A stretch of 64,000 nucleotides of DNA from Rhodospirillaceae bacterium (GTDB lineage Bacteria > Pseudomonadota > Alphaproteobacteria > Bin65). The stretch is from positions 1 through 64,000 of the forward strand of contig JAPPLJ010000067.1 of assembly GCA_028819475.1 (NCBI GenBank). The letters are read 5' to 3'. Position numbers and translations under genes: made by a program. Shown piece after piece: positions 1 through 64,000 of the stretch. The notes under the pieces were generated by a model, which saw only the letters and a list, made by a program, of their open reading frames with translations, ran no database searches and was not told the origin of the DNA. Position 1 is the first letter of the stretch, and every line of letters begins with the position of its first letter.

Positions 1-575
1 TCGGGGTCCGTTCCCGCTGCCTCGGCCGCCCGGCCCCACGCCGCGCTGCTTCCGAGGATGAGCGCCCTTCCGTCACGGGTCGTGTGGAACGTTGCAGCGT
101 CCAGCTTGGGTTCGTTCGGCCGCGCAAGGTGCAGTTCCATCCCCAGCAGGCCCATCTCCCAGCCGACGCCGACGGCGCCGGGACCGAACTCGTGCCAGTG
201 GTCCGACACCGGCGCGGTATGCGTAATCGCAAGGCGCGAACGGCCGGTACCGTCGCTGCACAGACGCGCCTCCACCCAGCTCACGTCACCGGCGAACTCC
301 CACGTCAGCCCGAGATGCGAAGGTGGCTCGCAGCGCCTGATCGTGCCGCCTGCGTTTCCCTCCAGCTGGTAGCGACCGCCGGGTTCGAGGCGGCCGCTGA
401 CCGGCAGGAACCAGCGCGGGATTCGTTCCGCGCTCGTCACGGCGTCCCAGAGGTCCTCCACCGTCGTCGCGTAGCTGCGCGCGAGGGTGACCGCGCGCGC
501 GGCCTGTCCGTCGCGCTCCGGGGACGACACCGTGCGCTCCACGGCGCCGAGCAGGCGTTCGACATCCAGGTCCAT
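1..575 (-). CDS. SRPBCC / AHSA1-like domain protein (partial)
   Basis: The frame opens with ATG at 575 and stays open to the left edge, so the C-terminus is missing. The first ~150 residues read as an activator-of-Hsp90-ATPase/START-like fold: an early segment with SYATTVEDLWDAVTSAERIP, then RWFLPVSGRLEPGG, an LGLTWEFAGD strand and a late ITHTAPVSDHW stretch. These are hallmarks of the SRPBCC family, which binds hydrophobic ligands. Such genes often sit behind an ArsR regulator, but none is visible upstream. The exact ligand is unknown. Confidence 0.8.
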   Translation of the reverse strand, partial: MDLDVERLLGAVERTVSSPERDGQAARAVTLARSYATTVEDLWDAVTSAERIPRWFLPVSGRLEPGGRYQLEGNAGGTIRRCEPPSHLGLTWEFAGDVSWVEARLCSDGTGRSRLAITHTAPVSDHWHEFGPGAVGVGWEMGLLGMELHLARPNEPKLDAATFHTTRDGRALILGSSAAWGRAAEAAGTDP

Positions 576-791
576 GGCTTCTCCGTTTCGTCAGGCAGGC
601 GATTATCCATGTACATGCCACTGCGTACAGCAAATCGAGCCGCGTGGACGATGGCCCGGACCGCCCACAAGGTCGCGGACCATCCGACATCAGCAAGCCG
701 GACGCCCTTCGGCGCGTTGGTCTCACTCCCCTTACGGCAGGCTCCGCCGGGCCGCTCTCCTAAAATATTTCCTTTTTTTCGATAATATTCC

Positions 792-820
792 TTGACACTG
801 TAGATTCCGCGCCCTATATC
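792..820 (+). promoter_or_regulatory. Promoter-like -35/-10 pair
   Basis: TTGACA at 792-797 is followed after 17 bases by TATATC at 815-820, a good sigma70-type match. No coding region lies downstream on the plus strand; only a dispersed repeat and AT-rich sequence follow. Confidence 0.4.
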
Positions 821-896
821 GGCCCCGTCAACGCCCGAAGTGCGCCTGCCGCGGCCGGCCGAGACCTCTTCGCACAGCGCCTCCGCCCGTCATTCC

Positions 897-1129
897 GTCC
901 TTCGAGACGGGCGTTTCGTCCTTCGAGACGAGGTTTCGAGACGCGATCCTGACGGATCGCTCCTCAGCCTCTCCTCAGGATGAAGCTGTATTGGTGAAGC
1001 AAACACAACCCTTCATCCTGAGGAGGCGAAGGCGAACGCCTGAGCCGTCTCGAAGGGCTTCATCCTGAGGAGGGGCTGAGGAGCCCCGGACTTGATCCGG
1101 GGCGTCTCGAAGCCCCGTCTCGAAGGACG
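897..1129. repeat. Dispersed inverted repeat, family A copy 1
   Basis: It is bounded by CCTTCGAGACG on the left and CGTCTCGAAGG on the right, with an inner pair CTCCTCAGGATGAAG and CTTCATCCTGAGGAG, so the whole unit can fold on itself. A second copy of the same architecture is at 55457-55616. Both lie between genes. A short family-C-like palindrome (CCCCGGACTTGATCCGGGG) is embedded near 1084-1102. Confidence 0.85.
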
Positions 1130-1468
1130 CCGCCCGCGGGTGTCGAGTGTCGAGCGGCACTCCCGTTCGTCCAAGAGGCTGTAAAATTTCCTATCGAAAT
1201 TGTTTTTGCGCATTTTCGAGAGGCGTCTTTCCAACGATTCCAAAGGGTTAGGGATGCCGGGTGCCAAAAAAATCAAATTAAATAGAACGGTCTGTTAAAT
1301 TCTAAAACAGAGCAATTTCAAAGACTTAGACGAAATGATTTTGAACATTTATTCAAAATCCGGCCGTTTTCCGACGTCTGGACCGTTCCCCTCCGTTGCC
1401 GGCACACCCTTTCACAGAGGAATCCTCAAGGGGAAAGGGGATTCTCGCGGCGCCCCGTAGCGCGCCCG

Positions 1469-2089
1469 TTACCCGCCCGGTTCGGTCGCCTGCATAGCCG
1501 GGCGGCGGCTGAAGCCGTCGTACCAGGACGCCAGCGCCGGACGGCCGCTGCGCCAGTCCTCGTCCGGATAACGGAAATCGAGATAGCCGAGGGCGCAGCC
1601 GGCCGCGATGGCGTCGGTCGTCACCGGCGCGTCGACCGGCGCGACGGTTTCGCCCAGACGGGTCAGCACGCGCGCCCGGCGGCCGCGCAGCCGCTCGATG
1701 AACCCGTCTGGCCGGTGGCCCTCGGGCTGAAGCGACAGGTGCCGTTCGGCGACCGCCGCATCCATCAGGCCGGTCGCGGCTGCAGTGCGAGCGGCAATGC
1801 GCCAGCGGTCGTCGCCTGCGCCGCCCAGCGGCGAGGCCAGGGCACCGCCGAATTGCGCATCCAGCCAGGCGACGATCACGGCCGAATCGTAGAGGATCGT
1901 ACCGTCGCCGAGGTCCAGCGTCGGGATCTGCGCCAGCGGGTTCGCCGGCGACACGACATCGACGATATTTTCGACGGTCGCTTCGACCAGCCGGAAGCGG
2001 CCGGCCACGCCCAGTTCGTGGGCCGCCGCCATGACGACACGGGCGAACGGCGAGGTCGGCGCCCAATACAGCGCGAGGTCGCCGGTCAT
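1469..2089 (-). CDS. Glutathione S-transferase family protein
   Basis: This 206-residue protein has the GST layout: an N-terminal thioredoxin-like domain (residues ~1-80) with a SPFARVV start motif and the cis-Pro region AQIPTLDLGDGTILYDSAVI, then an all-helical domain ending in SWYDGFSRRPAMQATEP. The start is ATG 2089. It lies 11 bases downstream of a second GST gene in the same direction and shares its C-terminal pattern (GCALGYLDFR, WRSGRPALASWY), so the pair looks like a tandem duplication. The substrate is unknown; detoxification by glutathione conjugation is the family role. Confidence 0.9.
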   Translation of the reverse strand: MTGDLALYWAPTSPFARVVMAAAHELGVAGRFRLVEATVENIVDVVSPANPLAQIPTLDLGDGTILYDSAVIVAWLDAQFGGALASPLGGAGDDRWRIAARTAAATGLMDAAVAERHLSLQPEGHRPDGFIERLRGRRARVLTRLGETVAPVDAPVTTDAIAAGCALGYLDFRYPDEDWRSGRPALASWYDGFSRRPAMQATEPGG

Positions 2090-2100
2090 AGCGGTAGCCC

Positions 2101-2721
2101 CTACCCGCTCGGCACGGTCGCCTGCATGGCCGGGCGCTTTGCGTAGGTCGCGTACCAGTCGGCCAGCGCCGGCCACCCGCTGCGCCAGTCCTTGTCGGGG
2201 GAGCGGAAATCGAGATAGCCGAGGGCGCAGCCGAAACCGATCGCGCCGAGGCTCGTCTCCGCCGCCGCCGGGTCGCCGAGGTCCGCCACCTCCGCGCTCA
2301 TCTGTTCCAGCGCACCGTCGATCTTGCCCATCTGGGCCGCGATCCAGCCGTCCCATTGTTTCTCTTCGGGCCGGACGAAGGTCTCGTAGCGGCACAGCAC
2401 GGCGGCGTCGAGCAGGCCGTCGGCGAGCGCTTCCTGCCGCTTGGCGGTCCAGCGCGCCGGACCGTCGGCCGGCACCAGCCGGCAGCCGCTCTCGGCGTTC
2501 AGATAGTCGGTGATGACGCCGGAATCGTAAAGCACCGCGCCGTCGTCGGTCACCAGGGTCGGGATCTTCTTGACCGGGTTGACGGCGGCGAGCGCGGGGT
2601 CCGGCTGGTGCGGCGCGGTCGCAAGGACGTGCAGCTCGATCCGGTCGTCGAGACCGCATTCCATGGCAAAGATACGGACCTTGCGCACGAAGGGGGAGGC
2701 CAGGGCGGCAAACAGTTTCAT
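2101..2721 (-). CDS. Glutathione S-transferase family protein
   Basis: This is a 206-residue GST-like protein with SPFVRKV near the N-terminus as the likely glutathione-activating site, VKKIPTLVTDDGAVLYDSG as the cis-Pro/glutathione-binding strand, and a helical C-terminal half with FGCALGYLDFRSPDKDW. It is the first gene of a tandem pair; its downstream neighbour starts 11 bases after its stop and has the same length. GloB lies just upstream in the same direction, consistent with a glutathione-linked group. The conjugated substrate cannot be told from sequence. Confidence 0.92.
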   Translation of the reverse strand: MKLFAALASPFVRKVRIFAMECGLDDRIELHVLATAPHQPDPALAAVNPVKKIPTLVTDDGAVLYDSGVITDYLNAESGCRLVPADGPARWTAKRQEALADGLLDAAVLCRYETFVRPEEKQWDGWIAAQMGKIDGALEQMSAEVADLGDPAAAETSLGAIGFGCALGYLDFRSPDKDWRSGWPALADWYATYAKRPAMQATVPSG

Positions 2722-2800
2722 CGGTCTATCCTGTAGGGGCCTGTAAGGGGCTTGTCGGGTTTTCGGTCGGGATTCGGGCCCGGGGGAAAAGGGGCGGCGG

Positions 2801-3577
2801 TCAGCCCCGGAACACGTCCTTGCGCTGCCGGACCTCGGCGAAGACCTCGACCGGCGAGCCGCCGGCGAGGCCGACCGCAGCGGCGACGCCGGCGCTGTCG
2901 GCGCGCAGGAACGGGTTGGTGCGCTTCTCGACGCCGAGCTTGCCGGGCACGGTCGCGATGCCGGCGGCGCGCATCCGGTCGATCTCCGCGGCCCGCGCCG
3001 TCAGGTCGGCGTTCTGCGGATCGACGGTGACGGCGAAGCGCGCGTTGGCCTGGGTGTATTCGTGGGCGCAATAGACGTTGGCGCTGTCCGGCAGGGCGCG
3101 CAATTTGCCCAAGCTGGTCCACATCTGCGCCGGCGTACCCTCGAACAGGCGGCCGCAGCCGAGCAGGAACAGGGTATCGCCGCAGAACAGGGCGTCGCTG
3201 CCGGCGAACCAGTAGGCGATGTGGCCGCGGGTGTGGCCCGGCACGTCGAAAACCTCGGCGCGGGCGCCGCCGAAATCGTAGGTGTCGCCGTCGCCGACCT
3301 CGATATCGATGCCGGGAATCCGGTCGCGGTCGGCGCGCGGGCCGACGATGGTGCAGCCGGTCGCGGCCTTGATCTCGCGGTTGCCGCCGGTGTGGTCGCC
3401 GTGGTGGTGGGTGTTGAGGATATGGGTGATCGCCCAGCCGCGTTGCGCGGCCTCGGCGAGCGGCGCGTCGGCAACCGCCGGGTCCACCACCGCCGTCAGA
3501 TTCCGCTCCGGCTCACGGGCCAGCCAGACATAGTTGTCGTTGAGCACGGGAATGCGGACGACTTCCAGCTGCGACAT
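2801..3577 (-). CDS. gloB: Hydroxyacylglutathione hydrolase (glyoxalase II)
   Basis: This 258-residue metallo-beta-lactamase-fold enzyme hydrolyses S-lactoylglutathione to lactate and glutathione, the second step of methylglyoxal detoxification. The metal-binding motif THHHGDH is at residues 56-62, followed by VPGHTRGH, FCGDTLFLLGCGRLFEG and the AHEYT histidine, then the C-terminal glutathione-contact segment EKRTNPFLR. The length is normal for the family. Its neighbours downstream are two GST-like genes. Confidence 0.95.
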   Translation of the reverse strand: MSQLEVVRIPVLNDNYVWLAREPERNLTAVVDPAVADAPLAEAAQRGWAITHILNTHHHGDHTGGNREIKAATGCTIVGPRADRDRIPGIDIEVGDGDTYDFGGARAEVFDVPGHTRGHIAYWFAGSDALFCGDTLFLLGCGRLFEGTPAQMWTSLGKLRALPDSANVYCAHEYTQANARFAVTVDPQNADLTARAAEIDRMRAAGIATVPGKLGVEKRTNPFLRADSAGVAAAVGLAGGSPVEVFAEVRQRKDVFRG

Positions 3578-3764
3578 CGCTATGTATCCGGCAGTAGAAT
3601 GGGATGCCGCCGATATCTAGCATTGTGTCCGGACCGGGCCAACAGTCGTGCGCAAACTGCAACCGGGCCGCGCGGCGATGTCCATCGACAGGCGGGCCGT
3701 TGACAGGCGGGCAACAGCCCCTCCACCATCAAACCGTTAAACCGCTGCGGAAGGTGACAGACCG

Positions 3765-4598
3765 ATGGCCGACGATCGCCCCACCCAGGCTGAAAAGGCC
3801 GAGCGCTTCCATGCCCTGCACATGGGCGCGGAGCCATTCATCCTCGCAAACGCGTTCGATGCCGGTTCGGCCCGCATCCTGGCCGGTCTGGGCTTCGCGG
3901 CGCTGGCGACGACGAGCGGCGGCTTTGCCGGCACGCTCGGCCGGCGCGACGGCGAGGTCACGCGCGACGAGGCCCTGGACCATGCCCGCGCCGTCGCGGA
4001 TGCGGTCGACCTGCCGGTTTCGGGCGATCTGGAGAACGGCTTCGGCCACGAGCCCGAGGCCGCGGCGACGACCGTGACGCGGGCGGCCGAGGCGGGCCTG
4101 GTCGGCTGTTCGATCGAGGATTATACCGGCGATCCGGACTCCCCGTTCTACGACCGCGGCCTGGCCGCCGAACGCATCGCCGCGGCGGCCGAAGCCGCCC
4201 GTTCCGTGGGCTTCCGATTCACGCTCACCGGGCGGAGCGAATGTTTCATCCGCGGCCTCCCGGACCTCGACGAGGTCATCGCCCGGCTACAGGCCTACGA
4301 GCGGGCCGGCGCCGACGTCCTGATGGCGCCGGCGCTGCCGGACATCGCCGCGGTCCGCGCGGTGTGCCAGGCCGTGTCGAAACCGGTCAATTTCATGGTC
4401 GGCGTCCGTGGCAGATCCTTTCCCGCGGCGGATGTCGCAGCAGCCGGGGCGCGGCGCATCAGCCTCGCGACCTCGCTGTACCGCGCGGCAATGACCGGCA
4501 TGGTCGAGGCGGCGGCCGAGGCGCTGGAAAAGGGGACGTTCGCCTATGTCGACACTTCGATGTCGACGCCGGACATCGCCGGCTTCATGCGCGGGTAG
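3765..4598 (+). CDS. Isocitrate lyase/PEP mutase superfamily protein
   Basis: This 277-residue TIM-barrel protein belongs to the PEP mutase/oxaloacetate decarboxylase-like branch. Visible features are FILANAFDAGSARILAGLGF at the start, SGDLENGFG carrying metal-ligand acids, GCSIEDYTGD and LTGRSECF. The family cleaves or rearranges 2-oxo-acid C-C or C-P bonds with Mg2+, but the short length and absence of the KKCGH loop of true isocitrate lyases leave the substrate open. It stands alone, followed by a 155-base gap before an antitoxin gene. Confidence 0.85.
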   Translation: MADDRPTQAEKAERFHALHMGAEPFILANAFDAGSARILAGLGFAALATTSGGFAGTLGRRDGEVTRDEALDHARAVADAVDLPVSGDLENGFGHEPEAAATTVTRAAEAGLVGCSIEDYTGDPDSPFYDRGLAAERIAAAAEAARSVGFRFTLTGRSECFIRGLPDLDEVIARLQAYERAGADVLMAPALPDIAAVRAVCQAVSKPVNFMVGVRGRSFPAADVAAAGARRISLATSLYRAAMTGMVEAAAEALEKGTFAYVDTSMSTPDIAGFMRG

Positions 4599-4689
4599 GT
4601 GTCGTTTCCAAGAAAGCTGTCCAGTCTTTTGGCGGGAGTATTGGCGTTAATGCGGCATTTCAGTCGCCGAATTCACCGCCGCCGCTTGA

Positions 4690-4711
4690 CTGTTCTTCTT
4701 GGTCAGAACAG
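4690..4711. promoter_or_regulatory. Possible antitoxin operator (inverted repeat)
   Basis: CTGTTCT at 4690-4696 and AGAACAG at 4705-4711 form a perfect 7-bp inverted repeat with an 8-bp spacer. It is 43 bases upstream of the Phd/YefM-type gene and overlaps a TTGACT -35-like hexamer at 4686. Autoregulation by the antitoxin is the usual arrangement, so this is a plausible operator. Confidence 0.35.
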
Positions 4712-4753
4712 CTTGTGACTGGTCGAATCTTGCTTCCGGCATGAGGTCGCCCC

Positions 4754-4996
4754 GTGTCCGAAATCGGTGTACTCGAAGCGAAAACCCATCTTCCCCGGCT
4801 GCTCCGGTGCGTCGAGGCCGGGGAGCGGTTCGTCATCACCAGGCACAACCGGCCGGTGGCCGAACTGATCCCCTTCCGGCCGCGCGATCGCGAAAAAGTG
4901 CTATCGGCAATTGCAGGCCTAAAGGCGTTTCAAAAGAGCCACAGCCTCGGAGAACCGTCGGTCCACGGCATTGTCGAAGACGCGCGCAGGTATTGA
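4754..4996 (+). CDS. Phd/YefM-family antitoxin (orphan)
   Basis: This 80-residue protein starts at GTG 4754. SEIGVLEAKTHLPRLLRCVE followed by GERFVITRHNRPVAELIPF is the classic Phd/YefM N-terminal DNA-binding fold; the tail (residues ~50-80) would normally wrap the toxin. The reading frame that follows, overlapping its stop, begins like a VapC PIN toxin but ends after 13 codons, so this antitoxin appears to have lost its partner. Whether it is still expressed cannot be told. Confidence 0.85.
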   Translation: MSEIGVLEAKTHLPRLLRCVEAGERFVITRHNRPVAELIPFRPRDREKVLSAIAGLKAFQKSHSLGEPSVHGIVEDARRY

Positions 4997-5034
4997 CGGC
5001 ATTCGTTCTCGATTGCTCGGTCGTCAAGGATTGA
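4993..5034 (+). pseudogene. Remnant of a VapC/PIN-domain toxin start
   Basis: A TTG codon overlapping the antitoxin stop opens a frame reading LTAFVLDCSVVKD and then TGA. The xFVLDxSV opening with its first catalytic Asp is the usual N-terminus of VapC toxins that follow Phd-type antitoxins. Nothing resembling the remaining ~120 residues follows; a dispersed repeat starts about 40 bases later. This fits deletion of the toxin body. Confidence 0.6.
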
Positions 5035-5351
5035 CGCGACGCCAGCGGCGCGTATCGCGAACCCTTTCCTTGCCGCCCCGGATTCAATCCGGGGCCCAGA
5101 GCCGTGAGGCTAGGCCGTGCCGGGCGACTCTGGACCCCGGATTTCCGCTTCGCTCCATCCGGGGTGGCAAGATTTGGTCCTCGCAAACTGTTTGGTACCG
5201 GTGGCGCAGCGCAGGCCAATTGCGAATCGTCAGGGAAATTCAGTGGTGAAGAATCCGGGTCCGGCCCACGGTCTACGGCGATGGCTTGGGCCGATCCATC
5301 CGCCAAGCCCCGGCGTTGCGCGCGGGCGGGTCGCCCTTAAAATGACCCCCC
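5035..5351. repeat. Gap with dispersed palindromic repeat, family C
   Basis: This 317-base gap lies between the toxin remnant and the methyltransferase. At 5076-5167 there are two arms, CCCCGGATTCAATCCGGGG followed by CCCAGAG, and a CTCTGG-plus-CCCCGGAT counterpart ending in ATCCGGGG. They form a large potential hairpin related to the units at 37492, 44011 and 53019. The rest, to 5351, shows no recognisable gene. Confidence 0.7.
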
Positions 5352-6086
5352 ATGTGGACCGACGTTGCCGACCTGCATGCGTTTTACGCCTCGCCGACCG
5401 GCCTGATGGCGCGGCGGCTGATCCGACGCAAGCTGCGCCTGATGTGGCCCAATGTCGGCGGCGCGACGGTGCTCGGCTTCGGCTATGCGACGCCCTATCT
5501 GCGCACATTCCACCGCGAGGCGGTGCGGGTCTGCGCCCTCATGCCGCCGCAACAGGGCATCCTGCAATGGACCCTGGGCGGCAAGGTCGCCGCGGGCCTC
5601 GCCGACGAAACGATGTTCCCCCTGCCCGACGGTTGCATCGACCGGCTGCTGCTGATCCACGCCGTCGAGGCGAGCGAGGCCCTGCGCCCGATGCTGGCCG
5701 AATGCTGGCGCGTCATGTCCGACGGTGGCCGGATGATCGTCGTGGCGCCGAACCGGCGCGGCATCTGGGCCCGGCTTGAGCGCACGCCGTTCGGCCAGGG
5801 CCGGCCCTTCTCGGAAGGCCAGATCCGCCAGTTGCTGCGCGAGACCCAGTTCACCCCGGTACGCAGCGAGGCCGCCCTGTTCGCCCCGCCGATCCGGCGT
5901 CGCGCGATCCTGTCGACCGCGCGGGCCTGGGAACGGGCCGGCGAGCGCTGGCTCGGCCTGATCGCGGGCGTGACGCTCACCGAGGCGACCAAGCAGGTCT
6001 ATTCCGCCGTCGCGCTGCCGGTGCGCTCGCCCTTCCGCATCCTGCCCGCCCCGGTGCGCCCGGCGGCGGCGAGAGAATCCTCCTAA
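5352..6086 (+). CDS. SAM-dependent methyltransferase (type 11-like)
   Basis: This is a 244-residue class I methyltransferase-like protein. GGATVLGFGYATPYLR (around residues 36-52) replaces the canonical DxGxGxG SAM loop, and FPLPDGCIDRLLLIHAVE with WRVMSDGGRMIVVAPNRRG gives the later motifs seen in Methyltransf_11 proteins. The C-terminal third is rich in basic and aromatic residues. Its stop overlaps the stop of convergent metA by 4 bases. The substrate is unknown. Confidence 0.85.
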   Translation: MWTDVADLHAFYASPTGLMARRLIRRKLRLMWPNVGGATVLGFGYATPYLRTFHREAVRVCALMPPQQGILQWTLGGKVAAGLADETMFPLPDGCIDRLLLIHAVEASEALRPMLAECWRVMSDGGRMIVVAPNRRGIWARLERTPFGQGRPFSEGQIRQLLRETQFTPVRSEAALFAPPIRRRAILSTARAWERAGERWLGLIAGVTLTEATKQVYSAVALPVRSPFRILPAPVRPAAARESS

Positions 6087-7009
6087 GCGCCGCCGCCGAT
6101 CTCGTCCATCGCGAACGGCGTGGTCTGGTAGAGCTTGTTGATCCAGTTGCCCATCAGCAGATGGCCGTGCGCCTTCCAGGTGTTGCGCGGGGTCTTCGAC
6201 GGATCGTCGTGGGGAAAATAGTTTTCCGGAATGCGCACCGTATCCGGACGCGCCTCTATATCCCGGACATATTCGTTGTAGAGGGTGCGCGATTCGTATT
6301 CGAGATGGTTGAACATGTAGACGGCGTTGAGCGCCCTGTCGGTCACCATGCAGACGCCGGCCTCGTCGGATTCGAGCACGATACTCAGCGGCTCGTGCTT
6401 CTCGATGTCCCGGGCGCGGCATTCGGTGTAGCGCGAGACCGGCACGGGCAGGACATCGTTGAAGCCGCGCACCATCGGGTCGGTGCGCCGCGCCACGCGA
6501 TGGCCGAAGACGCCGGAAATCTTGCGCGGCAGCAGATATTTCGGGACGCGGTAGTGATGATAGAGCTGCGCCTGGGCGCCCCAGCAGATGTTGAAGCTGG
6601 AATGGACGTTGGTCCTCGACCAGTCCATGATCGCTTCCAGCTCGTCCCAGTACTTGACCTCCTCGAACTCGATCTCCTCGACCGGCGCGCCGGTGACGAT
6701 CAGCCCGTCGAACTTCTCGTCGCGGATGTCCGCCCACGGCTTGTAGAAGGCGAGCATGTGCTCCTGCGGCGTGTTCGACGGAATGTAGTGTGACGGCGAG
6801 ACCAGCGTCATCTCGACCTGCAGCGGGCTGGAACCGATCAGCCGCGAGAGCTGCGTCTCGGTCTCGATCTTCTTCGGCATCAGGTTGAGCAGGGCGATCC
6901 TGAGCGGCCGGATATCCTGCCGGACGGCATCCTGCTCGCGCATTACGTCGACGCCTTCCTTCTGCAGGATGTTGGCGGCGGGCAGGTCGTCGGGGATCTT
7001 GATCGGCAT
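6083..7009 (-). CDS. metA: Homoserine O-acetyltransferase (MetA family)
   Basis: This 308-residue MetA-family protein activates homoserine for methionine synthesis. The catalytic Cys142 lies in FNICWGAQ and the dyad His235/Glu237 in MFNHLEYES. Residue 111 is Glu (TGAPVEEIEF) where the E. coli succinyltransferase has Gly; in this family Glu111 is linked to acetyl-CoA use, so O-acetylhomoserine is the predicted product. That matches the O-acetylhomoserine sulfhydrylase at 24113-25399. ATG 7009 gives the standard MPIKIPDDLPA start. No SAM riboswitch is visible upstream. Confidence 0.93.
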   Translation of the reverse strand: MPIKIPDDLPAANILQKEGVDVMREQDAVRQDIRPLRIALLNLMPKKIETETQLSRLIGSSPLQVEMTLVSPSHYIPSNTPQEHMLAFYKPWADIRDEKFDGLIVTGAPVEEIEFEEVKYWDELEAIMDWSRTNVHSSFNICWGAQAQLYHHYRVPKYLLPRKISGVFGHRVARRTDPMVRGFNDVLPVPVSRYTECRARDIEKHEPLSIVLESDEAGVCMVTDRALNAVYMFNHLEYESRTLYNEYVRDIEARPDTVRIPENYFPHDDPSKTPRNTWKAHGHLLMGNWINKLYQTTPFAMDEIGGGA

Positions 7010-7159
7010 GGACGCGCTCGGCGGCAATTTGGGCTGCGGAACGCTGATATGGCATATGCGGCGCGGTTGTCGAGATGGCGGGAACATGGACGCCATGCCC
7101 CGGCCGGTGTAGGGGAGGAGGCGCAACTCTCTCCCGCGATACCGGGACAACGCCTCGAT

Positions 7160-7942
7160 ATGCCTGCCGACAGCGACAAGGCCGCGGCCGCTCTTGCCGA
7201 TACCCTCGCCGCGCTGCGCGCCCGGATCGACGATGTCGATTCCCGTATGCTCGCCGCCATTACCGAGCGGGTAGAGATTGCGCAGCAGGTCGGCGCCGCC
7301 AAGAGCGCCGGCGGGACGGCGGACGACGGCGCGCCGGTGCATCGTCCGGGCAGGGAAGCGGCCCTGATCCGGGCATTGATCGCGCGTTACGACGGACCGA
7401 TGGACCCGACGGCAATCCACGCGGTCTGGCGCGAGGTCATCGGCGCGTCCATCGCGGTCCAGCGGCCGCTTGTCGTCGCCGCGGCGGACAGGGCGGCGGA
7501 ACAAACCGCGCGGCTCCATTTCGGCACCAGCCAGCGCTATTCCTGGGCGGCCAGCCCGATCGTGGACGTGGCGAGCGGCGAAGCGGACATCGCGCTCTTT
7601 CCGGTGCTCGACGGCGACGCCTGGAAGGCGGCGGCGGATCTGCTGGCCGCGCGGCCGGATTGCGCCCTGCTGTGGCGCCTGCCCTTCACCGTGCCGGGCG
7701 GCGGCTGGATCGCGGTCGGTCGCGGTGTCGCCGAGGAAAGCGGCGACGACCTCACGGTCGCCATCGTGCCGCTCGACGCAGTGCCCGACGATCCGGCGAT
7801 CGAGACCCTGTGCTCCCTGCCCGACGGCCGGGCCGTGCTCGCCGTCGACGGCGAGTTGGCCGACGCGCCGGAAAATACGGGGTCGGCCGACGATCGCCCG
7901 GTGCTGCAATTGGGCCGGTTCCCGGCGCCGCTGGTAATCTGA
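7160..7942 (+). CDS. Chorismate mutase family protein
   Basis: This ~260-residue protein begins with an AroQ-type helical domain (residues ~10-95) containing LRARIDDVDSRMLAAITERV, a GREAALIRALI segment and the HAVWREVIGASI end helix. The rest (residues ~100-260) has no domain that I can name; it resembles the C-terminal half of chorismate mutases found beside hisC/tyrC in other alphaproteobacteria. ATG 7160 was chosen because the upstream frame is antisense to metA's 5' region. It leads the operon with HisC- and TyrC-like genes, supporting the chorismate-to-prephenate step of Tyr/Phe synthesis. Confidence 0.8.
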   Translation: MPADSDKAAAALADTLAALRARIDDVDSRMLAAITERVEIAQQVGAAKSAGGTADDGAPVHRPGREAALIRALIARYDGPMDPTAIHAVWREVIGASIAVQRPLVVAAADRAAEQTARLHFGTSQRYSWAASPIVDVASGEADIALFPVLDGDAWKAAADLLAARPDCALLWRLPFTVPGGGWIAVGRGVAEESGDDLTVAIVPLDAVPDDPAIETLCSLPDGRAVLAVDGELADAPENTGSADDRPVLQLGRFPAPLVI

Positions 7943-7983
7943 TTTAGTGCCGCGCATTCCGTCACTCCTATGGAGCATGCGCC

Positions 7984-9087
7984 ATGAGCGCGTCTGAACA
8001 GCGCCCGCAGCCCAGGCCGGGCATCATGAAGATCGCCCGCTATGTCGGCGGCGAAGGCGGCCTGCCCGGCTTCGACGACCCGATTCGGCTGGCGAGCAAC
8101 GAAAGCGCCCTCGGGCCGAGCCCGAAGGCCATCGCGGCCTACGCGGCGGCGAAGGATTCGCTGCACCGCTATGCCGAAGGCGGCGCGGCGGACCTGCGCC
8201 GGGCGCTCGGCGCGCGCAACGGAATCGATCCCGACCGGATCGTCGTCGGCAACGGCAGCGACGAGATCATCGGCCTTGTCACCAAGGCCTACGCCGGGCC
8301 GGGCGACGAGGTGCTGTTCAGCCGGCACGGCTTCGCCATGTATCCGATCGCGACGCTGGCGGCCGGCGCAACCCCGGTCATGGCCCCGGAGACCGACTAC
8401 CGCGCCGATATCGACGCCATGCTGGAACTGGTCAGCGAGCGGACGAAGATCGTCTTCCTCGCCAACCCGAACAACCCGACCGGCAGCTACGTCACCGCCG
8501 GGGAGGTCGAACGCCTCCATGCCGGCCTGCCCCCGCACGTCCTGTTCGTCGTCGACGCCGCATATGCCGAATATGTCACGCGCAACGACTATACCGACGG
8601 GCTGGAACTGGCGGAGGCGTATGAAAATGTCGCGATGATGCGCACCTTCTCCAAGATCTACGGCCTCGCCGCGCTCCGGGTCGGCTGGTGCTTTGCCGCT
8701 CCGGCGGTGTGCGACGTGCTGCACCGGACGCGCGGGCCGTTCAACGTCAACGCAGCGGCCCAGGCGGCGGCGCTGGCGGCGCTCGACGATGTCGGCCATA
8801 TCGACCGGGCACGGGCGCACAACGACATCTGGCTGCCCTGGTTCGCCGAGCAGGTCGAACAGCTCGGACTGACCGTCCTGCCCAGCATCGGCAATTTCGT
8901 GCTGGTCGGGTTTCCCGCCGAAGAGGGCCGGGACGCGGCGACGGCGGAAGCACATCTGAAGGGCGACGGCATCATTCCACGGCCGGTCGCCGGCTACGGC
9001 CTGCCGGACTTCCTGCGCATCACCGTCGGCCTGGAGGACGAAATGCGGGCGGTGGTGGCCTCGCTCAGGGCCTTCGTCGGCCGATGA
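7984..9087 (+). CDS. hisC: HisC-type histidinol-phosphate/aromatic aminotransferase
   Basis: This is a 367-residue fold-type I PLP aminotransferase. LASNESALGPSP binds substrate, NPNNPTGS is the Asn loop (161-167), DAAYAEYV carries the PLP-contact Asp/Tyr, and Lys224 in TFSKIYG is the PLP lysine. Placement between chorismate mutase and prephenate dehydrogenase suggests transamination of prephenate or arogenate-pathway intermediates as well as, or instead of, histidinol phosphate. Its stop overlaps the next start (ATGA). Confidence 0.9.
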   Translation: MSASEQRPQPRPGIMKIARYVGGEGGLPGFDDPIRLASNESALGPSPKAIAAYAAAKDSLHRYAEGGAADLRRALGARNGIDPDRIVVGNGSDEIIGLVTKAYAGPGDEVLFSRHGFAMYPIATLAAGATPVMAPETDYRADIDAMLELVSERTKIVFLANPNNPTGSYVTAGEVERLHAGLPPHVLFVVDAAYAEYVTRNDYTDGLELAEAYENVAMMRTFSKIYGLAALRVGWCFAAPAVCDVLHRTRGPFNVNAAAQAAALAALDDVGHIDRARAHNDIWLPWFAEQVEQLGLTVLPSIGNFVLVGFPAEEGRDAATAEAHLKGDGIIPRPVAGYGLPDFLRITVGLEDEMRAVVASLRAFVGR

Positions 9088-9989
9088 GCGGCAGCGCGCC
9101 CCGTTTCGGCCGGGCCGCGGTGATCGGCACCGGCCTGATCGGCTCGTCTTTGCTGCGCGTCATGCGGCGCGAGAAGCTGGCCGACGAGCTGGTCGGCTGC
9201 GCTCGCCGCGCCGAGACAAGGGCGCGCATCCTCGAGCTCGGCATCGTCGACCGGGCGGTCGAGGACCCGGCGGAGGCGGTCGCCGGCGCCGACCTGATCG
9301 TCGTCGCGATCCATCTGGGCGGCTACGCCGGACTGGCCGAGGCGATCGGCCCGCATCTCAAGGCCGGCGCTATCGTCACCGACGTCGGCTCGGCCAAGCA
9401 GGTCGCGATCGCCGCCCTCGGCCCGCCCCTGCCTGACGGGGTCCATCTGGTGCCCGGCCACCCGATCGCCGGCACGGAATTTTCCGGCCCCGATGCCGGC
9501 TTCGCCGAACTGTTCGAGGACCGCTGGTGCATTCTGACCCCGCCGGAAGGGACGGACCCGGCGGCAGTCGAAACCGTCGCCGCCTTGTGGCGCGCCGCCG
9601 GCTCCGAGATCGAGATCATGGACCCGCTGCACCATGACCTGGTGCTCGCCATGACCTCGCACCTGCCGCACCTGATCGCCTACACCATCGTCGGCACGGC
9701 GACCGAGCTGGAGGAGGACGTGCAGGCCGAGGTCGTCAAATTCTCGGCCGGCGGCTTCCGCGACTTCACCCGCATCGCCGCCACCAAGCCGGATTTCTGG
9801 CGCGACGTGTTCCTGACCAACCGGGAAGCGGTGCTGGAGATGCTCGACCGCTTCACCGAGGACCTCTCGGCCCTGCGCCGCGCGGTCCGGCGCAGCGACG
9901 CCGATGCCATCATGGCCCGCCTCGCCCGCACCCAGCAGGTCCGCAAGGATGTGATCGCCCTGGGGCAGGATACGGAGTGGCGGCGGTAG
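9084..9989 (+). CDS. tyrC: Prephenate/arogenate dehydrogenase
   Basis: This is a 301-residue TyrA/TyrC-family oxidoreductase. The NAD(P)-binding motif VIGTGLIGSS is at residues 13-22, the substrate-binding VPGHPIAGTEFSG follows near 125, and DPLHHDLVLAMTSHLPHL is the conserved helical segment. It oxidatively decarboxylates prephenate or arogenate in tyrosine synthesis. The 4-base overlap with hisC indicates translational coupling. No ACT domain is present, so no obvious tyrosine feedback site is seen. Confidence 0.92.
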   Translation: MSGSAPRFGRAAVIGTGLIGSSLLRVMRREKLADELVGCARRAETRARILELGIVDRAVEDPAEAVAGADLIVVAIHLGGYAGLAEAIGPHLKAGAIVTDVGSAKQVAIAALGPPLPDGVHLVPGHPIAGTEFSGPDAGFAELFEDRWCILTPPEGTDPAAVETVAALWRAAGSEIEIMDPLHHDLVLAMTSHLPHLIAYTIVGTATELEEDVQAEVVKFSAGGFRDFTRIAATKPDFWRDVFLTNREAVLEMLDRFTEDLSALRRAVRRSDADAIMARLARTQQVRKDVIALGQDTEWRR

Positions 9990-10060
9990 GGTTACCCGTT
10001 CGGCCCAACCCGGCAGGCAGGCCGTGACCCTGGCGGGAAATCCGGGTTAGACTCGGTCCG

Positions 10061-11275
10061 ATGAGCTGGCCCGAAAACGAGGAAAGCCTCGAAGACCGCC
10101 GCACGCGCTGGCGGGCGCGCTACGCCGAGAGCGATGCGGCGGCGGGGATCGAGACGACCGGGGACTTTACGCCGTTCCGGCAGATCGACGATGTCTTCAC
10201 GCGGGCCTTCTGGGACGAGCGCGTGCGCACGAAGGAGTCGGACGCCTTCTTCGACTCTTACCGGGCGGATTTCACCGCGCGCCGGGGCGACGGCTTCAAC
10301 CAGCGGGATTTCGCGCTCCGCAACGCCTCCTGGCTGATCTCCGACCTCATCACCAACCGCCATGTCGGGCAGGGCCGGCGGGAAGGATTCCAGGCGGCGA
10401 TCTCGGACGACACGCCGGTCGTCGCGGAGAAAGTCGTTGTCGAGGACCGGGCGGCCATGGCGGCCGAGATCAAGAAGGTCGCCCGGTTTTTCGGCGCGAG
10501 CCTGTGCGGAATCACCGGATACGACGAGCGATGGACCTATGAGTCGCGGGTCGACGTGCGCGACTTCTCCGAGGCGCCGGCGGGTCTGCCGGACGACCTG
10601 GAAAGCGTCATCGTGCTCGGCCACGAAATGGACGAGGGGTTGGTCGCGACCTACCCCTCCGCGCTGGCCGGTGCGGCGACGGGGCGGGAGTACAGCCACG
10701 AGGCGGCCATCGTCATGCAGACCGCGGCCTATATCCGGGCGCTCGGCTACCGGGCGGTCGCCTCCATGAACGACACGGCGCTCGTGATTCCCTACGCCCT
10801 CAAGGCCGGTCTGGGCGAATACGCCCGCAACCAGCTCGTCATCACCCCGGAGACCGGCCCGCGCCTGCGCTTCTCCAAGATCTTCACCGACCTGCCGCTG
10901 GCGCACGATGCGCCGCGCAAGCTTGGCGTCGCGGAGTTCTGCGCCGTCTGCACGCGCTGCGCGGACGCCTGCCCGGTGAACGCCCTGCCCTACGGCCCGC
11001 CGAAGGCCGACCGCCCGAACCGGTCCGCCATCCGGGGTGTGGTGAAGTGGACGTCGGATGCCGAGAAGTGTTTCGGATACTGGGCGAAGCTGGCCTCCGA
11101 CTGCGCGATCTGCCTGCGCGTCTGTCCCTTCAACCGGGATTTCCGGCGCTGGACGAACCGGCTGTGGCTGCGCCTCGCCCTCTCGCCGCTGCGCCGGCTG
11201 GCGCTCTGGCTGGACGACCGGTCAAGCCGTGCACAACGGCTGCGACCGCGGGATTGGTGGTCGGGCAGCCGGTAG
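10061..11275 (+). CDS. Reductive-dehalogenase-like double 4Fe-4S protein
   Basis: The C-terminal half of this 404-residue protein matches the reductive dehalogenase (RdhA) pattern. LVITPETGPRLRFSKIFTDL leads to a first cluster set Cys294-297-300-304 (CAVCTRCADACP), then a second set Cys337, 348, 351 and 355 (CAICLRVCPF). Around residues 140-250 is the region corresponding to the corrinoid-binding fold. There is no Tat signal, no membrane anchor gene and no fused reductase domain, so it would act in the cytoplasm with a separate electron donor. Epoxyqueuosine reductase (QueG) is a related alternative, but the spacing of the second cluster favours RdhA-like. Confidence 0.78.
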   Translation: MSWPENEESLEDRRTRWRARYAESDAAAGIETTGDFTPFRQIDDVFTRAFWDERVRTKESDAFFDSYRADFTARRGDGFNQRDFALRNASWLISDLITNRHVGQGRREGFQAAISDDTPVVAEKVVVEDRAAMAAEIKKVARFFGASLCGITGYDERWTYESRVDVRDFSEAPAGLPDDLESVIVLGHEMDEGLVATYPSALAGAATGREYSHEAAIVMQTAAYIRALGYRAVASMNDTALVIPYALKAGLGEYARNQLVITPETGPRLRFSKIFTDLPLAHDAPRKLGVAEFCAVCTRCADACPVNALPYGPPKADRPNRSAIRGVVKWTSDAEKCFGYWAKLASDCAICLRVCPFNRDFRRWTNRLWLRLALSPLRRLALWLDDRSSRAQRLRPRDWWSGSR

Positions 11276-11285
11276 GGGCCGCGGA

Positions 11286-12344
11286 ATGCAAAATCCCGAA
11301 CCGGGTCTCAGGACCCATGACAAAGCGCGCGCAACGCCGGGATTCACGCTGTTCTCGGCGATCCGGAGCGACCGCGCCTTCCTGATCGACATGGAGGGCC
11401 GGCCGGTCCACGAATGGGCACTTCAGGGCCTGGGCGGCGTCAACCTCTGCCAGCTGACCGGCGACGGCAACCTGTTCGTCACCCAGGCCACGCTCGACGG
11501 CCCGTCGCTCATGGCGGGCAAGGGCGGCCTGCTGCGCGAATACGATTGGGACGGCAACATCGTCTGGGAGCATTACGACGAGAACCACCATCACGATGCG
11601 CGCCGGCTCGAGAACGGCAACACCCTCTACATCGCCTGGGACCTGCTCGACGACGCGACCGCACGGCGGGTGCAGGGCGGCCTGCCGGGCACGGAAGTGG
11701 ACGGCAAGATATACGGCGACCTCGTGCGCGAGATCGACCCGTCGGGCAGGACGGTGTGGGAATGGCGGATTCGCGACATCGAGATCGAGAAGTATCCGAT
11801 CTGCGGCATCTGCGACCGGGCCGAATTCGGCCATGCCAATACCTGCGCGCCGCTCGACGACGGCAACGTGATGCTGAGCTTCCGGGTGCTCAACCTGATC
11901 TGCATCGTCGACCGGGACTCCGGGCAGATCGTGTGGGAAATGTGCGATCCCGTCCTCGGCCACCAGCACGATTGCCATTTCATCGACAACGGCAACGTGC
12001 TGATCTTCGCCAACGGCTTCCACGGCCGGACCGACGACATGTTCTCGCATATCTTCGAGATCGATCCGCAGACGAAGGAGATCGTCTGGCGCTACGACGC
12101 GAAGCCGCCGCAGAGCTTCTATTCGGCCAATATTTCCGGCGTGCAGCGCCTGTGGAGCGGCAACACCTTCATCTGCGAGGGCGCTCGCGGCTGCCTGTTC
12201 GAGGTCACCCCGGACGGCGACGTGGTGTGGGAATACCTGTCGCCCCATACCGCCTATTCGCGGATTTTCGGCACCGAACTGAACTGGATCTTCCGCGCCC
12301 GCCGCTACGCCCCCGACGCCCCGGAGCTGAAGGGCCGCGTGTAG
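11286..12344 (+). CDS. Arylsulfotransferase (ASST)-family protein
   Basis: This 352-residue protein is built of repeated beta-propeller blades of the type DWDGNIVWEHY, DPSGRTVWEWR, DRDSGQIVWEMCD and DPQTKEIVWRYD, the pattern of the Arylsulfotransf_2/ASST family. Conserved histidines occur in HHHDARRLENGNTL and GHQHDCHFIDNGN. There is no signal peptide, unlike periplasmic ASST. It starts 10 bases after the RdhA-like gene, so the two probably share a transcript. Sulfate transfer between phenolic acceptors is the family activity; it is not demonstrated here. Confidence 0.8.
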   Translation: MQNPEPGLRTHDKARATPGFTLFSAIRSDRAFLIDMEGRPVHEWALQGLGGVNLCQLTGDGNLFVTQATLDGPSLMAGKGGLLREYDWDGNIVWEHYDENHHHDARRLENGNTLYIAWDLLDDATARRVQGGLPGTEVDGKIYGDLVREIDPSGRTVWEWRIRDIEIEKYPICGICDRAEFGHANTCAPLDDGNVMLSFRVLNLICIVDRDSGQIVWEMCDPVLGHQHDCHFIDNGNVLIFANGFHGRTDDMFSHIFEIDPQTKEIVWRYDAKPPQSFYSANISGVQRLWSGNTFICEGARGCLFEVTPDGDVVWEYLSPHTAYSRIFGTELNWIFRARRYAPDAPELKGRV

Positions 12345-12409
12345 CGGGGACGAAGGAAGGTTTTTCAGTCGCCGCCCGACAGCATAGCGAAGCGGTATCC
12401 GCCAGCATC

Positions 12410-12436
12410 GTGGGGAGGGTTTCAAACCCTCCCCTA
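12410..12436. terminator. Palindromic hairpin between convergent genes, family F
   Basis: An 11-bp arm GGGGAGGGTTT at 12412-12422 pairs perfectly with AAACCCTCCCC around a single base. It lies between the ends of the ASST-like gene and the convergent nitrile hydratase genes, so it may terminate both ways. The same hairpin recurs at 43911-43938, showing it is also a dispersed repeat. Confidence 0.55.
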
Positions 12437-12461
12437 CATCCCGGCAACAAATGACGCGCCC

Positions 12462-13082
12462 CTACCCCGCCGCCCGCACTTCGGCGACGCCGACCATGGT
12501 GTCGCGGGTGACGATTCCGGCCAGCTTGTCCTCCGGCCAGCCTTCGGTGCCTTCGGGCTGCATGGGCAGCACGAGATAGCGCATGTCGGCGGTCGAATCG
12601 TGGACTCTGACCTCGCGGCCGGGGTCGATCTCCGTGCCGAACTCCCGCAGCACGCCGCGCGGGTCGCGCACCGTCCGGCTGCGGTAGGCGTAGTTCTTGT
12701 ACCAGTCCGGCGGCCGGCCGAGTATGAAGACCGGGTAGCAGGAACACAGGGTGCAGACGACCACGTTGTGGACGTCGGCCGTGTTCTCCACGACGACGAT
12801 GTCGGCGACCACCGGGTCGATGTCCATCTCCTCCTTCATCGTCTTCTTGCCCTGGGCGAGCAGCCGTTCCTTGAACGCGGCATCGGTCCAGGCGCGGGCG
12901 ACGATCCTGGCGCCGACGGCCGGCGAGCGCTCGTCGATCTTTTCGATCATCGCGCGCATGTCGCCGGCGCTGAACACGCCCTTCTCGATCAGCAGGCTGC
13001 GCGTCGCCGCGACGAGATGCTGGTAGTAGCCCTGCGGCTCGTCGGCCTCGATGGCTGCGTGTTCGTGGGAATCATGCGGCAT
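12462..13082 (-). CDS. Nitrile hydratase alpha subunit-like (or thiocyanate hydrolase gamma)
   Basis: The 206-residue protein carries the NHase metal-claw motif VCTLCSC with Cys110, 113 and 115. Thr111 is the variant seen in cobalt enzymes; the Fe type has Ser. PVFILGRPPDWYKN and YRSRTVRDPRGVL are conserved alpha-subunit segments. Nitrile hydratases convert nitriles to amides; thiocyanate hydrolase uses the same fold. It is the last gene of a betaN-betaC-alpha operon and overlaps the betaC gene by 11 bases. No NHase activator/metallochaperone gene is seen nearby. Confidence 0.9.
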   Translation of the reverse strand: MPHDSHEHAAIEADEPQGYYQHLVAATRSLLIEKGVFSAGDMRAMIEKIDERSPAVGARIVARAWTDAAFKERLLAQGKKTMKEEMDIDPVVADIVVVENTADVHNVVVCTLCSCYPVFILGRPPDWYKNYAYRSRTVRDPRGVLREFGTEIDPGREVRVHDSTADMRYLVLPMQPEGTEGWPEDKLAGIVTRDTMVGVAEVRAAG

Positions 13083-13416
13083 TGCTGTCGTCTCCCCCAT
13101 GGGCCGGGCCGCCGGCCGGCTCGAGCCAGGTTTCGTAGATTTCGATATCGATCGTGTCGGCCGGGTTGCCGGCATAGTCGTCCCAGACATGGGCCTGGTC
13201 GAAGCGCACCCGGTACAGCGGGAGGCGCGCGCCGTCGTAGGTGCCGAAGGCGAGTTCCTCCGGGTTCCTGTAGGCGCCGCACACCCGCTCGACCGCGCCG
13301 GTCTTGCCGCGGATGTAGAAGGGTGTGCGGAGATGCCGCCGGCCGGTCGGGAAGCGGGCCGACACGGTGACGGCGTCGCCCGGACCGAAGCGGGGCCGGA
13401 AAGACGGCGCGCTCAT
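13072..13416 (-). CDS. Nitrile hydratase beta, C-terminal half (stand-alone)
   Basis: The 114-residue protein corresponds to the SH3-like C-terminal domain of NHase beta: FGPGDAVTVSARFPTGRRHL, then TPFYIRGKTGAVERVCG, LYRVRFDQAHVWDDY and IDIEIYETWLEPA. In two-subunit NHases this is fused to the domain encoded by the gene upstream; here they are separate, as in thiocyanate hydrolase (scnA) and three-subunit NHases. It overlaps its upstream neighbour by 4 bases and the alpha gene by 11, so the three are translationally coupled. Confidence 0.9.
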   Translation of the reverse strand: MSAPSFRPRFGPGDAVTVSARFPTGRRHLRTPFYIRGKTGAVERVCGAYRNPEELAFGTYDGARLPLYRVRFDQAHVWDDYAGNPADTIDIEIYETWLEPAGGPAHGGDDSNAA

Positions 13417-13733
13417 GCCCCGGCCTCCAGTTCGCGCACCCGCGCGTCGAGTTCGGCGCGGTCGAGCACGCCCTTTTCGACCAGGATGTTGCTCAGCGAC
13501 ATGATCCAGCGCTCGTAATAGCCGATCGTGTCGTAGAGCTCCGGCGGCAGTTCCTCGATGCCCCGGCGCAGCTCGTCGACGGTGACGATCTTGTCCTCGC
13601 GCATCGACAGCAGCCGCATGGTCGCCTCGACCTGCTTCTCCCACGGCTCGATCTCGTGCTGGGACGGCGCGACCGGCCCCTTGTCGAGGCCGCCCATGTC
13701 GTGCTGCTGGCGGATATTGTCGTAGTCGGGCAT
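13413..13733 (-). CDS. Nitrile hydratase beta, N-terminal half (stand-alone)
   Basis: The 106-residue protein matches the N-terminal helical part of NHase beta: QQHDMGGLDKGPV near the N-terminus, EPWEKQVEATMRLLS, then YYERWIMSLSNILVEKGVL. It is the first of three NHase genes, in the order betaN, betaC, alpha, the same as scnB-scnA-scnC of thiocyanate hydrolase. The start at ATG 13733 is 11 bases after the stop of the enoyl-CoA hydratase gene, suggesting one transcript of four genes. Confidence 0.88.
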   Translation of the reverse strand: MPDYDNIRQQHDMGGLDKGPVAPSQHEIEPWEKQVEATMRLLSMREDKIVTVDELRRGIEELPPELYDTIGYYERWIMSLSNILVEKGVLDRAELDARVRELEAGA

Positions 13734-13744
13734 GAACGGGCCTC

Positions 13745-14587
13745 CTAACGTCCCCTGAATTCGGCTTCGCGCCGCTCGACGAAGGAGCGGACGCCCTCCG
13801 CAAAATCCTCGCTCGCCGCGATCTCTGCAAGCTGGCCCCGGAAGGCCCGGACCGCTGCGTCCGGCCCCTGCCGCACCGAGATGGCGGCATTTTCCCGGCT
13901 CGCGCGCACGGCGAGCGGCGCCTGTTTCGCGATCCTTGCGGCGAGTTCGACGGCGCGGTCCAGGCCGTCGCCCTGCGGCACGACCTCCTGCACGAAGCCG
14001 AGGCGCAGCGCGGTTTCGGCGTCGAACTCGTCGCCGGTCAGCAGCCAGCGCATGGCGTCGCCCCAGCCGGCGCGCTCGACGAAGCGGATGGTCGCGCCGC
14101 CGAAGGCCATCAGCCCGCGCTTGACCTCGAGCTGGCTGAAACGCGTCCCTTCCTCGGCGACCGCGATGTCCGCCGCCAGCATCAGTTCGATGCCCAGCGT
14201 GAAGCAGATGCCCTTGACCGCCGCGACCACCGGCTTGGTGCGGAACGGCGGGCGCAGGTCGAACGGGTCGACCAGGTCCCGCGGGAAGAAATCCGGCTCC
14301 GTGATGTCGAAGGCGCTCAACTCCAGTCCGGCGGTGAAATGCGCGCCCGCGGCATGGACCACGGCGCAGCGCAGTTCGTCGTCGGCCTCGTAATCGGTAA
14401 AGGCCTGCGCCAGCGCCGTGCACATTTCCGGCGTGAAGCCGTTGAACTTCGCCGGCCGGTCGATGCCGATCAGGAACAGGCCGCCCCGCCGTTCGGTCGC
14501 GATGCGGCCCCGGTCGGGGTCAAGGTCGGGGCCGGAGCCGGCGCCCTGCCCTGCCCTGCTTGTCGCGGCGACGTCGTTCATCGGCAA
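13745..14587 (-). CDS. Enoyl-CoA hydratase/isomerase family protein
   Basis: This is a 280-residue crotonase-fold protein. The first oxyanion-hole region is AAGAHFTAGLELSAFD and the second KGICFTLGIELMLAADIAV; the C-terminus has AEFRGR. The usual catalytic pair of glutamates is only partly recognisable (RFSQLEVKRGLMAFGG), so hydratase activity is uncertain. It is the leading gene of the transcript that contains the three nitrile hydratase genes, which may hint at an acyl-CoA pathway fed by an amide or nitrile. Confidence 0.85.
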   Translation of the reverse strand: MPMNDVAATSRAGQGAGSGPDLDPDRGRIATERRGGLFLIGIDRPAKFNGFTPEMCTALAQAFTDYEADDELRCAVVHAAGAHFTAGLELSAFDITEPDFFPRDLVDPFDLRPPFRTKPVVAAVKGICFTLGIELMLAADIAVAEEGTRFSQLEVKRGLMAFGGATIRFVERAGWGDAMRWLLTGDEFDAETALRLGFVQEVVPQGDGLDRAVELAARIAKQAPLAVRASRENAAISVRQGPDAAVRAFRGQLAEIAASEDFAEGVRSFVERREAEFRGR

Positions 14588-14704
14588 ATTCCGGCTGTTC
14601 CAGGGATGCTCCCGGCCGAATGTGACACCCGGACCCTTCGTCTTTCAACCCCCCATCCCTATAGTCCGGCCAGCCTGCGCCAGCCCCCGAAGGACTTTCC
14701 CGCC

Positions 14705-16816
14705 ATGTTCGAAACCAGCATCGACGCCGACGGCATCGCGGTCATCAAGTGGAACATCCCGGACCGCCCGGTCAACGTGATGAACGAGACCACGATGGCC
14801 GGCTTCCGCGACGAGGTGGAAAAGGCGATCGCCGACGATGCGGTGAAGGGCGTCGTCATCGCCTCGGCCAAGGACGATTTCATCGCCGGCGCCGATATCG
14901 ACGGTTTTCTCGAGGACCTGAGCGTCGAGGCCCTGCTGCCCCAGTTCCTCATGTTCGACAAGGTCGGCCGCGCGATGGAGACCTGCGGCAAGCCCTTCGT
15001 CGCGGCGATCAACGGCCATGCGCTGGGCGGCGGCTTCGAGACCGCGCTGTGCTGCCATTACCGGATCGCGGCGGACAACCCGAAGGCGCGCATCGGCCTG
15101 CCGGAGATCGGCCTCGGCGTATTGCCGGGCGGCGGCGGCACCCAGCGCATCCCGCGCATGCTCGGCCTGCAGGCGGGCCTCAAGATGCTGCTCGACGGCC
15201 GGAAGCACACGGTCGCCCAGGCAGCCAAATTGGGGCTGGTCGACGAGGTTGTGCCGCCGGAAGACCTGCTCGATGCGGCAAAAAAATGGGCGCTCGACAA
15301 CCCGGACGCGACCCAGCCGTGGGACCGCAAGGGCTTCCGCATTCCCGGCGGCGACGTGCAAAGCCCGACGGGGATGCAGCTGTTCCCCGCAGCCAACGCC
15401 ATGGGGCGGGAGCGCAGCTTCGGCAACTATCCGGCGGTCCAGGCGATCCTGTCCTGCGTCTACGAGGGCTGCCAGCGCCACATCGATGTCGGCCTCCGGG
15501 TCGAGAGCAAGTATCTGGTCAACATGATCCGCCATCCGGTGACCAAGGCGATGGTGCGCACCGGCTTTTTCGAAATGGCCAAGGCGCGCAAGCTCAAGGG
15601 CCGGCCCGAAGGCGTCCCGAAAGCGAGGATCGGCAAGCTCGGCATCCTCGGCGCCGGCATGATGGGCGCCGGCATCGCGTCGGTGAGCGCCGGCCGCGGC
15701 ATCGACTGCGTGCTGATGGACGTCGACCGGGAAGCCGCCGAAGCGGGCAAGGCGCGCGCCGCGGCACCTCTGGAACGCCGCGTGAAACAGGGCAGGATGC
15801 AAGAGGATCGGATGGCCGCCCTGCTCGACCGCATCGCGCCAACCGACGACTACGCCGCCCTGGAAGGCAGCGACCTTGTCATCGAGGCGGTGTTCGAGGA
15901 CCGGGCGATCAAGGCCGACGTGACGAAGGCCGCCGAAGCCCGCCTCGCCGACGACGCCGTTTTCGCCTCCAACACCTCGACCCTGCCGATCACCGGCCTC
16001 GCGAAGACCAGCGCCCGGCCCGCGAATTTCATCGGCATCCACTTCTTCTCGCCGGTCGAGAAGATGCCGCTGGTCTAAATCATCCGCGGCGCGGAGACCG
16101 GCGACGCCGCGGTCGCGCTCGCGCTCGATTACGTCCAGGCCATCGGCAAGACGCCGATCGTGGTCAACGACGGCCGCGGCTTCTTCACCAGCCGGGTCTT
16201 CGCCACCTACGTCATGGAGGGCGTCGCGCTGCTCAAGGAGGGCGTCGCGCCGGCCCTGATCGAGAATGCCGGCAAGATCGCGGGCTTCCCTGTCGGTCCG
16301 CTCGAAGTCGTCGACAACACCAGCCTCGGCCTGTCGCTCGCCATCCGGCGCCAGTGGAAGAAGGACCTGGGCGAAGCGTATGCCGGCCATCCGGCGGACG
16401 ACGTGTTCGAGCTGTTCGTCGAGACGCTGGACCGGCCGGGCCGCAAGGCGGGCCGGGGCTTTTACGACTGGCCGGCGGACGGGCGCGCCGGCGAAACGAA
16501 ATGCCTATGGCCGGAACTCGGCCGCCATTTCCCGCGCGCCGCCGAACAGCCGGACGTCGAAGACGTCAAGCAGCGCCTCCTCCATATCCAGTCGGTCGAG
16601 GCGCTGCGCTGCCGGGCCGAAAATGTGGTGACCGGCCGGGCCGACGCCGATGTCGGCTCGATCCTCGGCTGGGGCTTCCCGATGTATACCGGCGGCGTGC
16701 TCTCCTGGGTCGGCCAGGTCGGCGCCGCGGCGTTCGAGGACCAGTGCCACGCCCTCGCCGACCGGCACGGCCCCCGCTTCGCCCCGCCCGAAGACGTAGC
16801 GGCGCTCGCGGCGTGA
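14705..16816 (+). pseudogene. fadJ: Bifunctional enoyl-CoA hydratase/3-hydroxyacyl-CoA dehydrogenase with internal stop
   Basis: The frame encodes a FadB/FadJ-type multifunctional beta-oxidation protein of 703 codons. Residues 1-~190 are a crotonase domain (NGHALGGGFETAL, GLPEIGLGVLPGGGGTQRIP). Residues ~310-490 are the NAD-binding domain (GILGAGMMGAGIA, SNTSTLPIT, IGIHFFSPVEKMPLV), followed by the dehydrogenase C-terminal domains. Codon 458 is TAA (16076-16078) exactly where homologues read Glu in PLVEIIRG; GAA to TAA needs one base change. The frame resumes immediately with no shift. Translation would yield a 457-residue hydratase plus NAD domain; a GTG at 16160 could restart the rest. A base error in the assembly is the main alternative to a true nonsense mutation. 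Confidence 0.85.
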
Positions 16817-16851
16817 GGGCGCGCGGGCCGGCGAACACCGGGGGGCAGGAC

Positions 16852-17688
16852 ATGGCCGCACGAATGCTCGACACCGGCACGGACGAACTGCTGTGCGCGA
16901 TCGACAGCCGGATTGCGACGATCACGCTGAACCGGCCGGAGAAGCGCAACGCGCTGGGCGATACGCTGACGCCGGCGCTGCGCGAAGCGCTGCTCAGGGT
17001 GGAGGCCGATCCAGATGTGCGGGCGGTGATCGTCACGGGTGCGGGAACCGCCTTCTGCGCCGGCGGCGACGTGACCGGCCTGGGCCGGCCATTCAACGAG
17101 GGAACGGCGCAGGCGCCGCGCCGCAGCGCCGACGACGCGATCCGCGGCCTCCAGCACAAGCAGGACACGCTGACCCTGCGGCTCTACCACCTCGCCAAGC
17201 CGACGATCGCGGCGCTGCCCGGCCCGGCGGCCGGCGCAGGCATGTCGATCGCGCTCGCCTGCGACATCCGGCTGGCATCCGAGGGCGCCTTCCTCGCCCC
17301 CGGCTTCGTCAATATCGGCCTGTCGGGCGATTACGGCGGAAGCTGGTTCCTGACCCGGCTGGTCGGCCCGGGGCGGGCCAAGGAGATCTACTTCACGGGC
17401 CGCCGGATCCACGGGGCCGAGGCCCTCCAACTCGGCATCTTCAACGAGGTCGTGCCGGATGCCGAGCTTGCCGGGCGGGCGCGGGAACTGGCCGGCGCGA
17501 TCGCCGCCGGCCCGCCGGTCGCGCTGCGCTACATGAAGGAGAATTTCAACCGCGCCGCCGTCGCCGACCTCAAGACCTGCCTCGACATGGAGGCGGACCG
17601 CACCATCCGCTCGGCCCGGACCGAGGACCATCTCGAAGGGGTCGCAGCCTTCATGGCGAAACGAAAGCCGGAATTCACCGGCCGGTAG
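16852..17688 (+). CDS. Enoyl-CoA hydratase/isomerase family protein
   Basis: This 278-residue crotonase has TITLNRPEKRNALGDTLTPA, the oxyanion-hole motif GAGTAFCAGGDV and PGPAAGAGMSIALACDI, and the late FVNIGLSGDYGGSW in which the usual catalytic Glu position is replaced by Gly/Asp. It ends in KRKPEFTGR. A strong GGGGGCAGGA ribosome site precedes ATG 16852. It follows the broken fadJ by 35 bases and is probably in the same unit, acting in fatty-acyl or aromatic acyl-CoA catabolism. Confidence 0.9.
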   Translation: MAARMLDTGTDELLCAIDSRIATITLNRPEKRNALGDTLTPALREALLRVEADPDVRAVIVTGAGTAFCAGGDVTGLGRPFNEGTAQAPRRSADDAIRGLQHKQDTLTLRLYHLAKPTIAALPGPAAGAGMSIALACDIRLASEGAFLAPGFVNIGLSGDYGGSWFLTRLVGPGRAKEIYFTGRRIHGAEALQLGIFNEVVPDAELAGRARELAGAIAAGPPVALRYMKENFNRAAVADLKTCLDMEADRTIRSARTEDHLEGVAAFMAKRKPEFTGR

Positions 17689-17727
17689 CGTTCCCGCTCC
17701 AGGGCGGGCCACGGCCGAAAGAGCGTT

Positions 17728-18513
17728 ATGAAGCTGACGGAAACACAGATCGCGCGGTTCCGGGACGACGGCTTCCTCATCCTGCCGTCGCTGTTCTCGG
17801 CGGCGGAGGTCGCGGTCCTGAAGGCGGAACTGCCGCGTCTGTTCGCCGAGCGCCGGCCGGAGAATTTCCGCGAGAAGAGCAGCGACGCCGTGCGCACGGC
17901 GATGGCCCTGCACCTGCGCAGCGCGGTCTATGCCCGCCTGATCCGCCATCCGCGGCTTGTGGAGCCGGCGAAGCAGATCCTGGGCGACGGGCTCTACGTC
18001 CAGCAGGTCAAGGTCAACGCCAAGGAGGCCTTCTCCGGCGACGTCTGGCAATGGCACTACGATTTCGCGACCCATCACGGCGAGGACGGCGTGCCCGAGC
18101 CGCTGGCGCTCAACCTGCACGTGCTGCTCGACGAGGTGAACGAGTTCAACGGGCCGATCGTCTTCATCCGCGGCTCGCACCGGCGCGGCGCCGCACCGGC
18201 GACGCTGGACACCGAGACGACGAGCTATCCGCTCTGGGTGGTCGACGACGCGACCGTGACCGGGCTGGTGGACGAAGGCGGGCTGGTCGCCGCCAAGGGG
18301 CCGCCGGGCACTGTGCTGATCTTCGGCGACACGCTGGTCCACGGCTCGTCGATCAACATGACGCCGTGGCCGCGCACCATCTTCTCGCTCATCCTCAACC
18401 CGGTCGCCAACGCGCTGACCCGCCACCGGCGGCCCGACCACCAGCACCACCGGGACCTGACCCCGGTCGAACCCCTCCCGGACGACTGCCTGCTCGAAGC
18501 GGCGGCGGAATGA
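17728..18513 (+). CDS. Phytanoyl-CoA dioxygenase family (Fe(II)/2OG) oxygenase
   Basis: This 261-residue protein has the double-stranded beta-helix iron site: His110 and Asp112 in WQWHYDFATHHGEDG, a distal His205 in LVHGSSINMTPWPR and Arg216 as the likely 2-oxoglutarate ligand. The N-terminal FRDDGFLILPSLFS is typical of PhyH proteins. It would hydroxylate a small molecule using O2 and 2-oxoglutarate in the cytoplasm. It resembles the ectoine/proline hydroxylase branch as much as phytanoyl-CoA hydroxylase, so the substrate is open. Confidence 0.88.
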   Translation: MKLTETQIARFRDDGFLILPSLFSAAEVAVLKAELPRLFAERRPENFREKSSDAVRTAMALHLRSAVYARLIRHPRLVEPAKQILGDGLYVQQVKVNAKEAFSGDVWQWHYDFATHHGEDGVPEPLALNLHVLLDEVNEFNGPIVFIRGSHRRGAAPATLDTETTSYPLWVVDDATVTGLVDEGGLVAAKGPPGTVLIFGDTLVHGSSINMTPWPRTIFSLILNPVANALTRHRRPDHQHHRDLTPVEPLPDDCLLEAAAE

Positions 18514-18562
18514 CCGTGCCGAGGCGGCGCTGAACGCCAAAAAAATCGTTGCCGTAAGGGCG

Positions 18563-18601
18563 TTTGCACAATCTGAAAGTAGAAATTGCGATTTGTGCAA
18601 A
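18563..18601. promoter_or_regulatory. Inverted repeat upstream of the DUF4143 ATPase gene
   Basis: TTTGCACAA at 18563-18571 and its exact complement TTGTGCAAA at 18593-18601 have centres 30 bases apart, about three helical turns. The right arm ends 19 bases before the ATG at 18621. The stretch is AT-rich compared with the flanks and also contains a TTGCAC hexamer that could act as a -35. An operator for a dimeric or looping regulator is likely. Confidence 0.45.
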
Positions 18602-18620
18602 TTCTTGCTAAGCTGCATCT

Positions 18621-20345
18621 ATGATCGAACGTGAAATCGCGCCCCGCCTCAAACGGCTTTTCGGGCAATATCCCTTCGTCACCGTCACCGGGCCGCGCCA
18701 ATCGGGCAAGACCACGCTCTGCCGTGAGACCTTTTCGGATCTTGCCTACGTCAATCTGGAAGCCCCCGATCACCGGGAATTCGCCGAATCCGACCCGCGC
18801 GGCTTTCTCTCCCGCCTCGACGAAGGCGCCATCCTGGACGAAATCCAGCGCGTCCCGGACCTCCTGTCGTATCTTCAGGTCGTTGCCGACGAAAGGGGGC
18901 GGAACGGCCTCTTCATTCTGACGGGCAGCGAACATTTCAAGCTGTCCGAAGCCATAGGCCAATCGCTGGCAGGACGAACCGCGCTGCTGCGCCTCCTGCC
19001 CTTCACGCTTGCCGAGAGGGAGCAGTCGGGCGCCGGCGGCACGCTGGATGACATTCTCTATTCTGGATTTTATCCGCGGATCTACGATCAGGGCATCGAT
19101 CCGCGGCAGGCGCTCGGCGACTATTTCGAAACCTATGTCGAGCGCGACGTGCGCCGGCTGGGCGAGATTCGCAACGTAGCGAATTTCCAGCGCTTCGTCC
19201 GCCTCTGCGCCGGCCGGGTTGGGCAATTGGTTAACTTCGAGTCTCTGGGCTCGGATGCGGGGGTTTCCCATACGACGGTGCGGAACTGGCTGGATCTGCT
19301 GGAGAGAAGCTACATCGCCTTTCGCCTGCCGCCGTTTCACGCCAATTTGCGTAAGCGTCTGGTCAAGACTCCCAAACTCTATTTCTACGACGTCGGCCTA
19401 GCCGCCTACCTTATCGGAATCGAACGGGCCGATCAGGTCGCGTCCCATCCCCTGCGCGGGTCGCTGTTCGAAAACATGGTCGTCGTGGAAGTTCTGAAAC
19501 ACCGGTTCAACCGCGGTCGGTCATCGAACCTTTCTTTCTTCCGGGACAGCCGGGGCCTGGAATGCGATCTCCTTTTCGAGACCGGAAGCGGCATCGGCGC
19601 CATCGAGATCAAATCGGGCGCGACGATCGCCCCGGACTTCTTCGCTTCGCTCAATGCCGTCGCAAGTGCGATTCCGGAAATCGGCATGAAAGCCGTCGTG
19701 TATGGCGGCCCGGATCGCCAATCCCGGAACGCTGGCGAGGTCGTGCCGTTCGATGATCTGCGTGGCTTTCTCGACCGTTTTGAGAACGATCCGGAAATGG
19801 TCGCTTTCGTCGAGGAAAGAATGGCTCCGGAGCCCTCCCGAGCCGACATCGATATTCTTGACAACGTCTACCGCAGGAATATCCGCCCCACGCTCGATGT
19901 ACTCGATGGTTCCTTGAAGAAACATCTGGCTTCGCTCTTTACGAGTTTTCGACCAAGCGATTCTGTTAAACCCAGCGGTAGAGGAGGAGTATCAGGAAGC
20001 GTACTGGGAATCGGTGACTGGGAAAGAACCAAAGCCGAATACATTGCGAAACCTGGATTCTCATTGAGCGATGAGCGACCGCTGAAAATTGGCAAAGAAT
20101 ATCGTTTCGAGAACTATAACGGCGCCCGAATCCGTGAATTCAATATTGTCGTATTTCTCGAATGGACGCTCGAATCCGAAGGTTTTTTGCGGACGGCTAC
20201 AGTCAACGAGACGCAGCTTACCAAGCTCGACGAACATGTTCGCTATGCCGAAGTCGATACCCGCAGCGCCCGAATCGACAGCACCGTTTGGGCCATCGAG
20301 AACGGTGTCAAAGACGAAATCGAAAAGGTATCAGGCACTAGGTAA
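18621..20345 (+). CDS. AAA ATPase with DUF4143 and C-terminal extension
   Basis: This 574-residue protein starts with an AAA_14 ATPase: Walker A TGPRQSGKTT (residues ~23-32), Walker B EGAILDEIQR, and the LTGSEHFKLSEAIGQSLAGR sensor region. The DUF4143 domain follows (DYFETYVERDVRRLGEI, TVRNWLDLLERSYIAFRLPP, KTPKLYFYDVGLAAYLIGI) with a nuclease-like end (RDSRGLECDLLFETG, GAIEIKSGATI). Ordinary members stop near residue 385-400. Here about 170 extra residues follow (from ~400), of unknown fold and in lower-GC sequence. The gene stands alone, with its own putative operator. The role of the family is not settled. Confidence 0.85.
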   Translation: MIEREIAPRLKRLFGQYPFVTVTGPRQSGKTTLCRETFSDLAYVNLEAPDHREFAESDPRGFLSRLDEGAILDEIQRVPDLLSYLQVVADERGRNGLFILTGSEHFKLSEAIGQSLAGRTALLRLLPFTLAEREQSGAGGTLDDILYSGFYPRIYDQGIDPRQALGDYFETYVERDVRRLGEIRNVANFQRFVRLCAGRVGQLVNFESLGSDAGVSHTTVRNWLDLLERSYIAFRLPPFHANLRKRLVKTPKLYFYDVGLAAYLIGIERADQVASHPLRGSLFENMVVVEVLKHRFNRGRSSNLSFFRDSRGLECDLLFETGSGIGAIEIKSGATIAPDFFASLNAVASAIPEIGMKAVVYGGPDRQSRNAGEVVPFDDLRGFLDRFENDPEMVAFVEERMAPEPSRADIDILDNVYRRNIRPTLDVLDGSLKKHLASLFTSFRPSDSVKPSGRGGVSGSVLGIGDWERTKAEYIAKPGFSLSDERPLKIGKEYRFENYNGARIREFNIVVFLEWTLESEGFLRTATVNETQLTKLDEHVRYAEVDTRSARIDSTVWAIENGVKDEIEKVSGTR

Positions 20346-20382
20346 GGAGGTTCCGACCGCCGGCTTCTCACGTCGCCCCGCC

Positions 20383-21105
20383 CTACTCCGCCAGCCGCAG
20401 ATTCACCCTCCGGTTGCGGCGGCCCTTGTTTTCGATCTTGCCGATGGCGACGGGGCCGATCTCGCCGGTCCGGGCGACATGGGTGCCGCCGCAGGGCTGG
20501 AGGTCAACCGTGTTCGCGGCGTCGCCGATCCGCAGCAGGCGGACCGAGCCGGCGCCCATCGGCGGCTTGACCGAGAGGGTGCGCACCAGGTCCGGCCGGG
20601 CGGCCAGTTCCTCGTCGGCGATCCATTCCGCGCCGACCGGCAGATCGGCCGCGATCAGGTCGTTGAGCGCGGCCCCGATGGCGGCCTTGTCGAGGGACGT
20701 GTCGGGCAGGTCGAAATCCAGCCTTCCCTTGCCGTCGCCGACCTGGCCGCCGGTTACCGCGCCGTCGATCACGGCGCACATCAGATGCATCGCCGTGTGA
20801 ACGCGCATGTGGCGATAGCGCCGGTCCCAGTCGATGGCGCACGTAACGGCGTCGCCGGTTGCCGGAAGCGCCGCACCGTCCGTCGGGATGTGCCGGTGCT
20901 CGCCGCTCGCCCGGTCGACGCGGGTATCGGCGATGACGGTCTCGCCGCTGCCGGGCAGTGCGAGCGTGCCGGTATCGCCAAGCTGGCCGCCACCCTCCGG
21001 ATAGAACACCGTGCGATCGAGCACGATCCCCTCCGGCCCGACGCGCAGCACCGTGGCTTCGCAGGTCTTCAGATAGGCGTCGCTGCGGAACAGTTCTTCG
21101 GTCAT
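20383..21105 (-). CDS. alaX: Alanyl-tRNA editing protein AlaX
   Basis: This is a 240-residue stand-alone editing domain related to the AlaRS C-terminal region. TVFYPEGGGQLGDTG is the N-terminal signature, His103 and His107 (HTAMH) and the later CGGTHVARTGEIG supply the zinc ligands. It hydrolyses Ser or Gly mischarged on tRNA-Ala in the cytoplasm. ATG 21105 gives MTEELFRSD, the usual start. The gene is 16 bases downstream of a PLP dehydratase gene in the same direction. Confidence 0.93.
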   Translation of the reverse strand: MTEELFRSDAYLKTCEATVLRVGPEGIVLDRTVFYPEGGGQLGDTGTLALPGSGETVIADTRVDRASGEHRHIPTDGAALPATGDAVTCAIDWDRRYRHMRVHTAMHLMCAVIDGAVTGGQVGDGKGRLDFDLPDTSLDKAAIGAALNDLIAADLPVGAEWIADEELAARPDLVRTLSVKPPMGAGSVRLLRIGDAANTVDLQPCGGTHVARTGEIGPVAIGKIENKGRRNRRVNLRLAE

Positions 21106-21121
21106 GGAATCCTCTTCGCCG

Positions 21122-22090
21122 TCACGCCTCGCCGCCGCCCAGCACGCGCAGATAGACCTTGCGGTCGATATTGCCGCCACTCAGCACGAGGCCGGCCCTG
21201 CGGCCCGCCATCGTCTCGCGCTCCCTGACCAGCGCAGCCAGCGCGGCTGCGCCGGCGCCCTCGGCGATATTGTGGGTGTCGGTGTAGTAGGCCCGCATGG
21301 CGGCCTCGATCTCCGCCTCGCTCACCGTGACGATGCGCGCCGCGCCGCGGTTGACGATGGCGACCGCGTCCGGCGCCGGCACGCGGCAGGCCATGCCGTC
21401 GGCCATGGTATCGGCGGAATTTGTCGAGACCGGCTCGCCGGCTTCGAAGGACAGGGCGTAGCAGGCGGCGTTCTCGGCGCACACGCCGACAATCTCGGTG
21501 GCGAGGCCGAGCGCATCGCGCGCCGCGATCACGCCGCAGATGCCGGAGCCCAGGCCGATGGGCACATAGACCGTGTCCAAGTCCGGCACGGCGCGGAAGA
21601 ATTCCAGCGCGTAGGTCGCCGTGCCGTGCACCAGCGGTTCGGCGAACGAGGCGACCATGTGCAGCCCGCGCGCGTCGGCGAGCGCCTCGGCATGTTCCAG
21701 CGCCTCCTGGAAATCGCTGCCGTGGACGATCAGTTCGCCGCCCTGGGCCTGCATCGCCGCGTTCTTCTCGCGGCTGTTGCCCTCGGGCACAACGATCACC
21801 GGCGTCAGGCCGTTGCGCCGCGCGGCGGTGGCGATGGCCTGGCCGTGGTTGCCGCGGGTCGCCGCGATCACGCCTTCGACCGCCGGCTCGGTGCGGCGCA
21901 GCCGATCCATGTAGACCAGCCCGCCGCGGATCTTGAAGGCGCCGATTGGCGTGTGGTTCTCGTGCTTGACCCAGACCTCGGCGCCGGTGCGCGCGCACAG
22001 GAGCGGCCAGCAATGGGCCGGCGTCGGCGGCATGACAGCGCGGACGGTCCCGGTCGCCGTTTCGATGGCCGCAAGGTCCGGAAGGTTCAT
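21122..22090 (-). CDS. Threonine/serine dehydratase-like PLP enzyme
   Basis: This 322-residue fold-type II PLP enzyme has the Schiff-base Lys53 in PIGAFKIRGG, the ATRGNHGQAIA Asn loop, a glycine-rich phosphate cup (VPIGLGSGICGV) and a C-terminal LSGGNIDRKVYL. It lacks an ACT regulatory domain, so it resembles catabolic threonine ammonia-lyases or hydroxy-amino-acid dehydratases. An alternative GTG lies one codon upstream of ATG 22090. The gene sits between EamA/PhzF and alaX in one minus-strand run. Confidence 0.9.
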   Translation of the reverse strand: MNLPDLAAIETATGTVRAVMPPTPAHCWPLLCARTGAEVWVKHENHTPIGAFKIRGGLVYMDRLRRTEPAVEGVIAATRGNHGQAIATAARRNGLTPVIVVPEGNSREKNAAMQAQGGELIVHGSDFQEALEHAEALADARGLHMVASFAEPLVHGTATYALEFFRAVPDLDTVYVPIGLGSGICGVIAARDALGLATEIVGVCAENAACYALSFEAGEPVSTNSADTMADGMACRVPAPDAVAIVNRGAARIVTVSEAEIEAAMRAYYTDTHNIAEGAGAAALAALVRERETMAGRRAGLVLSGGNIDRKVYLRVLGGGEA

Positions 22091-22114
22091 CACTGTCTCC
22101 CGCAGGGAAAGGCG

Positions 22115-23050
22115 TCAGTGGGCGTATTTCTGGGCGATCCAGGTGCCGAGCAGGATGAGCAGCCCCGCGGCGAGGATGGTCCAGGTGATCCGCTCGCCCA
22201 GAATGACGGCGGCGGCGGCGACGGACAAGACAGGCTGGAGGAACTGGAACACCGCGATCCGCGCGATGCCGCCCCGGTTCATCGCCAGGAACCAGAGCGC
22301 GTAACCCGCGAGCGACGACAGCAGGACGAGCCAGCCGATACCGAGCCAGCTGGCGGACGTTACTGCCGTCCAATCGGTATAAGGGTAGAGGATCAGCATG
22401 GCCGGGACGGTCAGCATCAGGGCGGCGCCGAGGCCGTAGAAGGTCGCGCTCCAGCTGCCGACGACCGGCCCCAGCCTGGCGCCGCTGACATAGCCCGCCG
22501 AGCACAGGCAGACCCCGACGAAAACGACCAGGTCGCCGATCAGCCAGGTCGGCGACAGGGTCAGGTCGCCGGCCGGCTGGGTATAGAGAATCAACAGGAC
22601 CGTGCCGGCGATGGCGACCGCCGCGCCGAGCCACCAGCCCAAGCGCGGCCTCACGCGGTTCGCAATGGCGGCGAACAGGCCGGTGGTGACCGGCAGCAGA
22701 GCCATGATCAGCGCGGCATGGCTGGCGTTGGCGAGCGCAACCCCGATGCTGAGGACTGTCGGCCAGAGCGCGAAATTCAGCCAGCCCGAAATCACCAGTT
22801 GACAACGGTGGCGCGCGGATTCGGGAAAGGGGAGCCGGAAAGCCAGAGCGATGCCAAGGCCGATGAAGCCGGCGAGCATGGAGCGCAGGACACCGGCGGT
22901 CGTCCCGTCGATGGTCTCGACCGCGACCCGGTTGGCCACGACCGTCCCGCCCCAGCAGATCAGCGTCGTCAGCGCGGCGGCCAGAGCAACGGGCGGCAGG
23001 CCGCGGCCGGCGCCGCCGGGCTCGGCGTCGGTCGCGGTCGCGGCGGTCAA
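22115..23050 (-). CDS. EamA/DMT-superfamily transporter
   Basis: About 311 residues with ten predicted membrane segments in two EamA repeats (e.g. VALAAALTTLICWGGTVVAN, ISGWLNFALWPTVLSIGVAL, GWLVLLSSLAGYALWFLAMN, ending ITWTILAAGLLILLGTWIAQ). It would export or exchange amino acids or metabolites across the inner membrane. No ATG is available near the expected N-terminus; a TTG overlapping the PhzF stop (TTGA) fits tight coupling and is chosen, with modest confidence in the start. Confidence 0.85.
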   Translation of the reverse strand: MTAATATDAEPGGAGRGLPPVALAAALTTLICWGGTVVANRVAVETIDGTTAGVLRSMLAGFIGLGIALAFRLPFPESARHRCQLVISGWLNFALWPTVLSIGVALANASHAALIMALLPVTTGLFAAIANRVRPRLGWWLGAAVAIAGTVLLILYTQPAGDLTLSPTWLIGDLVVFVGVCLCSAGYVSGARLGPVVGSWSATFYGLGAALMLTVPAMLILYPYTDWTAVTSASWLGIGWLVLLSSLAGYALWFLAMNRGGIARIAVFQFLQPVLSVAAAAVILGERITWTILAAGLLILLGTWIAQKYAH

Positions 23051-23835
23051 ACCGTGATGGTTCCTTCGAGGTAGGGCGCGGCGTGGCCGGCGATCGAGAC
23101 CCGGTCGCCCCTGAGCGCGCACCAGAGGGCGCCGCCACGGACCGAAACCTGGCGGGCAAACATCTCCGTCTTGCCGAGCCGTTCGGCCCAGTAGGGGATC
23201 AGGATGCAATGGGCGGAACCGGTCACGGGATCCTCGTCGATGCCGCCTGTCGGCGCGAAGAAGCGCGAGACGAAATCGCAGTCTCCGCCCTTTGCGCCCG
23301 GCGCGGTGACTATCAGCTCGGGGATGTCGAGCGCGGCGACCCGGCGGAAATCCGGCCGGACGGCGCGCACGGCTTCCTCGCTGTCCAGCACGGCCAGGGC
23401 GTAGGGTGCGGCGAGCACCGCCTCCGGCGCGACGCCCAAGGCGCCGGCAACGTCACCGATATCCGCCGGCTCCGGGGGCTGGGCCGGGAAATCCATCACC
23501 AGCCGGTCGCCGTCGCGCGCCACCGTTAACGGGCCGCTGCGCGTGTGGAAGGTGACAGCCTCTTCGGCATGGCTGAGCCGGTTGAACAGGACCCAGGCCG
23601 TGCCCAGCGTGGCGTGGCCGCACAGGTCGGCCTCGATCAGCGGCGTGAACCAGCGCAGGTCGAACCCGCCGCCACCGCGCGGCACGAAGAACGCTGTTTC
23701 CGACAGGTTGTTTTCCAGCGCGATGGCCTGCATCGTCGCGTCGGGCAGCCATTCCCGGAGCGGCACGACCGCCGCCGGATTGCCGCCGAACGTCCGCTCG
23801 GTGAAAGCGTCGACCTGGTAGAGCTTCAGTTGCAT
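23047..23835 (-). CDS. PhzF-family isomerase/epimerase
   Basis: This 262-residue protein has the PhzF pattern of two diaminopimelate-epimerase-like lobes: LYQVDAFTERTFGGNPAAV at the start, the catalytic Glu46 in ENNLSETAFF, CGHATLGTAW, and GIDEDPVTGSAHC in the second lobe. Members isomerise small acidic metabolites; phenazine synthesis is only one case and nothing here supports phenazines. Its stop overlaps the transporter start. Confidence 0.92.
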   Translation of the reverse strand: MQLKLYQVDAFTERTFGGNPAAVVPLREWLPDATMQAIALENNLSETAFFVPRGGGGFDLRWFTPLIEADLCGHATLGTAWVLFNRLSHAEEAVTFHTRSGPLTVARDGDRLVMDFPAQPPEPADIGDVAGALGVAPEAVLAAPYALAVLDSEEAVRAVRPDFRRVAALDIPELIVTAPGAKGGDCDFVSRFFAPTGGIDEDPVTGSAHCILIPYWAERLGKTEMFARQVSVRGGALWCALRGDRVSIAGHAAPYLEGTITV

Positions 23836-23968
23836 AGCGGAAGTTCCCTGCGGTTCCGGCCCGCCGATTTCCGCGCTCCGGCAATTCGCACTGAACGGGC
23901 TGCTCTATCCGGAAATGCGCGAAAGAGGCACAAGCCCTCCCGGAACAGGCTCCAACCCGTTCCCCATC

Positions 23969-24088
23969 GTCATTTCGACCGAGCGGAGCGAGCGGAGAAA
24001 TCTTTCCGCACGATGCTTCGGACCGGGCACCGCACGGGAAAGATATCTCCGCTCCGCGGCCCTGCGGGCCGCTCCGGTCGATATGACG
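23969..24088. repeat. Dispersed inverted repeat, family B copy 1
   Basis: It starts GTCATTTCGACCGAGCGGAG and ends with the complementary CTCCGGTCGATATGAC, with an inner GGAGAAATCTTT/AAAGATATCTCC pair. The 277-base gap between phzF and metY is mostly this element; copies of the same design are at 49333 and 57975. Confidence 0.85.
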
Positions 24089-24112
24089 GCGACTATCGGC
24101 GAGCGCCCCGCC

Positions 24113-25399
24113 TCAGGCCGCCTTGTCAAGGGCCTGTTCGAGATCGGCGATGATGTCGTCGATATGCTCGATGCCAACCGACAGGCGGACATAGCCGTCC
24201 GTCACGCCGGTCTGGAGCTGCTCCTCCGGCGTCAGCTGGCTGTGGGTGGTGCTCGCCGGATGAATGGCCAGCGACCGGGAATCCCCGATATTGGCGACGT
24301 GGTAGAGCATCTCCAGCGAGTCGATGAACTTGCGGCCGGCCGCGCGGCCGCCCTTCAACTCGAACCCGACCAGGCTGCCGTAACCGCCGTTCATATACCT
24401 GTCGGCGCGGGCCCGGAATTCGCCGGACTGATGGCCGGGGAAGATGACCTTGCTCACGTCGCTGCGCGTCGCCAGCCAGTCGGCAACCTGCGCCGCGTTC
24501 TCGCTATGCTTCTGCATGCGCAGAGCCAGCGTTTCGAGACCGTTGATGAACAGGAAGGCGTTGAACGGGCTCATGCACGAACCGAGGTCGCGCAGCAGGG
24601 TCGTGCGCGCCTTGATGATGTAGGCGACCGGGCCGAGCGGCGCCGTCGCCTCGACCCAGACCGCGCCGTGATAGCTCGGGTCCGGGGTGTTGAGCGCGGG
24701 CTGCCGTTCCGCATGCTCGGCCCAAGGGAAGTTGCCGCCGTCGACGATCAGGCCGCCGATGGAGTTGCCATGGCCGCCGATATACTTTGTCGTCGAGTGG
24801 ACGATGACCGCGGCGCCGTGCTCGATCGGCTTGCACAGGATCGGGCAGGCGGTGTTGTCCATGACCAGCGGAATGCCGTATTCGCGGCCGATGGCGGCGA
24901 CCTCGGCGATCGGGAAGACGTGCAGCTTCGGGTTCGGCAGCGTCTCGGCGTAGATTGCCCGCGTGCGGTCGTCGATGGCAGCGCGGAAGGCTTCCGGATC
25001 GGCCGGATCGACGAAGCGGACCTCGATGCCCTGGTCCTTCAGCGTGTTGTTGAACAGGTTCCAGGTGCCGCCGTACAGATCGGTCGAACTGATGACGTTG
25101 TCGCCGACCCGCGCCAGGTTCTGGAGCGCGAAGGCCGAGGCCGCCTGGCCGGACGACAGGGCGAGTGCCGCCACGCCGCCTTCGAGCGCCGCGACGCGCT
25201 GCTCGAGCACGTCGTTGGTCGGATTCATGATCCGCGTGTAAATGTTGCCCAGCTCGGCCAGCGCGAACAGGTTCGACGCATGGTCGGTGTCGTTGAACTG
25301 GTACGACGTCGTCTGGTGGATCGGCACGGCGACGGACCCGGTCGTCGGGTCGGCGCGCCAGCCGTGATGAAGGGCGATGGTTTCAGGGTGTTGGCTCAT
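24113..25399 (-). CDS. metY: O-acetylhomoserine sulfhydrylase
   Basis: This 428-residue Cys/Met-metabolism PLP enzyme converts O-acetylhomoserine plus sulfide to homocysteine. IYTRIMNPTNDVLEQRVAAL is at residues 53-72, the PLP-ring Tyr/Gly region SSTDLYGGTWNLF follows near 104, and Lys205 in STTKYIGGHGN is the PLP lysine. The longer length and NxHGN segment separate it from cystathionine gamma-synthases. A SAM-II riboswitch and terminator precede it, so expression should fall when SAM is plentiful. MetA at 6083-7009 is predicted to make its substrate. Confidence 0.95.
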   Translation of the reverse strand: MSQHPETIALHHGWRADPTTGSVAVPIHQTTSYQFNDTDHASNLFALAELGNIYTRIMNPTNDVLEQRVAALEGGVAALALSSGQAASAFALQNLARVGDNVISSTDLYGGTWNLFNNTLKDQGIEVRFVDPADPEAFRAAIDDRTRAIYAETLPNPKLHVFPIAEVAAIGREYGIPLVMDNTACPILCKPIEHGAAVIVHSTTKYIGGHGNSIGGLIVDGGNFPWAEHAERQPALNTPDPSYHGAVWVEATAPLGPVAYIIKARTTLLRDLGSCMSPFNAFLFINGLETLALRMQKHSENAAQVADWLATRSDVSKVIFPGHQSGEFRARADRYMNGGYGSLVGFELKGGRAAGRKFIDSLEMLYHVANIGDSRSLAIHPASTTHSQLTPEEQLQTGVTDGYVRLSVGIEHIDDIIADLEQALDKAA

Positions 25400-25533
25400 G
25401 AATCCTTTTCCTGGCCTGTTGCGCGGCCCGGCGGGAACCCGGGCACGGTACTTGGAGCCGGTCTTGAATCCGGCAAATCCAGCCGGCAACGCCGGTCGGC
25501 CGGGCGCGGACAGAAAAGGAAAAAACGGGCAAC

Positions 25534-25565
25534 AAAAAACCCGCTTCAGCGTTTCTGCCAGCGGG
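25534..25565 (-). terminator. Intrinsic terminator of the SAM-II expression platform
   Basis: Read on the minus strand, CCCGCT pairs with AGCGGG across a 14-base loop region and is followed by TTTTTT. It lies about 12 bases after the riboswitch and 135 bases before metY, the position of a regulated attenuator. Confidence 0.7.
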
Positions 25566-25576
25566 GCCAGATACAC

Positions 25577-25634
25577 GGCGCCGCTTTAGCTGCATTTGTT
25601 ATGCGCCCGCAAGCTGGTGCTCAAATCGGCGCAG
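25577..25634 (-). promoter_or_regulatory. SAM-II riboswitch
   Basis: On the minus strand the RNA reads TGCGCCGATTTGAGC, then CAGCTTGCG, then GGCGCATAACAAATGCAGCT and AAAGCGGCG. The TGCGCC/GGCGCA arms form P1, and the GATTTGA loop, AACAAATG and AGCTAAA stretches are the conserved pseudoknot and ligand-binding parts of SAM-II. It lies in the leader of metY, the classic alphaproteobacterial context. SAM binding would lower metY expression. Confidence 0.85.
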
Positions 25635-25642
25635 CGTCGCAG

Positions 25643-25671
25643 GATGTAGCGGCAGCGGCACCGCTTGGCAA
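25643..25671 (-). promoter_or_regulatory. Promoter for the SAM-II/metY leader
   Basis: Minus-strand TTGCCA (25671-25666) and TACATC (25648-25643) are 17 bases apart, which places transcription start near 25636, right at the beginning of the riboswitch. Farther upstream, to 25784, there is only GC-rich low-complexity sequence with repeated GTCCACCGG units. Confidence 0.45.
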
Positions 25672-25784
25672 GAGCCAAGCCGCCTTGAAGGCTCCGGCCG
25701 CACCCCGCCGTGCGGCCGGCCGTCCGTCCCACCGTCCACCGGACCGTCCACCGGGCCGGCGGAGGCAGGCGGGCTGCTGTCGTA

Positions 25785-26018
25785 TCAGGGCTCTGCGAGC
25801 CCGCCGTACCGCCGGTCCAGTTCGTCGAGAACGGCCAGGCCGCGGTCGGCATTGCCGCGTGCGGCGCGCATCCGGAAGCGCAGTTCGGTATCGTGTTCGG
25901 CCAGCGCCCGCACGGACAGCTCCTCCATCAGCTTGTTCAGGCTCAGGCCGCGGCGCGCGGCCATCGCCGCCAGCCGGTCGCGGTGGGCGTCGGGCAGCCG
26001 GATGGTCAGGGTCGCCAT
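25785..26018 (-). CDS. Ribbon-helix-helix antitoxin-like protein
   Basis: This 77-residue protein begins MATLTIRLPDAHRDRLAAMA and continues RRGLSLNKLMEELSVRALAE, the beta-strand plus two helices of Arc/CopG/HicB-type RHH regulators. The C-terminal 35 residues are charged and probably bind the partner. It overlaps the upstream PIN-domain gene by 13 bases, so the two form a toxin-antitoxin pair, here with the toxin first. The overlap suggests translational coupling. It likely represses the operon via the palindrome at 26454-26473. Confidence 0.85.
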   Translation of the reverse strand: MATLTIRLPDAHRDRLAAMAARRGLSLNKLMEELSVRALAEHDTELRFRMRAARGNADRGLAVLDELDRRYGGLAEP

Positions 26019-26449
26019 GTCAGCCTCTCCTCCTTCAGCAGGTCGCCCGGCGCGACGATGCGAAAACTGTCGAACGCCAGTTCTCCTGCCGCCAGATCCC
26101 TGGCGTTGTGAGTAACGATCGCTTCCGCGTTGCCGGCAACCGCGAGTTCGACGGGGTGGTTGTCGGCCTCGTCCGGCAGGTTCGGGCGCCAGAGAAAGAC
26201 GATCTCGATCCACTGGCACGCTCCGAGAAACGCATCGAGCAGGGCTTCCCGGTCTTCCGGACCGACCGGCGCCGCGGCAAAGAGCTTTTCCCTCGACAGG
26301 ACATCCTCATACTCCAGAAACAGGGCATTGCCGATCAAGGGCCGGTATCTGCCCGTCAGGCACCGCCGGAGAACCTCCCGCGCGGCGCCGTCGGGCGACA
26401 GGATCGCGGAGACGAGAATGTTCGTATCGACAACGATCCTGCGCACCAT
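26006..26449 (-). CDS. PIN-domain toxin (COG1569-like)
   Basis: This is a 147-residue PIN-domain protein. The acidic active-site residues are visible as Asp8 in VVDTNILVSAIL, Glu46 in LEYEDVLSRE and the Asp pair in NLPDEADNHPVELAVAG. VTHNARDLA is another family signature. PIN toxins cleave RNA. It precedes its putative RHH antitoxin, the reverse of the VapBC order but usual for this subgroup. A perfect palindrome ends 5 bases before its ATG, so self-repression is likely. It is divergent from the RecQ/DprA unit. Confidence 0.88.
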   Translation of the reverse strand: MVRRIVVDTNILVSAILSPDGAAREVLRRCLTGRYRPLIGNALFLEYEDVLSREKLFAAAPVGPEDREALLDAFLGACQWIEIVFLWRPNLPDEADNHPVELAVAGNAEAIVTHNARDLAAGELAFDSFRIVAPGDLLKEERLTWRP

Positions 26450-26453
26450 AATG

Positions 26454-26473
26454 TGACAGCATATATGCTGTCA
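26454..26473. promoter_or_regulatory. Perfect 20-bp palindrome, toxin-antitoxin operator
   Basis: TGACAGCATATATGCTGTCA is an exact palindrome positioned 5 bases upstream of the PIN gene start. The central ATATAT could double as a -10 region. RHH antitoxins bind such sites as dimers of dimers. The divergent RecQ gene starts 229 bases to the right. Confidence 0.75.
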
Positions 26474-26702
26474 TGAAAGAATTCAACAGGGTAAAGACGG
26501 GACTTCCCGGTTCCGGCCACATCGGACGGCGGAGGTTTCGCCGGCCCGCCGTGCGGCCGGCGCATCGTTTCTGTCCGTTTCGCCTGTCGGGCGTCCGGCG
26601 ACCTCGACCTTGCCGTGCGATGCGCCCGGCGCTATTGCCCGGTCGAAGCGCCCCGGAACCGGGCGCACCGGAGCACCGGAAAATGACGGGAGAAATGCGG
26701 GA

Positions 26703-28781
26703 TTGGCCAGCTACGCGGAAGCGCTCGCTCTTCTACGGAAGGCCCTGGACGATGAATCGGCCGACTTTCGGGACGGCCAGTTCGAGGCCATCGACGCGCT
26801 GGCGAACCGGCGCGAGCGCATGCTCGTCGTCCAGAGGACCGGGTGGGGAAAGAGCTTCGTCTATTTCATCGCGACGCGGCTGCTGCGCGATCGGGGGCGC
26901 GGACCCACGCTGATCGTCTCGCCGCTTCTGGCGCTGATGCGCAATCAGATCCAGGCCGCCGAACGCCTGCGCCTGCGGGCGCGCACGATAAATTCGACTA
27001 ATCGTGAAGAGTGGGCGGAAATCGACCGGGCGCTGCAGGAGGACCGTGTCGACATTCTTCTGATATCTCCCGAGCGATTGGCCAACGAGGATTTCCTCGA
27101 GAACACGCTCATGCCGATGGCGGGGCGTATCGGCCTGCTCGCGGTCGACGAGGCGCATTGCATTTCCGACTGGGGCCACGACTTCCGGCCCGATTACCGG
27201 CGCCTGGTGAACTTCTTGCGGCTCATGCCCGGCAATGTGCCGATCCTGGGGACGACCGCGACCGCGAACGACCGCGTGATCGCGGATATCAGGGCACAGC
27301 TCGGCGATATCGGCATCCAGCGCGGGAGCCTGCGCCGCCGCAGCCTCGCGCTCCAAAACATCCGTCTGCCGTCGCCGGTCGAGCGCCTTGCCTGGCTCGC
27401 CACGCATATGGATGCGCTGCCGGGTACGGGGATCGTCTACACCCTCACAAAACGCGATGCCTACCGGGTTTCGGGATGGCTGACCCGTAACGGCATTGCC
27501 GCCGAGGCCTACCACTCGGACGTTGCAGACGACCGCCGCCGCCACCTCGAAGACCGGTTGCTGGAAAACCGCATCAAGGCCCTGGTCGCGACGACCGCCC
27601 TCGGCATGGGCTACGACAAGCCCGATCTGGGATTCGTCGTGCACTTCCAGGCGCCCGGGTCCATCATCGGCTACTATCAGCAGGTCGGGCGCGCCGGCCG
27701 CGCTATCGACCGTGCGGTCGGGGTCGTCCTGTCGGGCGAGGAAGACGGCCGCATCCACGAATTTTTCCGGCGCACGGCCTTTCCGGACGAGGGGTGGGTA
27801 ACCTCGATACTGGACGCTCTCGAAGACAGCGACGGGCTGAGCATCCGGGAACTGGAAACGGCGATCAACCTGCGCTACGGCCAGATCGAGAAAGCGTTGA
27901 AATTTCTCTCCGTCGAAAGCCCGGCGCCGGCGGTCAAGGTCGGCTCGAAGTGGCGGCGGACCCCGGTTCCCTACAGCATGGACCGCGAACGCATCCGCCG
28001 GTTGACCGGCCAGCGCGAAACGGAATGCGGCGAGGTGCAACGCTACATCGATCACCGCGGGTGCCTGATGGCGTATCTCGCCCACGCGCTGGACGACCCG
28101 GAGCCCGGACCGTGCGGAAAATGCGCTTCGTGCCTGGACCGCCCGGTCGTGTCGCCGTCGTATGATCGTGCGACCGCGCCGACCGCAGCGCGCTTTCTCG
28201 CCCGATCCGAACAGCCCTTGCGCTGCAAGGCACAAATTCCCAAAGACGCTTTTGCGGAATACAATTTGAGCGGAAGACTGCCCGCCGACTGGCGCGCCGA
28301 AACCGGGCGCGTCCTGTCCCGCTGGGGCGATCCGCCCTGGGGCCGCGCGGTCGCGGAAGACAAGCAGAAGGGCCGCTTTCGCGACGAGCTGGTCGAAGCC
28401 GCCGCCGACATGCTGCGCGAACGCTGGCGGCCGGCGCCCTGGCCGGCCTGGGTCGCCTGCGTTCCGTCCCGAAAGCGCCCCCGGCTGGTGCCCGACTATG
28501 CCGCCCGGCTTGCCCGGGCGTTGGACTTGCCGTTCGAGGAAACCGTGGTCAAGCTGCGCGACAACGAAGAGCAGAAGGCGCAGCACAATTCCTACCGTCA
28601 ATGCCGCAATCTCGACGGCGTTTTCGCGATCGAGGACACGGTTCGCCCGGGTCCGGTGCTGCTCGTCGACGATGTTGCGGATTCGGGATGGACATTGACA
28701 GTGATATCCGTGCTCCTGAGACGTGCCGGCAGTGGGCCGGTCTGGCCGCTGGCCCTGGCGAGCGCGAGCATGGCGGGCTGA
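26703..28781 (+). CDS. RecQ-family helicase fused to a phosphoribosyltransferase-like domain
   Basis: About 692 residues from a TTG start at 26703, preceded by GGGAG; an upstream TTG at 26610 is an alternative. The helicase core shows Walker A RTGWGKS (45-51), DEAH (149-152), TTATAN (184-189) and YYQQVGRAGR motif VI (324-333). The zinc site is Cys454, 471, 474 and 477 (CGKCASC). No HRDC domain follows. Instead residues ~580-692 carry a ComF/PRTase-like fold with HNSYRQCRNLDGVFAI and the PRPP loop VLLVDDVADSG (652-662). The gene is 1 base from a DprA-like gene, implying joint action on single-stranded or foreign DNA. It is not a housekeeping RecQ. Confidence 0.88.
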   Translation: MASYAEALALLRKALDDESADFRDGQFEAIDALANRRERMLVVQRTGWGKSFVYFIATRLLRDRGRGPTLIVSPLLALMRNQIQAAERLRLRARTINSTNREEWAEIDRALQEDRVDILLISPERLANEDFLENTLMPMAGRIGLLAVDEAHCISDWGHDFRPDYRRLVNFLRLMPGNVPILGTTATANDRVIADIRAQLGDIGIQRGSLRRRSLALQNIRLPSPVERLAWLATHMDALPGTGIVYTLTKRDAYRVSGWLTRNGIAAEAYHSDVADDRRRHLEDRLLENRIKALVATTALGMGYDKPDLGFVVHFQAPGSIIGYYQQVGRAGRAIDRAVGVVLSGEEDGRIHEFFRRTAFPDEGWVTSILDALEDSDGLSIRELETAINLRYGQIEKALKFLSVESPAPAVKVGSKWRRTPVPYSMDRERIRRLTGQRETECGEVQRYIDHRGCLMAYLAHALDDPEPGPCGKCASCLDRPVVSPSYDRATAPTAARFLARSEQPLRCKAQIPKDAFAEYNLSGRLPADWRAETGRVLSRWGDPPWGRAVAEDKQKGRFRDELVEAAADMLRERWRPAPWPAWVACVPSRKRPRLVPDYAARLARALDLPFEETVVKLRDNEEQKAQHNSYRQCRNLDGVFAIEDTVRPGPVLLVDDVADSGWTLTVISVLLRRAGSGPVWPLALASASMAG

Positions 28782-28782
28782 T

Positions 28783-30315
28783 ATGATCGCGGACCTCCGG
28801 ACGCAGGCGGTGCTGCTGCTGACGGTCTCGCTCGGCAGAGCGGACAGGGACGGAGCGAAGCCGCTTTCGCCCAGTGAATGGGCGCGGCTGGCGGAATGGC
28901 TTGAGGACCGCGATCTCGACCCCGCCGCCCTGATGACGGGCGATCCCGAAGCACTGCTGTCGGGCTGGGTGGATCGGACAGTCACACCGGGGCGGCTGGA
29001 CGGTCTTCTCGGCCGCGGCGCGGCGCTCGGTCTGGCGGCGGAAAAGTGGCAGCGCGCCGGTCTGTGGCTCCTGGCCCGGCCGGATCCGGGCTATCCGGCC
29101 CGTCTCGAGAAACGCCTCGAGCGAAAGGCGCCTCCCGTCCTGTTCGGCTGCGGCCGTGCGGTGCTCCTGAACCCGAATCGCAGCGGTCTTGCCGTCGTCG
29201 GGTCGCGCGGCGCCGGCGAGGAAGAGCTGGCGTTCAGCGGGAAACTCGGCGCGGCGGCGGCGCGCGACGGCCGCTCGATCGTTTCCGGCGGCGCGCGCGG
29301 CGTCGACCGGGCCGCAATGAAAGGCGCGCTCGACAGCGAAGGCACCGCCGTTGCGGTGCTCGCCGACGGTCTGCTGCACGCGGCGACATCCGCGCTCTAC
29401 CGTCGCCCGCTCCTGTCCGGCGATCTGGCGCTGGTCTCGGCGGTCAACCCGGAGACGGGGTTCAATGTCGGCAATGCGATGGCCCGCAACCGCTACATCT
29501 ACTGTCTGGCCGACGCCGCCGTCGTCGTGGCCAGCGCGCGTGGCAGCGGCGGCACTTGGTCCGGGGCGTGCGAGAACGCGAAAGAAGGCTGGGTTCCGCT
29601 CTGGGTCAGGCACACAAGCGATCCGAATTCGGGCAATCACGATCTGGTCGAACAGAAGGGCGCACGCCGGCTGCCCGACCGGCTGGACTCCCTGGCCGCC
29701 CTGTTCGAACAGCCGGACGCCGCGCCGGCGCCGGTTCCGGAGAGGGTATTCGGGGAACCGCAATCCCCCTATGCACCCGCGTCCGATACGCCTGTTTCGA
29801 CAGCGAGCGCCGGGAAGGAACACCATGTTCCGACGGTTCCGAACCATCTGACATTCTATGGCCTGTTTCTGGCGAAGCTGACGGCGGCGACGGCCCAAGA
29901 ACCGCTTTCCGGAGACGCGATCGCGCAACGCTTCGATATTGCGAAAACTCAGGCAAAAAAATGGCTTGCGCGCGGCGTCGCCGTTGGAAAGGTCGAAAGG
30001 GTGACGGGGCCGGTCCGATACCGGGCCCCGCCCCGGGAACACTCCCTGCCGCTGGACGAACCGCCGCCGGAGCCGTCGGCGCTGCCGGATCCGGAAATCG
30101 CATCGGCGGAATCGTTACATCGGACGGAATTTCAGGACTTGTTTCAGGCACGGTTGGATGAATTGACAGCCGCCGAACCGTGCTCCGCCGATAACGTCGC
30201 GCAAAGCCTCGTCGACGTTACGCGCCATCAGGTGCAAATTTGGCTCCGGCGCAGCGTCGCCGGCAACAAAATCCGCAAATCGGGAAAGCCGGTCCGATAC
30301 AGCCGCCCCGAGTGA
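28783..30315 (+). CDS. DprA/Smf-like protein with two C-terminal winged-helix repeats
   Basis: This is a 510-residue protein. Residues ~1-110 are an N-terminal SAM-like/helical region; ~115-305 is the DprA Rossmann fold with AVVGSRGAG (137-145), SGGARGVDRAA (168-178) and NAMARNRYIYCLADAAVVV (231-249). After a Pro/Ala-rich linker, residues ~357-414 and ~449-508 are two similar segments (FYGLFLAKLTAAT...KKWLARG and FQDLFQARLDELTAAE...QIWLRRS, both ending with PVRYR or PVRYS), read as duplicated winged-helix DNA-binding units. Ordinary DprA has one or none and about 370 residues. Coupling to RecQ-PRTase suggests a defence or DNA-uptake processing role. Confidence 0.87.
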   Translation: MIADLRTQAVLLLTVSLGRADRDGAKPLSPSEWARLAEWLEDRDLDPAALMTGDPEALLSGWVDRTVTPGRLDGLLGRGAALGLAAEKWQRAGLWLLARPDPGYPARLEKRLERKAPPVLFGCGRAVLLNPNRSGLAVVGSRGAGEEELAFSGKLGAAAARDGRSIVSGGARGVDRAAMKGALDSEGTAVAVLADGLLHAATSALYRRPLLSGDLALVSAVNPETGFNVGNAMARNRYIYCLADAAVVVASARGSGGTWSGACENAKEGWVPLWVRHTSDPNSGNHDLVEQKGARRLPDRLDSLAALFEQPDAAPAPVPERVFGEPQSPYAPASDTPVSTASAGKEHHVPTVPNHLTFYGLFLAKLTAATAQEPLSGDAIAQRFDIAKTQAKKWLARGVAVGKVERVTGPVRYRAPPREHSLPLDEPPPEPSALPDPEIASAESLHRTEFQDLFQARLDELTAAEPCSADNVAQSLVDVTRHQVQIWLRRSVAGNKIRKSGKPVRYSRPE

Positions 30316-30338
30316 CGGGGCGCGGCAATTCTCCGGCT

Positions 30339-31973
30339 TCACGATGCGGGGTTACGCGCCGCGCTCTCCCGGTCCTCGGCGATCATCGCCGCAGCCTTTT
30401 CCGCGATCATGATGGTGGGCGCGTTGGTGTTGGAGCCGTTGATGACCGGCATGATGCTGGCGTCGGCGACGCGCAGGCCCTCGATCCCGCGGACGCGCAG
30501 GCGCGGATCGACCACGGCCATGTCGTCAGCGCCCATCCTGCAGGTGCCGACCGGGTGGAACACGGTATCGCCGACGCTGCGGATCCAGGCGTCGAGATCG
30601 GCGTCGCTCTCGACGTCCGGGCCGGGCGCCCGTTCCCGCTCGATATAGCGGGCGATCGCCGGCTGGCGGAACACCTCGCGCAGGGCCCTGACGCCGGCGC
30701 GCATGGTGCGGCGGTCGCCCTCCGTCGCCAGGTAGTTGGCGTTGAGGCGCGGCGGCGCGAACGGATCGTCCGAAGCCAGCCACAGCCGCCCGCGGCTCTC
30801 CGGAACGGTCATGTGCACGCCGGCGTAGAAGCCGTGGTCGCCGTCCGGCCCCGGTTTCGCGAACGGCAGATGGGTCACGGGCTTCATGGCGGCAACGAAA
30901 TTGAGCTGGATGTCGGGCGCCGCCAGTTCCGGCCGCGTGCGGATGAAGCAGCCGCCCTGCAAGGCGAATTCGGCCCCGAAGCCGCGCCCCCGCAGCAGGG
31001 CGTTGACGGTGTGCCAGGTGGCACGATCCAGCCGCAGCTCATCGTAGATGCCGACCGGCGCGTTGCAGGCGTATTGCATGCGCGCAACCAGATGATCGTG
31101 CAGGTTTTCGCCGACGCCGGGCAGGTTGTGCACGACGGGCACGCCGGCCTCTCTCAGCGCGTCGGCCGGGCCGATGCCCGACAGCAGCAGCAGTTGGGGC
31201 GAGGCGATCGCGCCGCCGGACAGCACGATTTCGCGCGCCGCGCAGACCTCGTGCATCCGGCCCTTGCTGCGATAGTGCAGACCGACCGCCTTGCCCCGCT
31301 CAAGCGCGATGCCGGTGGTATGGCAGCCGGTGCGCACCGTCAGGTTGGGCCGCTCCATTGCCGGCTTGAGAAAGGCCTGCGCCGTGGTCCAGCGCCGGCC
31401 GTCGCGGATCGTGAAATGGTAGCGGCCGAAACCCTCGCGCTCCGGTTCGTTGAAATCCTCCGTCACCGGATAGCCGGCCTGGGCGCCAGCCTCGATCAGC
31501 GCATCGTAGAGCGGCGCCGTGGCGCGGCCGGGCCGGACGGTGAGCGGCCCGCCCTTGCCGTGATGGTCCGCGTCCGGCCCCTGGAAATCCTCCGACCTGG
31601 TGAAAAAGGGCAGGACGTCGTCATAGGACCAGCCCGTGCAGCCCATCTGGCGCCAGCTGTCGTAGTCCAGCCGATGGCCGCGGGTGTAGATCATGCCGTT
31701 GATCTGGTTCGATCCGCCCAGCACCTTGCCGCGCGGCCAGTTCAGCCGGCGGCCGTCCAGGCCCGGCTCCGGCTCGGTGACATAGTTCCAGTTGTTGTAG
31801 CGCTTGCGGAACAGGATGCCGGCGAACATCGGCACCTTGTAGAGCGGCATCCAGTCCCGCCCGCCGGCCTCGAGCACCAGCACGCGGACGGAAGGGTCTT
31901 CGGACAATCGGGCGCCCAGCACGCAGCCTGCGCTGCCCGCGCCGACGACGATATAGTCGAATTCCTCGGCCAT
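30339..31973 (-). CDS. GMC-family FAD oxidoreductase (choline dehydrogenase-like)
   Basis: This is a 544-residue GMC flavoprotein. DYIVVGAGSAGCVLGARLSE is the N-terminal FAD motif, PRGKVLGGSNQINGMIYTRG is GMC signature 1, and LSGGAIASPQLLLLSGIGP is signature 2. The C-terminus has the catalytic His/Asn region (FHPVGTCRMG, GSNTNAPTIMIAEKAA). It oxidises an alcohol to aldehyde with FAD. ATG 31973 is 28 bases past the TRAP permease stop, so it belongs to the TRAP operon and may act on the imported compound. Confidence 0.93.
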   Translation of the reverse strand: MAEEFDYIVVGAGSAGCVLGARLSEDPSVRVLVLEAGGRDWMPLYKVPMFAGILFRKRYNNWNYVTEPEPGLDGRRLNWPRGKVLGGSNQINGMIYTRGHRLDYDSWRQMGCTGWSYDDVLPFFTRSEDFQGPDADHHGKGGPLTVRPGRATAPLYDALIEAGAQAGYPVTEDFNEPEREGFGRYHFTIRDGRRWTTAQAFLKPAMERPNLTVRTGCHTTGIALERGKAVGLHYRSKGRMHEVCAAREIVLSGGAIASPQLLLLSGIGPADALREAGVPVVHNLPGVGENLHDHLVARMQYACNAPVGIYDELRLDRATWHTVNALLRGRGFGAEFALQGGCFIRTRPELAAPDIQLNFVAAMKPVTHLPFAKPGPDGDHGFYAGVHMTVPESRGRLWLASDDPFAPPRLNANYLATEGDRRTMRAGVRALREVFRQPAIARYIERERAPGPDVESDADLDAWIRSVGDTVFHPVGTCRMGADDMAVVDPRLRVRGIEGLRVADASIMPVINGSNTNAPTIMIAEKAAAMIAEDRESAARNPAS

Positions 31974-32001
31974 CGAAGAGATCGGGAGCGCCGGCCGTCG
32001 C

Positions 32002-34380
32002 TCAGTCGCGGATCGGTTGGGGTGCGGTGTCGCCGGAAATGCCGAGACGGCGGGTCCGGAAACCGTGCCAGCCGATCCACAGGGCCGCGGCGGCGATGGC
32101 GGGGCCGTAGACAGTTGGATCCGCCGAAATGACGAGGAGGGCCAGCGCCAGGCGCAGCCCGGTGTCCCACAACGGCAGTCCGGCACGGTCGAACCGCGCC
32201 AGCGCGCTCGCAAGCAGGTAGAGCGCGAGCACCAGCCGCGCGATCAGCCACAGCAGGGATGCCGCATCCACCGTGCCGTCATAGCCGGGCAGGTAGGAAA
32301 CCTTGGTGCCGCTCGCCGTGGGATCCAGAAACGCTTCCTCGATCACGAGCAATTCCGGATAGACCGCGAACGCGAAGGGGATGACGAACATGACGATACC
32401 GGAGCGGACCGCGGAGAATCCGGTCGCCATCGGCTCGGCCTTGGTGATGGAACTGGCCGCGAAGGCCGCGATCGCCACCGGCGGGGTGATCGCCGACGCC
32501 ACGGCGAAATAGAAGATGAACATGTGCGCGGTGAAGATGGAGATGCCGAGCCCGGCGAGAACCGGCCCCATCAGCAGGGCGACGTTCACATAGGCCGGCA
32601 CCGCCGGCATGCCCATGCCGAGAAGCACCGCCAGCAGCATGGTCATGGCGAGCGCCATGAACTGGAACACGACGGAGCCGCCGGCGCCCAGGTTGAGGCT
32701 CTGCAGCCATTGCAGCACGTCGAGCGATATGAAGAAGGGCAGGCCGGTAAATTTCAGGCAGAAATCGATGATCGAAACCGCCAGGAACATGAGGTAGAGC
32801 GTGGAAATCAGGATACCGGCATTCGACAACGCATCGAGCAGTTTGCGCGGCCGGGCGCGCATTTCGGGATCGAGGAAGAGCAGGCAAATCAGCAGGGCGA
32901 CGGCCCACCAGCCCGCGCTTCCGGCATCGCCGGCGGCGTTCTGCACCAGTTTCAGCAGCCACGGCAGTTCGGAGACCTTGCACACCCCCGCGGCAAAGAC
33001 GCGCTCGGCGCCGAGCAGGCCGTCGAACCAGCCGCAGCCGACATTCTGCTTCGGCGTCAGCAGCAGGAACAGGATGATCAGGATCGGCCCGAAGATCATG
33101 ATCAGGTTGTAGATGTCCTGGCGCGACAGGTGCATGTCCGGCGTCAGCACGCCCAGGGCTTCGATATTCTGTTTGCGCGACTGGAAGACCGCGGACAGGA
33201 AGAGGCAGAGGAAATAGGCGAACGCCGGGATGGCGGCGGCGACGATCACATCGCTGTAGGGAACCCCCGTCATCGCGGCCAGAACGAAGGCGGCGACGCC
33301 CATGACCGGCGGCATGATCGAGCCGCCGGACGAGGCCGCGGCCTCCACCCCGCCGGCGAACACGCGCGAAAAGCCCCGCTTCATCATCATCGGGATGGTC
33401 AGAACGCCGGTCGAGAGCACGTTGACGATCGGCCCGCCGGAGATCGTGCCGAACATCGCCGAGGACACGATGGCCGCATGCGCCGGCCCGCCGCGCAGGC
33501 GCCGCGTCCAGCGGAAGGCGAGCTTGATCAGCGACCGGCCGCCGGCCGAGGCGCCGAACAGCGATCCCAGGATCAGGTACGGGAAAATCTCGTTGAGCGT
33601 GATATCGATGAACCGGCCGAGCAGGCCGGATGCGTTGTTGGTCAGAATGTCATGGACCCGGGGCCGGCCGTCCGCCAGCGATCGCGGCTCGCCGCCGAGC
33701 TTGGTCACCAGATACTTGTCGATGTCCTGGGCGCCGTAAACGTACCAGATCAGGATGGTTACGATGGTGTAGGCGGCGATCAGAAGGGCGACAAGGACGA
33801 GCGGAAACCCCCAGACCTTGATGTTGAAGGTCAGGAAAACCATGATCGCGAGCCCGACGATCGCGACGATCCAGCCGCCCGTGGTGTACAGGCATTGCGG
33901 GTCTTCCACCGTCAGGGGCTCGGGCAGGCCGAGCATCTTGGCGGTCTCCTGCTCGACCTTCAGGCTCTCGGCGATCAGGCGCGCGCGGTCGCCGGTGATC
34001 CGGTCGATGAGGCAGACCGATTCGAACTCGACGAGGTAGGTGAGCGAGATGGCGATCGCCATCGTCACGAGCGCCAGGTCCATGAACAGGCCGAAACCGC
34101 GGCGCAGGCGGCTTTTGTCGGTCCAGGCGCGCCACATCGAATGATGCAGCGCAACCGTCAGCATCATCGCGGCGAAGTAGAGCGGATAATAATATTCGTA
34201 AGGGAATTTGCGGATGATGAAGCGGGGATTGCCCGCGATATCCCGCGCCAGATCGTCGAGGCCGGGTATTCCCGGCATCATGTTGATCAGGCCGACGACG
34301 ACGAGCGCGATCGACAGAACATAGACAATACGATGACTGAGGCCGCGGCGGGCGGGGCCCGGAATGACATTTTCGGACAC
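32002..34380 (-). CDS. TRAP transporter fused permease (TAXI type)
   Basis: This 792-residue integral membrane protein combines the small DctQ-like and large DctM-like permeases, as usual for TAXI systems. The N-terminal ~230 residues carry about four to six segments (e.g. GWIVAIVGLAIMVFLTFNIK). The M part contains SSAMFGTISGGPIVNVLSTG, AASSGGSIMPPVMGVAAFVL and MGMPAVPAYVNVALLMGPVL, conserved in TRAP permeases. It imports an organic acid using the ion gradient. It is downstream of its binding-protein gene with a strong hairpin between them. Confidence 0.93.
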   Translation of the reverse strand: MSENVIPGPARRGLSHRIVYVLSIALVVVGLINMMPGIPGLDDLARDIAGNPRFIIRKFPYEYYYPLYFAAMMLTVALHHSMWRAWTDKSRLRRGFGLFMDLALVTMAIAISLTYLVEFESVCLIDRITGDRARLIAESLKVEQETAKMLGLPEPLTVEDPQCLYTTGGWIVAIVGLAIMVFLTFNIKVWGFPLVLVALLIAAYTIVTILIWYVYGAQDIDKYLVTKLGGEPRSLADGRPRVHDILTNNASGLLGRFIDITLNEIFPYLILGSLFGASAGGRSLIKLAFRWTRRLRGGPAHAAIVSSAMFGTISGGPIVNVLSTGVLTIPMMMKRGFSRVFAGGVEAAASSGGSIMPPVMGVAAFVLAAMTGVPYSDVIVAAAIPAFAYFLCLFLSAVFQSRKQNIEALGVLTPDMHLSRQDIYNLIMIFGPILIILFLLLTPKQNVGCGWFDGLLGAERVFAAGVCKVSELPWLLKLVQNAAGDAGSAGWWAVALLICLLFLDPEMRARPRKLLDALSNAGILISTLYLMFLAVSIIDFCLKFTGLPFFISLDVLQWLQSLNLGAGGSVVFQFMALAMTMLLAVLLGMGMPAVPAYVNVALLMGPVLAGLGISIFTAHMFIFYFAVASAITPPVAIAAFAASSITKAEPMATGFSAVRSGIVMFVIPFAFAVYPELLVIEEAFLDPTASGTKVSYLPGYDGTVDAASLLWLIARLVLALYLLASALARFDRAGLPLWDTGLRLALALLVISADPTVYGPAIAAAALWIGWHGFRTRRLGISGDTAPQPIRD

Positions 34381-34420
34381 TTGTGCATTCGCCCGGTGCG
34401 GCGGAAAGGGTGCGGCGGGA

Positions 34421-34444
34421 GGGCCGCGGCGGAAACCGCGGCCC
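34421..34444 (-). promoter_or_regulatory. Stable intercistronic hairpin between binding protein and permease
   Basis: GGGCCGCGG at 34421-34429 and CCGCGGCCC at 34436-34444 are exact complements around a 6-base loop. There is no U-run, so it is less a terminator than a 3' stabiliser that would raise the amount of binding protein relative to permease. Confidence 0.55.
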
Positions 34445-34459
34445 CGAAGCCGGTTCAGA

Positions 34460-35506
34460 CTACGGTCTGGCGCAATCGGGAACCTTGTGGCCGGCTTCCT
34501 CCCAGGCCGCTACGGCGCCCGGATGGTATTTCACCGGTATCGGACCGCACATGCCGGTCTTCGCCGGGTCGATTTCGCCGAGGAAGATGTTCGCCATGTA
34601 GGGCGCCTTCGACGTGAACTTCTTCACGTTGGAGATCGCCGCCTTGGTGAGCGCCTTGGCCAGGTCGAAGCTCATCGACGTCTGGACCATCTCGGCGCCC
34701 GCCGTGCCCGGGGCGCGGTATGTGCCGTCCTCGGAGACGATGGTGAGCCCCTTGATCGGCTTGACGGTCTTGAGATCGATAACCCACGGGGCCGTTCCCG
34801 GCGCCTTGAGATATCTTTGCATGGCCTTGGAGTCCCACGCCTTCTTGGGCACCGACCACAGGGTGATGCTGCCGGAGCCGAGCGACCGCAGGATCCGGGT
34901 GTCCGGGAAGGTGATCGGCAGGACCATGGCGTCGCCGGTGCCGTCGGTGATGGTCTTGACCATCTGGCCCCAGTTGGACTGCACGCCCTTGTAGTCCTTG
35001 CCGTCGGAATAGCCGGTCACGATCCTCACGATCGCCCGGGCGATGTTCAGCGCCGCGCCGCGGGGCGGGCCGTTGACGATCGTCTTGCCCTTGATGTCCT
35101 TCCAGCCTTTGACGCTCGAACTGTCGAAGGCATAAAGCCCGTAGCCGCCGTAGGTGTAGGTGTAGAGCGCCGCCGTATTCTTGACGAGCTCAGCGCCCTT
35201 TTTCTTGCCGAGCTTGCCGTAGGGCCCGGCGCCGCGCGACAGCAGGAAGGGCAGGATGAGCGGGACCGCCGCGACATCCGTCTTGCCCTGGGCCAGGTTC
35301 TGAAGCGAGTTGGTCAGGGTCTGGCCCTCGGCGACCTGGAAATTGGCGATTCCCGCCGCCGAAGCCAGTTCGGCGAGGGTGGTGATCGTTGCGTGCGGCA
35401 CGCCGCCGGGGCTGGCGGTCTCCGCGGTCAGGTTCTGCTGGGCGTTGGCCGAAACGGCGAACGCCATGGTCGCCGCCAAGGCGGTCAGTGCGAGTTTTCC
35501 GGACAT
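34460..35506 (-). CDS. TAXI-family TRAP solute-binding protein
   Basis: This is a 348-residue periplasmic protein with a Sec signal peptide (MSGKLALTALAATMAFAVSA followed by NA, cleavage before QQ). TAXI signatures are ASAAGIANFQVAEGQTLTNS, LYTYTYGGYGLYAF and KGKTIVNGPPRGAALNIAR. It captures the substrate for the fused permease encoded next. A GGGAGGAAT ribosome site precedes ATG 35506. The ligand is unknown; the neighbouring CoA-transferase suggests a carboxylic acid. Confidence 0.93.
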   Translation of the reverse strand: MSGKLALTALAATMAFAVSANAQQNLTAETASPGGVPHATITTLAELASAAGIANFQVAEGQTLTNSLQNLAQGKTDVAAVPLILPFLLSRGAGPYGKLGKKKGAELVKNTAALYTYTYGGYGLYAFDSSSVKGWKDIKGKTIVNGPPRGAALNIARAIVRIVTGYSDGKDYKGVQSNWGQMVKTITDGTGDAMVLPITFPDTRILRSLGSGSITLWSVPKKAWDSKAMQRYLKAPGTAPWVIDLKTVKPIKGLTIVSEDGTYRAPGTAGAEMVQTSMSFDLAKALTKAAISNVKKFTSKAPYMANIFLGEIDPAKTGMCGPIPVKYHPGAVAAWEEAGHKVPDCARP

Positions 35507-35523
35507 GATTCCTCCCAAATTCT

Positions 35524-35564
35524 TTGCCCAATTCCGTTGCCCATTTCGTTGCCCATTTCGTTGC
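35524..35564. repeat. 12-bp tandem repeat in the TAXI gene leader
   Basis: TTGCCCATTTCG occurs twice in succession, preceded by a variant with one extra base and followed by a partial unit. It lies just upstream of the binding-protein start; a role in expression is possible but unproven. Confidence 0.7.
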
Positions 35565-35753
35565 ATGGTCAACGACCGGCTTTCTATAGCGGCATCGGCG
35601 AGGCCGGGAAAGTTGGATCGCGTTCGAGGCCGCAGTGCAGGCGTGCCGCGCACGATGCGGCTTTCGGCGCGGGGCCGCAGGCTGACCGGCTGCCGATCGG
35701 CGGGCGGGCCGCCAGCCTGAAAATTAACATGTTAAGTATTGCGCCGCGACGCG

Positions 35754-36509
35754 CTATGCCGCCGCAGAAACGCCCCACACCCTCCGGGCGAATTTGGGAT
35801 AGGGGTCGGCGATATCCGGCGCCACGGTTTCGCGCAGGACGGCGAGGGTTTCCGCATCCGGCGGCGCGGTCTCCGGCACCGTTTCGGGAATGTCGAAATC
35901 GAAGCCCGTGTTGTCCCGCACCTCTTCGACCGTGCGGCCGGGATGCACGCTCGACAGCGTAAACCGCGCCCGCTGCCGGTCGAAGCGGAACAGGCACAGG
36001 TCGGTCGCCAGGGCGAAGGGACCGCCGGGCCGGTGGACGCCGGGCGGGCTGACGCCGGGCGCGCTGATGAAATCGACCGCCTCGACCATGGTGCGCCGGG
36101 AATGCTCGAGCCGGAACAGGATGACCTTCGGCACCATGAAATAGAGATAGGCGCTGCCGAACGAGCCGGACCAGCGCACCGTCTGCTGCGGATAGCCTTC
36201 GCCGACGCCGACCAGGTTGATGTTCGCCCTGCCGTCGATCTGACCGCCGGACAGGAAGAAGGCGTCGACCCGGCCCTGGCCGGCACTGTCGAACAGGTCG
36301 ACGCCGCCGTCGGTCCTGTAGGCCGGGATTGTGGTGCCGATGATCGAGACCCGGGTGCGTTTGCCGGCCGCCCGGTCGCGGTGCCGGCGCAGCAGCGCCG
36401 CCGAGCCGGGGATCGGCGAGGAGACGCCGACGGCGATGTGGCCGCAGCCTTCGAGCAGATCGGCAATCGCCGCGATCAGCAGTTCTTCGAGGGCAAAGTC
36501 GGTAGACAT
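35754..36509 (-). CDS. CoA-transferase family protein, beta-like subunit
   Basis: This 251-residue protein resembles the B subunit of glutaconate/3-oxoacid CoA-transferases: ELLIAAIADLLEGCGHIAVG, GGVDLFDSAGQGRVDAFFLS, GQIDGRANINLVGVGEGYPQ, then HPGRTVEEVRDNTGFDF near the end. The usual catalytic Glu motif is not obvious. It starts 6 bases after the A subunit stop. Together they would attach CoA to an imported acid; the acid is unknown. Confidence 0.85.
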   Translation of the reverse strand: MSTDFALEELLIAAIADLLEGCGHIAVGVSSPIPGSAALLRRHRDRAAGKRTRVSIIGTTIPAYRTDGGVDLFDSAGQGRVDAFFLSGGQIDGRANINLVGVGEGYPQQTVRWSGSFGSAYLYFMVPKVILFRLEHSRRTMVEAVDFISAPGVSPPGVHRPGGPFALATDLCLFRFDRQRARFTLSSVHPGRTVEEVRDNTGFDFDIPETVPETAPPDAETLAVLRETVAPDIADPYPKFARRVWGVSAAA

Positions 36510-36515
36510 CCGCCG

Positions 36516-37352
36516 CTATTCGGCCGCGACGGCCGGCGCATTGCCGTAGACAGTCTCGTCGAGCCAAGCGGCGAAACCATCCTCCGTTTTCGCCATGCCC
36601 GCATAGGCTGTGAACCGGCCGGCGTCGTCCTCGTACAGGCCGGTCACGCCATAGGGCCACGCGCCCCGCTCGGCGACCGCGACGCCGCCGATATACATTT
36701 CGGGGATCGTCGCCGGCGCCAGCGCTTCGTCCTGCAGCAGGTTGCCGTCATAAAGCCGTTCGCAGGTCACCAGCGTCGTCCGCGCGGCATGGGCCATGAC
36801 CTTCAGTTCGGCCTGGCGGCCGATCCAGACGTTGCCGGACCGGTCGGCCAGCGGCGCGTGGAACAGCGCGATATCCGGCACGATCGCCGGCAGGGCGACG
36901 ATGGGATCGTCTTCGGCGAATGGGTTGTCGACGATCCGGTAGTCGTCGCGATGGCGAACGATGTCGGAGCCGATCAGCCCGCGCAGCGGCATGAAGGGGA
37001 TGCCCTTCTCGCCCGCCTGCAAGCCGGCGTAGACCGCCGGGCAGGTGCTGTCGATGACCCGGATTGCGCCGGACCGGACGGCGCGGCCGAAGCAGGGCGC
37101 CTGGCCGTATTCGCCCAGCGTCACGCCGCTGGTCTCGACCGTAGCGACGCAGCCGGCGCCGATCAGCATGTCGGCCTGGAGCCCGCTGGTCGGGACGGTC
37201 ACCAGATGCAGGTCCCGCACGCCGCGCCGGATCAGCGCAAAGGTTGCCGCCATCGCCGCGCAGCCGCCTTCCGCCTTGAACACGGCGAGCTTGGCGCCGT
37301 CCGGCACCTCGGCGGCGAGGGCGTCGACATCGGCGAGAAGGACATCTGACAT
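36516..37352 (-). CDS. CoA-transferase family protein, alpha-like subunit
   Basis: This 278-residue CoA-transferase A-type protein contains RGVRDLHLVTVPTSGLQADM, LIGAGCVATVETSGVTLGEY, IPFMPLRGLIGSDI and VPDIALFHAPLADRSGNVWI. It pairs with the beta-like gene directly downstream. The TRAP transporter genes follow in the same direction, which points to activation of the imported carboxylate to a CoA thioester. Confidence 0.87.
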   Translation of the reverse strand: MSDVLLADVDALAAEVPDGAKLAVFKAEGGCAAMAATFALIRRGVRDLHLVTVPTSGLQADMLIGAGCVATVETSGVTLGEYGQAPCFGRAVRSGAIRVIDSTCPAVYAGLQAGEKGIPFMPLRGLIGSDIVRHRDDYRIVDNPFAEDDPIVALPAIVPDIALFHAPLADRSGNVWIGRQAELKVMAHAARTTLVTCERLYDGNLLQDEALAPATIPEMYIGGVAVAERGAWPYGVTGLYEDDAGRFTAYAGMAKTEDGFAAWLDETVYGNAPAVAAE

Positions 37353-37678
37353 GGGGCGGCTCCGGTTCGTTGCGGCGGCGCCAGTGTGACAGGCCCGGCC
37401 CGCAAGCTCAATGGCGGCCGGCGGGCGGGAAAGCCGCCGTCCGGCGCATAGGGTTTACTCTCGATAACGTTTCAAACCCAAAAACATGTCGCCCCGGACG
37501 GAGCGAAGCGGAGATCCGGGGCCCAGAGCCACAGGCTACCGCCGTTCGGACGGCCTCTGAGCGCCGGATCGGGTCCGGCGCAACATTGTGGTTTCTTTTT
37601 GCAATGTTGACCTGTTGATGGCGGACGCTCGAACGCCCATTTTCATCGGTCCATAATCGACATGAACAAGGCCGGACG
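37353..37678. repeat. Gap with dispersed palindromic repeat, family C
   Basis: This 326-base gap lies between the divergent CoA-transferase and RHH genes. At 37492-37530 it carries CCCCGGACGGAGCGAAGCGG followed by AGATCCGGGGCCCAG, a short hairpin matching the units at 44011 and 53019. No coding sequence is seen; promoters for both flanking genes should lie here but no strong -35/-10 pair stands out. Confidence 0.75.
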
Positions 37679-37933
37679 ATGCGCACAACGCTGAACATCG
37701 ACGACGATGTGTTGCAGGCGATCCGGGAAATCGCGAACAGCGAATCGAGACCGGCAGGCGCCGTGGTCTCCGACTTGCTCAGGCGGTCGCTGACCGGCGC
37801 CGGCCGAAACGACGCGGATGACAGCATGGATCAGCCCGTTGCAGAGTTCGGCTTTCGCCCCTTTCGGAAGCGCGGGGGCCGCTTCGTCACGAACGAAACG
37901 ATCGACCGGCTGCGCGGCGAGGCTGGCGACTGA
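37679..37933 (+). CDS. RHH (VapB-type) antitoxin, orphan
   Basis: This 84-residue protein begins MRTTLNIDDDVLQAIREIAN, the RHH opening of VapB antitoxins, and ends FRPFRKRGGRFVTNETIDRL, the segment that normally threads through a VapC toxin. In intact loci vapC starts at or over this stop codon; here the next 43 bases are non-coding and the convergent ChaC gene ends at 37977. It is therefore an antitoxin without a toxin. Confidence 0.85.
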   Translation: MRTTLNIDDDVLQAIREIANSESRPAGAVVSDLLRRSLTGAGRNDADDSMDQPVAEFGFRPFRKRGGRFVTNETIDRLRGEAGD

Positions 37934-37976
37934 TTCGCCGTTCGGAACCGCCTCGAAACCCGGAAATCAGGATCGA

Positions 37977-38681
37977 CTATCCCACCCCCGCCTCCAGCGC
38001 CGCGAGCCGTTGCAGGCGGGCGAGGGGGCGGTCGCGGATGCCGTATTCGGCCAGGTGGGCGAGCGTGTTGTCGAGATAGGCGCGCGTCGTGCCGAGCGGT
38101 CCTGCGGCATGGGCCAGCGCATCCACCATCTCGGCCTCCGGCGGCCGGCCGGCATAGCGCGGATGGGCCGGGTTGATCAGGAAGGTCACCGCCCAGACCG
38201 GCCCTTCGCCGGTTGCGACGCGGCACCAGCGCGCCCGGTAGGCGTCGCCGAACATCTCGCGCCGCCAGACGATCCCGATCTCTTCGGCCACCGCCTGCGC
38301 GGCGATCCGGAACGCCATGCCGACGCAGGAGCCGCCGGGCTCCAGCCCCAGCATCAGGCCGGGCCGCTCCGGCGTGCCGCGCCCCAGATGGGTCCACAGG
38401 CAGAAGCGCCGGTGATAGCCGTACAGCCGCGCGATCCGCCGTTCGACGAAGTGGATCGCCGGGTTCCAGATCAGCGAGCCGTAGCCGAACACCCAGACAT
38501 CGCCGCCCCGTGCCGGAGAGCCGCCGGGCCGGGCGGCCAAGGTCTCCCGCCACGACGCTTCCAGCTCCTCGTCCGACAGGATCGGCACGTCCGGCGCGTT
38601 CGCCCTGATATACTCCCGCAGCACGCCGCTGAGGATAACCTCGCGGGTCAGCCGGAATTCGCTCGCGTCGGTATCGCGCAT
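37977..38681 (-). CDS. Gamma-glutamylcyclotransferase (ChaC-like)
   Basis: This is a 234-residue protein with the ChaC signature VFGYGSLIWNP and the following RIARLYGYHRRFCLW; GMAFRI and YLDNTLAHLAEYGIRD are later landmarks. ChaC enzymes split glutathione to 5-oxoproline and Cys-Gly in the cytosol. The N-terminal extension of ~60 residues is common in alphaproteobacterial members. ATG 38681 is used; a TTG two codons upstream is the alternative. It is convergent with the orphan antitoxin. Confidence 0.88.
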   Translation of the reverse strand: MRDTDASEFRLTREVILSGVLREYIRANAPDVPILSDEELEASWRETLAARPGGSPARGGDVWVFGYGSLIWNPAIHFVERRIARLYGYHRRFCLWTHLGRGTPERPGLMLGLEPGGSCVGMAFRIAAQAVAEEIGIVWRREMFGDAYRARWCRVATGEGPVWAVTFLINPAHPRYAGRPPEAEMVDALAHAAGPLGTTRAYLDNTLAHLAEYGIRDRPLARLQRLAALEAGVG

Positions 38682-38795
38682 CGGCAAGGGCTGTTCGATA
38701 GGAGGCGTTTCAGGAAGAACGCGGCCTTATAGGCGAGGACGGAGGGCGCGTCACCCGGCGCGGCGGTCCGGCCCCCTATGCAGGAGCCGCAAGCG

Positions 38796-39608
38796 TCAGA
38801 TGCGGATCGCCGCCGCCTCGTTGCGGATCGCGCGCAGGACGGAGAAGGCGGTGAGGCTCGACGTTTTGGGATTGTCGGGCAGCGGCCTGCCCTCCATGCG
38901 CAGCGCCATCCGGCCGAACGCGCCTGTGGCTTCGATCTCGTGCACGTTGCCGGGCGCTTGCGGGTCGGCGACGATGCGCACGTCCGTCCGGTCGAAGCCG
39001 GCGCCGGCCAGCGCCACGGTCGCCGCCACGTTGGCGTTCTTCGGATAGGTCTGCGCGGCTTCGTCGGCCGGGCCCTCGAACAGGGTGAAGGGCGCGTCGA
39101 GCCGGTCGAGGTCGCACAGGGCTTCGCCCGGCGTGCCCTTCCAGGCCGGCGGCGGCTTGCGCGAGGTGTAGGTCACGCGCTCCAGCCCGCCCTGGCGCGC
39201 CGCGGCGAGCGCGTCGATGCCGCCGACCGCGCCGGGCGCGATCTCGGCCGTGCCGCAACCCTCCTCTGCGGCCCGTTCCAACTTCGCAAGCAGGGCCCGG
39301 TCCGCGAGCGCGCCGACCGAGACGACGAGCAGACGGTGACCGGCGCGCAGGGCCGGCACGCCGTGTTCGCCGAGCGCGCCGTGGCCCGCCGCCTCGACGA
39401 TCAGGCCCGGCGGTTCGGCCAGCGCCGCGATGCTGTCGGTGACCTGAATGTCGGGGCCGAGCGCCGCCTGCGTCTCAGCGACCCGGGCCGGACGGACGAT
39501 CACGGCGGCGATGCGGCAGGTCGCATCGTCCGCCAGCGCGCCGACGGTGTAGCGCCCGATCGCGCCGTAGCCGACGATGGCGACGGCCTTTTGCGCCCGG
39601 TCCGTCAT
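38796..39608 (-). CDS. nadX: L-aspartate dehydrogenase-like protein
   Basis: This 270-residue protein has the dinucleotide-binding motif VAIVGYGAIGRYTVGAL at the N-terminus, an APGAVGGIDALAAAR active-site region, the conserved YPKNANVAATVALAG and the C-terminal SVLRAIRNEAAAIRI. NadX oxidises aspartate to iminoaspartate or runs reductive amination. It overlaps the TPP-enzyme gene by 4 bases. Within this catabolic cluster it may act on a different amino acid or imine, so the NAD-biosynthesis role is not assured. Confidence 0.87.
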   Translation of the reverse strand: MTDRAQKAVAIVGYGAIGRYTVGALADDATCRIAAVIVRPARVAETQAALGPDIQVTDSIAALAEPPGLIVEAAGHGALGEHGVPALRAGHRLLVVSVGALADRALLAKLERAAEEGCGTAEIAPGAVGGIDALAAARQGGLERVTYTSRKPPPAWKGTPGEALCDLDRLDAPFTLFEGPADEAAQTYPKNANVAATVALAGAGFDRTDVRIVADPQAPGNVHEIEATGAFGRMALRMEGRPLPDNPKTSSLTAFSVLRAIRNEAAAIRI

Positions 39609-41287
39609 GGTTTGCCCCCGCTCCCCTTTTCCCGCACCTTTTTCTCCCGCACAGGCGGGCCGGCGAAGGGCCGGGCGAACGGGCCGATGCCGGCCATGTC
39701 GACCTCCAATACCGCCGGGCCCTCGCCGTCCAGCGCCTTGGGCAGCAGCTGCCCGAACGTCTCGACGCTCGCGGCCTTCAGGTGGCGCACGCCCATGCTG
39801 GCGCACAGGGCGGCGAAGTCCGGCGTCAGCAGGTCGGCATAGTGGCGCCGGCCGCCGTAACGGGCGTCCTGGATGTTGCGGATCACGCCGTAGCCGCCGT
39901 CGTTCATCAGCAGGACGGTGACGGGCGCCTTCTCCTGCGCCGCCGTCGCCAGCTCGCCGAGATTGAGGGCGAAGCCGCCGTCGCCGACCAGCGCGACCGT
40001 CCGGCGGCCCGGTTCGGCGAGCGCCGCGCCGACCGCCATCGGCAGGCCCTGCCCGATCGCGCCGCCCAGCGAATGCACGCCCCGGCGCGAACCGGTGAGC
40101 GGCACCGCCCGGTTGCCCCAGATGCTGTTGCTAAGTGTAATGTCGCGCACCCACGGCGAACCGGCCGGAAAGTGCGCCTTCACCGCGTCCAGCACCGCGC
40201 TCCAGCTCTCGCCCAGATTGGCCGTCAGTCCGGCCTCCGCCGCCTGCCTCGCAGCGCCGAGATCGGCGGCGAACGCCGGGTCGAAGCGCAGCCGTCCGGT
40301 CAGCCGGTCGGCCAACCCGCCGAGCGCCGCCACCGCGTCGCCCCGGACGAAGCGCGCGGTCGTATAGCCACGGCCGTCCATCGACGGGTCGCAGTCCACG
40401 CGCCAGCGGTTTTCCGGCAGGCCCAGATTCCATTTCAGGGTTTCGTTGCCGCGCAGGCGCGAACCCACGACGACCAGGAGATCGCAGGTGCCGTAGAATT
40501 CCTCGACCGGCGTTGCGGCGTTGAACGCGCCGAGCGTCATCGGATGGGTCTCCGGCACGACGCCGCGGCCGTTCGTGCTGGTCACGATGCCGACGCCCAT
40601 ATCGGCCAGGCGCAGGGCCGCCGAGTCCGCACCGCGCGCGCCGCCGCCGAGCCACAGCACCGGCCGCCGCGCCCCGGCGACCGCCTCGGCCAGCGCATCC
40701 AGATCGGCCGGCGCCGGCCGGGTGCGAGCGATCTTCGGCGGCGCCGGCGACTCCGGCATGTCGACCGCTGCCGCCTGCACATCGATGGGAATTTCCACGC
40801 TGACCGGCCCGGCCGGCGGCGTCCGCGCGGTCCGCACCGCCTCGCGCAGCACGGCGAGCGCTTCTTCCGGCGCGCCGACCCGGAAGAACGCCTTGGATAC
40901 CCCCTTCAGCATGGTCGGCTGGTCGGGCGCCTCGTGGATATAGCCCCAGCCGCGATCGAGCCAGCCGCGCTCGATCTGGCCGGTCAGATGCAGCACCGGC
41001 GAGCCTGCCGTGCGCGCCTCGACCAGGCTGCCGGCGGCATTGCCCGCCGCCACGCCGGTCGAGGTCACGCCGACGCCGAGACCGCCGGAGACCCGGGCGA
41101 AGGCGTCGGCCATGTTGAGCGCGCCGGCCTCGCCGCGCGCCGGCACGAAGCGCATCCGGTTGCCGCGCGCGAAGGCGTCGAGCACCGGCATGTTGTGGAT
41201 CGAGATGACGCCGAAGGCGGTCCGCACGCCGCAGGCGTCGAGAAAGGCGGCGACCAGGTCGCCGACGGTCGACGGGGCCTCAGGCAA
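39605..41287 (-). CDS. Thiamine pyrophosphate-dependent enzyme (acetolactate synthase-like)
   Basis: About 560 residues in the three-domain ALS layout. The N-terminal Pyr domain carries the catalytic Glu in VPARGEAGALNMADAFARVS; the middle domain shows PVLWLGGGARGADSA; the PP domain shows VALVGDGGFALNLGELATA then NDGGYGVIRN as the TPP-Mg motif. It would perform carboligation or decarboxylation of a 2-oxo acid. No ATG fits; TTG 41287, overlapping the SDR stop, is the likely start, though a start inside the SDR gene cannot be excluded. Confidence 0.87.
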   Translation of the reverse strand: MPEAPSTVGDLVAAFLDACGVRTAFGVISIHNMPVLDAFARGNRMRFVPARGEAGALNMADAFARVSGGLGVGVTSTGVAAGNAAGSLVEARTAGSPVLHLTGQIERGWLDRGWGYIHEAPDQPTMLKGVSKAFFRVGAPEEALAVLREAVRTARTPPAGPVSVEIPIDVQAAAVDMPESPAPPKIARTRPAPADLDALAEAVAGARRPVLWLGGGARGADSAALRLADMGVGIVTSTNGRGVVPETHPMTLGAFNAATPVEEFYGTCDLLVVVGSRLRGNETLKWNLGLPENRWRVDCDPSMDGRGYTTARFVRGDAVAALGGLADRLTGRLRFDPAFAADLGAARQAAEAGLTANLGESWSAVLDAVKAHFPAGSPWVRDITLSNSIWGNRAVPLTGSRRGVHSLGGAIGQGLPMAVGAALAEPGRRTVALVGDGGFALNLGELATAAQEKAPVTVLLMNDGGYGVIRNIQDARYGGRRHYADLLTPDFAALCASMGVRHLKAASVETFGQLLPKALDGEGPAVLEVDMAGIGPFARPFAGPPVREKKVREKGSGGKP

Positions 41288-42071
41288 AGCGGGAAGTCCC
41301 GCCCGAGACTTCGAGCGCCGCGCCGGAGATGTAGGCCGCAGCCGGCGAGGCCAGGTAGACCACCGCCGAGGCGGCCTCATCCGGCGCGCCCAGCCGGCCG
41401 AGGGGAATGTTCTTCTCGACCGCCAGAGCCGCCATCCAGTCCTCCAGGCTCTGGGCCGGGTCGGACCTAGCTTCGTACCGCCGCTGCCACTGGCCCGAAT
41501 AAACCAGCCCGAGCAGGATGGCGTTGACCCGCACCCCGTCGGGCGCGAACTCGACGCTCATGGACTTGACGAGATTCTGGACGCCGGCGCGCAGGGCCGC
41601 GGTGCAGACCATGTGCGACTCCGGCTGGCGCGCGAGCAGGGAATTGACCACGACGATGCTGCCGGCCGCGCTTTCCTTCAGCGCCGGCAGGAAGGCGCGG
41701 GTCGGCCGGATGACCGAGAAGAATTTCAGGTCGAACTCGTCGCGCCAGGCGTCGTCGTCGGTATCGGCGAAGGTGCTGACCCGCCCCTGCCCGGCATTGT
41801 TGATCAGGATATCCAGCCCGCCGAAAGCCTCCAGCACCCGGCCCTGCATCGCCGCGACTGCCGCTTCGTCCCGCACGTCGCAGACGACGGGCAGCACGGC
41901 GTCGCCGAACCGCTCATGAAGCGGCGCGGCGGCGGTCTCCAGCCGGTCGGCGCTGCGGCCGCACAGGGCGACCCGCGCGCCGTCTTCGAGCAGCAGCCTC
42001 ACCGTCGCCAGGCCGATGCCCGACGAGCCGCCCGTCACCAGCGCCCGCTTGCCCGACAGTCCCAGATTCAT
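41280..42071 (-). CDS. Short-chain dehydrogenase/reductase, atypical active site
   Basis: The N-terminus of this 263-residue SDR has the cofactor motif TGGSSGIG and the mid-region LINNAGQGR. The usual Tyr-x3-Lys catalytic pair is missing: the aligned stretch reads SHMVCTAALRAGVQNLVKSM, with Thr and Arg in those places. This variant occurs in a known subgroup of SDRs. It overlaps the hydrolase gene upstream by 4 bases and the TPP gene downstream, so it is tightly coupled. The substrate is unknown. Confidence 0.87.
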   Translation of the reverse strand: MNLGLSGKRALVTGGSSGIGLATVRLLLEDGARVALCGRSADRLETAAAPLHERFGDAVLPVVCDVRDEAAVAAMQGRVLEAFGGLDILINNAGQGRVSTFADTDDDAWRDEFDLKFFSVIRPTRAFLPALKESAAGSIVVVNSLLARQPESHMVCTAALRAGVQNLVKSMSVEFAPDGVRVNAILLGLVYSGQWQRRYEARSDPAQSLEDWMAALAVEKNIPLGRLGAPDEAASAVVYLASPAAAYISGAALEVSGGTSRFA

Positions 42072-42901
42072 CGGGCGGCCCCCCCGAGAGGATCGGCGAG
42101 CGGATCGGCAAATCCGGCGAGCAGCGCGTTGAACGCGTCCGGCTGCTCAATGTACGGCAGATGTCCGGCGCCGGGGATCAGCGTGAAGCTCGCCTGGGGC
42201 CGGCTGGCGGCGATCTCGCGGTTGGTGTCGGGCGGCGTCACCCGGTCTTCCGCGCCGCAGACCACCGCCATCGGCCCGTCATAGTCCGCGACCTCGGCCA
42301 TCAGGTCGCCCATCGAGAGCGCCCGGGCGGCCCGCCGGTAGCCGACCGGGCGGATTTCCGCGGTGATGCCGGCGACGGTGTCGCGCAGCTCCTCCGGCAC
42401 GTCGGGCGCCAGCAGGTTGCCGGCGCGGGCCTGCGCCATGCCTTCGACGCCCAGCCGTTCCAGCGGTTCCAGCCGGGCGCGCAGTTTTGCTTCCCGCTCC
42501 GCTTCGGAAAGCCGGCCGTGGCCCTGGGCGGCGTCGGACAGGAACAGGCCGGCGACCCGCTCCGGCGCGATATTGGCGAAGGCGGCGGAGAACAGCGCGC
42601 CCAGGGAATTGCCGCACAGGATCGCGCGCTCGATCTCCAGCGCGTCGACCAGGTCGCGCAGGACCAGGGCGTAGTCGCGCGGAACCGGCGTTTCGCTGTC
42701 CACGTCGGTCGATTGTCCGTAGCCCGGCGCGCCCCAGGCGATCACCCGGTAGCGATCAGCGAAGGCGGGAAACTGGTGAATCCAGCCGCGCGAGGCCGAG
42801 CCGATGCCGTGCAGCAGGAACAGCACCGGCCCGCTGCCCGCCTGCCGGATTTCGACCCGGCGGCTTCCGATCTGGACGATTTCGATTTCGGGAAGGGACA
42901 T
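42068..42901 (-). CDS. Alpha/beta hydrolase
   Basis: This 277-residue alpha/beta-hydrolase-fold protein has the oxyanion motif LLHGIGSASRGW, nucleophile Ser99 in CGNSLGALFSA, Asp in CGAEDRVTPPD and the catalytic His in GAGHLPYIEQP. It resembles meta-cleavage C-C hydrolases (MhpC/BphD type) and esterases. Lying between two SDR genes in the Rieske cluster, it could cleave a ring-opened intermediate. Confidence 0.9.
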   Translation of the reverse strand: MSLPEIEIVQIGSRRVEIRQAGSGPVLFLLHGIGSASRGWIHQFPAFADRYRVIAWGAPGYGQSTDVDSETPVPRDYALVLRDLVDALEIERAILCGNSLGALFSAAFANIAPERVAGLFLSDAAQGHGRLSEAEREAKLRARLEPLERLGVEGMAQARAGNLLAPDVPEELRDTVAGITAEIRPVGYRRAARALSMGDLMAEVADYDGPMAVVCGAEDRVTPPDTNREIAASRPQASFTLIPGAGHLPYIEQPDAFNALLAGFADPLADPLGGAAR

Positions 42902-42903
42902 CG

Positions 42904-43665
42904 CTAGTTGAATACAAACCCCCCGTTGACGGGCAGCACCTGCCCGGTGACGAAGGCCGCGCCTTCGGACAGCAGATACATCACCGCGCCGACGACATCG
43001 TCGGGATGCTGCGCCCGCGGCATGGCGCGGCCGGAGACGTAGAGGTCCTTGCGCGCCTGCGCCACGTCTTCGGTCGCCTCGACCATGACCAGGCCGGGCG
43101 CGACCGCGTTGACGGCGATGCCGTCGGGCCCGAGTTCGCGCGCCAGCGAGCGGGTCAGGGCGATGATGGCGCCCTTGCTCGACACATAGTGCAGCAGCTT
43201 CGGCGCGCCCCAGAGCGCGGTGTCGGACGCGAGGTTGACGATGCGCGCGCCGCCCTCGGCCTTGCGCAGCAGCGGCGCCAGTTCCTTCACCGCGAGCCAG
43301 GTGCCGCGCACGTTGACGGCCATGACCCGGTCCCAGGCCTCGACGTCGATTTCCTCGAAGGTCTTCCCGCCCACGCCGGCCGCGATCGCGCCGTTGTTGA
43401 CCAGCCCGTCGAGCCGGCCGTAGCGCGCGGCGATGTCCCGGCCCAGGGCGGCGACGCTCGCCGGATCGCCGAGATCGACGGGCATGAACGGAGCGTCGAC
43501 ACCGCGAGCCGCCAACGCCGCGGCCGTCTCGCGGCCCCGGTCCTCGACCAGTTCCGCAACGATCACCGCGGCCGCGCCCTCCACCGCCGCAGCCTCGGCA
43601 AACGCCCGCCCAAGCCCGCGCCCGGCCCCGGTAACCGCCACGATCTTGCCGTCGAGGAGGCCCAT
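42904..43665 (-). CDS. Short-chain dehydrogenase/reductase
   Basis: This 253-residue classical SDR has the cofactor motif TGAGRGLGRAF, LVNNGAIAAGV, catalytic Ser in NLASDTALWG and the intact Tyr-x3-Lys motif in HYVSSKGAIIALTRS. The C-terminus VTGQVLPVNGGFVFN is typical of FabG-like members. ATG 43665 follows a GAGAAGAA ribosome site. It is the first gene of the SDR-hydrolase-SDR-TPP-AspDH set; the 402-base repeat-filled gap separates it from the Rieske gene. Confidence 0.92.
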   Translation of the reverse strand: MGLLDGKIVAVTGAGRGLGRAFAEAAAVEGAAAVIVAELVEDRGRETAAALAARGVDAPFMPVDLGDPASVAALGRDIAARYGRLDGLVNNGAIAAGVGGKTFEEIDVEAWDRVMAVNVRGTWLAVKELAPLLRKAEGGARIVNLASDTALWGAPKLLHYVSSKGAIIALTRSLARELGPDGIAVNAVAPGLVMVEATEDVAQARKDLYVSGRAMPRAQHPDDVVGAVMYLLSEGAAFVTGQVLPVNGGFVFN

Positions 43666-44067
43666 CAGGATTCTTCTCCGAAAACCGCAAGTATCCGCCA
43701 ACGGACGCTTTCCTGTTCCTCCCCCTCTTCAGAGGGGGAGGCCAGGTGAGGGTGCCGTGGCGCCGGCACGGCCTTTCCGGCGCGGGGACACCCCCATCGA
43801 CCTCGCTGCGCTCGGCCACTTCCCCCTCTGAAGAGGGGGAAGGACAACTTTGCGGCGGCCTGGCCCGTTTCGCAGGGGAATCCCTGGGGCAGCGGGATTC
43901 GGTTGGCATCGTAGGGGAGGGTTTGAAACCCTCCCCCACGGCGTTGCGTGCACGCTCGGCGTCCGCGCACCGAGATGCGTGCGCCTTTCCGGAACGAATA
44001 CTCCATGCCGCCCCGGACGGAGCGCAGCGGAGATCCGGGGCCCAGGTCCGCAGAAAGGGGCATCCGG
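43666..44067. repeat. 402-base gap holding three dispersed repeat types
   Basis: At 43716-43843 is an inverted unit with arms CCCCCTCTTCAGAGGGGGAG and its near copy TTCCCCCTCTGAAGAGGGGG (family D). At 43911-43938 is the GGGGAGGGTTT hairpin also found at 12410 (family F). At 44011-44045 is a CCCCGGACGGAGCGCAGCGG unit (family C). No gene is seen. The concentration of unrelated repeats in one gap is unusual. Confidence 0.85.
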
Positions 44068-45081
44068 CTATTCGGCGGCGAGCGGCGGCGAGGCCCGGCT
44101 CTTCAGGTAGTCCCGCGCCCGCCTTTGCAGCAGGCGGCGCAGGTGGGTGACGCCGATATCGTGCTGGTAGAGCAACTCGGCCTCGGGCGGCTCCATCTGC
44201 TCGATCACCACCCGGTCCTGCTCCAGCACATGCCAGTGCCGTTCCTCGAGCCGGCTCTTGTACATGAAGCGCCACAGGTCGCGCTGCCAGCCCTCGACCT
44301 TGCGCAGGCGCCAGAAGAAGACTTGGCAGGCGTCCGCATCGACCGGCGTGACATAGCCCAGGATGCGGAACATGCCGCCCGGCCCGGCGCCCGGCGGATA
44401 GGGCAGGTCGAGGCGGACCCAGTCCGCACCCGTGGAATGGAACTCGGTCCAGTCGAAATTCCTGCCGACCTGTTGGGTGCGCCGGACGGTGAAGCCGTCG
44501 CCGGTGCGCTCGATCTCCATCTCGTCCGCGCCGGAGCCGTAGGCCAGCGTGTAGCTCTTGGCGTGCAGATAGGTGCCGTGCATCGGGTCGACGACATTCT
44601 CCAGGGCGTAGAGGTAGCTGCCCTGCCACGTCCCGGTGCACAGGAAATGCGACCATTCCGGATCGTCGAATTCCGGTGGGAAGGATAGCGGCGCCGGCTC
44701 GCCCTCCCCCATCCAGGCGAAGATGCAGTCCGCCTTCTCGACCGCCGGCCAGGTCTGGACGCCTTGCATGCCTTCCAGCTGGCAGCCCGGATAGGCCGGC
44801 ACGCGGACGACCGTGCCGTCGCCGTCGAACTGCATGCCGTGATAGGTGCAGGTCAGCAGCCCGTCGATGACGTGGCCCTGGCTGAACCGGGCGCCGCGGT
44901 GGGGGCAGCGGTCGGTGTGGACGCGGACCGCGCCGTCGCCGTCGCGCCACAACACGAGGCGCCGGCCCAGACGGGTGATGCCGACCGGCTCGTCCCTGAC
45001 CCAGTTCGCCGGCAGCAGGGCGTACCACTGCTCCGGCAGCCCGGTTTCGAGGAGGGCGTCGATCTCCGCGCCGGTGGTCAT
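44068..45081 (-). CDS. Rieske 2Fe-2S ring-hydroxylating oxygenase
   Basis: This 337-residue protein has an N-terminal Rieske domain with Cys59-x-His61 and Cys78-x2-His81 (CPHRGARFSQGH, CTYHG), then a catalytic domain with the mononuclear iron site around Asn162, Asp165, His168 and His173 (ENVVDPMHGTYLH). This is the layout of single-component oxygenase subunits such as vanillate O-demethylase or phthalate-type oxygenases. The electron-transfer partner is not in the window. It would start oxidation of an aromatic or similar ring in the cytoplasm. Confidence 0.93.
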   Translation of the reverse strand: MTTGAEIDALLETGLPEQWYALLPANWVRDEPVGITRLGRRLVLWRDGDGAVRVHTDRCPHRGARFSQGHVIDGLLTCTYHGMQFDGDGTVVRVPAYPGCQLEGMQGVQTWPAVEKADCIFAWMGEGEPAPLSFPPEFDDPEWSHFLCTGTWQGSYLYALENVVDPMHGTYLHAKSYTLAYGSGADEMEIERTGDGFTVRRTQQVGRNFDWTEFHSTGADWVRLDLPYPPGAGPGGMFRILGYVTPVDADACQVFFWRLRKVEGWQRDLWRFMYKSRLEERHWHVLEQDRVVIEQMEPPEAELLYQHDIGVTHLRRLLQRRARDYLKSRASPPLAAE

Positions 45082-45115
45082 GCGTCTTTCCCCTACCGTT
45101 TCGCGTTGCCGCCGC

Positions 45116-45640
45116 TCAGCCGCGCTTGACCGACGCCAGCGGGTGGTCCGGCGGATAGGTCGGAATCTGCGGCTTCGAGGCGCCCAGCATCACGCACATC
45201 AGGGCTTCCTCGTCCCACTCGTTGAGCAGCCCGCGATAGACGCCCGGCGGCACCGAGATCAGGTCGCGCTCGCCCAGCTCGGTCTCCCAGCGCTCGCCCC
45301 CGTCCTCGAAGAACAGGCGCACCCGGCCGCGCAGCATGAAGAAGACCTCCTCGACATCGTCATGGACGTGCAGCGGTCCCTCGCAGCCCGGCGGCAGCAC
45401 CATGGTCGAGAAGGTGAAATGCTCGGACGGCACGGTGTTGGCGTCGCTGTCCACGCCGGTGCCGCCGGTGCCCATGTAGCGCATCTGGGCGCGCCGGTAT
45501 TTCGGATCGAAATCGGCCTGGAATTTCAGCGCGTCCCAGTCGTAGGTCCGCGTGGCGTAGCGGGCGATGCGGGTCTCGATCCGCGCCGCCAGCGGCTCCG
45601 CCGCCGTCTCGACCGGAGCGGGACCGGAATCGGGGGCCAT
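45116..45640 (-). CDS. Cupin-domain protein
   Basis: This 174-residue single-cupin protein has the metal-binding motif 1 HVHDDVEEVFFMLRGRVRLF and motif 2 ERDLISVPPGVYRGLLNE, in which the usual third His is absent. The N-terminal ~60 residues are extra. Such cupins accompany Rieske oxygenase genes as isomerases, dioxygenases or sensors. It is 34 bases upstream of the Rieske gene in the same direction. Confidence 0.87.
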   Translation of the reverse strand: MAPDSGPAPVETAAEPLAARIETRIARYATRTYDWDALKFQADFDPKYRRAQMRYMGTGGTGVDSDANTVPSEHFTFSTMVLPPGCEGPLHVHDDVEEVFFMLRGRVRLFFEDGGERWETELGERDLISVPPGVYRGLLNEWDEEALMCVMLGASKPQIPTYPPDHPLASVKRG

Positions 45641-45665
45641 GCCTGTCTCCCTCGCTTTTTTCCCG

Positions 45666-46532
45666 TCAGCCGGCGATGTCGCCGGCGGCTCCCCCGGCCG
45701 GCCTTTGCGGCGCGTAGCGCAGCACCGCCCGCTCGGCCAGGATCACCAGAACATACGCCAGGATGCCGATCACCGTAAGCAGAATGATGGTGACGAACAC
45801 CCCGGCCGTGTTGGCGCCGCCCTCCGCCTTGGCCAGTTCCGCGCCGAGGCCGACATTGCCGCCGACCAGCTCGGCGACGGTGACGCCGATCACAGCCAGG
45901 GTCGCGCCGATGCGCAGGCCGCTGAACAGGGCCGGCAGGGACCACGGAAACTCGATCTTCCAGAAGATCTGCGCCCGGGTCGCCTTGAACAGGCGGGCGA
46001 GGTCGATCATCGACGGATCGACGCTGCGCACCGAGGTCAGCACGTTGATCAGCACCGGGAAGAAGACGATCAGGATCGCGGTCAGGATGCGCGGCGTGAT
46101 GTTGTAGCCGAACCACATCACGAACAGCGGCGCGAAGGCGACCTTGGGCGCGATCTGCAGCGCCAGGATATAGGGCGAGGCGACGACCTCCATCAGGCGC
46201 GACATGCCGAGGACGTAGCCCATCACGGCGCCCATCAGGCAGCCGAGGCCGAAGCCGACGATGACCTCGAAGCAGGTGATCAGCGTGTGGCGCAGCAGCT
46301 CGCCGTTCACCCACATATGGACGCCTTCCTCGAACACTGCGGACAGGCGCGGGATGTTGTAGGGCGCGATGCCGAGCAGGGGCGGTCCCCATTCCCAGCC
46401 GGCCAGGAAGGCGACGAGCGCCAGCGCGCTCAGCCAGACCTCCCGGCGCTGGACGGCGGACGCCAGGCTGAACCGGGCGGATTCCGCCGGCGCCCGGTCG
46501 GGCGTGACCGCGAGCGGGGCGCCGTCCGCCAT
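45666..46532 (-). CDS. ABC transporter permease (SsuC/TauC type)
   Basis: This is a 288-residue inner-membrane protein with about six segments and the binding-protein-dependent permease motif region MIDLARLFKATRAQIFWKIE, the EAA loop that contacts the ATPase. It matches nitrate/sulfonate/taurine-type permeases. The ATPase gene just upstream overlaps it by one base (TGATG). No periplasmic binding protein gene is next to them, which is odd for this importer class. Confidence 0.92.
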   Translation of the reverse strand: MADGAPLAVTPDRAPAESARFSLASAVQRREVWLSALALVAFLAGWEWGPPLLGIAPYNIPRLSAVFEEGVHMWVNGELLRHTLITCFEVIVGFGLGCLMGAVMGYVLGMSRLMEVVASPYILALQIAPKVAFAPLFVMWFGYNITPRILTAILIVFFPVLINVLTSVRSVDPSMIDLARLFKATRAQIFWKIEFPWSLPALFSGLRIGATLAVIGVTVAELVGGNVGLGAELAKAEGGANTAGVFVTIILLTVIGILAYVLVILAERAVLRYAPQRPAGGAAGDIAG

Positions 46533-47323
46533 CAGACGGTCTGCTCGACCGTGCCGATGTCGAGCAGCGACATCAGCCGGGCGGTCATGGGGCCGATCTT
46601 CTCGTGCTGGCGCCGCCGCATCGGATCGTCTCGGCCGGGAATGTCGACCGGGATCTCCTCGATGATCCGGCCGGGTCGGCGCGACATGACGAGCACCCGG
46701 TCGCTCAGCGCCAGCGCCTCGACCAGGTCGTGGGTGATCAGGAAGGCGGTTTTCCTCTCTTCCGCCACGGTCTGGGCCAGGTCCTGCTGGAGCACCATCT
46801 TGGTCTGGGCGTCGAGCGCCGAGAAGGGCTCGTCGAGCAGCAGCACGTCCGGGTCCATCATCATGGTGCGGGCAAGCGCCGCGCGCTGGCGCATGCCGCC
46901 GGACAGTTCGTGCGGATAATGGTTGGCGAAGCCGTCCAGATGGTAGCGGTGGAGGAATTTCCGCGCCCGCTCTTCGCGTTGCGCCGCGTCCATGCGGCGG
47001 ATTTCCTGGCCGAACTCGACATTCTTGCGGATCGTCCGCCAGGGCAGCAGCAGGTCTTTCTGGAGCATGAACGCGACATGCTCGTTCGGCCCGCTGACCG
47101 GTTCGCCGTCGACGAAAATCTCGCCCTGGGACGGCCGGTCGAGGCCGGACGCCAGGTTGAGCAGGGTGCTCTTGCCGCAGCCGCTCGGCCCGATCAGCGC
47201 GACGACCTCGCCATCCGCGATGTCGATGCTGACGCCCTCGACCGCGAGCACGCCCTCGCTGCCGGTCCGGCCGCGCACCGGCGGGAAATAGCGCGAGACA
47301 TCCTTGAAGCTGAGCCGGAGCAT
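46532..47323 (-). CDS. ABC transporter ATP-binding protein (SsuB/TauB type)
   Basis: This is a 263-residue ATPase. Walker A GPSGCGKST, Q-loop MLQKDLLLPW, signature LSGGMRQRAALARTM, Walker B VLLLDEPFSALD and H-loop ITHDLVEAL are intact. It energises the neighbouring SsuC-like permease. ATG 47323 gives MLRLSFKDV. It lies in the same run as the Rieske and cupin genes, so the imported compound is probably the oxygenase substrate. Confidence 0.94.
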   Translation of the reverse strand: MLRLSFKDVSRYFPPVRGRTGSEGVLAVEGVSIDIADGEVVALIGPSGCGKSTLLNLASGLDRPSQGEIFVDGEPVSGPNEHVAFMLQKDLLLPWRTIRKNVEFGQEIRRMDAAQREERARKFLHRYHLDGFANHYPHELSGGMRQRAALARTMMMDPDVLLLDEPFSALDAQTKMVLQQDLAQTVAEERKTAFLITHDLVEALALSDRVLVMSRRPGRIIEEIPVDIPGRDDPMRRRQHEKIGPMTARLMSLLDIGTVEQTV

Positions 47324-47351
47324 GGGCGCCAGAAGCGGTCCGGACCGCGGG

Positions 47352-47594
47352 TCAGGTGCCAAGGCGGGCCATTTCGGCCTGGAATATCTCGGCGGTCCAG
47401 CGCCCGCCGTCCGGCGGCGCCACATCGGCTTCGTTCAGGCCGGCGACGATGCCGTCGAGATCGTGGACGCTGCGGTCGAACAGGCTTTCCAGCGCATCGC
47501 CCAGCGCCTTGGTATAGGGCGTCTCCTCCCAGTCGCGGCACTGACGGGGATAGTCGATCCCGGCGAGCGGGTGGATCATGCGCGGGCTGGTCAT
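47352..47594 (-). CDS. Small recombinase-like helix domain protein
   Basis: About 80 residues from ATG 47594: HPLAGIDYPRQCRDWEETPY, then LGDALESLFDRSVHDLDGIV and GLNEADVAPPDGGRWTAEIF. I recall similar short proteins labelled recombinase-like helix domain beside Rieske/ABC genes in Bradyrhizobium-type clusters; their role is unknown. It is the first gene of the ABC-cupin-Rieske run. Confidence 0.65.
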   Translation of the reverse strand: MTSPRMIHPLAGIDYPRQCRDWEETPYTKALGDALESLFDRSVHDLDGIVAGLNEADVAPPDGGRWTAEIFQAEMARLGT

Positions 47595-47735
47595 GCCGGT
47601 TCGGTCGTCGTTTTCCGGGACAGGCGCGACCCTAGCGGGCGGCCCTTTGCAGGTCAAAAGCTTTGGGGCCTCGTTGCGCTTCCGGGGTTACCGGAAGAAA
47701 ACGGACCGCATCGTATCGGGCCGAATCGGCTGCGC

Positions 47736-48029
47736 TCACGCCGATTTGCGCGGACGAATGGCGCGCAGGGCGGAGGCTTCGTTCCGTTCCGCAAGCATGA
47801 GTTCATACCGGTCCTGGAGGTTCATCCAGCTCCGAGCGTCGGTGCCGAAGTACCGCGCCAGACGCAGCGCGGTCTCGGCGGTGATGCCGCGGCGACCGCG
47901 GACGATCTCGGCAATGCGCGCCGGTGTCACCCCGATCGCCTTCGCCAGCGCCGTGGCGGACAAGCCGAAAGGCTCCATAAAATCGTGCTTGAGAACTTCG
48001 CCGGGATGTACCGGTTCCAACAAGGTCAT
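47736..48029 (-). CDS. higA: HigA-family antitoxin
   Basis: The 97-residue protein begins TLLEPVHPGEVLKHDFMEPF and carries an XRE helix-turn-helix (LSATALAKAIGVTPARIAEI, then VRGRRGITAETALRLARYFG). It neutralises the HigB toxin encoded 22 bases upstream and represses the pair by binding the palindrome at 48341-48364. Confidence 0.92.
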   Translation of the reverse strand: MTLLEPVHPGEVLKHDFMEPFGLSATALAKAIGVTPARIAEIVRGRRGITAETALRLARYFGTDARSWMNLQDRYELMLAERNEASALRAIRPRKSA

Positions 48030-48051
48030 GTCGGTGTGTCCTCGATTGAGA

Positions 48052-48330
48052 TCAGTAGTAATCGACGATCTCGGCATCCCAAGCGTCTCCATCGACGAAG
48101 CGGAAGCAGAGCCGCCATTGGTCATTGATCCGGATACTGTATTGGCCTTTCCGGTCGCCCCGCAGCGCCTCCAGACGGTTCCCGGGCGGAACCCGGAGAA
48201 AGTCCAGTGTTGCGGCGGCATCCAGTTGCGTGAGTTTGCGCTGCGCAACCCGCTCGAAGCCAACGAAACGCCGCACCCGATAGCCATTGGCAAGGCGCTC
48301 GGTGTCCTTACAGCGGAAGCTCCGAATCAT
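48052..48330 (-). CDS. higB: HigB/RelE-family toxin (killer protein)
   Basis: The 92-residue protein begins MIRSFRCKDTERLANG and continues VAQRKLTQLDAAATLDFLRV, PPGNRLEALRGDRKGQYSIR and INDQWRLCFRF, the RelE-fold mRNA interferase core with the active-site basic residues. The toxin-first order is typical of higBA. It cleaves mRNA on the ribosome when HigA is lost. Confidence 0.92.
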   Translation of the reverse strand: MIRSFRCKDTERLANGYRVRRFVGFERVAQRKLTQLDAAATLDFLRVPPGNRLEALRGDRKGQYSIRINDQWRLCFRFVDGDAWDAEIVDYY

Positions 48331-48340
48331 ACCTTCCAAA

Positions 48341-48364
48341 ATATCGCATATCGGTATGCGATAT
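48341..48364. promoter_or_regulatory. higBA operator
   Basis: ATATCGCATA (48341-48350) and TATGCGATAT (48355-48364) are exact 10-bp inverted copies with a 4-bp spacer, ending 11 bases before the higB start codon. An HTH antitoxin dimer would bind here. Confidence 0.75.
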
Positions 48365-48511
48365 GCAACCAAGCGCGGAGAGTCTTAAACCCGCTCGCCC
48401 GAAGACCCGACAGCGGGTTTCCGACCGTTGCTTCCGGAAGCCTTCACGGTATCTGAGGGGGGTGAGGAATCGCGCAGTGCAGAATTTTCCCTGGGAAGGA
48501 ACCCGAATGCC

Positions 48512-49309
48512 ATGACCGCCGTACGCCACACCCTCGAAGACGGCATTTTGACCGTCACCTTCGCCAACCCGCCGGAGGGGTTCTTCACCGGCGCGATGGC
48601 GGAGGAGTTGCTCGCCCTGCTGCCGGCGATGGCGGCGGACGATGTGCGGGCCGTGATCCTGCAAGGCGGCGTGCCGGGCGTGTTCATCTGGCACTATTCG
48701 GTCGCCGAACTGGCCGCGCTGTCCGATGCCCTGCGCGCCAGGGGCCGGCGCTTCGACGAGACGACGCCGGTCGACCACCACCCGATGAACCGGATCGCCG
48801 AAGGGCTGGAGGCGCTGCCGAAGCCGGTGGTCGCGGCGCTCAACGGCACGGCGATGGGCGGCGGCTGGGAACTGGCGATGGCCTGCGACCTGCGCATCGC
48901 CGAGGCCGGCGACCATGCCTACGGGCTGCCGGAAGCGCGGCTCGGCATCCTGCCCGGCGCCGGCGGCACCCAGCGGCTGGCCCGGCTGGTCGGCGAAGCG
49001 CGGGCGCTGGAAATGACCCTGCGCGGTCGCACCGTCGGCCCGGAGGAGGCGCTTGCGCTGGGCATGGTCCACGAGGTCGCGCCGGACGCCGCCGCGCGAG
49101 CCCGGGACATCGCCCGCGAACTGGCGCGCCGCCCGCCGCAGGCGCTCGCCCACATCAAGCGGCTGGTGCGCGCCGCCCTGCCGCCCGTCGACCCGGAGAC
49201 GCTGCAGTTGGAAAGCCGCCTGTTTCTCGACCTCGCCGTCTCCGACGACGGCAACGCCCTGATGCGCCGGATGGTGGCGGAAGAGCTGGATATCCGGGAG
49301 GTGGAATAG
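48512..49309 (+). CDS. Enoyl-CoA hydratase/isomerase family protein
   Basis: This 265-residue crotonase has the second oxyanion-hole region NGTAMGGGWELAMACDLRI, the catalytic Glu in YGLPEARLGILPGAGGTQRL, and an atypical first region (LQGGVPGVFIWHYSVAEL) lacking the usual AFxAGAD text. ATG 48512 follows a GGAAGGA ribosome site. It stands between higBA and trmFO and is not in an obvious operon. Confidence 0.9.
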   Translation: MTAVRHTLEDGILTVTFANPPEGFFTGAMAEELLALLPAMAADDVRAVILQGGVPGVFIWHYSVAELAALSDALRARGRRFDETTPVDHHPMNRIAEGLEALPKPVVAALNGTAMGGGWELAMACDLRIAEAGDHAYGLPEARLGILPGAGGTQRLARLVGEARALEMTLRGRTVGPEEALALGMVHEVAPDAAARARDIARELARRPPQALAHIKRLVRAALPPVDPETLQLESRLFLDLAVSDDGNALMRRMVAEELDIREVE

Positions 49310-49332
49310 AGTGGCGCGGCACGCCAAATGCC

Positions 49333-49454
49333 GTCATTCGAACCGAAGCGATCCGAAAGGATCGCGTAGTGGAGGAATCTCGTCGCCGGCGTCCGGTGCC
49401 TGTTTTTGAGGCCCAGCCGAGATCCCTCCACTCACTTCGCTCGGTCGGAATGAC
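49333..49454. repeat. Dispersed inverted repeat, family B copy 2
   Basis: It begins GTCATTCGAACCGAAGCGAT, carries the GTGGAGGAATCTCG and CGAGATCCCTCCACTC inner arms and ends TCGGTCGGAATGAC. It fills much of the 247-base gap between the enoyl-CoA hydratase and trmFO genes. Confidence 0.85.
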
Positions 49455-49556
49455 GAGGTGCGGCAGGGCGCCTTCGCCATGGCTGTCACACACAAATTGC
49501 CATAGCCGGTCTGGCTGCCCCTTCCCCGGCATTCGCTGCTCGACAATATTCCCGCC

Positions 49557-50948
49557 ATGAACGCTCCGATCTCCCCCATCCACATCGTCGGCGGCGGCCT
49601 GGCGGGCTGCGAAGCGGCGTGGCAGGCGGCGATGGCCGGCGTTCCGGCGATCCTCCACGAGATGCGGCCGGAGCGTGGCACGGACGCGCACCAGACGGAT
49701 ACGCTCGCCGAGCTGGTCTGCTCGAACTCCTTCCGCTCGGACGACGCCGAAGCCAACGCCGTCGGCGTGCTGCACGCGGAGATGCGGCGCTGCGGCTCGC
49801 TCATCCTTGCGGCGGCCGACGAACACAAGGTGCCAGCGGGCGGCGCCCTGGCGGTCGACCGGGACGGCTTTGCTGCCGCGGTGCAGGCGCGGCTGGAGGC
49901 GCATCCGCTGGTCTCAATCCGGCGCGGCGAAGTCGCCGGCCTGCCGCCCGCCGAATGGGACACGGTCATCGTCGCGACCGGGCCACTGACTTCCCCGGCA
50001 CTGGCGCAGGCGATCCTCGACCTGACCGGCGAGGACTCGCTCGCCTTCTTCGACGCCATCGCGCCCATCGTCCATGCCGATTCGATCGACGGGAGCGTCG
50101 CCTGGCGCCAGTCGCGCTACGACAAGCCGGGCCCGGGCGGCGACGCCAAGGCCTACATCAACTGCCCGCTGGACGAGGCGCAGTACGAAGGCTTCATCGA
50201 CGCCCTGCTCGCCGGCGACAAGACCGAATTCAAGGACTGGGAGAAGGACACGCCCTATTTCGAGGGCTGCCTGCCGATCGAGGTCATGGCGGCGCGCGGC
50301 CGGGAGACCCTGCGCTTCGGCCCGATGAAGCCGGTCGGCCTGACCGACCCGCGCACCGGGCGGCGCGCCTACGCCGTCGTGCAACTGCGCCAGGACAATG
50401 CGCTCGGCACCCTGTTCAACATGGTCGGTTTCCAGACCAAGCTGAAACACGGCGCCCAGACCGAAATCTTCCGGACGATTCCGGGGCTGGAGAAGGCGCG
50501 CTTCGCCCGGCTCGGCGGCATCCACCGCAACACCTTCCTGAACAGCCCGAAACTGCTGGACGAAGGCCTGCGCCTGAAGGCCGATCCCCGGCTGCGCTTC
50601 GCCGGCCAGATCACCGGCGTCGAGGGCTATGTCGAGAGCGCGGCGATCGGCCTGCTCGCCGGGTGCATGGCGGCGGCCGAGCGGCTGGGACGGACCTTTG
50701 CGCCGCCGCCGGATACCACGGCGCTGGGCGCCCTGCTGCGCCACATCACCGGCGGCGCGGCGGCCGACAGTTTCCAGCCCATGAACGTCAATTTCGGCCT
50801 GATGCCGCCGCCGGTGCCGGCCGAAGGCAAACGCCTCAAGGGCCGCGCCCGCAAACAGGCCATGGCAGCGCGGGCGCTCGCAGACCTCGACCGCTGGCTC
50901 GCCGAATCGTCCGCGCACGCGGACTCCGGCGTCAAGGCAGCAATTTGA
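49557..50948 (+). CDS. trmFO: Methylenetetrahydrofolate-tRNA-(uracil-5-)-methyltransferase
   Basis: This is a 463-residue FAD enzyme that forms m5U54 in tRNA with 5,10-methylene-THF. The FAD motif [18 protein letters not shown] is at residues 8-25; [13 protein letters not shown] and [15 protein letters not shown] carry the conserved cysteines; [12 protein letters not shown] and [12 protein letters not shown] complete the family pattern. It ends 17 bases into the convergent small membrane-protein gene. Confidence 0.96.
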
Positions 50949-51153
50949 TTATCGCCACCCCAAGACCGATCATGGCAGCCATTCCGCCGAACAGCCGCCA
51001 GGTCATGCGCGCTTCAAGCGCGGCGAGCGCGGCTTCCAGTTCCGGGCGCGTCACCGGCGCCCCTGCACCCGCAGCCCGCTGGCATGCATCGGCCATGGCT
51101 TCAGCCTGCCGGCGTTCTATCTCCTGCCGCTTCAAGGTCACGGGCAACGGCAA
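50932..51153 (-). CDS. Small membrane protein (CCDC90/DUF1640-like tail)
   Basis: This 73-residue protein has an N-terminal helical, charged stretch ([20 protein letters not shown]), [20 protein letters not shown] and one membrane segment to the C-terminus ([16 protein letters not shown]). The MTWR-LFGG-membrane-KLLP end is common in short DUF1640-like proteins. Its 3' end overlaps trmFO. Function is not known. Confidence 0.55.
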
Positions 51154-51331
51154 GGGCGTCGAAGGTCGTCATACGTCCAACATAGTCGGTTCGATCGGGA
51201 CCGGCAACGGCACGGAGGGGAGCGGAGAAGGGGTGCAAGCGCCAGGCTCTTCCCAAGGCCACCGCCAAGCTATAATCCCTGTGCCGTAACGCGCCGCAAA
51301 GCCTGTGGACGCCGCGAACGGGAGCCGGACC

Positions 51332-52471
51332 ATGCCCGCCGAAACCGGAACGGTCGAGACCTTCGACTACCGTCACAGCCCGCTGCCGGTGCGCGACGGT
51401 CTGGCGGCCTCGCAGCGGCGCGCCTGGGCCCGGCTGGGCGAGCCGGGCGAATGGTGGCCGGCCGCGATGCGCATCGCGATCGCCGAGGAGACCCGCGCGG
51501 CGCCCGACTGCGCCTTCTGCATCGAGCGCAAGGCGGCGCTCTCGCCCTATGCCGTCAGCGGGACGCACACCGCGGCGACCGGGTTACCGGAGGTGCTGGT
51601 CGAAGTCATCCACCGCATCCGCACCGATCCAGAGCGCCTGACCCGTCGGTTCTACGAGGATGCGCTGGCGGGCGGCCTGAGCGACGCGGAATATGTCGAG
51701 ACCGTCGCCGTCATCGCCACGGTCGTCGCCGTCGACAGCTTCTGCGACGCCATGGGCCTGCCGCGCCACGCCCTGCCGGCGCCGGTGCCCGGCGAACCGC
51801 GCCGGCGGCGGCCCGCCGGGGCGAAAGACGGGCTGGCCTGGATGCCGACGGTCGCGCCCGAGGACCTGACCGGGGCGGAGGCCGGCATGTATGACGGACT
51901 GGCCGCCGTGAACATCCACCGGGCGCTCTCCCTCGTGCCGGCGGAGGTCGTCGGATTCTTCGATCTGGACGCCGAGCATTACCTGCCCGACGCGCAACTG
52001 CGCGATTTCGGTACCGAATACCGCGCGCTGACCCACGCCCAGATCGAGTTCCTCGCCGCCCGGGTTTCGGCGATCAACCAGTGCGTCTACTGAACCACCA
52101 GCCACGCGGTGCTGCTCCGGGGGAGCGGCGAGCATACCGGCGATGACTACGATCTGGCGGCCATCGTGCCCGACCGGGAGAAAGACGGCGGCAGCGGCAG
52201 CGGTGTTGCCGCGGCGGCGGCGCTGACCGCCTACGCCGACGCCTTCTTCGACGGCGGGCAGGACTTTGCCGCGGCGCGCGACCGGCTGCACGCGGAGATC
52301 GGCGGCGCAGCGCTGGTCGACGCCGCCAGCGTGCTCGCCATCTTCAACGCGGTCGTGCGGATCGCCGACGCGACCGGCATTCCGCTGGAAGACCAGAAAG
52401 CCGCGATGTCGGCGGATTTCAGGGACGCGCTGGGCATCGCCGACTACCCGTCAACGGCCGGCAAGTTCTGA
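51332..52471 (+). CDS. AhpD/CMD-like two-domain protein with in-frame UGA (candidate selenoprotein)
   Basis: The frame runs 379 codons from ATG 51332 to TGA 52469, with one internal TGA at 52091-52093 (codon 254). Two carboxymuconolactone-decarboxylase/AhpD repeats are visible. The first has the redox motif CAFCIERKAAL; the second reads AINQCVY, then TGA, then TTSHAVLLRGSGEHTG. In AhpD-like proteins that position is the second Cys of CxxC followed by the conserved His, so UGA would give C-V-Y-Sec. A hairpin at 52111-52129 has the place expected of a bacterial SECIS. Downstream codons continue the family fold without a shift (ALTAYADAFFDGGQDF, AIFNAVVRIADATG). If not decoded as Sec, the product stops at 253 residues. 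A Cys-to-stop mutation is the alternative. Confidence 0.75.
52111..52129 (+). promoter_or_regulatory. SECIS-like hairpin after the in-frame UGA
   Basis: GCTGCTCC (52111-52118) pairs with GGAGCGGC (52122-52129), one pair being U-G, leaving a small G-rich loop. The loop begins about 24 bases after the UGA, within the range known for bacterial SECIS elements. GC-rich genomes form hairpins easily, so this is suggestive only. Confidence 0.45.
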
Positions 52472-52566
52472 CGCCGCAACACGCCCGCACCTGTTGATCG
52501 GCGCAGGATTTTGACTAAATTCCTCTAAACTGCCGGATTCGGGATTTGTGTCCGAAAGGAGGGCCG

Positions 52567-52845
52567 CTATTGGTCCCTTGATGCCGCTGCCATGGCCGCA
52601 TCGTCGAACGCCGGCAGACTCTCGAAGGAGCCGAATCCCTGCTTCACATACCACACGGAAAAATTGAGCATGGCTTCCGGCGACGGCGCGCTCGCGATGT
52701 CGACGAAATCGTACCGGCCCTGGGTGTAGTGGATCGAATCGAACTCGATCCCGAGCTCGCTGGCCTTGGCGCGCGCCAGCCTGATCCGCTCCTCGTGCCT
52801 GGTCAGCCATTCGTCGCTCTGCTTGCCGAGCAGCACATATTTCAT
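52567..52845 (-). CDS. GYD-domain protein
   Basis: This 92-residue protein contains IHYTQGRYDFVDIASAPSPE, the GYD-type core, with MKYVLLGKQS at the start and NFSVWYVKQGFGSFESLPAF near the end. It is a small dimeric ferredoxin-like fold; its function is unknown. It is convergent with the candidate selenoprotein gene. Confidence 0.8.
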   Translation of the reverse strand: MKYVLLGKQSDEWLTRHEERIRLARAKASELGIEFDSIHYTQGRYDFVDIASAPSPEAMLNFSVWYVKQGFGSFESLPAFDDAAMAAASRDQ

Positions 52846-53317
52846 GACAGTCTCCCTGTTGCGGGGCCCCCGGTCGTCGGGGGCCGGTCCGGGGCGAACC
52901 TAGGCGCGCACCGGCCGGGAAGGCAAGTTTGCGTTATGGCGCGCAACGCCGCTTCCTTTTCGGCGCGCCGGTCATGACGGATCATGACATTTCATGACCT
53001 CCCAATCCTCCTTTGTTACCCCGGACGGCGCGCAGCGGCGATCCGTGTGTGGACGCCTCCCTGGATGCAAGCAGTTTTTGGTCCGGTCCGGGTCATGCGG
53101 TCAGGTGCAGTCGTGTGTCCGGCCTCTGGATGCGGCGGTTGCTGCGCTGCGGGCCTGTATGGAGATACGCGGACCGGGTCCAATTCGGGGTCACGTGCTC
53201 TGGGGCACCCCGGATCGAGAATGGTTTTCCCGGTCCCGTCTCGTCGACCGTTTGCCCTTACCCGTCCTCCGACCTGCCCGCATCCCCGACGGCTGTCCGC
53301 ACCGCCGCCGCCCGTTC
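52846..53317. other. Gap with repeats and left part of an IS element
   Basis: These 472 bases carry the first 22-bp TCATGAC direct repeat (52972-52993), half of a family-C palindrome (53019-53045), and then the sequence between the left IS end and the transposase stop. No independent gene is seen. Confidence 0.7.
52972..52993. repeat. 22-bp direct repeat, left copy
   Basis: The sequence starts TCATGACGGATCATGAC and is found exactly again at 54521-54542, so the two copies bracket the IS and its host repeat. TCATGACATTTC-type units also recur at about 54608-54623. Confidence 0.85.
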
Positions 53318-54430
53318 TCAGGCGGCGGCCGGCGCGGGCGCCCGGTAGCTCTCCTGTTTGATCGTCAAGGCCCAGGCGATGCGCGCCATCCGGTTGGCGA
53401 GCGCGACCGCAACCAGCTTTCGCGGCTTGCGCGCCAGCATCCCGGCGAGCCACGGATCGTCAATCTTGCCGCGCCGCACCGCGTTCTGGATCACCGACAT
53501 CGCCCCGACCACCAGCAGCCGGCGCAAGTCGCGCTGGCCCATCTTCGATATCCGGCCCAGCCGCGGCTTGCCGCCGGTCGAGTGCTGGCGCGGCACCAGG
53601 CCGAGCCAGGCCGCAAAGTCGCGGCCCCGCCCGAAGCCCTCCAGCGGCGGCGCGAACGCCTGGATCGCCAGCGCGCAGACCGGGCCGATCCCCGGCACGC
53701 TCATCAGCCGCACCGCGTCTTCGTCCCGGTACGCCTCGCTACGCACCTCCTTCTCCAGACCGGCGATCTTGTCGTCGAAGCCGGCGATCTGCCCGAGCAG
53801 CAGCCCGCCCAGCGCGCGCACCGCATCCGGCAGTTCCGCCGCCGGGTCGGCCAGCGCTTCGGCCAGCCGGCCGACATGGACCCGGCCCTTGGGCGCCACG
53901 ATGCCGAACTCCGCCAGATGGCCGCGCAGGGCATTGATGGTCTGGGTGCGCTGGCGCACCAGGAGATCGCGCGTCCGGAACAGCATCATACGCGCCTGCT
54001 GCTCCCTGGTCTTGACCGCCACAAAGTTCATGGTCGGCCGCGACGCCGCCTCGCAGATCGCCGCGGCATCCGTCGCGTCGTTCTTCTGCCGCTTGACGTA
54101 GGGCTTGACATAAGACGGCGGCACCAGGCGCACCGTATGACCGAGACCGCCGATCTCCCGGCCCCAGTGGTGCGCCCCGCCGCACGCCTCCATCGCCACG
54201 ACACAGCGCGGCTGCGCCGCCACGAAGCCGAGCAGCTTCGCCCGGCCCAGCTTGCGGCGGAACGCCACCGACCCGTCCGCCTGCATCCCGTGCAGCTGAA
54301 AGCTGTTCTTCGCCAGATCGATCCCGATCATGCTAACCTGTCCCATGGACGCCTCCTTCCTCGCTTGGCGTTTAACAACACCGCCAACCTGGCACATCGC
54401 GATGCCGTCGGCAGGAGGCGTCCACCCCAT
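53046..54430. mobile_element. IS110 family (IS1111-like) insertion sequence
   Basis: About 1.4 kb around one transposase gene. Subterminal inverted repeats TGGACGCCTCC (53050-53060) and GGAGGCGTCCA (54414-54424) flank it, the mark of the IS1111 group; a further direct copy is at 54346-54356, at the transposase start. The left side abuts ...GCGATCCG of a CCCCGGACGG repeat and the right side resumes CGGGGTCCAG, so the element seems to sit in the middle of that palindrome. Exact ends are approximate. Confidence 0.75.
53318..54346 (-). CDS. IS110 family transposase
   Basis: This is a 342-residue DEDD-type transposase. The N-terminal RuvC-like domain has Asp10 (MIGIDLAKNSFQ), Glu53 (VVAMEACGG), and Asp90/Asp93 (KNDATDAAAI). 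The C-terminal Transposase_20 domain shows PGIGPVCALAIQAF, FAAWLGLVPRQHSTGGK with the nucleophilic Ser, and LGRISKMGQRDLRRLL. Length and motifs are complete, so it may be active. ATG 54346 is preceded by AGGAGGCG. Confidence 0.94.
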   Translation of the reverse strand: MGQVSMIGIDLAKNSFQLHGMQADGSVAFRRKLGRAKLLGFVAAQPRCVVAMEACGGAHHWGREIGGLGHTVRLVPPSYVKPYVKRQKNDATDAAAICEAASRPTMNFVAVKTREQQARMMLFRTRDLLVRQRTQTINALRGHLAEFGIVAPKGRVHVGRLAEALADPAAELPDAVRALGGLLLGQIAGFDDKIAGLEKEVRSEAYRDEDAVRLMSVPGIGPVCALAIQAFAPPLEGFGRGRDFAAWLGLVPRQHSTGGKPRLGRISKMGQRDLRRLLVVGAMSVIQNAVRRGKIDDPWLAGMLARKPRKLVAVALANRMARIAWALTIKQESYRAPAPAAA

Positions 54431-54660
54431 CGGGGTCCAGGGGCCGCCAGCCAACGTCTTTTGGGTCGCCCCTGGGCCCCGGCTCAAGGCCGGGGCGGCA
54501 AGGAGAGTGGAGACACAGGATCATGACGGATCATGACATTTCCCGACACATCCGCACCGGACCATGATTTCCCGCGCGCGCCGTGCCGTGGAGGTCGCAT
54601 TACATTTCATGACATTTCCTGACATACCGCAGCATCCCTTCCGCCGAACGCCACACCGCC
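54347..54660. other. Gap with right IS end, host-repeat half and TCATGAC units
   Basis: These 314 bases contain the IS right subterminal repeat (54414-54424), sequence CGGGGTCCAGGGGCC continuing the disrupted palindrome, a GCCCCGGCTCAAGGCCGGGG hairpin near 54476, the second 22-bp direct repeat (54521-54542), and further TCATGACATTTC-like units to 54625. No gene is visible. Confidence 0.7.
54521..54542. repeat. 22-bp direct repeat, right copy
   Basis: An exact copy of 52972-52993. The two are 1.55 kb apart and enclose the IS110 element and its host palindrome; additional shorter TCATGACATTTC and related units lie to the right. Confidence 0.85.
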
Positions 54661-55455
54661 ATGCCTGCTGACATCCACATCGAGCGCCGGGGCGAGATCC
54701 TGCTCCTGACCCTCGACAATCCCGAGACCCGCAACGCCATCGCCCGGGAGATTTACGAGAAGGCGACCGCGGCCATCGTCGACGCCGGCAGCGATCCGGC
54801 GGTGCGCGCCCTCGTGCTGACCGGGGCGAACGGCGTCTTCTGCTCCGGCGGCAATGTCGGCAACTTCCCGGAGCGGCGGAAGCAGCCGCGTTCGGTCAGC
54901 CTGGGCTCGGTCGGCCTGCTCCACGGCTGGATCAAGGCAATTCGCGCGTGTCCCAAGCCGGTGATCGCCGCGGTCGAGCGGGTTGCCGCCGGAGCCGGCG
55001 TCTCGCTCGCGCTGGCCTGCGACCTGATCGTGTCCTCGCGCGACGCCCGCTATGTCGTCGCCTACGTCAAGATCGGGCTCAGCCCCGACGGCGGCGCGAC
55101 CGCTTCGCTGATGCGCCTGCTGCCGCGCCACCTTGTGACCGAGCTGTGCCTGTTCGGCGATCCGGTCGATGCGGAGACCCTGCACCGGCACGGGGTGATC
55201 AACCGGCTTACCGAACCGGGCGGAGCGCTGGACGAGGCGATGGCGCTGGCCGGCCGCCTCGCCGATGGGCCGCAGAACGCCATCGGCCGGATCAAGCGGC
55301 TGATCGACGCCGCGCCGGGCAACAGCTTCGGCGAACAGCTCGACATGGAAGGCGGCTTCATCGCCGATTCGTTCAGAGACGAGGAGACCCGGATCGGCTT
55401 CGAGGCATTCCTGAACAAGCAGAAGCCGGACTTCCGCAAGGCGGGCGGGTCGTGA
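54661..55455 (+). CDS. Enoyl-CoA hydratase/isomerase (oxepin-CoA hydrolase-like)
   Basis: This 264-residue crotonase has LLLTLDNPETRNAIAREIYE, the oxyanion-hole TGANGVFCSGGNVGNF, VAAGAGVSLALACDLIV and YVKIGLSPDGGATASLMRLL with Asp at the active-site position. The SGGNV and SPDGG variants match the alternative oxepin-CoA hydrolase branch. Acyl-CoA neighbours follow after a repeat, consistent with ring or fatty-acid CoA catabolism. Confidence 0.9.
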   Translation: MPADIHIERRGEILLLTLDNPETRNAIAREIYEKATAAIVDAGSDPAVRALVLTGANGVFCSGGNVGNFPERRKQPRSVSLGSVGLLHGWIKAIRACPKPVIAAVERVAAGAGVSLALACDLIVSSRDARYVVAYVKIGLSPDGGATASLMRLLPRHLVTELCLFGDPVDAETLHRHGVINRLTEPGGALDEAMALAGRLADGPQNAIGRIKRLIDAAPGNSFGEQLDMEGGFIADSFRDEETRIGFEAFLNKQKPDFRKAGGS

Positions 55456-55456
55456 G

Positions 55457-55616
55457 CGTCCTTCGAGACGGGGCTTCGAGACGCGATCCTGACGGATCGC
55501 TCCTCAGCCCCTCCTCAGGATGAAGAGAATATTGGTTCAACATTTTCAGCTTCATCCTGAGGAGGGCGTTGAGGAGGCGCGCCAGCGCCGTCTCGAAACG
55601 CCCGTCTCGAAGGACC
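55457..55616. repeat. Dispersed inverted repeat, family A copy 2
   Basis: CGTCCTTCGAGACGGGGCTT at the left and GCCCGTCTCGAAGGACCGG at the right form the outer arms, with CTCCTCAGGATGAAG and CTTCATCCTGAGGAG inside. It shares its first ~80 bases closely with 897-1129, including the GATCCTGACGGATCGCTCC segment. Confidence 0.9.
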
Positions 55617-55709
55617 GGCCCATTGTCGCAAACCGGTGACGGGCGGCGGACAGATGCGCCATAAGGGGCGCGACGCCCGATTGACGCATTGCGGAGGGAA
55701 ACGGAAAGG

Positions 55710-57206
55710 ATGCCCGGCAGCGACACCGTCGGCCTGAAGGCCTATGGCGCCTATGTCCCGCGGCTGCGGCTGAGCCGCAGGGAGATCGCCGAGGCCAACG
55801 CCTGGTTCAACCCGGCGATCAAGGGACTGGCCAAGGGCGAGCGCGCGATCTGCAACTGGGACGAGGACAGCCTGACCATGGCCGTCGAGGCCGCGCGCGA
55901 CTGCCTGACCCCGGCGCGGCTCGATGAGGACGCGCCCGCCATCGCGGCGGTGACCTTCGCCTCGACCACCCTGCCCTTCGACGACCGGCAGAACGCCGGA
56001 ATCCTCGCCACGGCGCTGAACTTCGACGAAACCGTCGTAACGATGGACTTCGCCGCCTCCCAGCGCGCCGGCACTTCCGGCCTGCTGAACGCCCTGCGTA
56101 ATGCAGCGGCCGGCGATTCGCTGTTCGTCGCCGCCGACAAGCGCCGGACCCGGGCCTCGGGCCCGCAGGAATTGCAGTTCGGCGATGCCGCGGCGGCCTT
56201 TACCGTCGGGAGCGGCGATGTCGTCGCGGACTATCTCGGCGGGCACCAGCTTTCGACGGACTTCGTCGACCATTACCGCGGCGGCGATGCGAAATACGAC
56301 TACAACTGGGAAGAGCGCTGGATCCGCGACGAGGGCTATTTCAAGATCGCCCCGCGCGCCATCGCGGCGGCGCTCGAAGCGACGGGCCTCGACGGCGGCG
56401 CCATCGACCGGTTCATCATGCCGGCCCTGATCCGCGGCGTGCCGCAGAAGGTGGCGGCCATGAGCGGCATCGCGCCCGACGCGGTGCGCGACACCCTCCA
56501 GGCGCAACTCGGCGAGGCCGGGACCGCCCATCCGCTGGTCATGCTGGTCGACTGCCTGCAGGAAGCGGAGCCCGGCGAGACGATCATGGTCGTCGGCTGG
56601 GGCCAGGGTTGCGACGTGCTGCTGTTCCGCACGACCGGCGCCCTCGCTTCGCTGCCACCGCGCCAGGGCGTGAAAGGGTATCTCGCCCGGCGCCGGGAGG
56701 AGACCAACTACAACCGCTATCTCAGCTTCAACGAGTTGCTGGAGCAGGACCGGGGCATCCGATCCGAAGTCGACGCGCCGACGGCGCTCAGCGCGCTCTA
56801 CCGCAACCGCGACATGGTGCTCGGCTTCGTCGGCGGGAAATGCCGGATCTGCGGCACGGTGCAATATCCCAGGACCCGGGCCTGCGTCAGCCCGAACTGC
56901 GGCGCCTTCAACAGCCAGGACCCGCACCCCTTCGCCGAAATCCCGGCGACGGTGCAGAGCTGGACGGCCGACAACCTGACCTATTCGCCCGACCCGCCGG
57001 CCCATTTCGGCATGGTGGTGTTCGACGAGGGCGGCCGGCTGATGGCCGACATGACCGACGTCGCGCCCGGCGAGGTCGCGGTCGGCATGCCGGTGCGCAT
57101 GGTGTTTCGCCGCCGTGCGGTCGACGACAAGCGCGGATTCATCAAGTATTTCTGGAAAGCGACGCCGGACCACACGGCGGAAGATGCAACGGGAGGCGCA
57201 ACATGA
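55710..57206 (+). CDS. HMG-CoA synthase/thiolase-like protein fused to a DUF35 OB-fold
   Basis: A 498-residue fusion. Residues ~7-345 have the thiolase-like HMG-CoA synthase fold (GAYVPRLRLSRREIAEAN, SLTMAVEAARDCL, QFGDAAAAFTVGSGD). At the expected nucleophile (DFAASQRAGTSGLL, residues 113-126) there is Ser-Gln instead of Cys, so classic Claisen chemistry is doubtful. From ~370 a rubredoxin-like zinc knuckle (CRICG and CVSPNCG) and OB-fold form a DUF35 domain, which in other systems channels acyl-CoA intermediates. It overlaps the HAD gene by 4 bases. Confidence 0.85.
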   Translation: MPGSDTVGLKAYGAYVPRLRLSRREIAEANAWFNPAIKGLAKGERAICNWDEDSLTMAVEAARDCLTPARLDEDAPAIAAVTFASTTLPFDDRQNAGILATALNFDETVVTMDFAASQRAGTSGLLNALRNAAAGDSLFVAADKRRTRASGPQELQFGDAAAAFTVGSGDVVADYLGGHQLSTDFVDHYRGGDAKYDYNWEERWIRDEGYFKIAPRAIAAALEATGLDGGAIDRFIMPALIRGVPQKVAAMSGIAPDAVRDTLQAQLGEAGTAHPLVMLVDCLQEAEPGETIMVVGWGQGCDVLLFRTTGALASLPPRQGVKGYLARRREETNYNRYLSFNELLEQDRGIRSEVDAPTALSALYRNRDMVLGFVGGKCRICGTVQYPRTRACVSPNCGAFNSQDPHPFAEIPATVQSWTADNLTYSPDPPAHFGMVVFDEGGRLMADMTDVAPGEVAVGMPVRMVFRRRAVDDKRGFIKYFWKATPDHTAEDATGGAT

Positions 57207-57925
57207 GCCTGAGCGACGTCAAGGCCCTGACCTTCGATACCGGCGGCACGATCCTCGACTGGCACAGCGGTTTCCGGGACGCGCTCGCCGCCGCCGGCAT
57301 GCGCCACGGCATCGCGCGGGACTGGCCGGCGCTGGCCAACGAACTGCGCCGCCGCGGCCTCAAGGCCATGCTCAACCTCGGCGAGCACGAACCGCCGGGC
57401 TACAATTTCGACGACGCCCACCGCTTCTCGCTGGAGGCCATCGCGCAGGAAAACGGGCTGGACGCCTTCACAGAGGAGGATTTCCACGCCATCGCCTGGG
57501 ACGCGGCGCACAATTTCACATGCTGGCCGGACTTTCCGGCGGTGCAGCCGAAGCTGCGCGCGCGCTACCTGGTCTGCTCCTTCACCATCCTGTCCTACCG
57601 GCTGATCCTGGACACGGCGAAGCGCAACGGCCTGTCCTGGGACGCGGTGTTCAGCTGCGAGGGCATCGGCAAATACAAGCTGCTGCCGGAAGCCTACCTG
57701 ACCGTCGCCGCGCGCCTCCAGCTCGAGCCGGGCGAATGCCTGATGGTCGCCTGCCACAATTTCGACCTCGACGCCGCCCGGGCGGTCGGCTTCAAGACCG
57801 CCTTCGTGCGCCGGCCCGACGAATGGGGGCCGGACGGCCCGCCTGACCCGGAACCGAATCCCGCCTGCGACATCGCCGTGGACAGCTTCCCGGAACTGGC
57901 CGAGGCGCTGGGGGTGAAGGTTTGA
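57203..57925 (+). CDS. HAD-family hydrolase (haloacid dehalogenase type II-like)
   Basis: This is a 240-residue HAD protein. Motif I is FDTGGTILDWHSGF, with Gly in the second Asp position as in L-2-haloacid dehalogenases; motif II Ser is in YLVCSFTILS; motif III Lys in GKYKLLPEAY; the final acid pair in VACHNFDLDAARAVGFKTAF. The start overlaps the preceding stop (ATGA). The substrate is unknown; being coupled to acyl-CoA genes, phosphatase or dehalogenase roles are both open. Confidence 0.87.
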   Translation: MSLSDVKALTFDTGGTILDWHSGFRDALAAAGMRHGIARDWPALANELRRRGLKAMLNLGEHEPPGYNFDDAHRFSLEAIAQENGLDAFTEEDFHAIAWDAAHNFTCWPDFPAVQPKLRARYLVCSFTILSYRLILDTAKRNGLSWDAVFSCEGIGKYKLLPEAYLTVAARLQLEPGECLMVACHNFDLDAARAVGFKTAFVRRPDEWGPDGPPDPEPNPACDIAVDSFPELAEALGVKV

Positions 57926-57974
57926 ACTCCGTTTTCCCTCCCTCGTTATTCCGACCGAGCGCAAACCCCCGATC

Positions 57975-58095
57975 GTCATTCCGACCGAGCGAAGCGAGTG
58001 GAGGAATCTCGGCTCGAACCCGACGACAGGAACCGGAGTCTTGCGACGAGATTCCTCCACTCCGCCGCCCGGTGGGCGGCTCCGGTCGGAATGAC
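57975..58095. repeat. Dispersed inverted repeat, family B copy 3
   Basis: It opens GTCATTCCGACCGAGCGAAG with GTGGAGGAATCTCGG and closes CGAGATTCCTCCACTCCGCC with GGTCGGAATGAC. A partial copy precedes it near 57945, and a further GGAATGACGGG tail follows to 58135, just before the GIY-YIG gene. Confidence 0.9.
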
Positions 58096-58148
58096 GGGTA
58101 AGGTTTGCGGTTTCGTAGCAAGCCGGAATGACGGGATCGGGAGACGCG

Positions 58149-58454
58149 ATGGAAAAGGGCGGCTTCGTTTACATGCTCGGGAGCCGGTCGGGTGTGCTGT
58201 ATATCGGCGTGACCAACGATCTCGAACGCCGCCTGTCCGAGCACAAGTCCGGGTCGGTCGAAGGCTTTACGAAGAAGTACCGCGTGAATCGGCTGCTCTG
58301 GTGCGAGCGCTACGACCGGATCGAGGACGCAATCGCCCGCGAAAAGCAACTGAAGAACTGGCGGCGGGAGAAGAAAGCGCCGCTGATCGAACGGGAAAAT
58401 CCGGACTACGCGGATATTTCAGAGGAATGGTATGAGAGCGCGGCAACGGTATGA
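58149..58454 (+). CDS. GIY-YIG nuclease family protein
   Basis: A 101-residue single-domain nuclease: GGFVYMLGSRSGVLYIGVTN has the two GIY and YIG strands (VYM, YIG), DLERRLSEHKSG the conserved Arg/His helix, and AIAREKQLKNWRREKK the Glu/Lys helix of the UPF0213/YhbQ-like type. ATG 58149 follows GGGAGACGCG; an earlier in-frame ATG (58128) lies in the repeat tail. The immediate contact with a family-B repeat is striking. Its cellular substrate is not known. Confidence 0.92.
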   Translation: MEKGGFVYMLGSRSGVLYIGVTNDLERRLSEHKSGSVEGFTKKYRVNRLLWCERYDRIEDAIAREKQLKNWRREKKAPLIERENPDYADISEEWYESAATV

Positions 58455-58531
58455 CTTGGCTTCACCAGCGGCGCATGGCGGCGTAGGTTAAGGCCGTCAG
58501 CCTGGCCGGCGGCACAGCAAGGACGAAGAAC

Positions 58532-59734
58532 ATGGCACGCGGCATCAAGGACAAGGTGGCCATTCTGGGCATGGGCTGCTCGAAGTTCGGCGAGCGGTGG
58601 GACATGAACGCCGAGGACCTGATCGTCGAGGCGGTCGAGGAATGCCTGGAGGACGCCGGGATCGAGCGCAGCCGGATCGACGCCGCCTGGTTCTCGACGG
58701 CGATCGAGGAACAGCATGTCGGCAAGTCCGGCGTGCCGCTCGCGGTCAGCCTGCGCCTGCCCTACATCCCGGTGACGCGGGTCGAGAACTACTGCGCGTC
58801 GGGCACCGAATCCTTCCGCGGCGCCTGCTATGCCGTGGCGTCGGGCGCAGCGGACATCGCGATGGCGGTCGGCGTCGAAAAACTGAAGGACACCGGCTAT
58901 GGCGGCCTGCCCCAGCGCACCCGCGGCGCGGTCGCCGACATGGTCTGGCCGAACGCCTCGGCGCCGGGCAGTTTCGCCCAGCTGGCGACCGCCTATTCGG
59001 CCAAGCACGGCGTCGACCCCGGCGAACTCAAGACGGCGATGGCCCGGGTCTCGGTCAAGAGCCACGCCAACGGCGCCAAGAACCCCAAGGCCCATCTGCG
59101 CAAGGAAATCGACATCGATACCGTGCTGAACGCGCCGATGGTCGCTGAGCCGCTCGGCCTGTTCGACTGCTGCGGCGTCTCCGACGGTTCGGCCGCCGCC
59201 CTCGTGACCACACCGGAGATCGCCCGGAGCCTGGGCAAGACCGACCTGGTGAGCGTCAAGGCGCTGCAACTCGCCGTCTCGAACGGCCAGGAAGCGAGCC
59301 ACAATTCCTGGGACGGCAGCTATTTCATGACCACGCGGCGCGCCGCCGAACGGGCCTACAAGGAAGCGGACATCCGCAGGCCGCGCGACGAAGTCAGCAT
59401 GTTCGAGGTCCACGACTGCTTCTCGATCACCGAGCTGGTGACGATGGAAGACCTCTATCTCTCCGAGGAAGGCTCGGCCTGGAAGGACATTCTCGACGGC
59501 TTCTACGACGCCGACGGCAGGATCCCCTGCCAGATCGACGGCGGGCTGAAATGCTTCGGCCACCCGATCGGCGCCTCGGGCCTGCGCATGCTCTACGAGA
59601 TGTATCTCCAGTTCCACGGCCGCGCCGGCGCGCGCCAGCTCGACGATCCGAAGATCGGCATGACCCACAATCTGGGCGGCTTCCCGCACCAGAACGTGTC
59701 CAGCGTTTCAATCGTCGGCCGCTACGACGCCTAA
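58532..59734 (+). CDS. Acetyl-CoA acetyltransferase / SCPx-type thiolase
   Basis: This is a 400-residue thiolase. The acylation Cys88 is in VENYCASGTESFRG; the second half has MFEVHDCFSITELVTMEDL and GGLKCFGHPIGASGLRM with the catalytic His and Cys; GMTHNLGGFPHQNVSSV closes the domain. It cleaves 3-oxoacyl-CoA or condenses acyl-CoAs. In this neighbourhood it pairs functionally with the HMGCS-like/DUF35 protein, a common thiolase-DUF35 association. Confidence 0.93.
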   Translation: MARGIKDKVAILGMGCSKFGERWDMNAEDLIVEAVEECLEDAGIERSRIDAAWFSTAIEEQHVGKSGVPLAVSLRLPYIPVTRVENYCASGTESFRGACYAVASGAADIAMAVGVEKLKDTGYGGLPQRTRGAVADMVWPNASAPGSFAQLATAYSAKHGVDPGELKTAMARVSVKSHANGAKNPKAHLRKEIDIDTVLNAPMVAEPLGLFDCCGVSDGSAAALVTTPEIARSLGKTDLVSVKALQLAVSNGQEASHNSWDGSYFMTTRRAAERAYKEADIRRPRDEVSMFEVHDCFSITELVTMEDLYLSEEGSAWKDILDGFYDADGRIPCQIDGGLKCFGHPIGASGLRMLYEMYLQFHGRAGARQLDDPKIGMTHNLGGFPHQNVSSVSIVGRYDA

Positions 59735-59759
59735 AGCCGCTGATACAACCGCCGCCAAC

Positions 59760-60629
59760 GTGACACCGGACGATCCCCTGTTCGAGCATCGCTTCGCCGA
59801 CCTGGGCGAAGTGCTGCTCCACTATGTGACCGCGGGCAGCGGGCCGCCGGTCGTGCTGCTGCACGGCTGGCCGCAGACCTGGTGGGAATGGCGCCACACC
59901 ATTCCCGCGCTCGCCGGGCGCTATACCGTGATCGCGCCGGACATGCGCGGCCTGGGCGACAGTTCGCGCCCGCCCGGCGGCTACGACAAGCGGACTGTAG
60001 CGGCGGACATTTGGCGCCTGATGCACGAGCATCTCGGCCACGACGCGTTCATGCTGGTGGGCCACGACTGGGGCGGCCCGGTCGCCTATGCGCTCGCCGC
60101 CGCCCATCCGGAGGCGGTGCGCAAGCTGGCGGTCCTCGACGTCACCGTGCCCGGCTGCGGCGGCGATTTCTCCCAGGGCGGGCGGCGCTGGCACCACCAG
60201 TTCCACCTGACGCCGGACCTGCCCGAAGCCCTGGTGACCGGGCGCGAGGCCGACTATCTCGGCTGGTTCTACCGTACCTTCGCCTACCGGCCCGACGCCA
60301 TCGGCCCGGCCGACATCGCCGAATATCTGCGCACCTATACGCAGCCGGGGGCCCTGCGCGCCGGCTTCGCCTATTACCGCGCGCTGCCCGAGGATGCGGC
60401 GGCCAATGCCGAGGCCATCGCCCGCTTCAAGCTGCCGATGCCGGTGCTCGCGCTGGGCGGCGCGGTCAGCTATCCGCACGGCCGCGGGCGCGGGACGGAG
60501 ACGGAAGACTCGCTGCGCCGGGTCGCGGACAACGTGACCGGCGGCGCGATCCCGGATTGCGGCCACTTCATCCCGGAAGAAGCACCGAATGTCCTGAACG
60601 CCCGGCTGCTGGACTTCTTCGCCGACTGA
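59760..60629 (+). CDS. Alpha/beta hydrolase (epoxide hydrolase / haloacetate dehalogenase-like)
   Basis: This is a 289-residue protein from GTG 59760. HGWPQTWWEWR is the oxyanion motif, Asp103 in VGHDWGGPVAY is the nucleophile characteristic of epoxide hydrolases and fluoroacetate dehalogenases, and His is in DCGHFIPEEAP. The cap domain (~130-220) carries YRTFAYRP. It starts 25 bases after the thiolase gene. A dehalogenase role would link with the HAD and RdhA-like genes but is only speculative. Confidence 0.9.
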   Translation: MTPDDPLFEHRFADLGEVLLHYVTAGSGPPVVLLHGWPQTWWEWRHTIPALAGRYTVIAPDMRGLGDSSRPPGGYDKRTVAADIWRLMHEHLGHDAFMLVGHDWGGPVAYALAAAHPEAVRKLAVLDVTVPGCGGDFSQGGRRWHHQFHLTPDLPEALVTGREADYLGWFYRTFAYRPDAIGPADIAEYLRTYTQPGALRAGFAYYRALPEDAAANAEAIARFKLPMPVLALGGAVSYPHGRGRGTETEDSLRRVADNVTGGAIPDCGHFIPEEAPNVLNARLLDFFAD

Positions 60630-60688
60630 CTACCGGCCGTGCGGCCGCCTCGAAAGGGATTCCTCTGTGAAAAAGGCGCCGACCGAAT

Positions 60689-60814
60689 CCCCCTCCCCTT
60701 GGGGGAGGGGTTAGGGGAGGGGTCGCTTGCCGCCGCGCCAATGTCCGATCCCCGCACCGCAACAGAGGCCGCATACCCCTCCCCCTGACCCCCTCCCCCA
60801 AGGGGGGGGGAGGT
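60689..60814. repeat. Inverted repeat of CCCTCCCC/GGGGAGGG runs, family E
   Basis: CCCCTCCCCTTGGGGGAGGG opens the unit and CCCTCCCCCAAGGGGGGGGG closes it, giving nested hairpins. It is similar in style but not sequence to the unit at 43716-43843. Confidence 0.85.
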
Positions 60815-60815
60815 G

Positions 60816-60844
60816 TTGACTTCGGTGGTATGGAACATTATATG
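60816..60844 (+). promoter_or_regulatory. Promoter-like pair without an obvious gene
   Basis: TTGACT at 60816-60821 and TATATG at 60839-60844 are 17 bases apart. Reading right from here there is no plus-strand gene before pepP-like sequence on the other strand, so any transcript would be non-coding or antisense. Confidence 0.4.
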
Positions 60845-60895
60845 AACATACCAACGGCAGTGCGGGCGGGCCGGCGGCAAAAAAACATGGTGGAA

Positions 60896-60905
60896 AGACC
60901 GGTCT
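60896..60905. promoter_or_regulatory. TetR-like palindrome
   Basis: AGACCGGTCT is a perfect 10-bp palindrome next to TGTTTTATTTTACAC; this style is common for TetR-family operators. A similar ACGGTCTGTTAAATT string is near 1285. The regulator is not in the window. Confidence 0.3.
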
Positions 60906-61028
60906 GTTTTATTTTACACCTAGCTGAAAACGGCGGAAATCTGCGGTTGACGGGGCATGAAGAAATTGAATGATCGCTCAAGAATAAGGGGAAATAGTCC
61001 TAGATCGTGCTAACCGTACAGCCGGACG

Positions 61029-62825
61029 CTAAAGCGGCCGGGTCGCCTCTTCCAGCCAGGCCGCGGTTTCCGGATCGACCAGCGGTCCGATCGTCTCGCG
61101 GACCCGGGCGTGGTAGCCGTCGACCCAGCCCGTTTCGTCCGCCGTGAGAAGGTCGCGGTCGATCAGGGCGCGGTCGATCGGCGCCAGGGTCAGGGTCTCG
61201 AAGCCGAGCATCGGCCGCTCGGCGCCGGGGACCTCGACCTCCTGCACCGCGACCAGGTTCTCGATGCGGATGCCGTATTCACCGGTCCGGTAATAGCCGG
61301 GCTCGTTGGAGACGATCATGCCGGGCTTCAGGGCGATGCTGTTGGGCAGCTTCGAGATGCGCTGCGGCCCTTCGTGGACCGAGAGGTAACTGCCGACGCC
61401 GTGGCCGGTGCCGTGGTCGTAGTCCAGCCCGTCGGCCCACAGCGCCATGCGGGCCAGGGCGTCGATCTGGCTGCCGGTCGTCCCCTCCGGGAACCGCGCG
61501 GCCGCGAGCGCGATGTGGCCTTTGAGCACCAGGGTGAAATGCCGGCGCATTTCGGCAGTCGGCGCGCCGATGGCGACCGTCCGGGTCACGTCGGTCGTGC
61601 CGTCGGCATACTGGCCGCCGGAATCGACCAGGTAGAGCGCGCCCGGCTCCAGCCGGCGGTTGGTCTCCGGCGTCACCCGGTAGTGCACGATGGCGCCGTT
61701 CGGGCCGGCGCCGGAGATCGTGTCGAAACTCAGGTCGCGCAGCAGGTTGGACTCGCGCCGGAAGCCCTCCAGCCGGTCGGCGGCAGCGATTTCGTCGACC
61801 GCACCGCCCGGCGCCTCCCGGGCCAGCCAGGCGAGGAAGCGGGTCAGCGCCGCGCCGTCGCGCCGGTGGGCGTTGCGCGCGCCCTCCAGTTCGACGGCGT
61901 TCTTGCACGCCTTGGGCAACTGGCACGGGTCGGCGCCGCGCTCGACAAGGGCGCCTGCCGCGTCCAGCACCTGAAAGATCCGGTCGGCCGCGCTCGCCGG
62001 ATCGGCCAGCACCTTGCGGCCGGCGAAGCCGCCCAGCGCCGCTTCGAACGCATCCGGCGGCTCAAGGGCAATATCGCCGCCCAGATGGTCCGCCAGCGCC
62101 GCATCGATTTTGCCGGCCGGGGCAAACAGGGCGACCGTGGCGTCGTTGCGCAGGATGGCGAAGGAGAGCGGAAACGGCGTGCGCGGCACGTCGCGGCCCC
62201 GGATATTGAGCAGCCAGGCGATCGAATCCGGCAGGGTGAGCATAGCGGCCTCGACGCCGCGTTCGGCGAGCTTTTCCGCCAGCGCCGCGCGCTTGTCGGC
62301 CGAAGTCTCGCCGGCCAGTTCCGGCGGATGGATTTCGAACGGAGCATCCGGCTTGGCCGGCCGGTCTTCCCAGAGCCGGTCGATCGGGTTCTCCGTCACC
62401 GGCGCAAGCTCCGCGCCGACCGCCTCGCAGGCGGCGCGCAGCCGCGCCGCGCCCTCGGCGGTGTGCAGCCACGGATCGTAGCCGAGCCGCCCGCCGCCGC
62501 TCAGCGATTCGCGCAGCCAGGCCGCGGCCGGTTCGTCGGTGATGTGGCGGACCTCGAACACCGCCGGATCGATCTGGTCTCCGACCTGCAATGTGTAGCG
62601 CCCGTCGACGAAGATCGCCGCCTTCTGCGCCAGCACGATCGCCAGACCCGCCGAGCCGGTGAAACCGGTCAGCCATGCCAGGCGTTCGGCATGGGGCGGC
62701 ACATATTCGCCCTGATGCGCGTCGGCGCGCGGGACCACGAACCCCTGGAGGCCGTCCTGCGCCAGCAAGGCGCGCAGGGCGGCCACGCGCCCGGCGGTCC
62801 GGTGAGTTGAATCCGGGGACGTCAT
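61029..62825 (-). CDS. Aminopeptidase P family (M24) metallopeptidase
   Basis: This is a 598-residue three-domain Xaa-Pro aminopeptidase. N-terminal creatinase-like domains occupy ~1-310 (GFVVPRADAHQGEYVPPHAE, LTGFTGSAGLAIV). The pita-bread domain has the metal ligands Asp and Asp in LVDSGGQYADGTTDVTRT, His in GTGHGVGSYLSVHEGP, Glu in NEPGYYRTGEYG and Glu in RIENLVAVQ. It releases N-terminal residues before proline in the cytoplasm. prmA lies just beyond, in the same direction, a frequent alphaproteobacterial arrangement. Confidence 0.94.
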   Translation of the reverse strand: MTSPDSTHRTAGRVAALRALLAQDGLQGFVVPRADAHQGEYVPPHAERLAWLTGFTGSAGLAIVLAQKAAIFVDGRYTLQVGDQIDPAVFEVRHITDEPAAAWLRESLSGGGRLGYDPWLHTAEGAARLRAACEAVGAELAPVTENPIDRLWEDRPAKPDAPFEIHPPELAGETSADKRAALAEKLAERGVEAAMLTLPDSIAWLLNIRGRDVPRTPFPLSFAILRNDATVALFAPAGKIDAALADHLGGDIALEPPDAFEAALGGFAGRKVLADPASAADRIFQVLDAAGALVERGADPCQLPKACKNAVELEGARNAHRRDGAALTRFLAWLAREAPGGAVDEIAAADRLEGFRRESNLLRDLSFDTISGAGPNGAIVHYRVTPETNRRLEPGALYLVDSGGQYADGTTDVTRTVAIGAPTAEMRRHFTLVLKGHIALAAARFPEGTTGSQIDALARMALWADGLDYDHGTGHGVGSYLSVHEGPQRISKLPNSIALKPGMIVSNEPGYYRTGEYGIRIENLVAVQEVEVPGAERPMLGFETLTLAPIDRALIDRDLLTADETGWVDGYHARVRETIGPLVDPETAAWLEEATRPL

Positions 62826-62989
62826 GCGCGATTACCGGCGACGCGGTAGGGCGCGTCGGGGCCTTTTGAAGGGGTGGAGATATGCAACATGCGCATGGCA
62901 GACGAGGGTTTCGGTCGATTGTGCCGGTTCCGGCGCGCCTCATTTGACGGGCAGGACAACAGGTTCCACCCAACGAAGGTCCCCGGACA

Positions 62990-63241
62990 ATGTTTCCGAC
63001 AATGTTTCTATCGAAATCGACCCGGAGCGTCACGGGTTTCGACGAACTGGCGGTGCGCCGCGACGCCGCCGCCCTGCGCGCCCGGTTCCTGCGCTCGTAT
63101 GCCCTCGGCGCATGGAACGCTCTGCGGCGGCTCTTCTCCCGCCAGACGCCGCGCGGCATAGTTTACGCCCGGGAGGTACGGGTGCCGCGCCGGCAATGGT
63201 TCAGCGAAGCCTCAGCCGGTAGCTGGACCACGACCCCCTGA
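62990..63241 (+). CDS. Small hypothetical protein
   Basis: An 83-residue frame with an AT-rich start (MFPTMFLSKSTRSVTGFDEL), a helix ALRARFLRSYALGAWNALRR and a basic tail. The alternating charged/hydrophobic helix faintly recalls DUF1127-like small proteins, but I do not recognise it. It lies antisense between the aminopeptidase and prmA and overlaps the prmA end by 41 bases, so it may be spurious. Confidence 0.3.
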   Translation: MFPTMFLSKSTRSVTGFDELAVRRDAAALRARFLRSYALGAWNALRRLFSRQTPRGIVYAREVRVPRRQWFSEASAGSWTTTP

Positions 63242-64000
63242 CGAGCCGACGCTCGAGCCGGAAACCGGCGGCCCGGTAGCGGCAGAGCACGCGGTTTTCC
63301 TGGTTCGACAGGATTCCGGACAGGATCAGTTGCCCGCGCCGCGCGACGGCGCCGCGCAATTCCGGCGCAATGTCGGCCAGCGGGCCCGCCAGGATGTTCG
63401 CGATGACCAGGTCGAACGGTTGCTCGCGGCGCACCGGGTCGAGGCCGCGGCCGCAGCGCGCGTCGATCCGGGGCAGGTGGCCATTGCGCACGGCGTTGGC
63501 CCGGACCGTCCGCACGGCGACCGGGTCGACATCTGTCGCAACGACCGGACATTTCCAAAGCTGCGCCGCCGCCAGGGCGAGAATGCCGGACCCCGCACCG
63601 AGGTCGAGGATACGCCGCGGTCGCCGCGTCCGCGCGATCTCCTCCAGCAGCAGCAGGCAGCCCTGCGTCGTCTCGTGCCGGCCCGAGCCGAAGGCCGGCC
63701 CGGCGTCGACATAGAGATCCAGCAAATGCGACCGCGGCGCTTCGCTGCGCCGGTGCTCCGGGACGATGCGGAAGCGCCCGACTGCGATCTCCGTCAGGCC
63801 CGCCCGGTTCTCGGCCAGCCAGTCGCGCGGTTCGAGGCGGGCGATCTCGACAGCGGGCGCCAGTACGCCAAGGGCTTCGGCGGCAAGCGCCAGCCCGGCC
63901 TCGAACGGCACCGCGGCGGGTTCGCTGTCGAACAGGGCTTCGAGCGTCCATTCCTTGCCAGGTCCGCCTGCCCGCACCCGGGCGACCGAAAGCGCCGATT
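63201..64000 (-). CDS. prmA: Ribosomal protein L11 methyltransferase (partial)
   Basis: The frame runs off the right edge, so the N-terminal ~30 residues are missing; 266 codons are present. FGSGRHETTQGCLLLLEE and the SAM loop DLGAGSGILALAAAQL, followed by VVATDVDPVAVRTVRANAV and FDLVIANILAGPL (the NxL/P methyl-transfer motif), identify PrmA. It trimethylates L11 in the cytoplasm. The C-terminus WSSYRLRLR is complete. Confidence 0.93.
   Translation of the reverse strand, partial: SALSVARVRAGGPGKEWTLEALFDSEPAAVPFEAGLALAAEALGVLAPAVEIARLEPRDWLAENRAGLTEIAVGRFRIVPEHRRSEAPRSHLLDLYVDAGPAFGSGRHETTQGCLLLLEEIARTRRPRRILDLGAGSGILALAAAQLWKCPVVATDVDPVAVRTVRANAVRNGHLPRIDARCGRGLDPVRREQPFDLVIANILAGPLADIAPELRGAVARRGQLILSGILSNQENRVLCRYRAAGFRLERRLVRGSWSSYRLRLR

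Follow-up and report, generated by a model that had tools for sequence, protein, structure and literature searches.

The window, by which we mean the whole 64,000-nucleotide stretch of Rhodospirillaceae bacterium DNA that was analysed, carries on its plus strand a gene whose reading frame starts with an ATG at 51332, is interrupted once, by an in-frame TGA (52091-52093), and then stays open for 125 codons up to a terminal TGA at 52469-52471. The internal codon stands in the context SAINQCVY-stop-TTSHAVLL, and re-reading of the sequence confirmed what an earlier sequence-only reading had described, namely one in-frame TGA in a CVY-stop-TTSH motif followed by 125 open codons. On comparative sequence evidence, the apparent stop of the 51332-52471 gene is almost certainly a selenocysteine (Sec) codon in a peroxidase-like enzyme. 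The predicted features of the locus are as follows:

51332-52471, plus strand: selenoprotein gene of the AhpD_rel_CFYUT family (NF041238), 379 aa with Sec at 254, assigned from sequence and profile match
51509-51520, plus strand: N-terminal CxxC (C60, C63) of a first, degenerate AhpD repeat with no His at +4, found in 68 of 75 members
52046-52048, plus strand: E239 codon, position of AhpD Glu118, invariant (75/75), with the spacing E-12-C-3-U-4-H as in AhpD (PMC3141380)
52082-52084, plus strand: C251 codon, partner thiol, position of AhpD Cys130, invariant
52091-52093, plus strand: in-frame TGA read as selenocysteine (U254), a TGA in 77/77 distinct members and Cys in none
52103-52105, plus strand: H258 codon, position of AhpD His137, invariant
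52111-52129, plus strand: bacterial SECIS (bSECIS) hairpin, stem 52111-52117 with 52123-52129 and loop 52118-52122, family loop (C/A)G(U/G)NN, from folding, constraint, covariation and the bSECIS model

The open frame beyond the TGA and the hairpin downstream of it had been two of the original arguments for recoding, and both are weak when taken alone. At least 125 further open codons followed frames of at least 250 codons in 30% of 122 cases in this GC-rich window, and the fold energy of the hairpin was the same as that of shuffled sequence (z = -0.12). Open-frame length and hairpin energy were each rejected as stand-alone evidence, and because both are unremarkable, comparative evidence was needed; together with such data, the same two arguments stand well above chance.

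With the TGA translated as Sec or Cys, the product matched the NCBIfam family NF041238 (AhpD_rel_CFYUT, "alkylhydroperoxidase-related (seleno)protein") at 457.2 bits (E 4e-137; curated cut-off 175 bits), nearly over its full length (residues 20-373 on model positions 1-356 of 357), and the same model matched all 59 aligned family members. A 2026 review gives NF041238 as "AhpD-related protein (hypothetical protein 1, Sargasso Sea metagenome)" with the motif CxxU (PMC13188914), and "hypothetical protein 1" was introduced with a conserved CXXU motif in a 2005 Sargasso Sea paper (PMC1088965). The profile match and these two publications indicate that the family was already known. The window gene shares with "hypothetical protein 1" the full-length match, the CxxU motif, the in-frame UGA and the bSECIS (PMC1088965; PMC13188914), and differs from it in nothing essential; it is a further member of a known selenoprotein family and adds no new kind. 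The earlier call of a selenoprotein holds, on the strength of the machinery, the universal TGA and the SECIS described below, but the idea of a new kind of selenoprotein does not, the family having been known since 2005. Cys homologues of "hypothetical protein 1" are listed in the table of the 2005 paper (PMC1088965), and no Cys form was present among the 77 members collected here.

The codon aligned with 254 was TGA in all of the 77 distinct members gathered, and because these genes come from dozens of assemblies made independently, an assembly error is excluded. Homologues were aligned for Cys at this codon, a check proposed earlier: distant AhpD-like proteins of Deinococcus (6k40 and 2oyo) have Cys at the Sec position (NCVYC/NCLYC), with the sequence profile reaching E 1e-15 against 6k40, and within the family Cys was found in 0/77. 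Selection on both sides of the codon was estimated from three same-genus comparisons, pairs with few downstream changes being uninformative. The dN/dS values before/after the TGA were 0.17/0.18 (window gene vs L057), 0.19/0.17 (window gene vs L047) and 0.20/0.18 (L057 vs L047). Purifying selection, as estimated from these ratios, is equal upstream and downstream of the TGA, and the conservation of the frame in homologues, on which the earlier interpretation had been made to depend, was thus observed.

The predicted hairpin has the stem GCUGCUC/GAGCGGC and a loop at nucleotides 25-29 after the TGA, with a folding energy of -19.8 kcal/mol for 52091-52145. Measured by published criteria (PMC13188914), the window element has a stem of 7-8 bp, the loop CGGGG and 24 nt from UGA to loop, and the family hairpin fits the bSECIS model of the same source (Fig 2A). 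Judged against the family's own codon usage, synonymous codon choice was frozen chiefly in codons +7 to +12 counted from the TGA, and usage before the TGA and from +13 onward was near normal; Leu+8 is CTC in 75/75 members, Ala+10 is GCG in 33/33, and Ser+11 is AGC or AGT in 76/76. The codons of Thr+2 and Ser+3 were restricted too. Thr+2 is ACC in 63 of 65 cases, though the hairpin begins only at about codon +6, and this bias possibly reflects a preferred sequence context around the Sec UGA.

The stem (nucleotides 18-24 with 30-36) was paired in 87.6% of cells, a share that fell to 37-51% on shifting it by 1-3 columns, and the covariation score of 0.159, against 0.100 in shuffled data, was reached by none of 500 shuffles, a comparison that related sequences can inflate. 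SECIS-like hairpins with a stem of at least 5 pairs occurred in 57 of 76 members, compared with 6.2 expected (maximum 15) when synonymous codons were randomised. The second loop position is G, followed by U or G, in 76/76 members; the core MFE criterion was passed by 55/76, and about a quarter of the members have a core stem of fewer than 5 contiguous pairs or a weak core fold. The covariance model R1, applied to the window's own genome, produced strong matches at the four paralogues only (E up to 1.5e-6), the next matches in that genome having E 0.07 and above and including no TGA-linked candidate. The hairpin reported earlier is present, and its putative SECIS function is backed by synonymous constraint, covariation and a canonical bacterial SECIS loop.

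The genome from which the window derives (4.48 Mb, 72 contigs, 96% complete) was searched for the Sec machinery, as the earlier reading had recommended, and selA (538 bits), selB (398 bits), tRNA-Sec (72 bits) and selD (266 bits) were found in one cluster within 6 kb on contig C50. There are four family members in this genome with exactly one TGA each, on contigs C67 (the window gene), C50, C26 and C33, and the C50 paralogue adjoins selD on the opposite strand. The SelD of this cluster (L110 9477-11693, C50; 738 aa) has a pyridine nucleotide-disulfide oxidoreductase domain fused in front of it, an arrangement like that of Ndh-SelD fusions reported in ocean data (PMC2398784).

Across a class sample of 385 genomes, the family was present in 27 and selA in 56, and all 27 carriers were selA-positive (Fisher p = 3e-26, although related genomes are not independent); each of the 50 family matches in this sample had exactly one TGA. 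When coordinates were compared, 8 of the 27 carriers had a paralogue no more than about 6 kb away from selA. In the phylum-wide sample the family occurred in the window's own genome only (1/398), which indicates that it is rare outside some alphaproteobacterial lineages, and no relatives were found in viral contigs. Copy number reaches five per genome in Alphaproteobacteria, and the tree contains three paralogue groups that are represented in 7/7 genomes of the genus, two of which also have a fourth group; Sec is kept throughout. Two relatives (L056 and L067) lie on contigs labelled Immundisolibacterales and Gemmatimonadetes; they are 75% identical and nested in the window's alphaproteobacterial clade, reflecting either lateral transfer or mis-binned contigs.

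Explanations other than selenocysteine have to be weighed against these data. The gene could be an ordinary CxxC gene broken by a nonsense mutation or sequencing error, since a FadJ/FadB-like gene elsewhere in the window (14705-16789, plus strand; 76% identity to a same-genus homologue) also has a single in-frame stop, at 16076-16078, and the sequence-only reading had taken this break as a warning of similar damage. That stop is a TAA with Glu in homologue L059; as a recoded codon it was rejected in favour of a plain nonsense change or assembly error, and it is an event separate from the TGA of the selenoprotein gene. Against the universal TGA of the family, the equal dN/dS downstream and the SECIS constraint, damage of this kind has next to no probability. 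UGA readthrough with insertion of other residues is known elsewhere, which lends a general precedent to programmed insertion of Trp or another residue, and termination at the TGA would give a 253-residue protein that retains the first repeat and might be functional. Both options are very improbable, as position 254 is Cys in AhpD relatives, the invariant catalytic His258 comes after the TGA, the carriers are exclusively selA-positive and the loop fits the bSECIS consensus.

The selenocysteine reading is therefore preferred: taken jointly, the data make it highly probable that the gene encodes an NF041238 selenoprotein with UGA decoded via a SECIS, tandem AhpD repeats and a proposed redox role, and they support the earlier interpretation as right in substance. 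In this scheme, SelB and tRNA-Sec would decode UGA 52091-52093, assisted by a SECIS hairpin that lies 18-36 nt further on, inside the coding sequence. The putative Sec codon, SECIS and active-site pattern are established by comparison among sequences. A real UGA recoding event was confirmed from sequence alone where ordinary gene callers would truncate the product. The 77 genes, the SECIS covariation and the synonymous constraint provide strong comparative evidence for a little-studied selenoprotein family.

In the protein, E239, C251, codon 254 and H258 were invariant in 75 sequences and Y253 was conserved in 99%, and the family keeps the spacing of the Glu118, Cys130, Cys133 and His137 relay of M. 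tuberculosis AhpD (PMC3141380). Alignment of the first half with the second by hhalign (E 0.0006) put the CxxC of C60/C63 on C251/U254, which supports a two-repeat reading. The sequence data thus support a prediction in which two AhpD-type helical repeats stand in tandem, with the complete relay Glu239, Cys251, Tyr253, Sec254 and His258 in the second. A clade of seven (L093, L109 (G000 C33, G001 C17), L086, L087, L088 and L121 among the named members) is without the N-terminal CxxC and keeps the CxxU, and this loss suggests that the first-repeat cysteines are dispensable. The AlphaFold model (pLDDT 93.4) is almost all helical and has the predicted AhpD helical fold, and Foldseek matched it to the single-repeat structures 6k40 and 2oyo with probability 1.00, although the E-values (2e-3 to 7e-3) got no better than 2e-3; TM scores, taken by target length, were 0.75-0.76. 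The whole-chain match to the two-repeat Sestrin2 was weak (TM 0.44-0.46, E 0.12-0.8, rmsd 12-16).

The second repeat of the window protein is homologous to AhpD-like, peroxidase-related proteins of the TIGR01926 type (6k40 and 2oyo of Deinococcus; GOS/Sargasso AhpD-like selenoproteins) through the pattern E-(12)-C-x-Y-C/U-(4)-H, and some of these also have Sec; they are single repeats of about 190 aa, the solved ones with Cys, whereas the window protein has two repeats and Sec and scored 40.6 bits against TIGR01926, below its cut-off of 81.8. Compared with M. tuberculosis AhpD (1knc, 1gu9), the spacing of the relay residues is common to both, but AhpD is shorter, has Cys instead of Sec and has His132 where the window protein has Tyr, a replacement in which the latter resembles PA0269. 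Against the classical AhpD model (TIGR00777) the score was 15 bits, far below the cut-off of 191.95. Human Sestrin2 (5dj4; PMC4674687) likewise combines two pseudo-symmetric AhpD-like halves in one chain, one of them catalytic, but there the N-terminal half is the catalytic one and has a single Cys and no Sec, and the structural match is weak (TM 0.44, rmsd 16).

The position of the TGA had been described as that of the resolving Cys, a label that finds no support: Sec aligns with Cys133 of M. tuberculosis AhpD, which is reported to sit at the bottom of the active-site cleft, in contact with AhpC (PMC6626918), and this position argues against a resolving residue. We infer that the window protein may have peroxidase or thiol-reductase activity. 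Sec254, at the exposed Cys133 position, would attack a hydroperoxide or disulfide, would form a selenenylsulfide with Cys251 and could then be re-reduced by a thiol or lipoyl donor, AhpD being re-reduced by lipoamide proteins (PMC8945050); the N-terminal CxxC may serve as an electron relay or be vestigial. A job other than peroxide reduction, either as a thiol-disulfide adaptor for another enzyme or in selenium handling, is a somewhat less probable but serious alternative. AhpD itself is an adaptor that reduces AhpC (PMC3141380; PMC6626918), and the linkage of one paralogue to selA in some carrier genomes would fit selenium handling. The window copy, on the other hand, has no conserved operon partner, and DR1765, an AhpD-like protein of D. 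radiodurans, the organism of the nearest solved relative, protects against H2O2 through its CxxC (PMC8945050).

Neighbouring genes vary among family members and offered no functional clue, and neighbour conservation was dropped as a criterion because no consistent pattern surrounds the window copy. Ten members have crotonase-type genes nearby, but genomes of this kind usually contain many of them.

A wider proposal is that of a strictly Sec-dependent, multi-copy tandem-AhpD family in Alphaproteobacteria whose paralogues have split in function, with one paralogue linked to the sel cluster, and which is a main reason for keeping selenocysteine, its one active and one degenerate repeat making it a bacterial counterpart of Sestrin. 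In this full form the proposal is unlikely. The family is seemingly Sec-only and amplified in these Alphaproteobacteria, and it is in this respect a fair candidate in which to ask why the Sec machinery is kept.

Elsewhere in the window, a small gene for a GYD-domain protein (52567-52845, minus strand) is convergent with the selenoprotein gene, and a SAM_alpha riboswitch aptamer (RF00521) at 25565-25642 on the minus strand scores 38 bits, above the gathering score.
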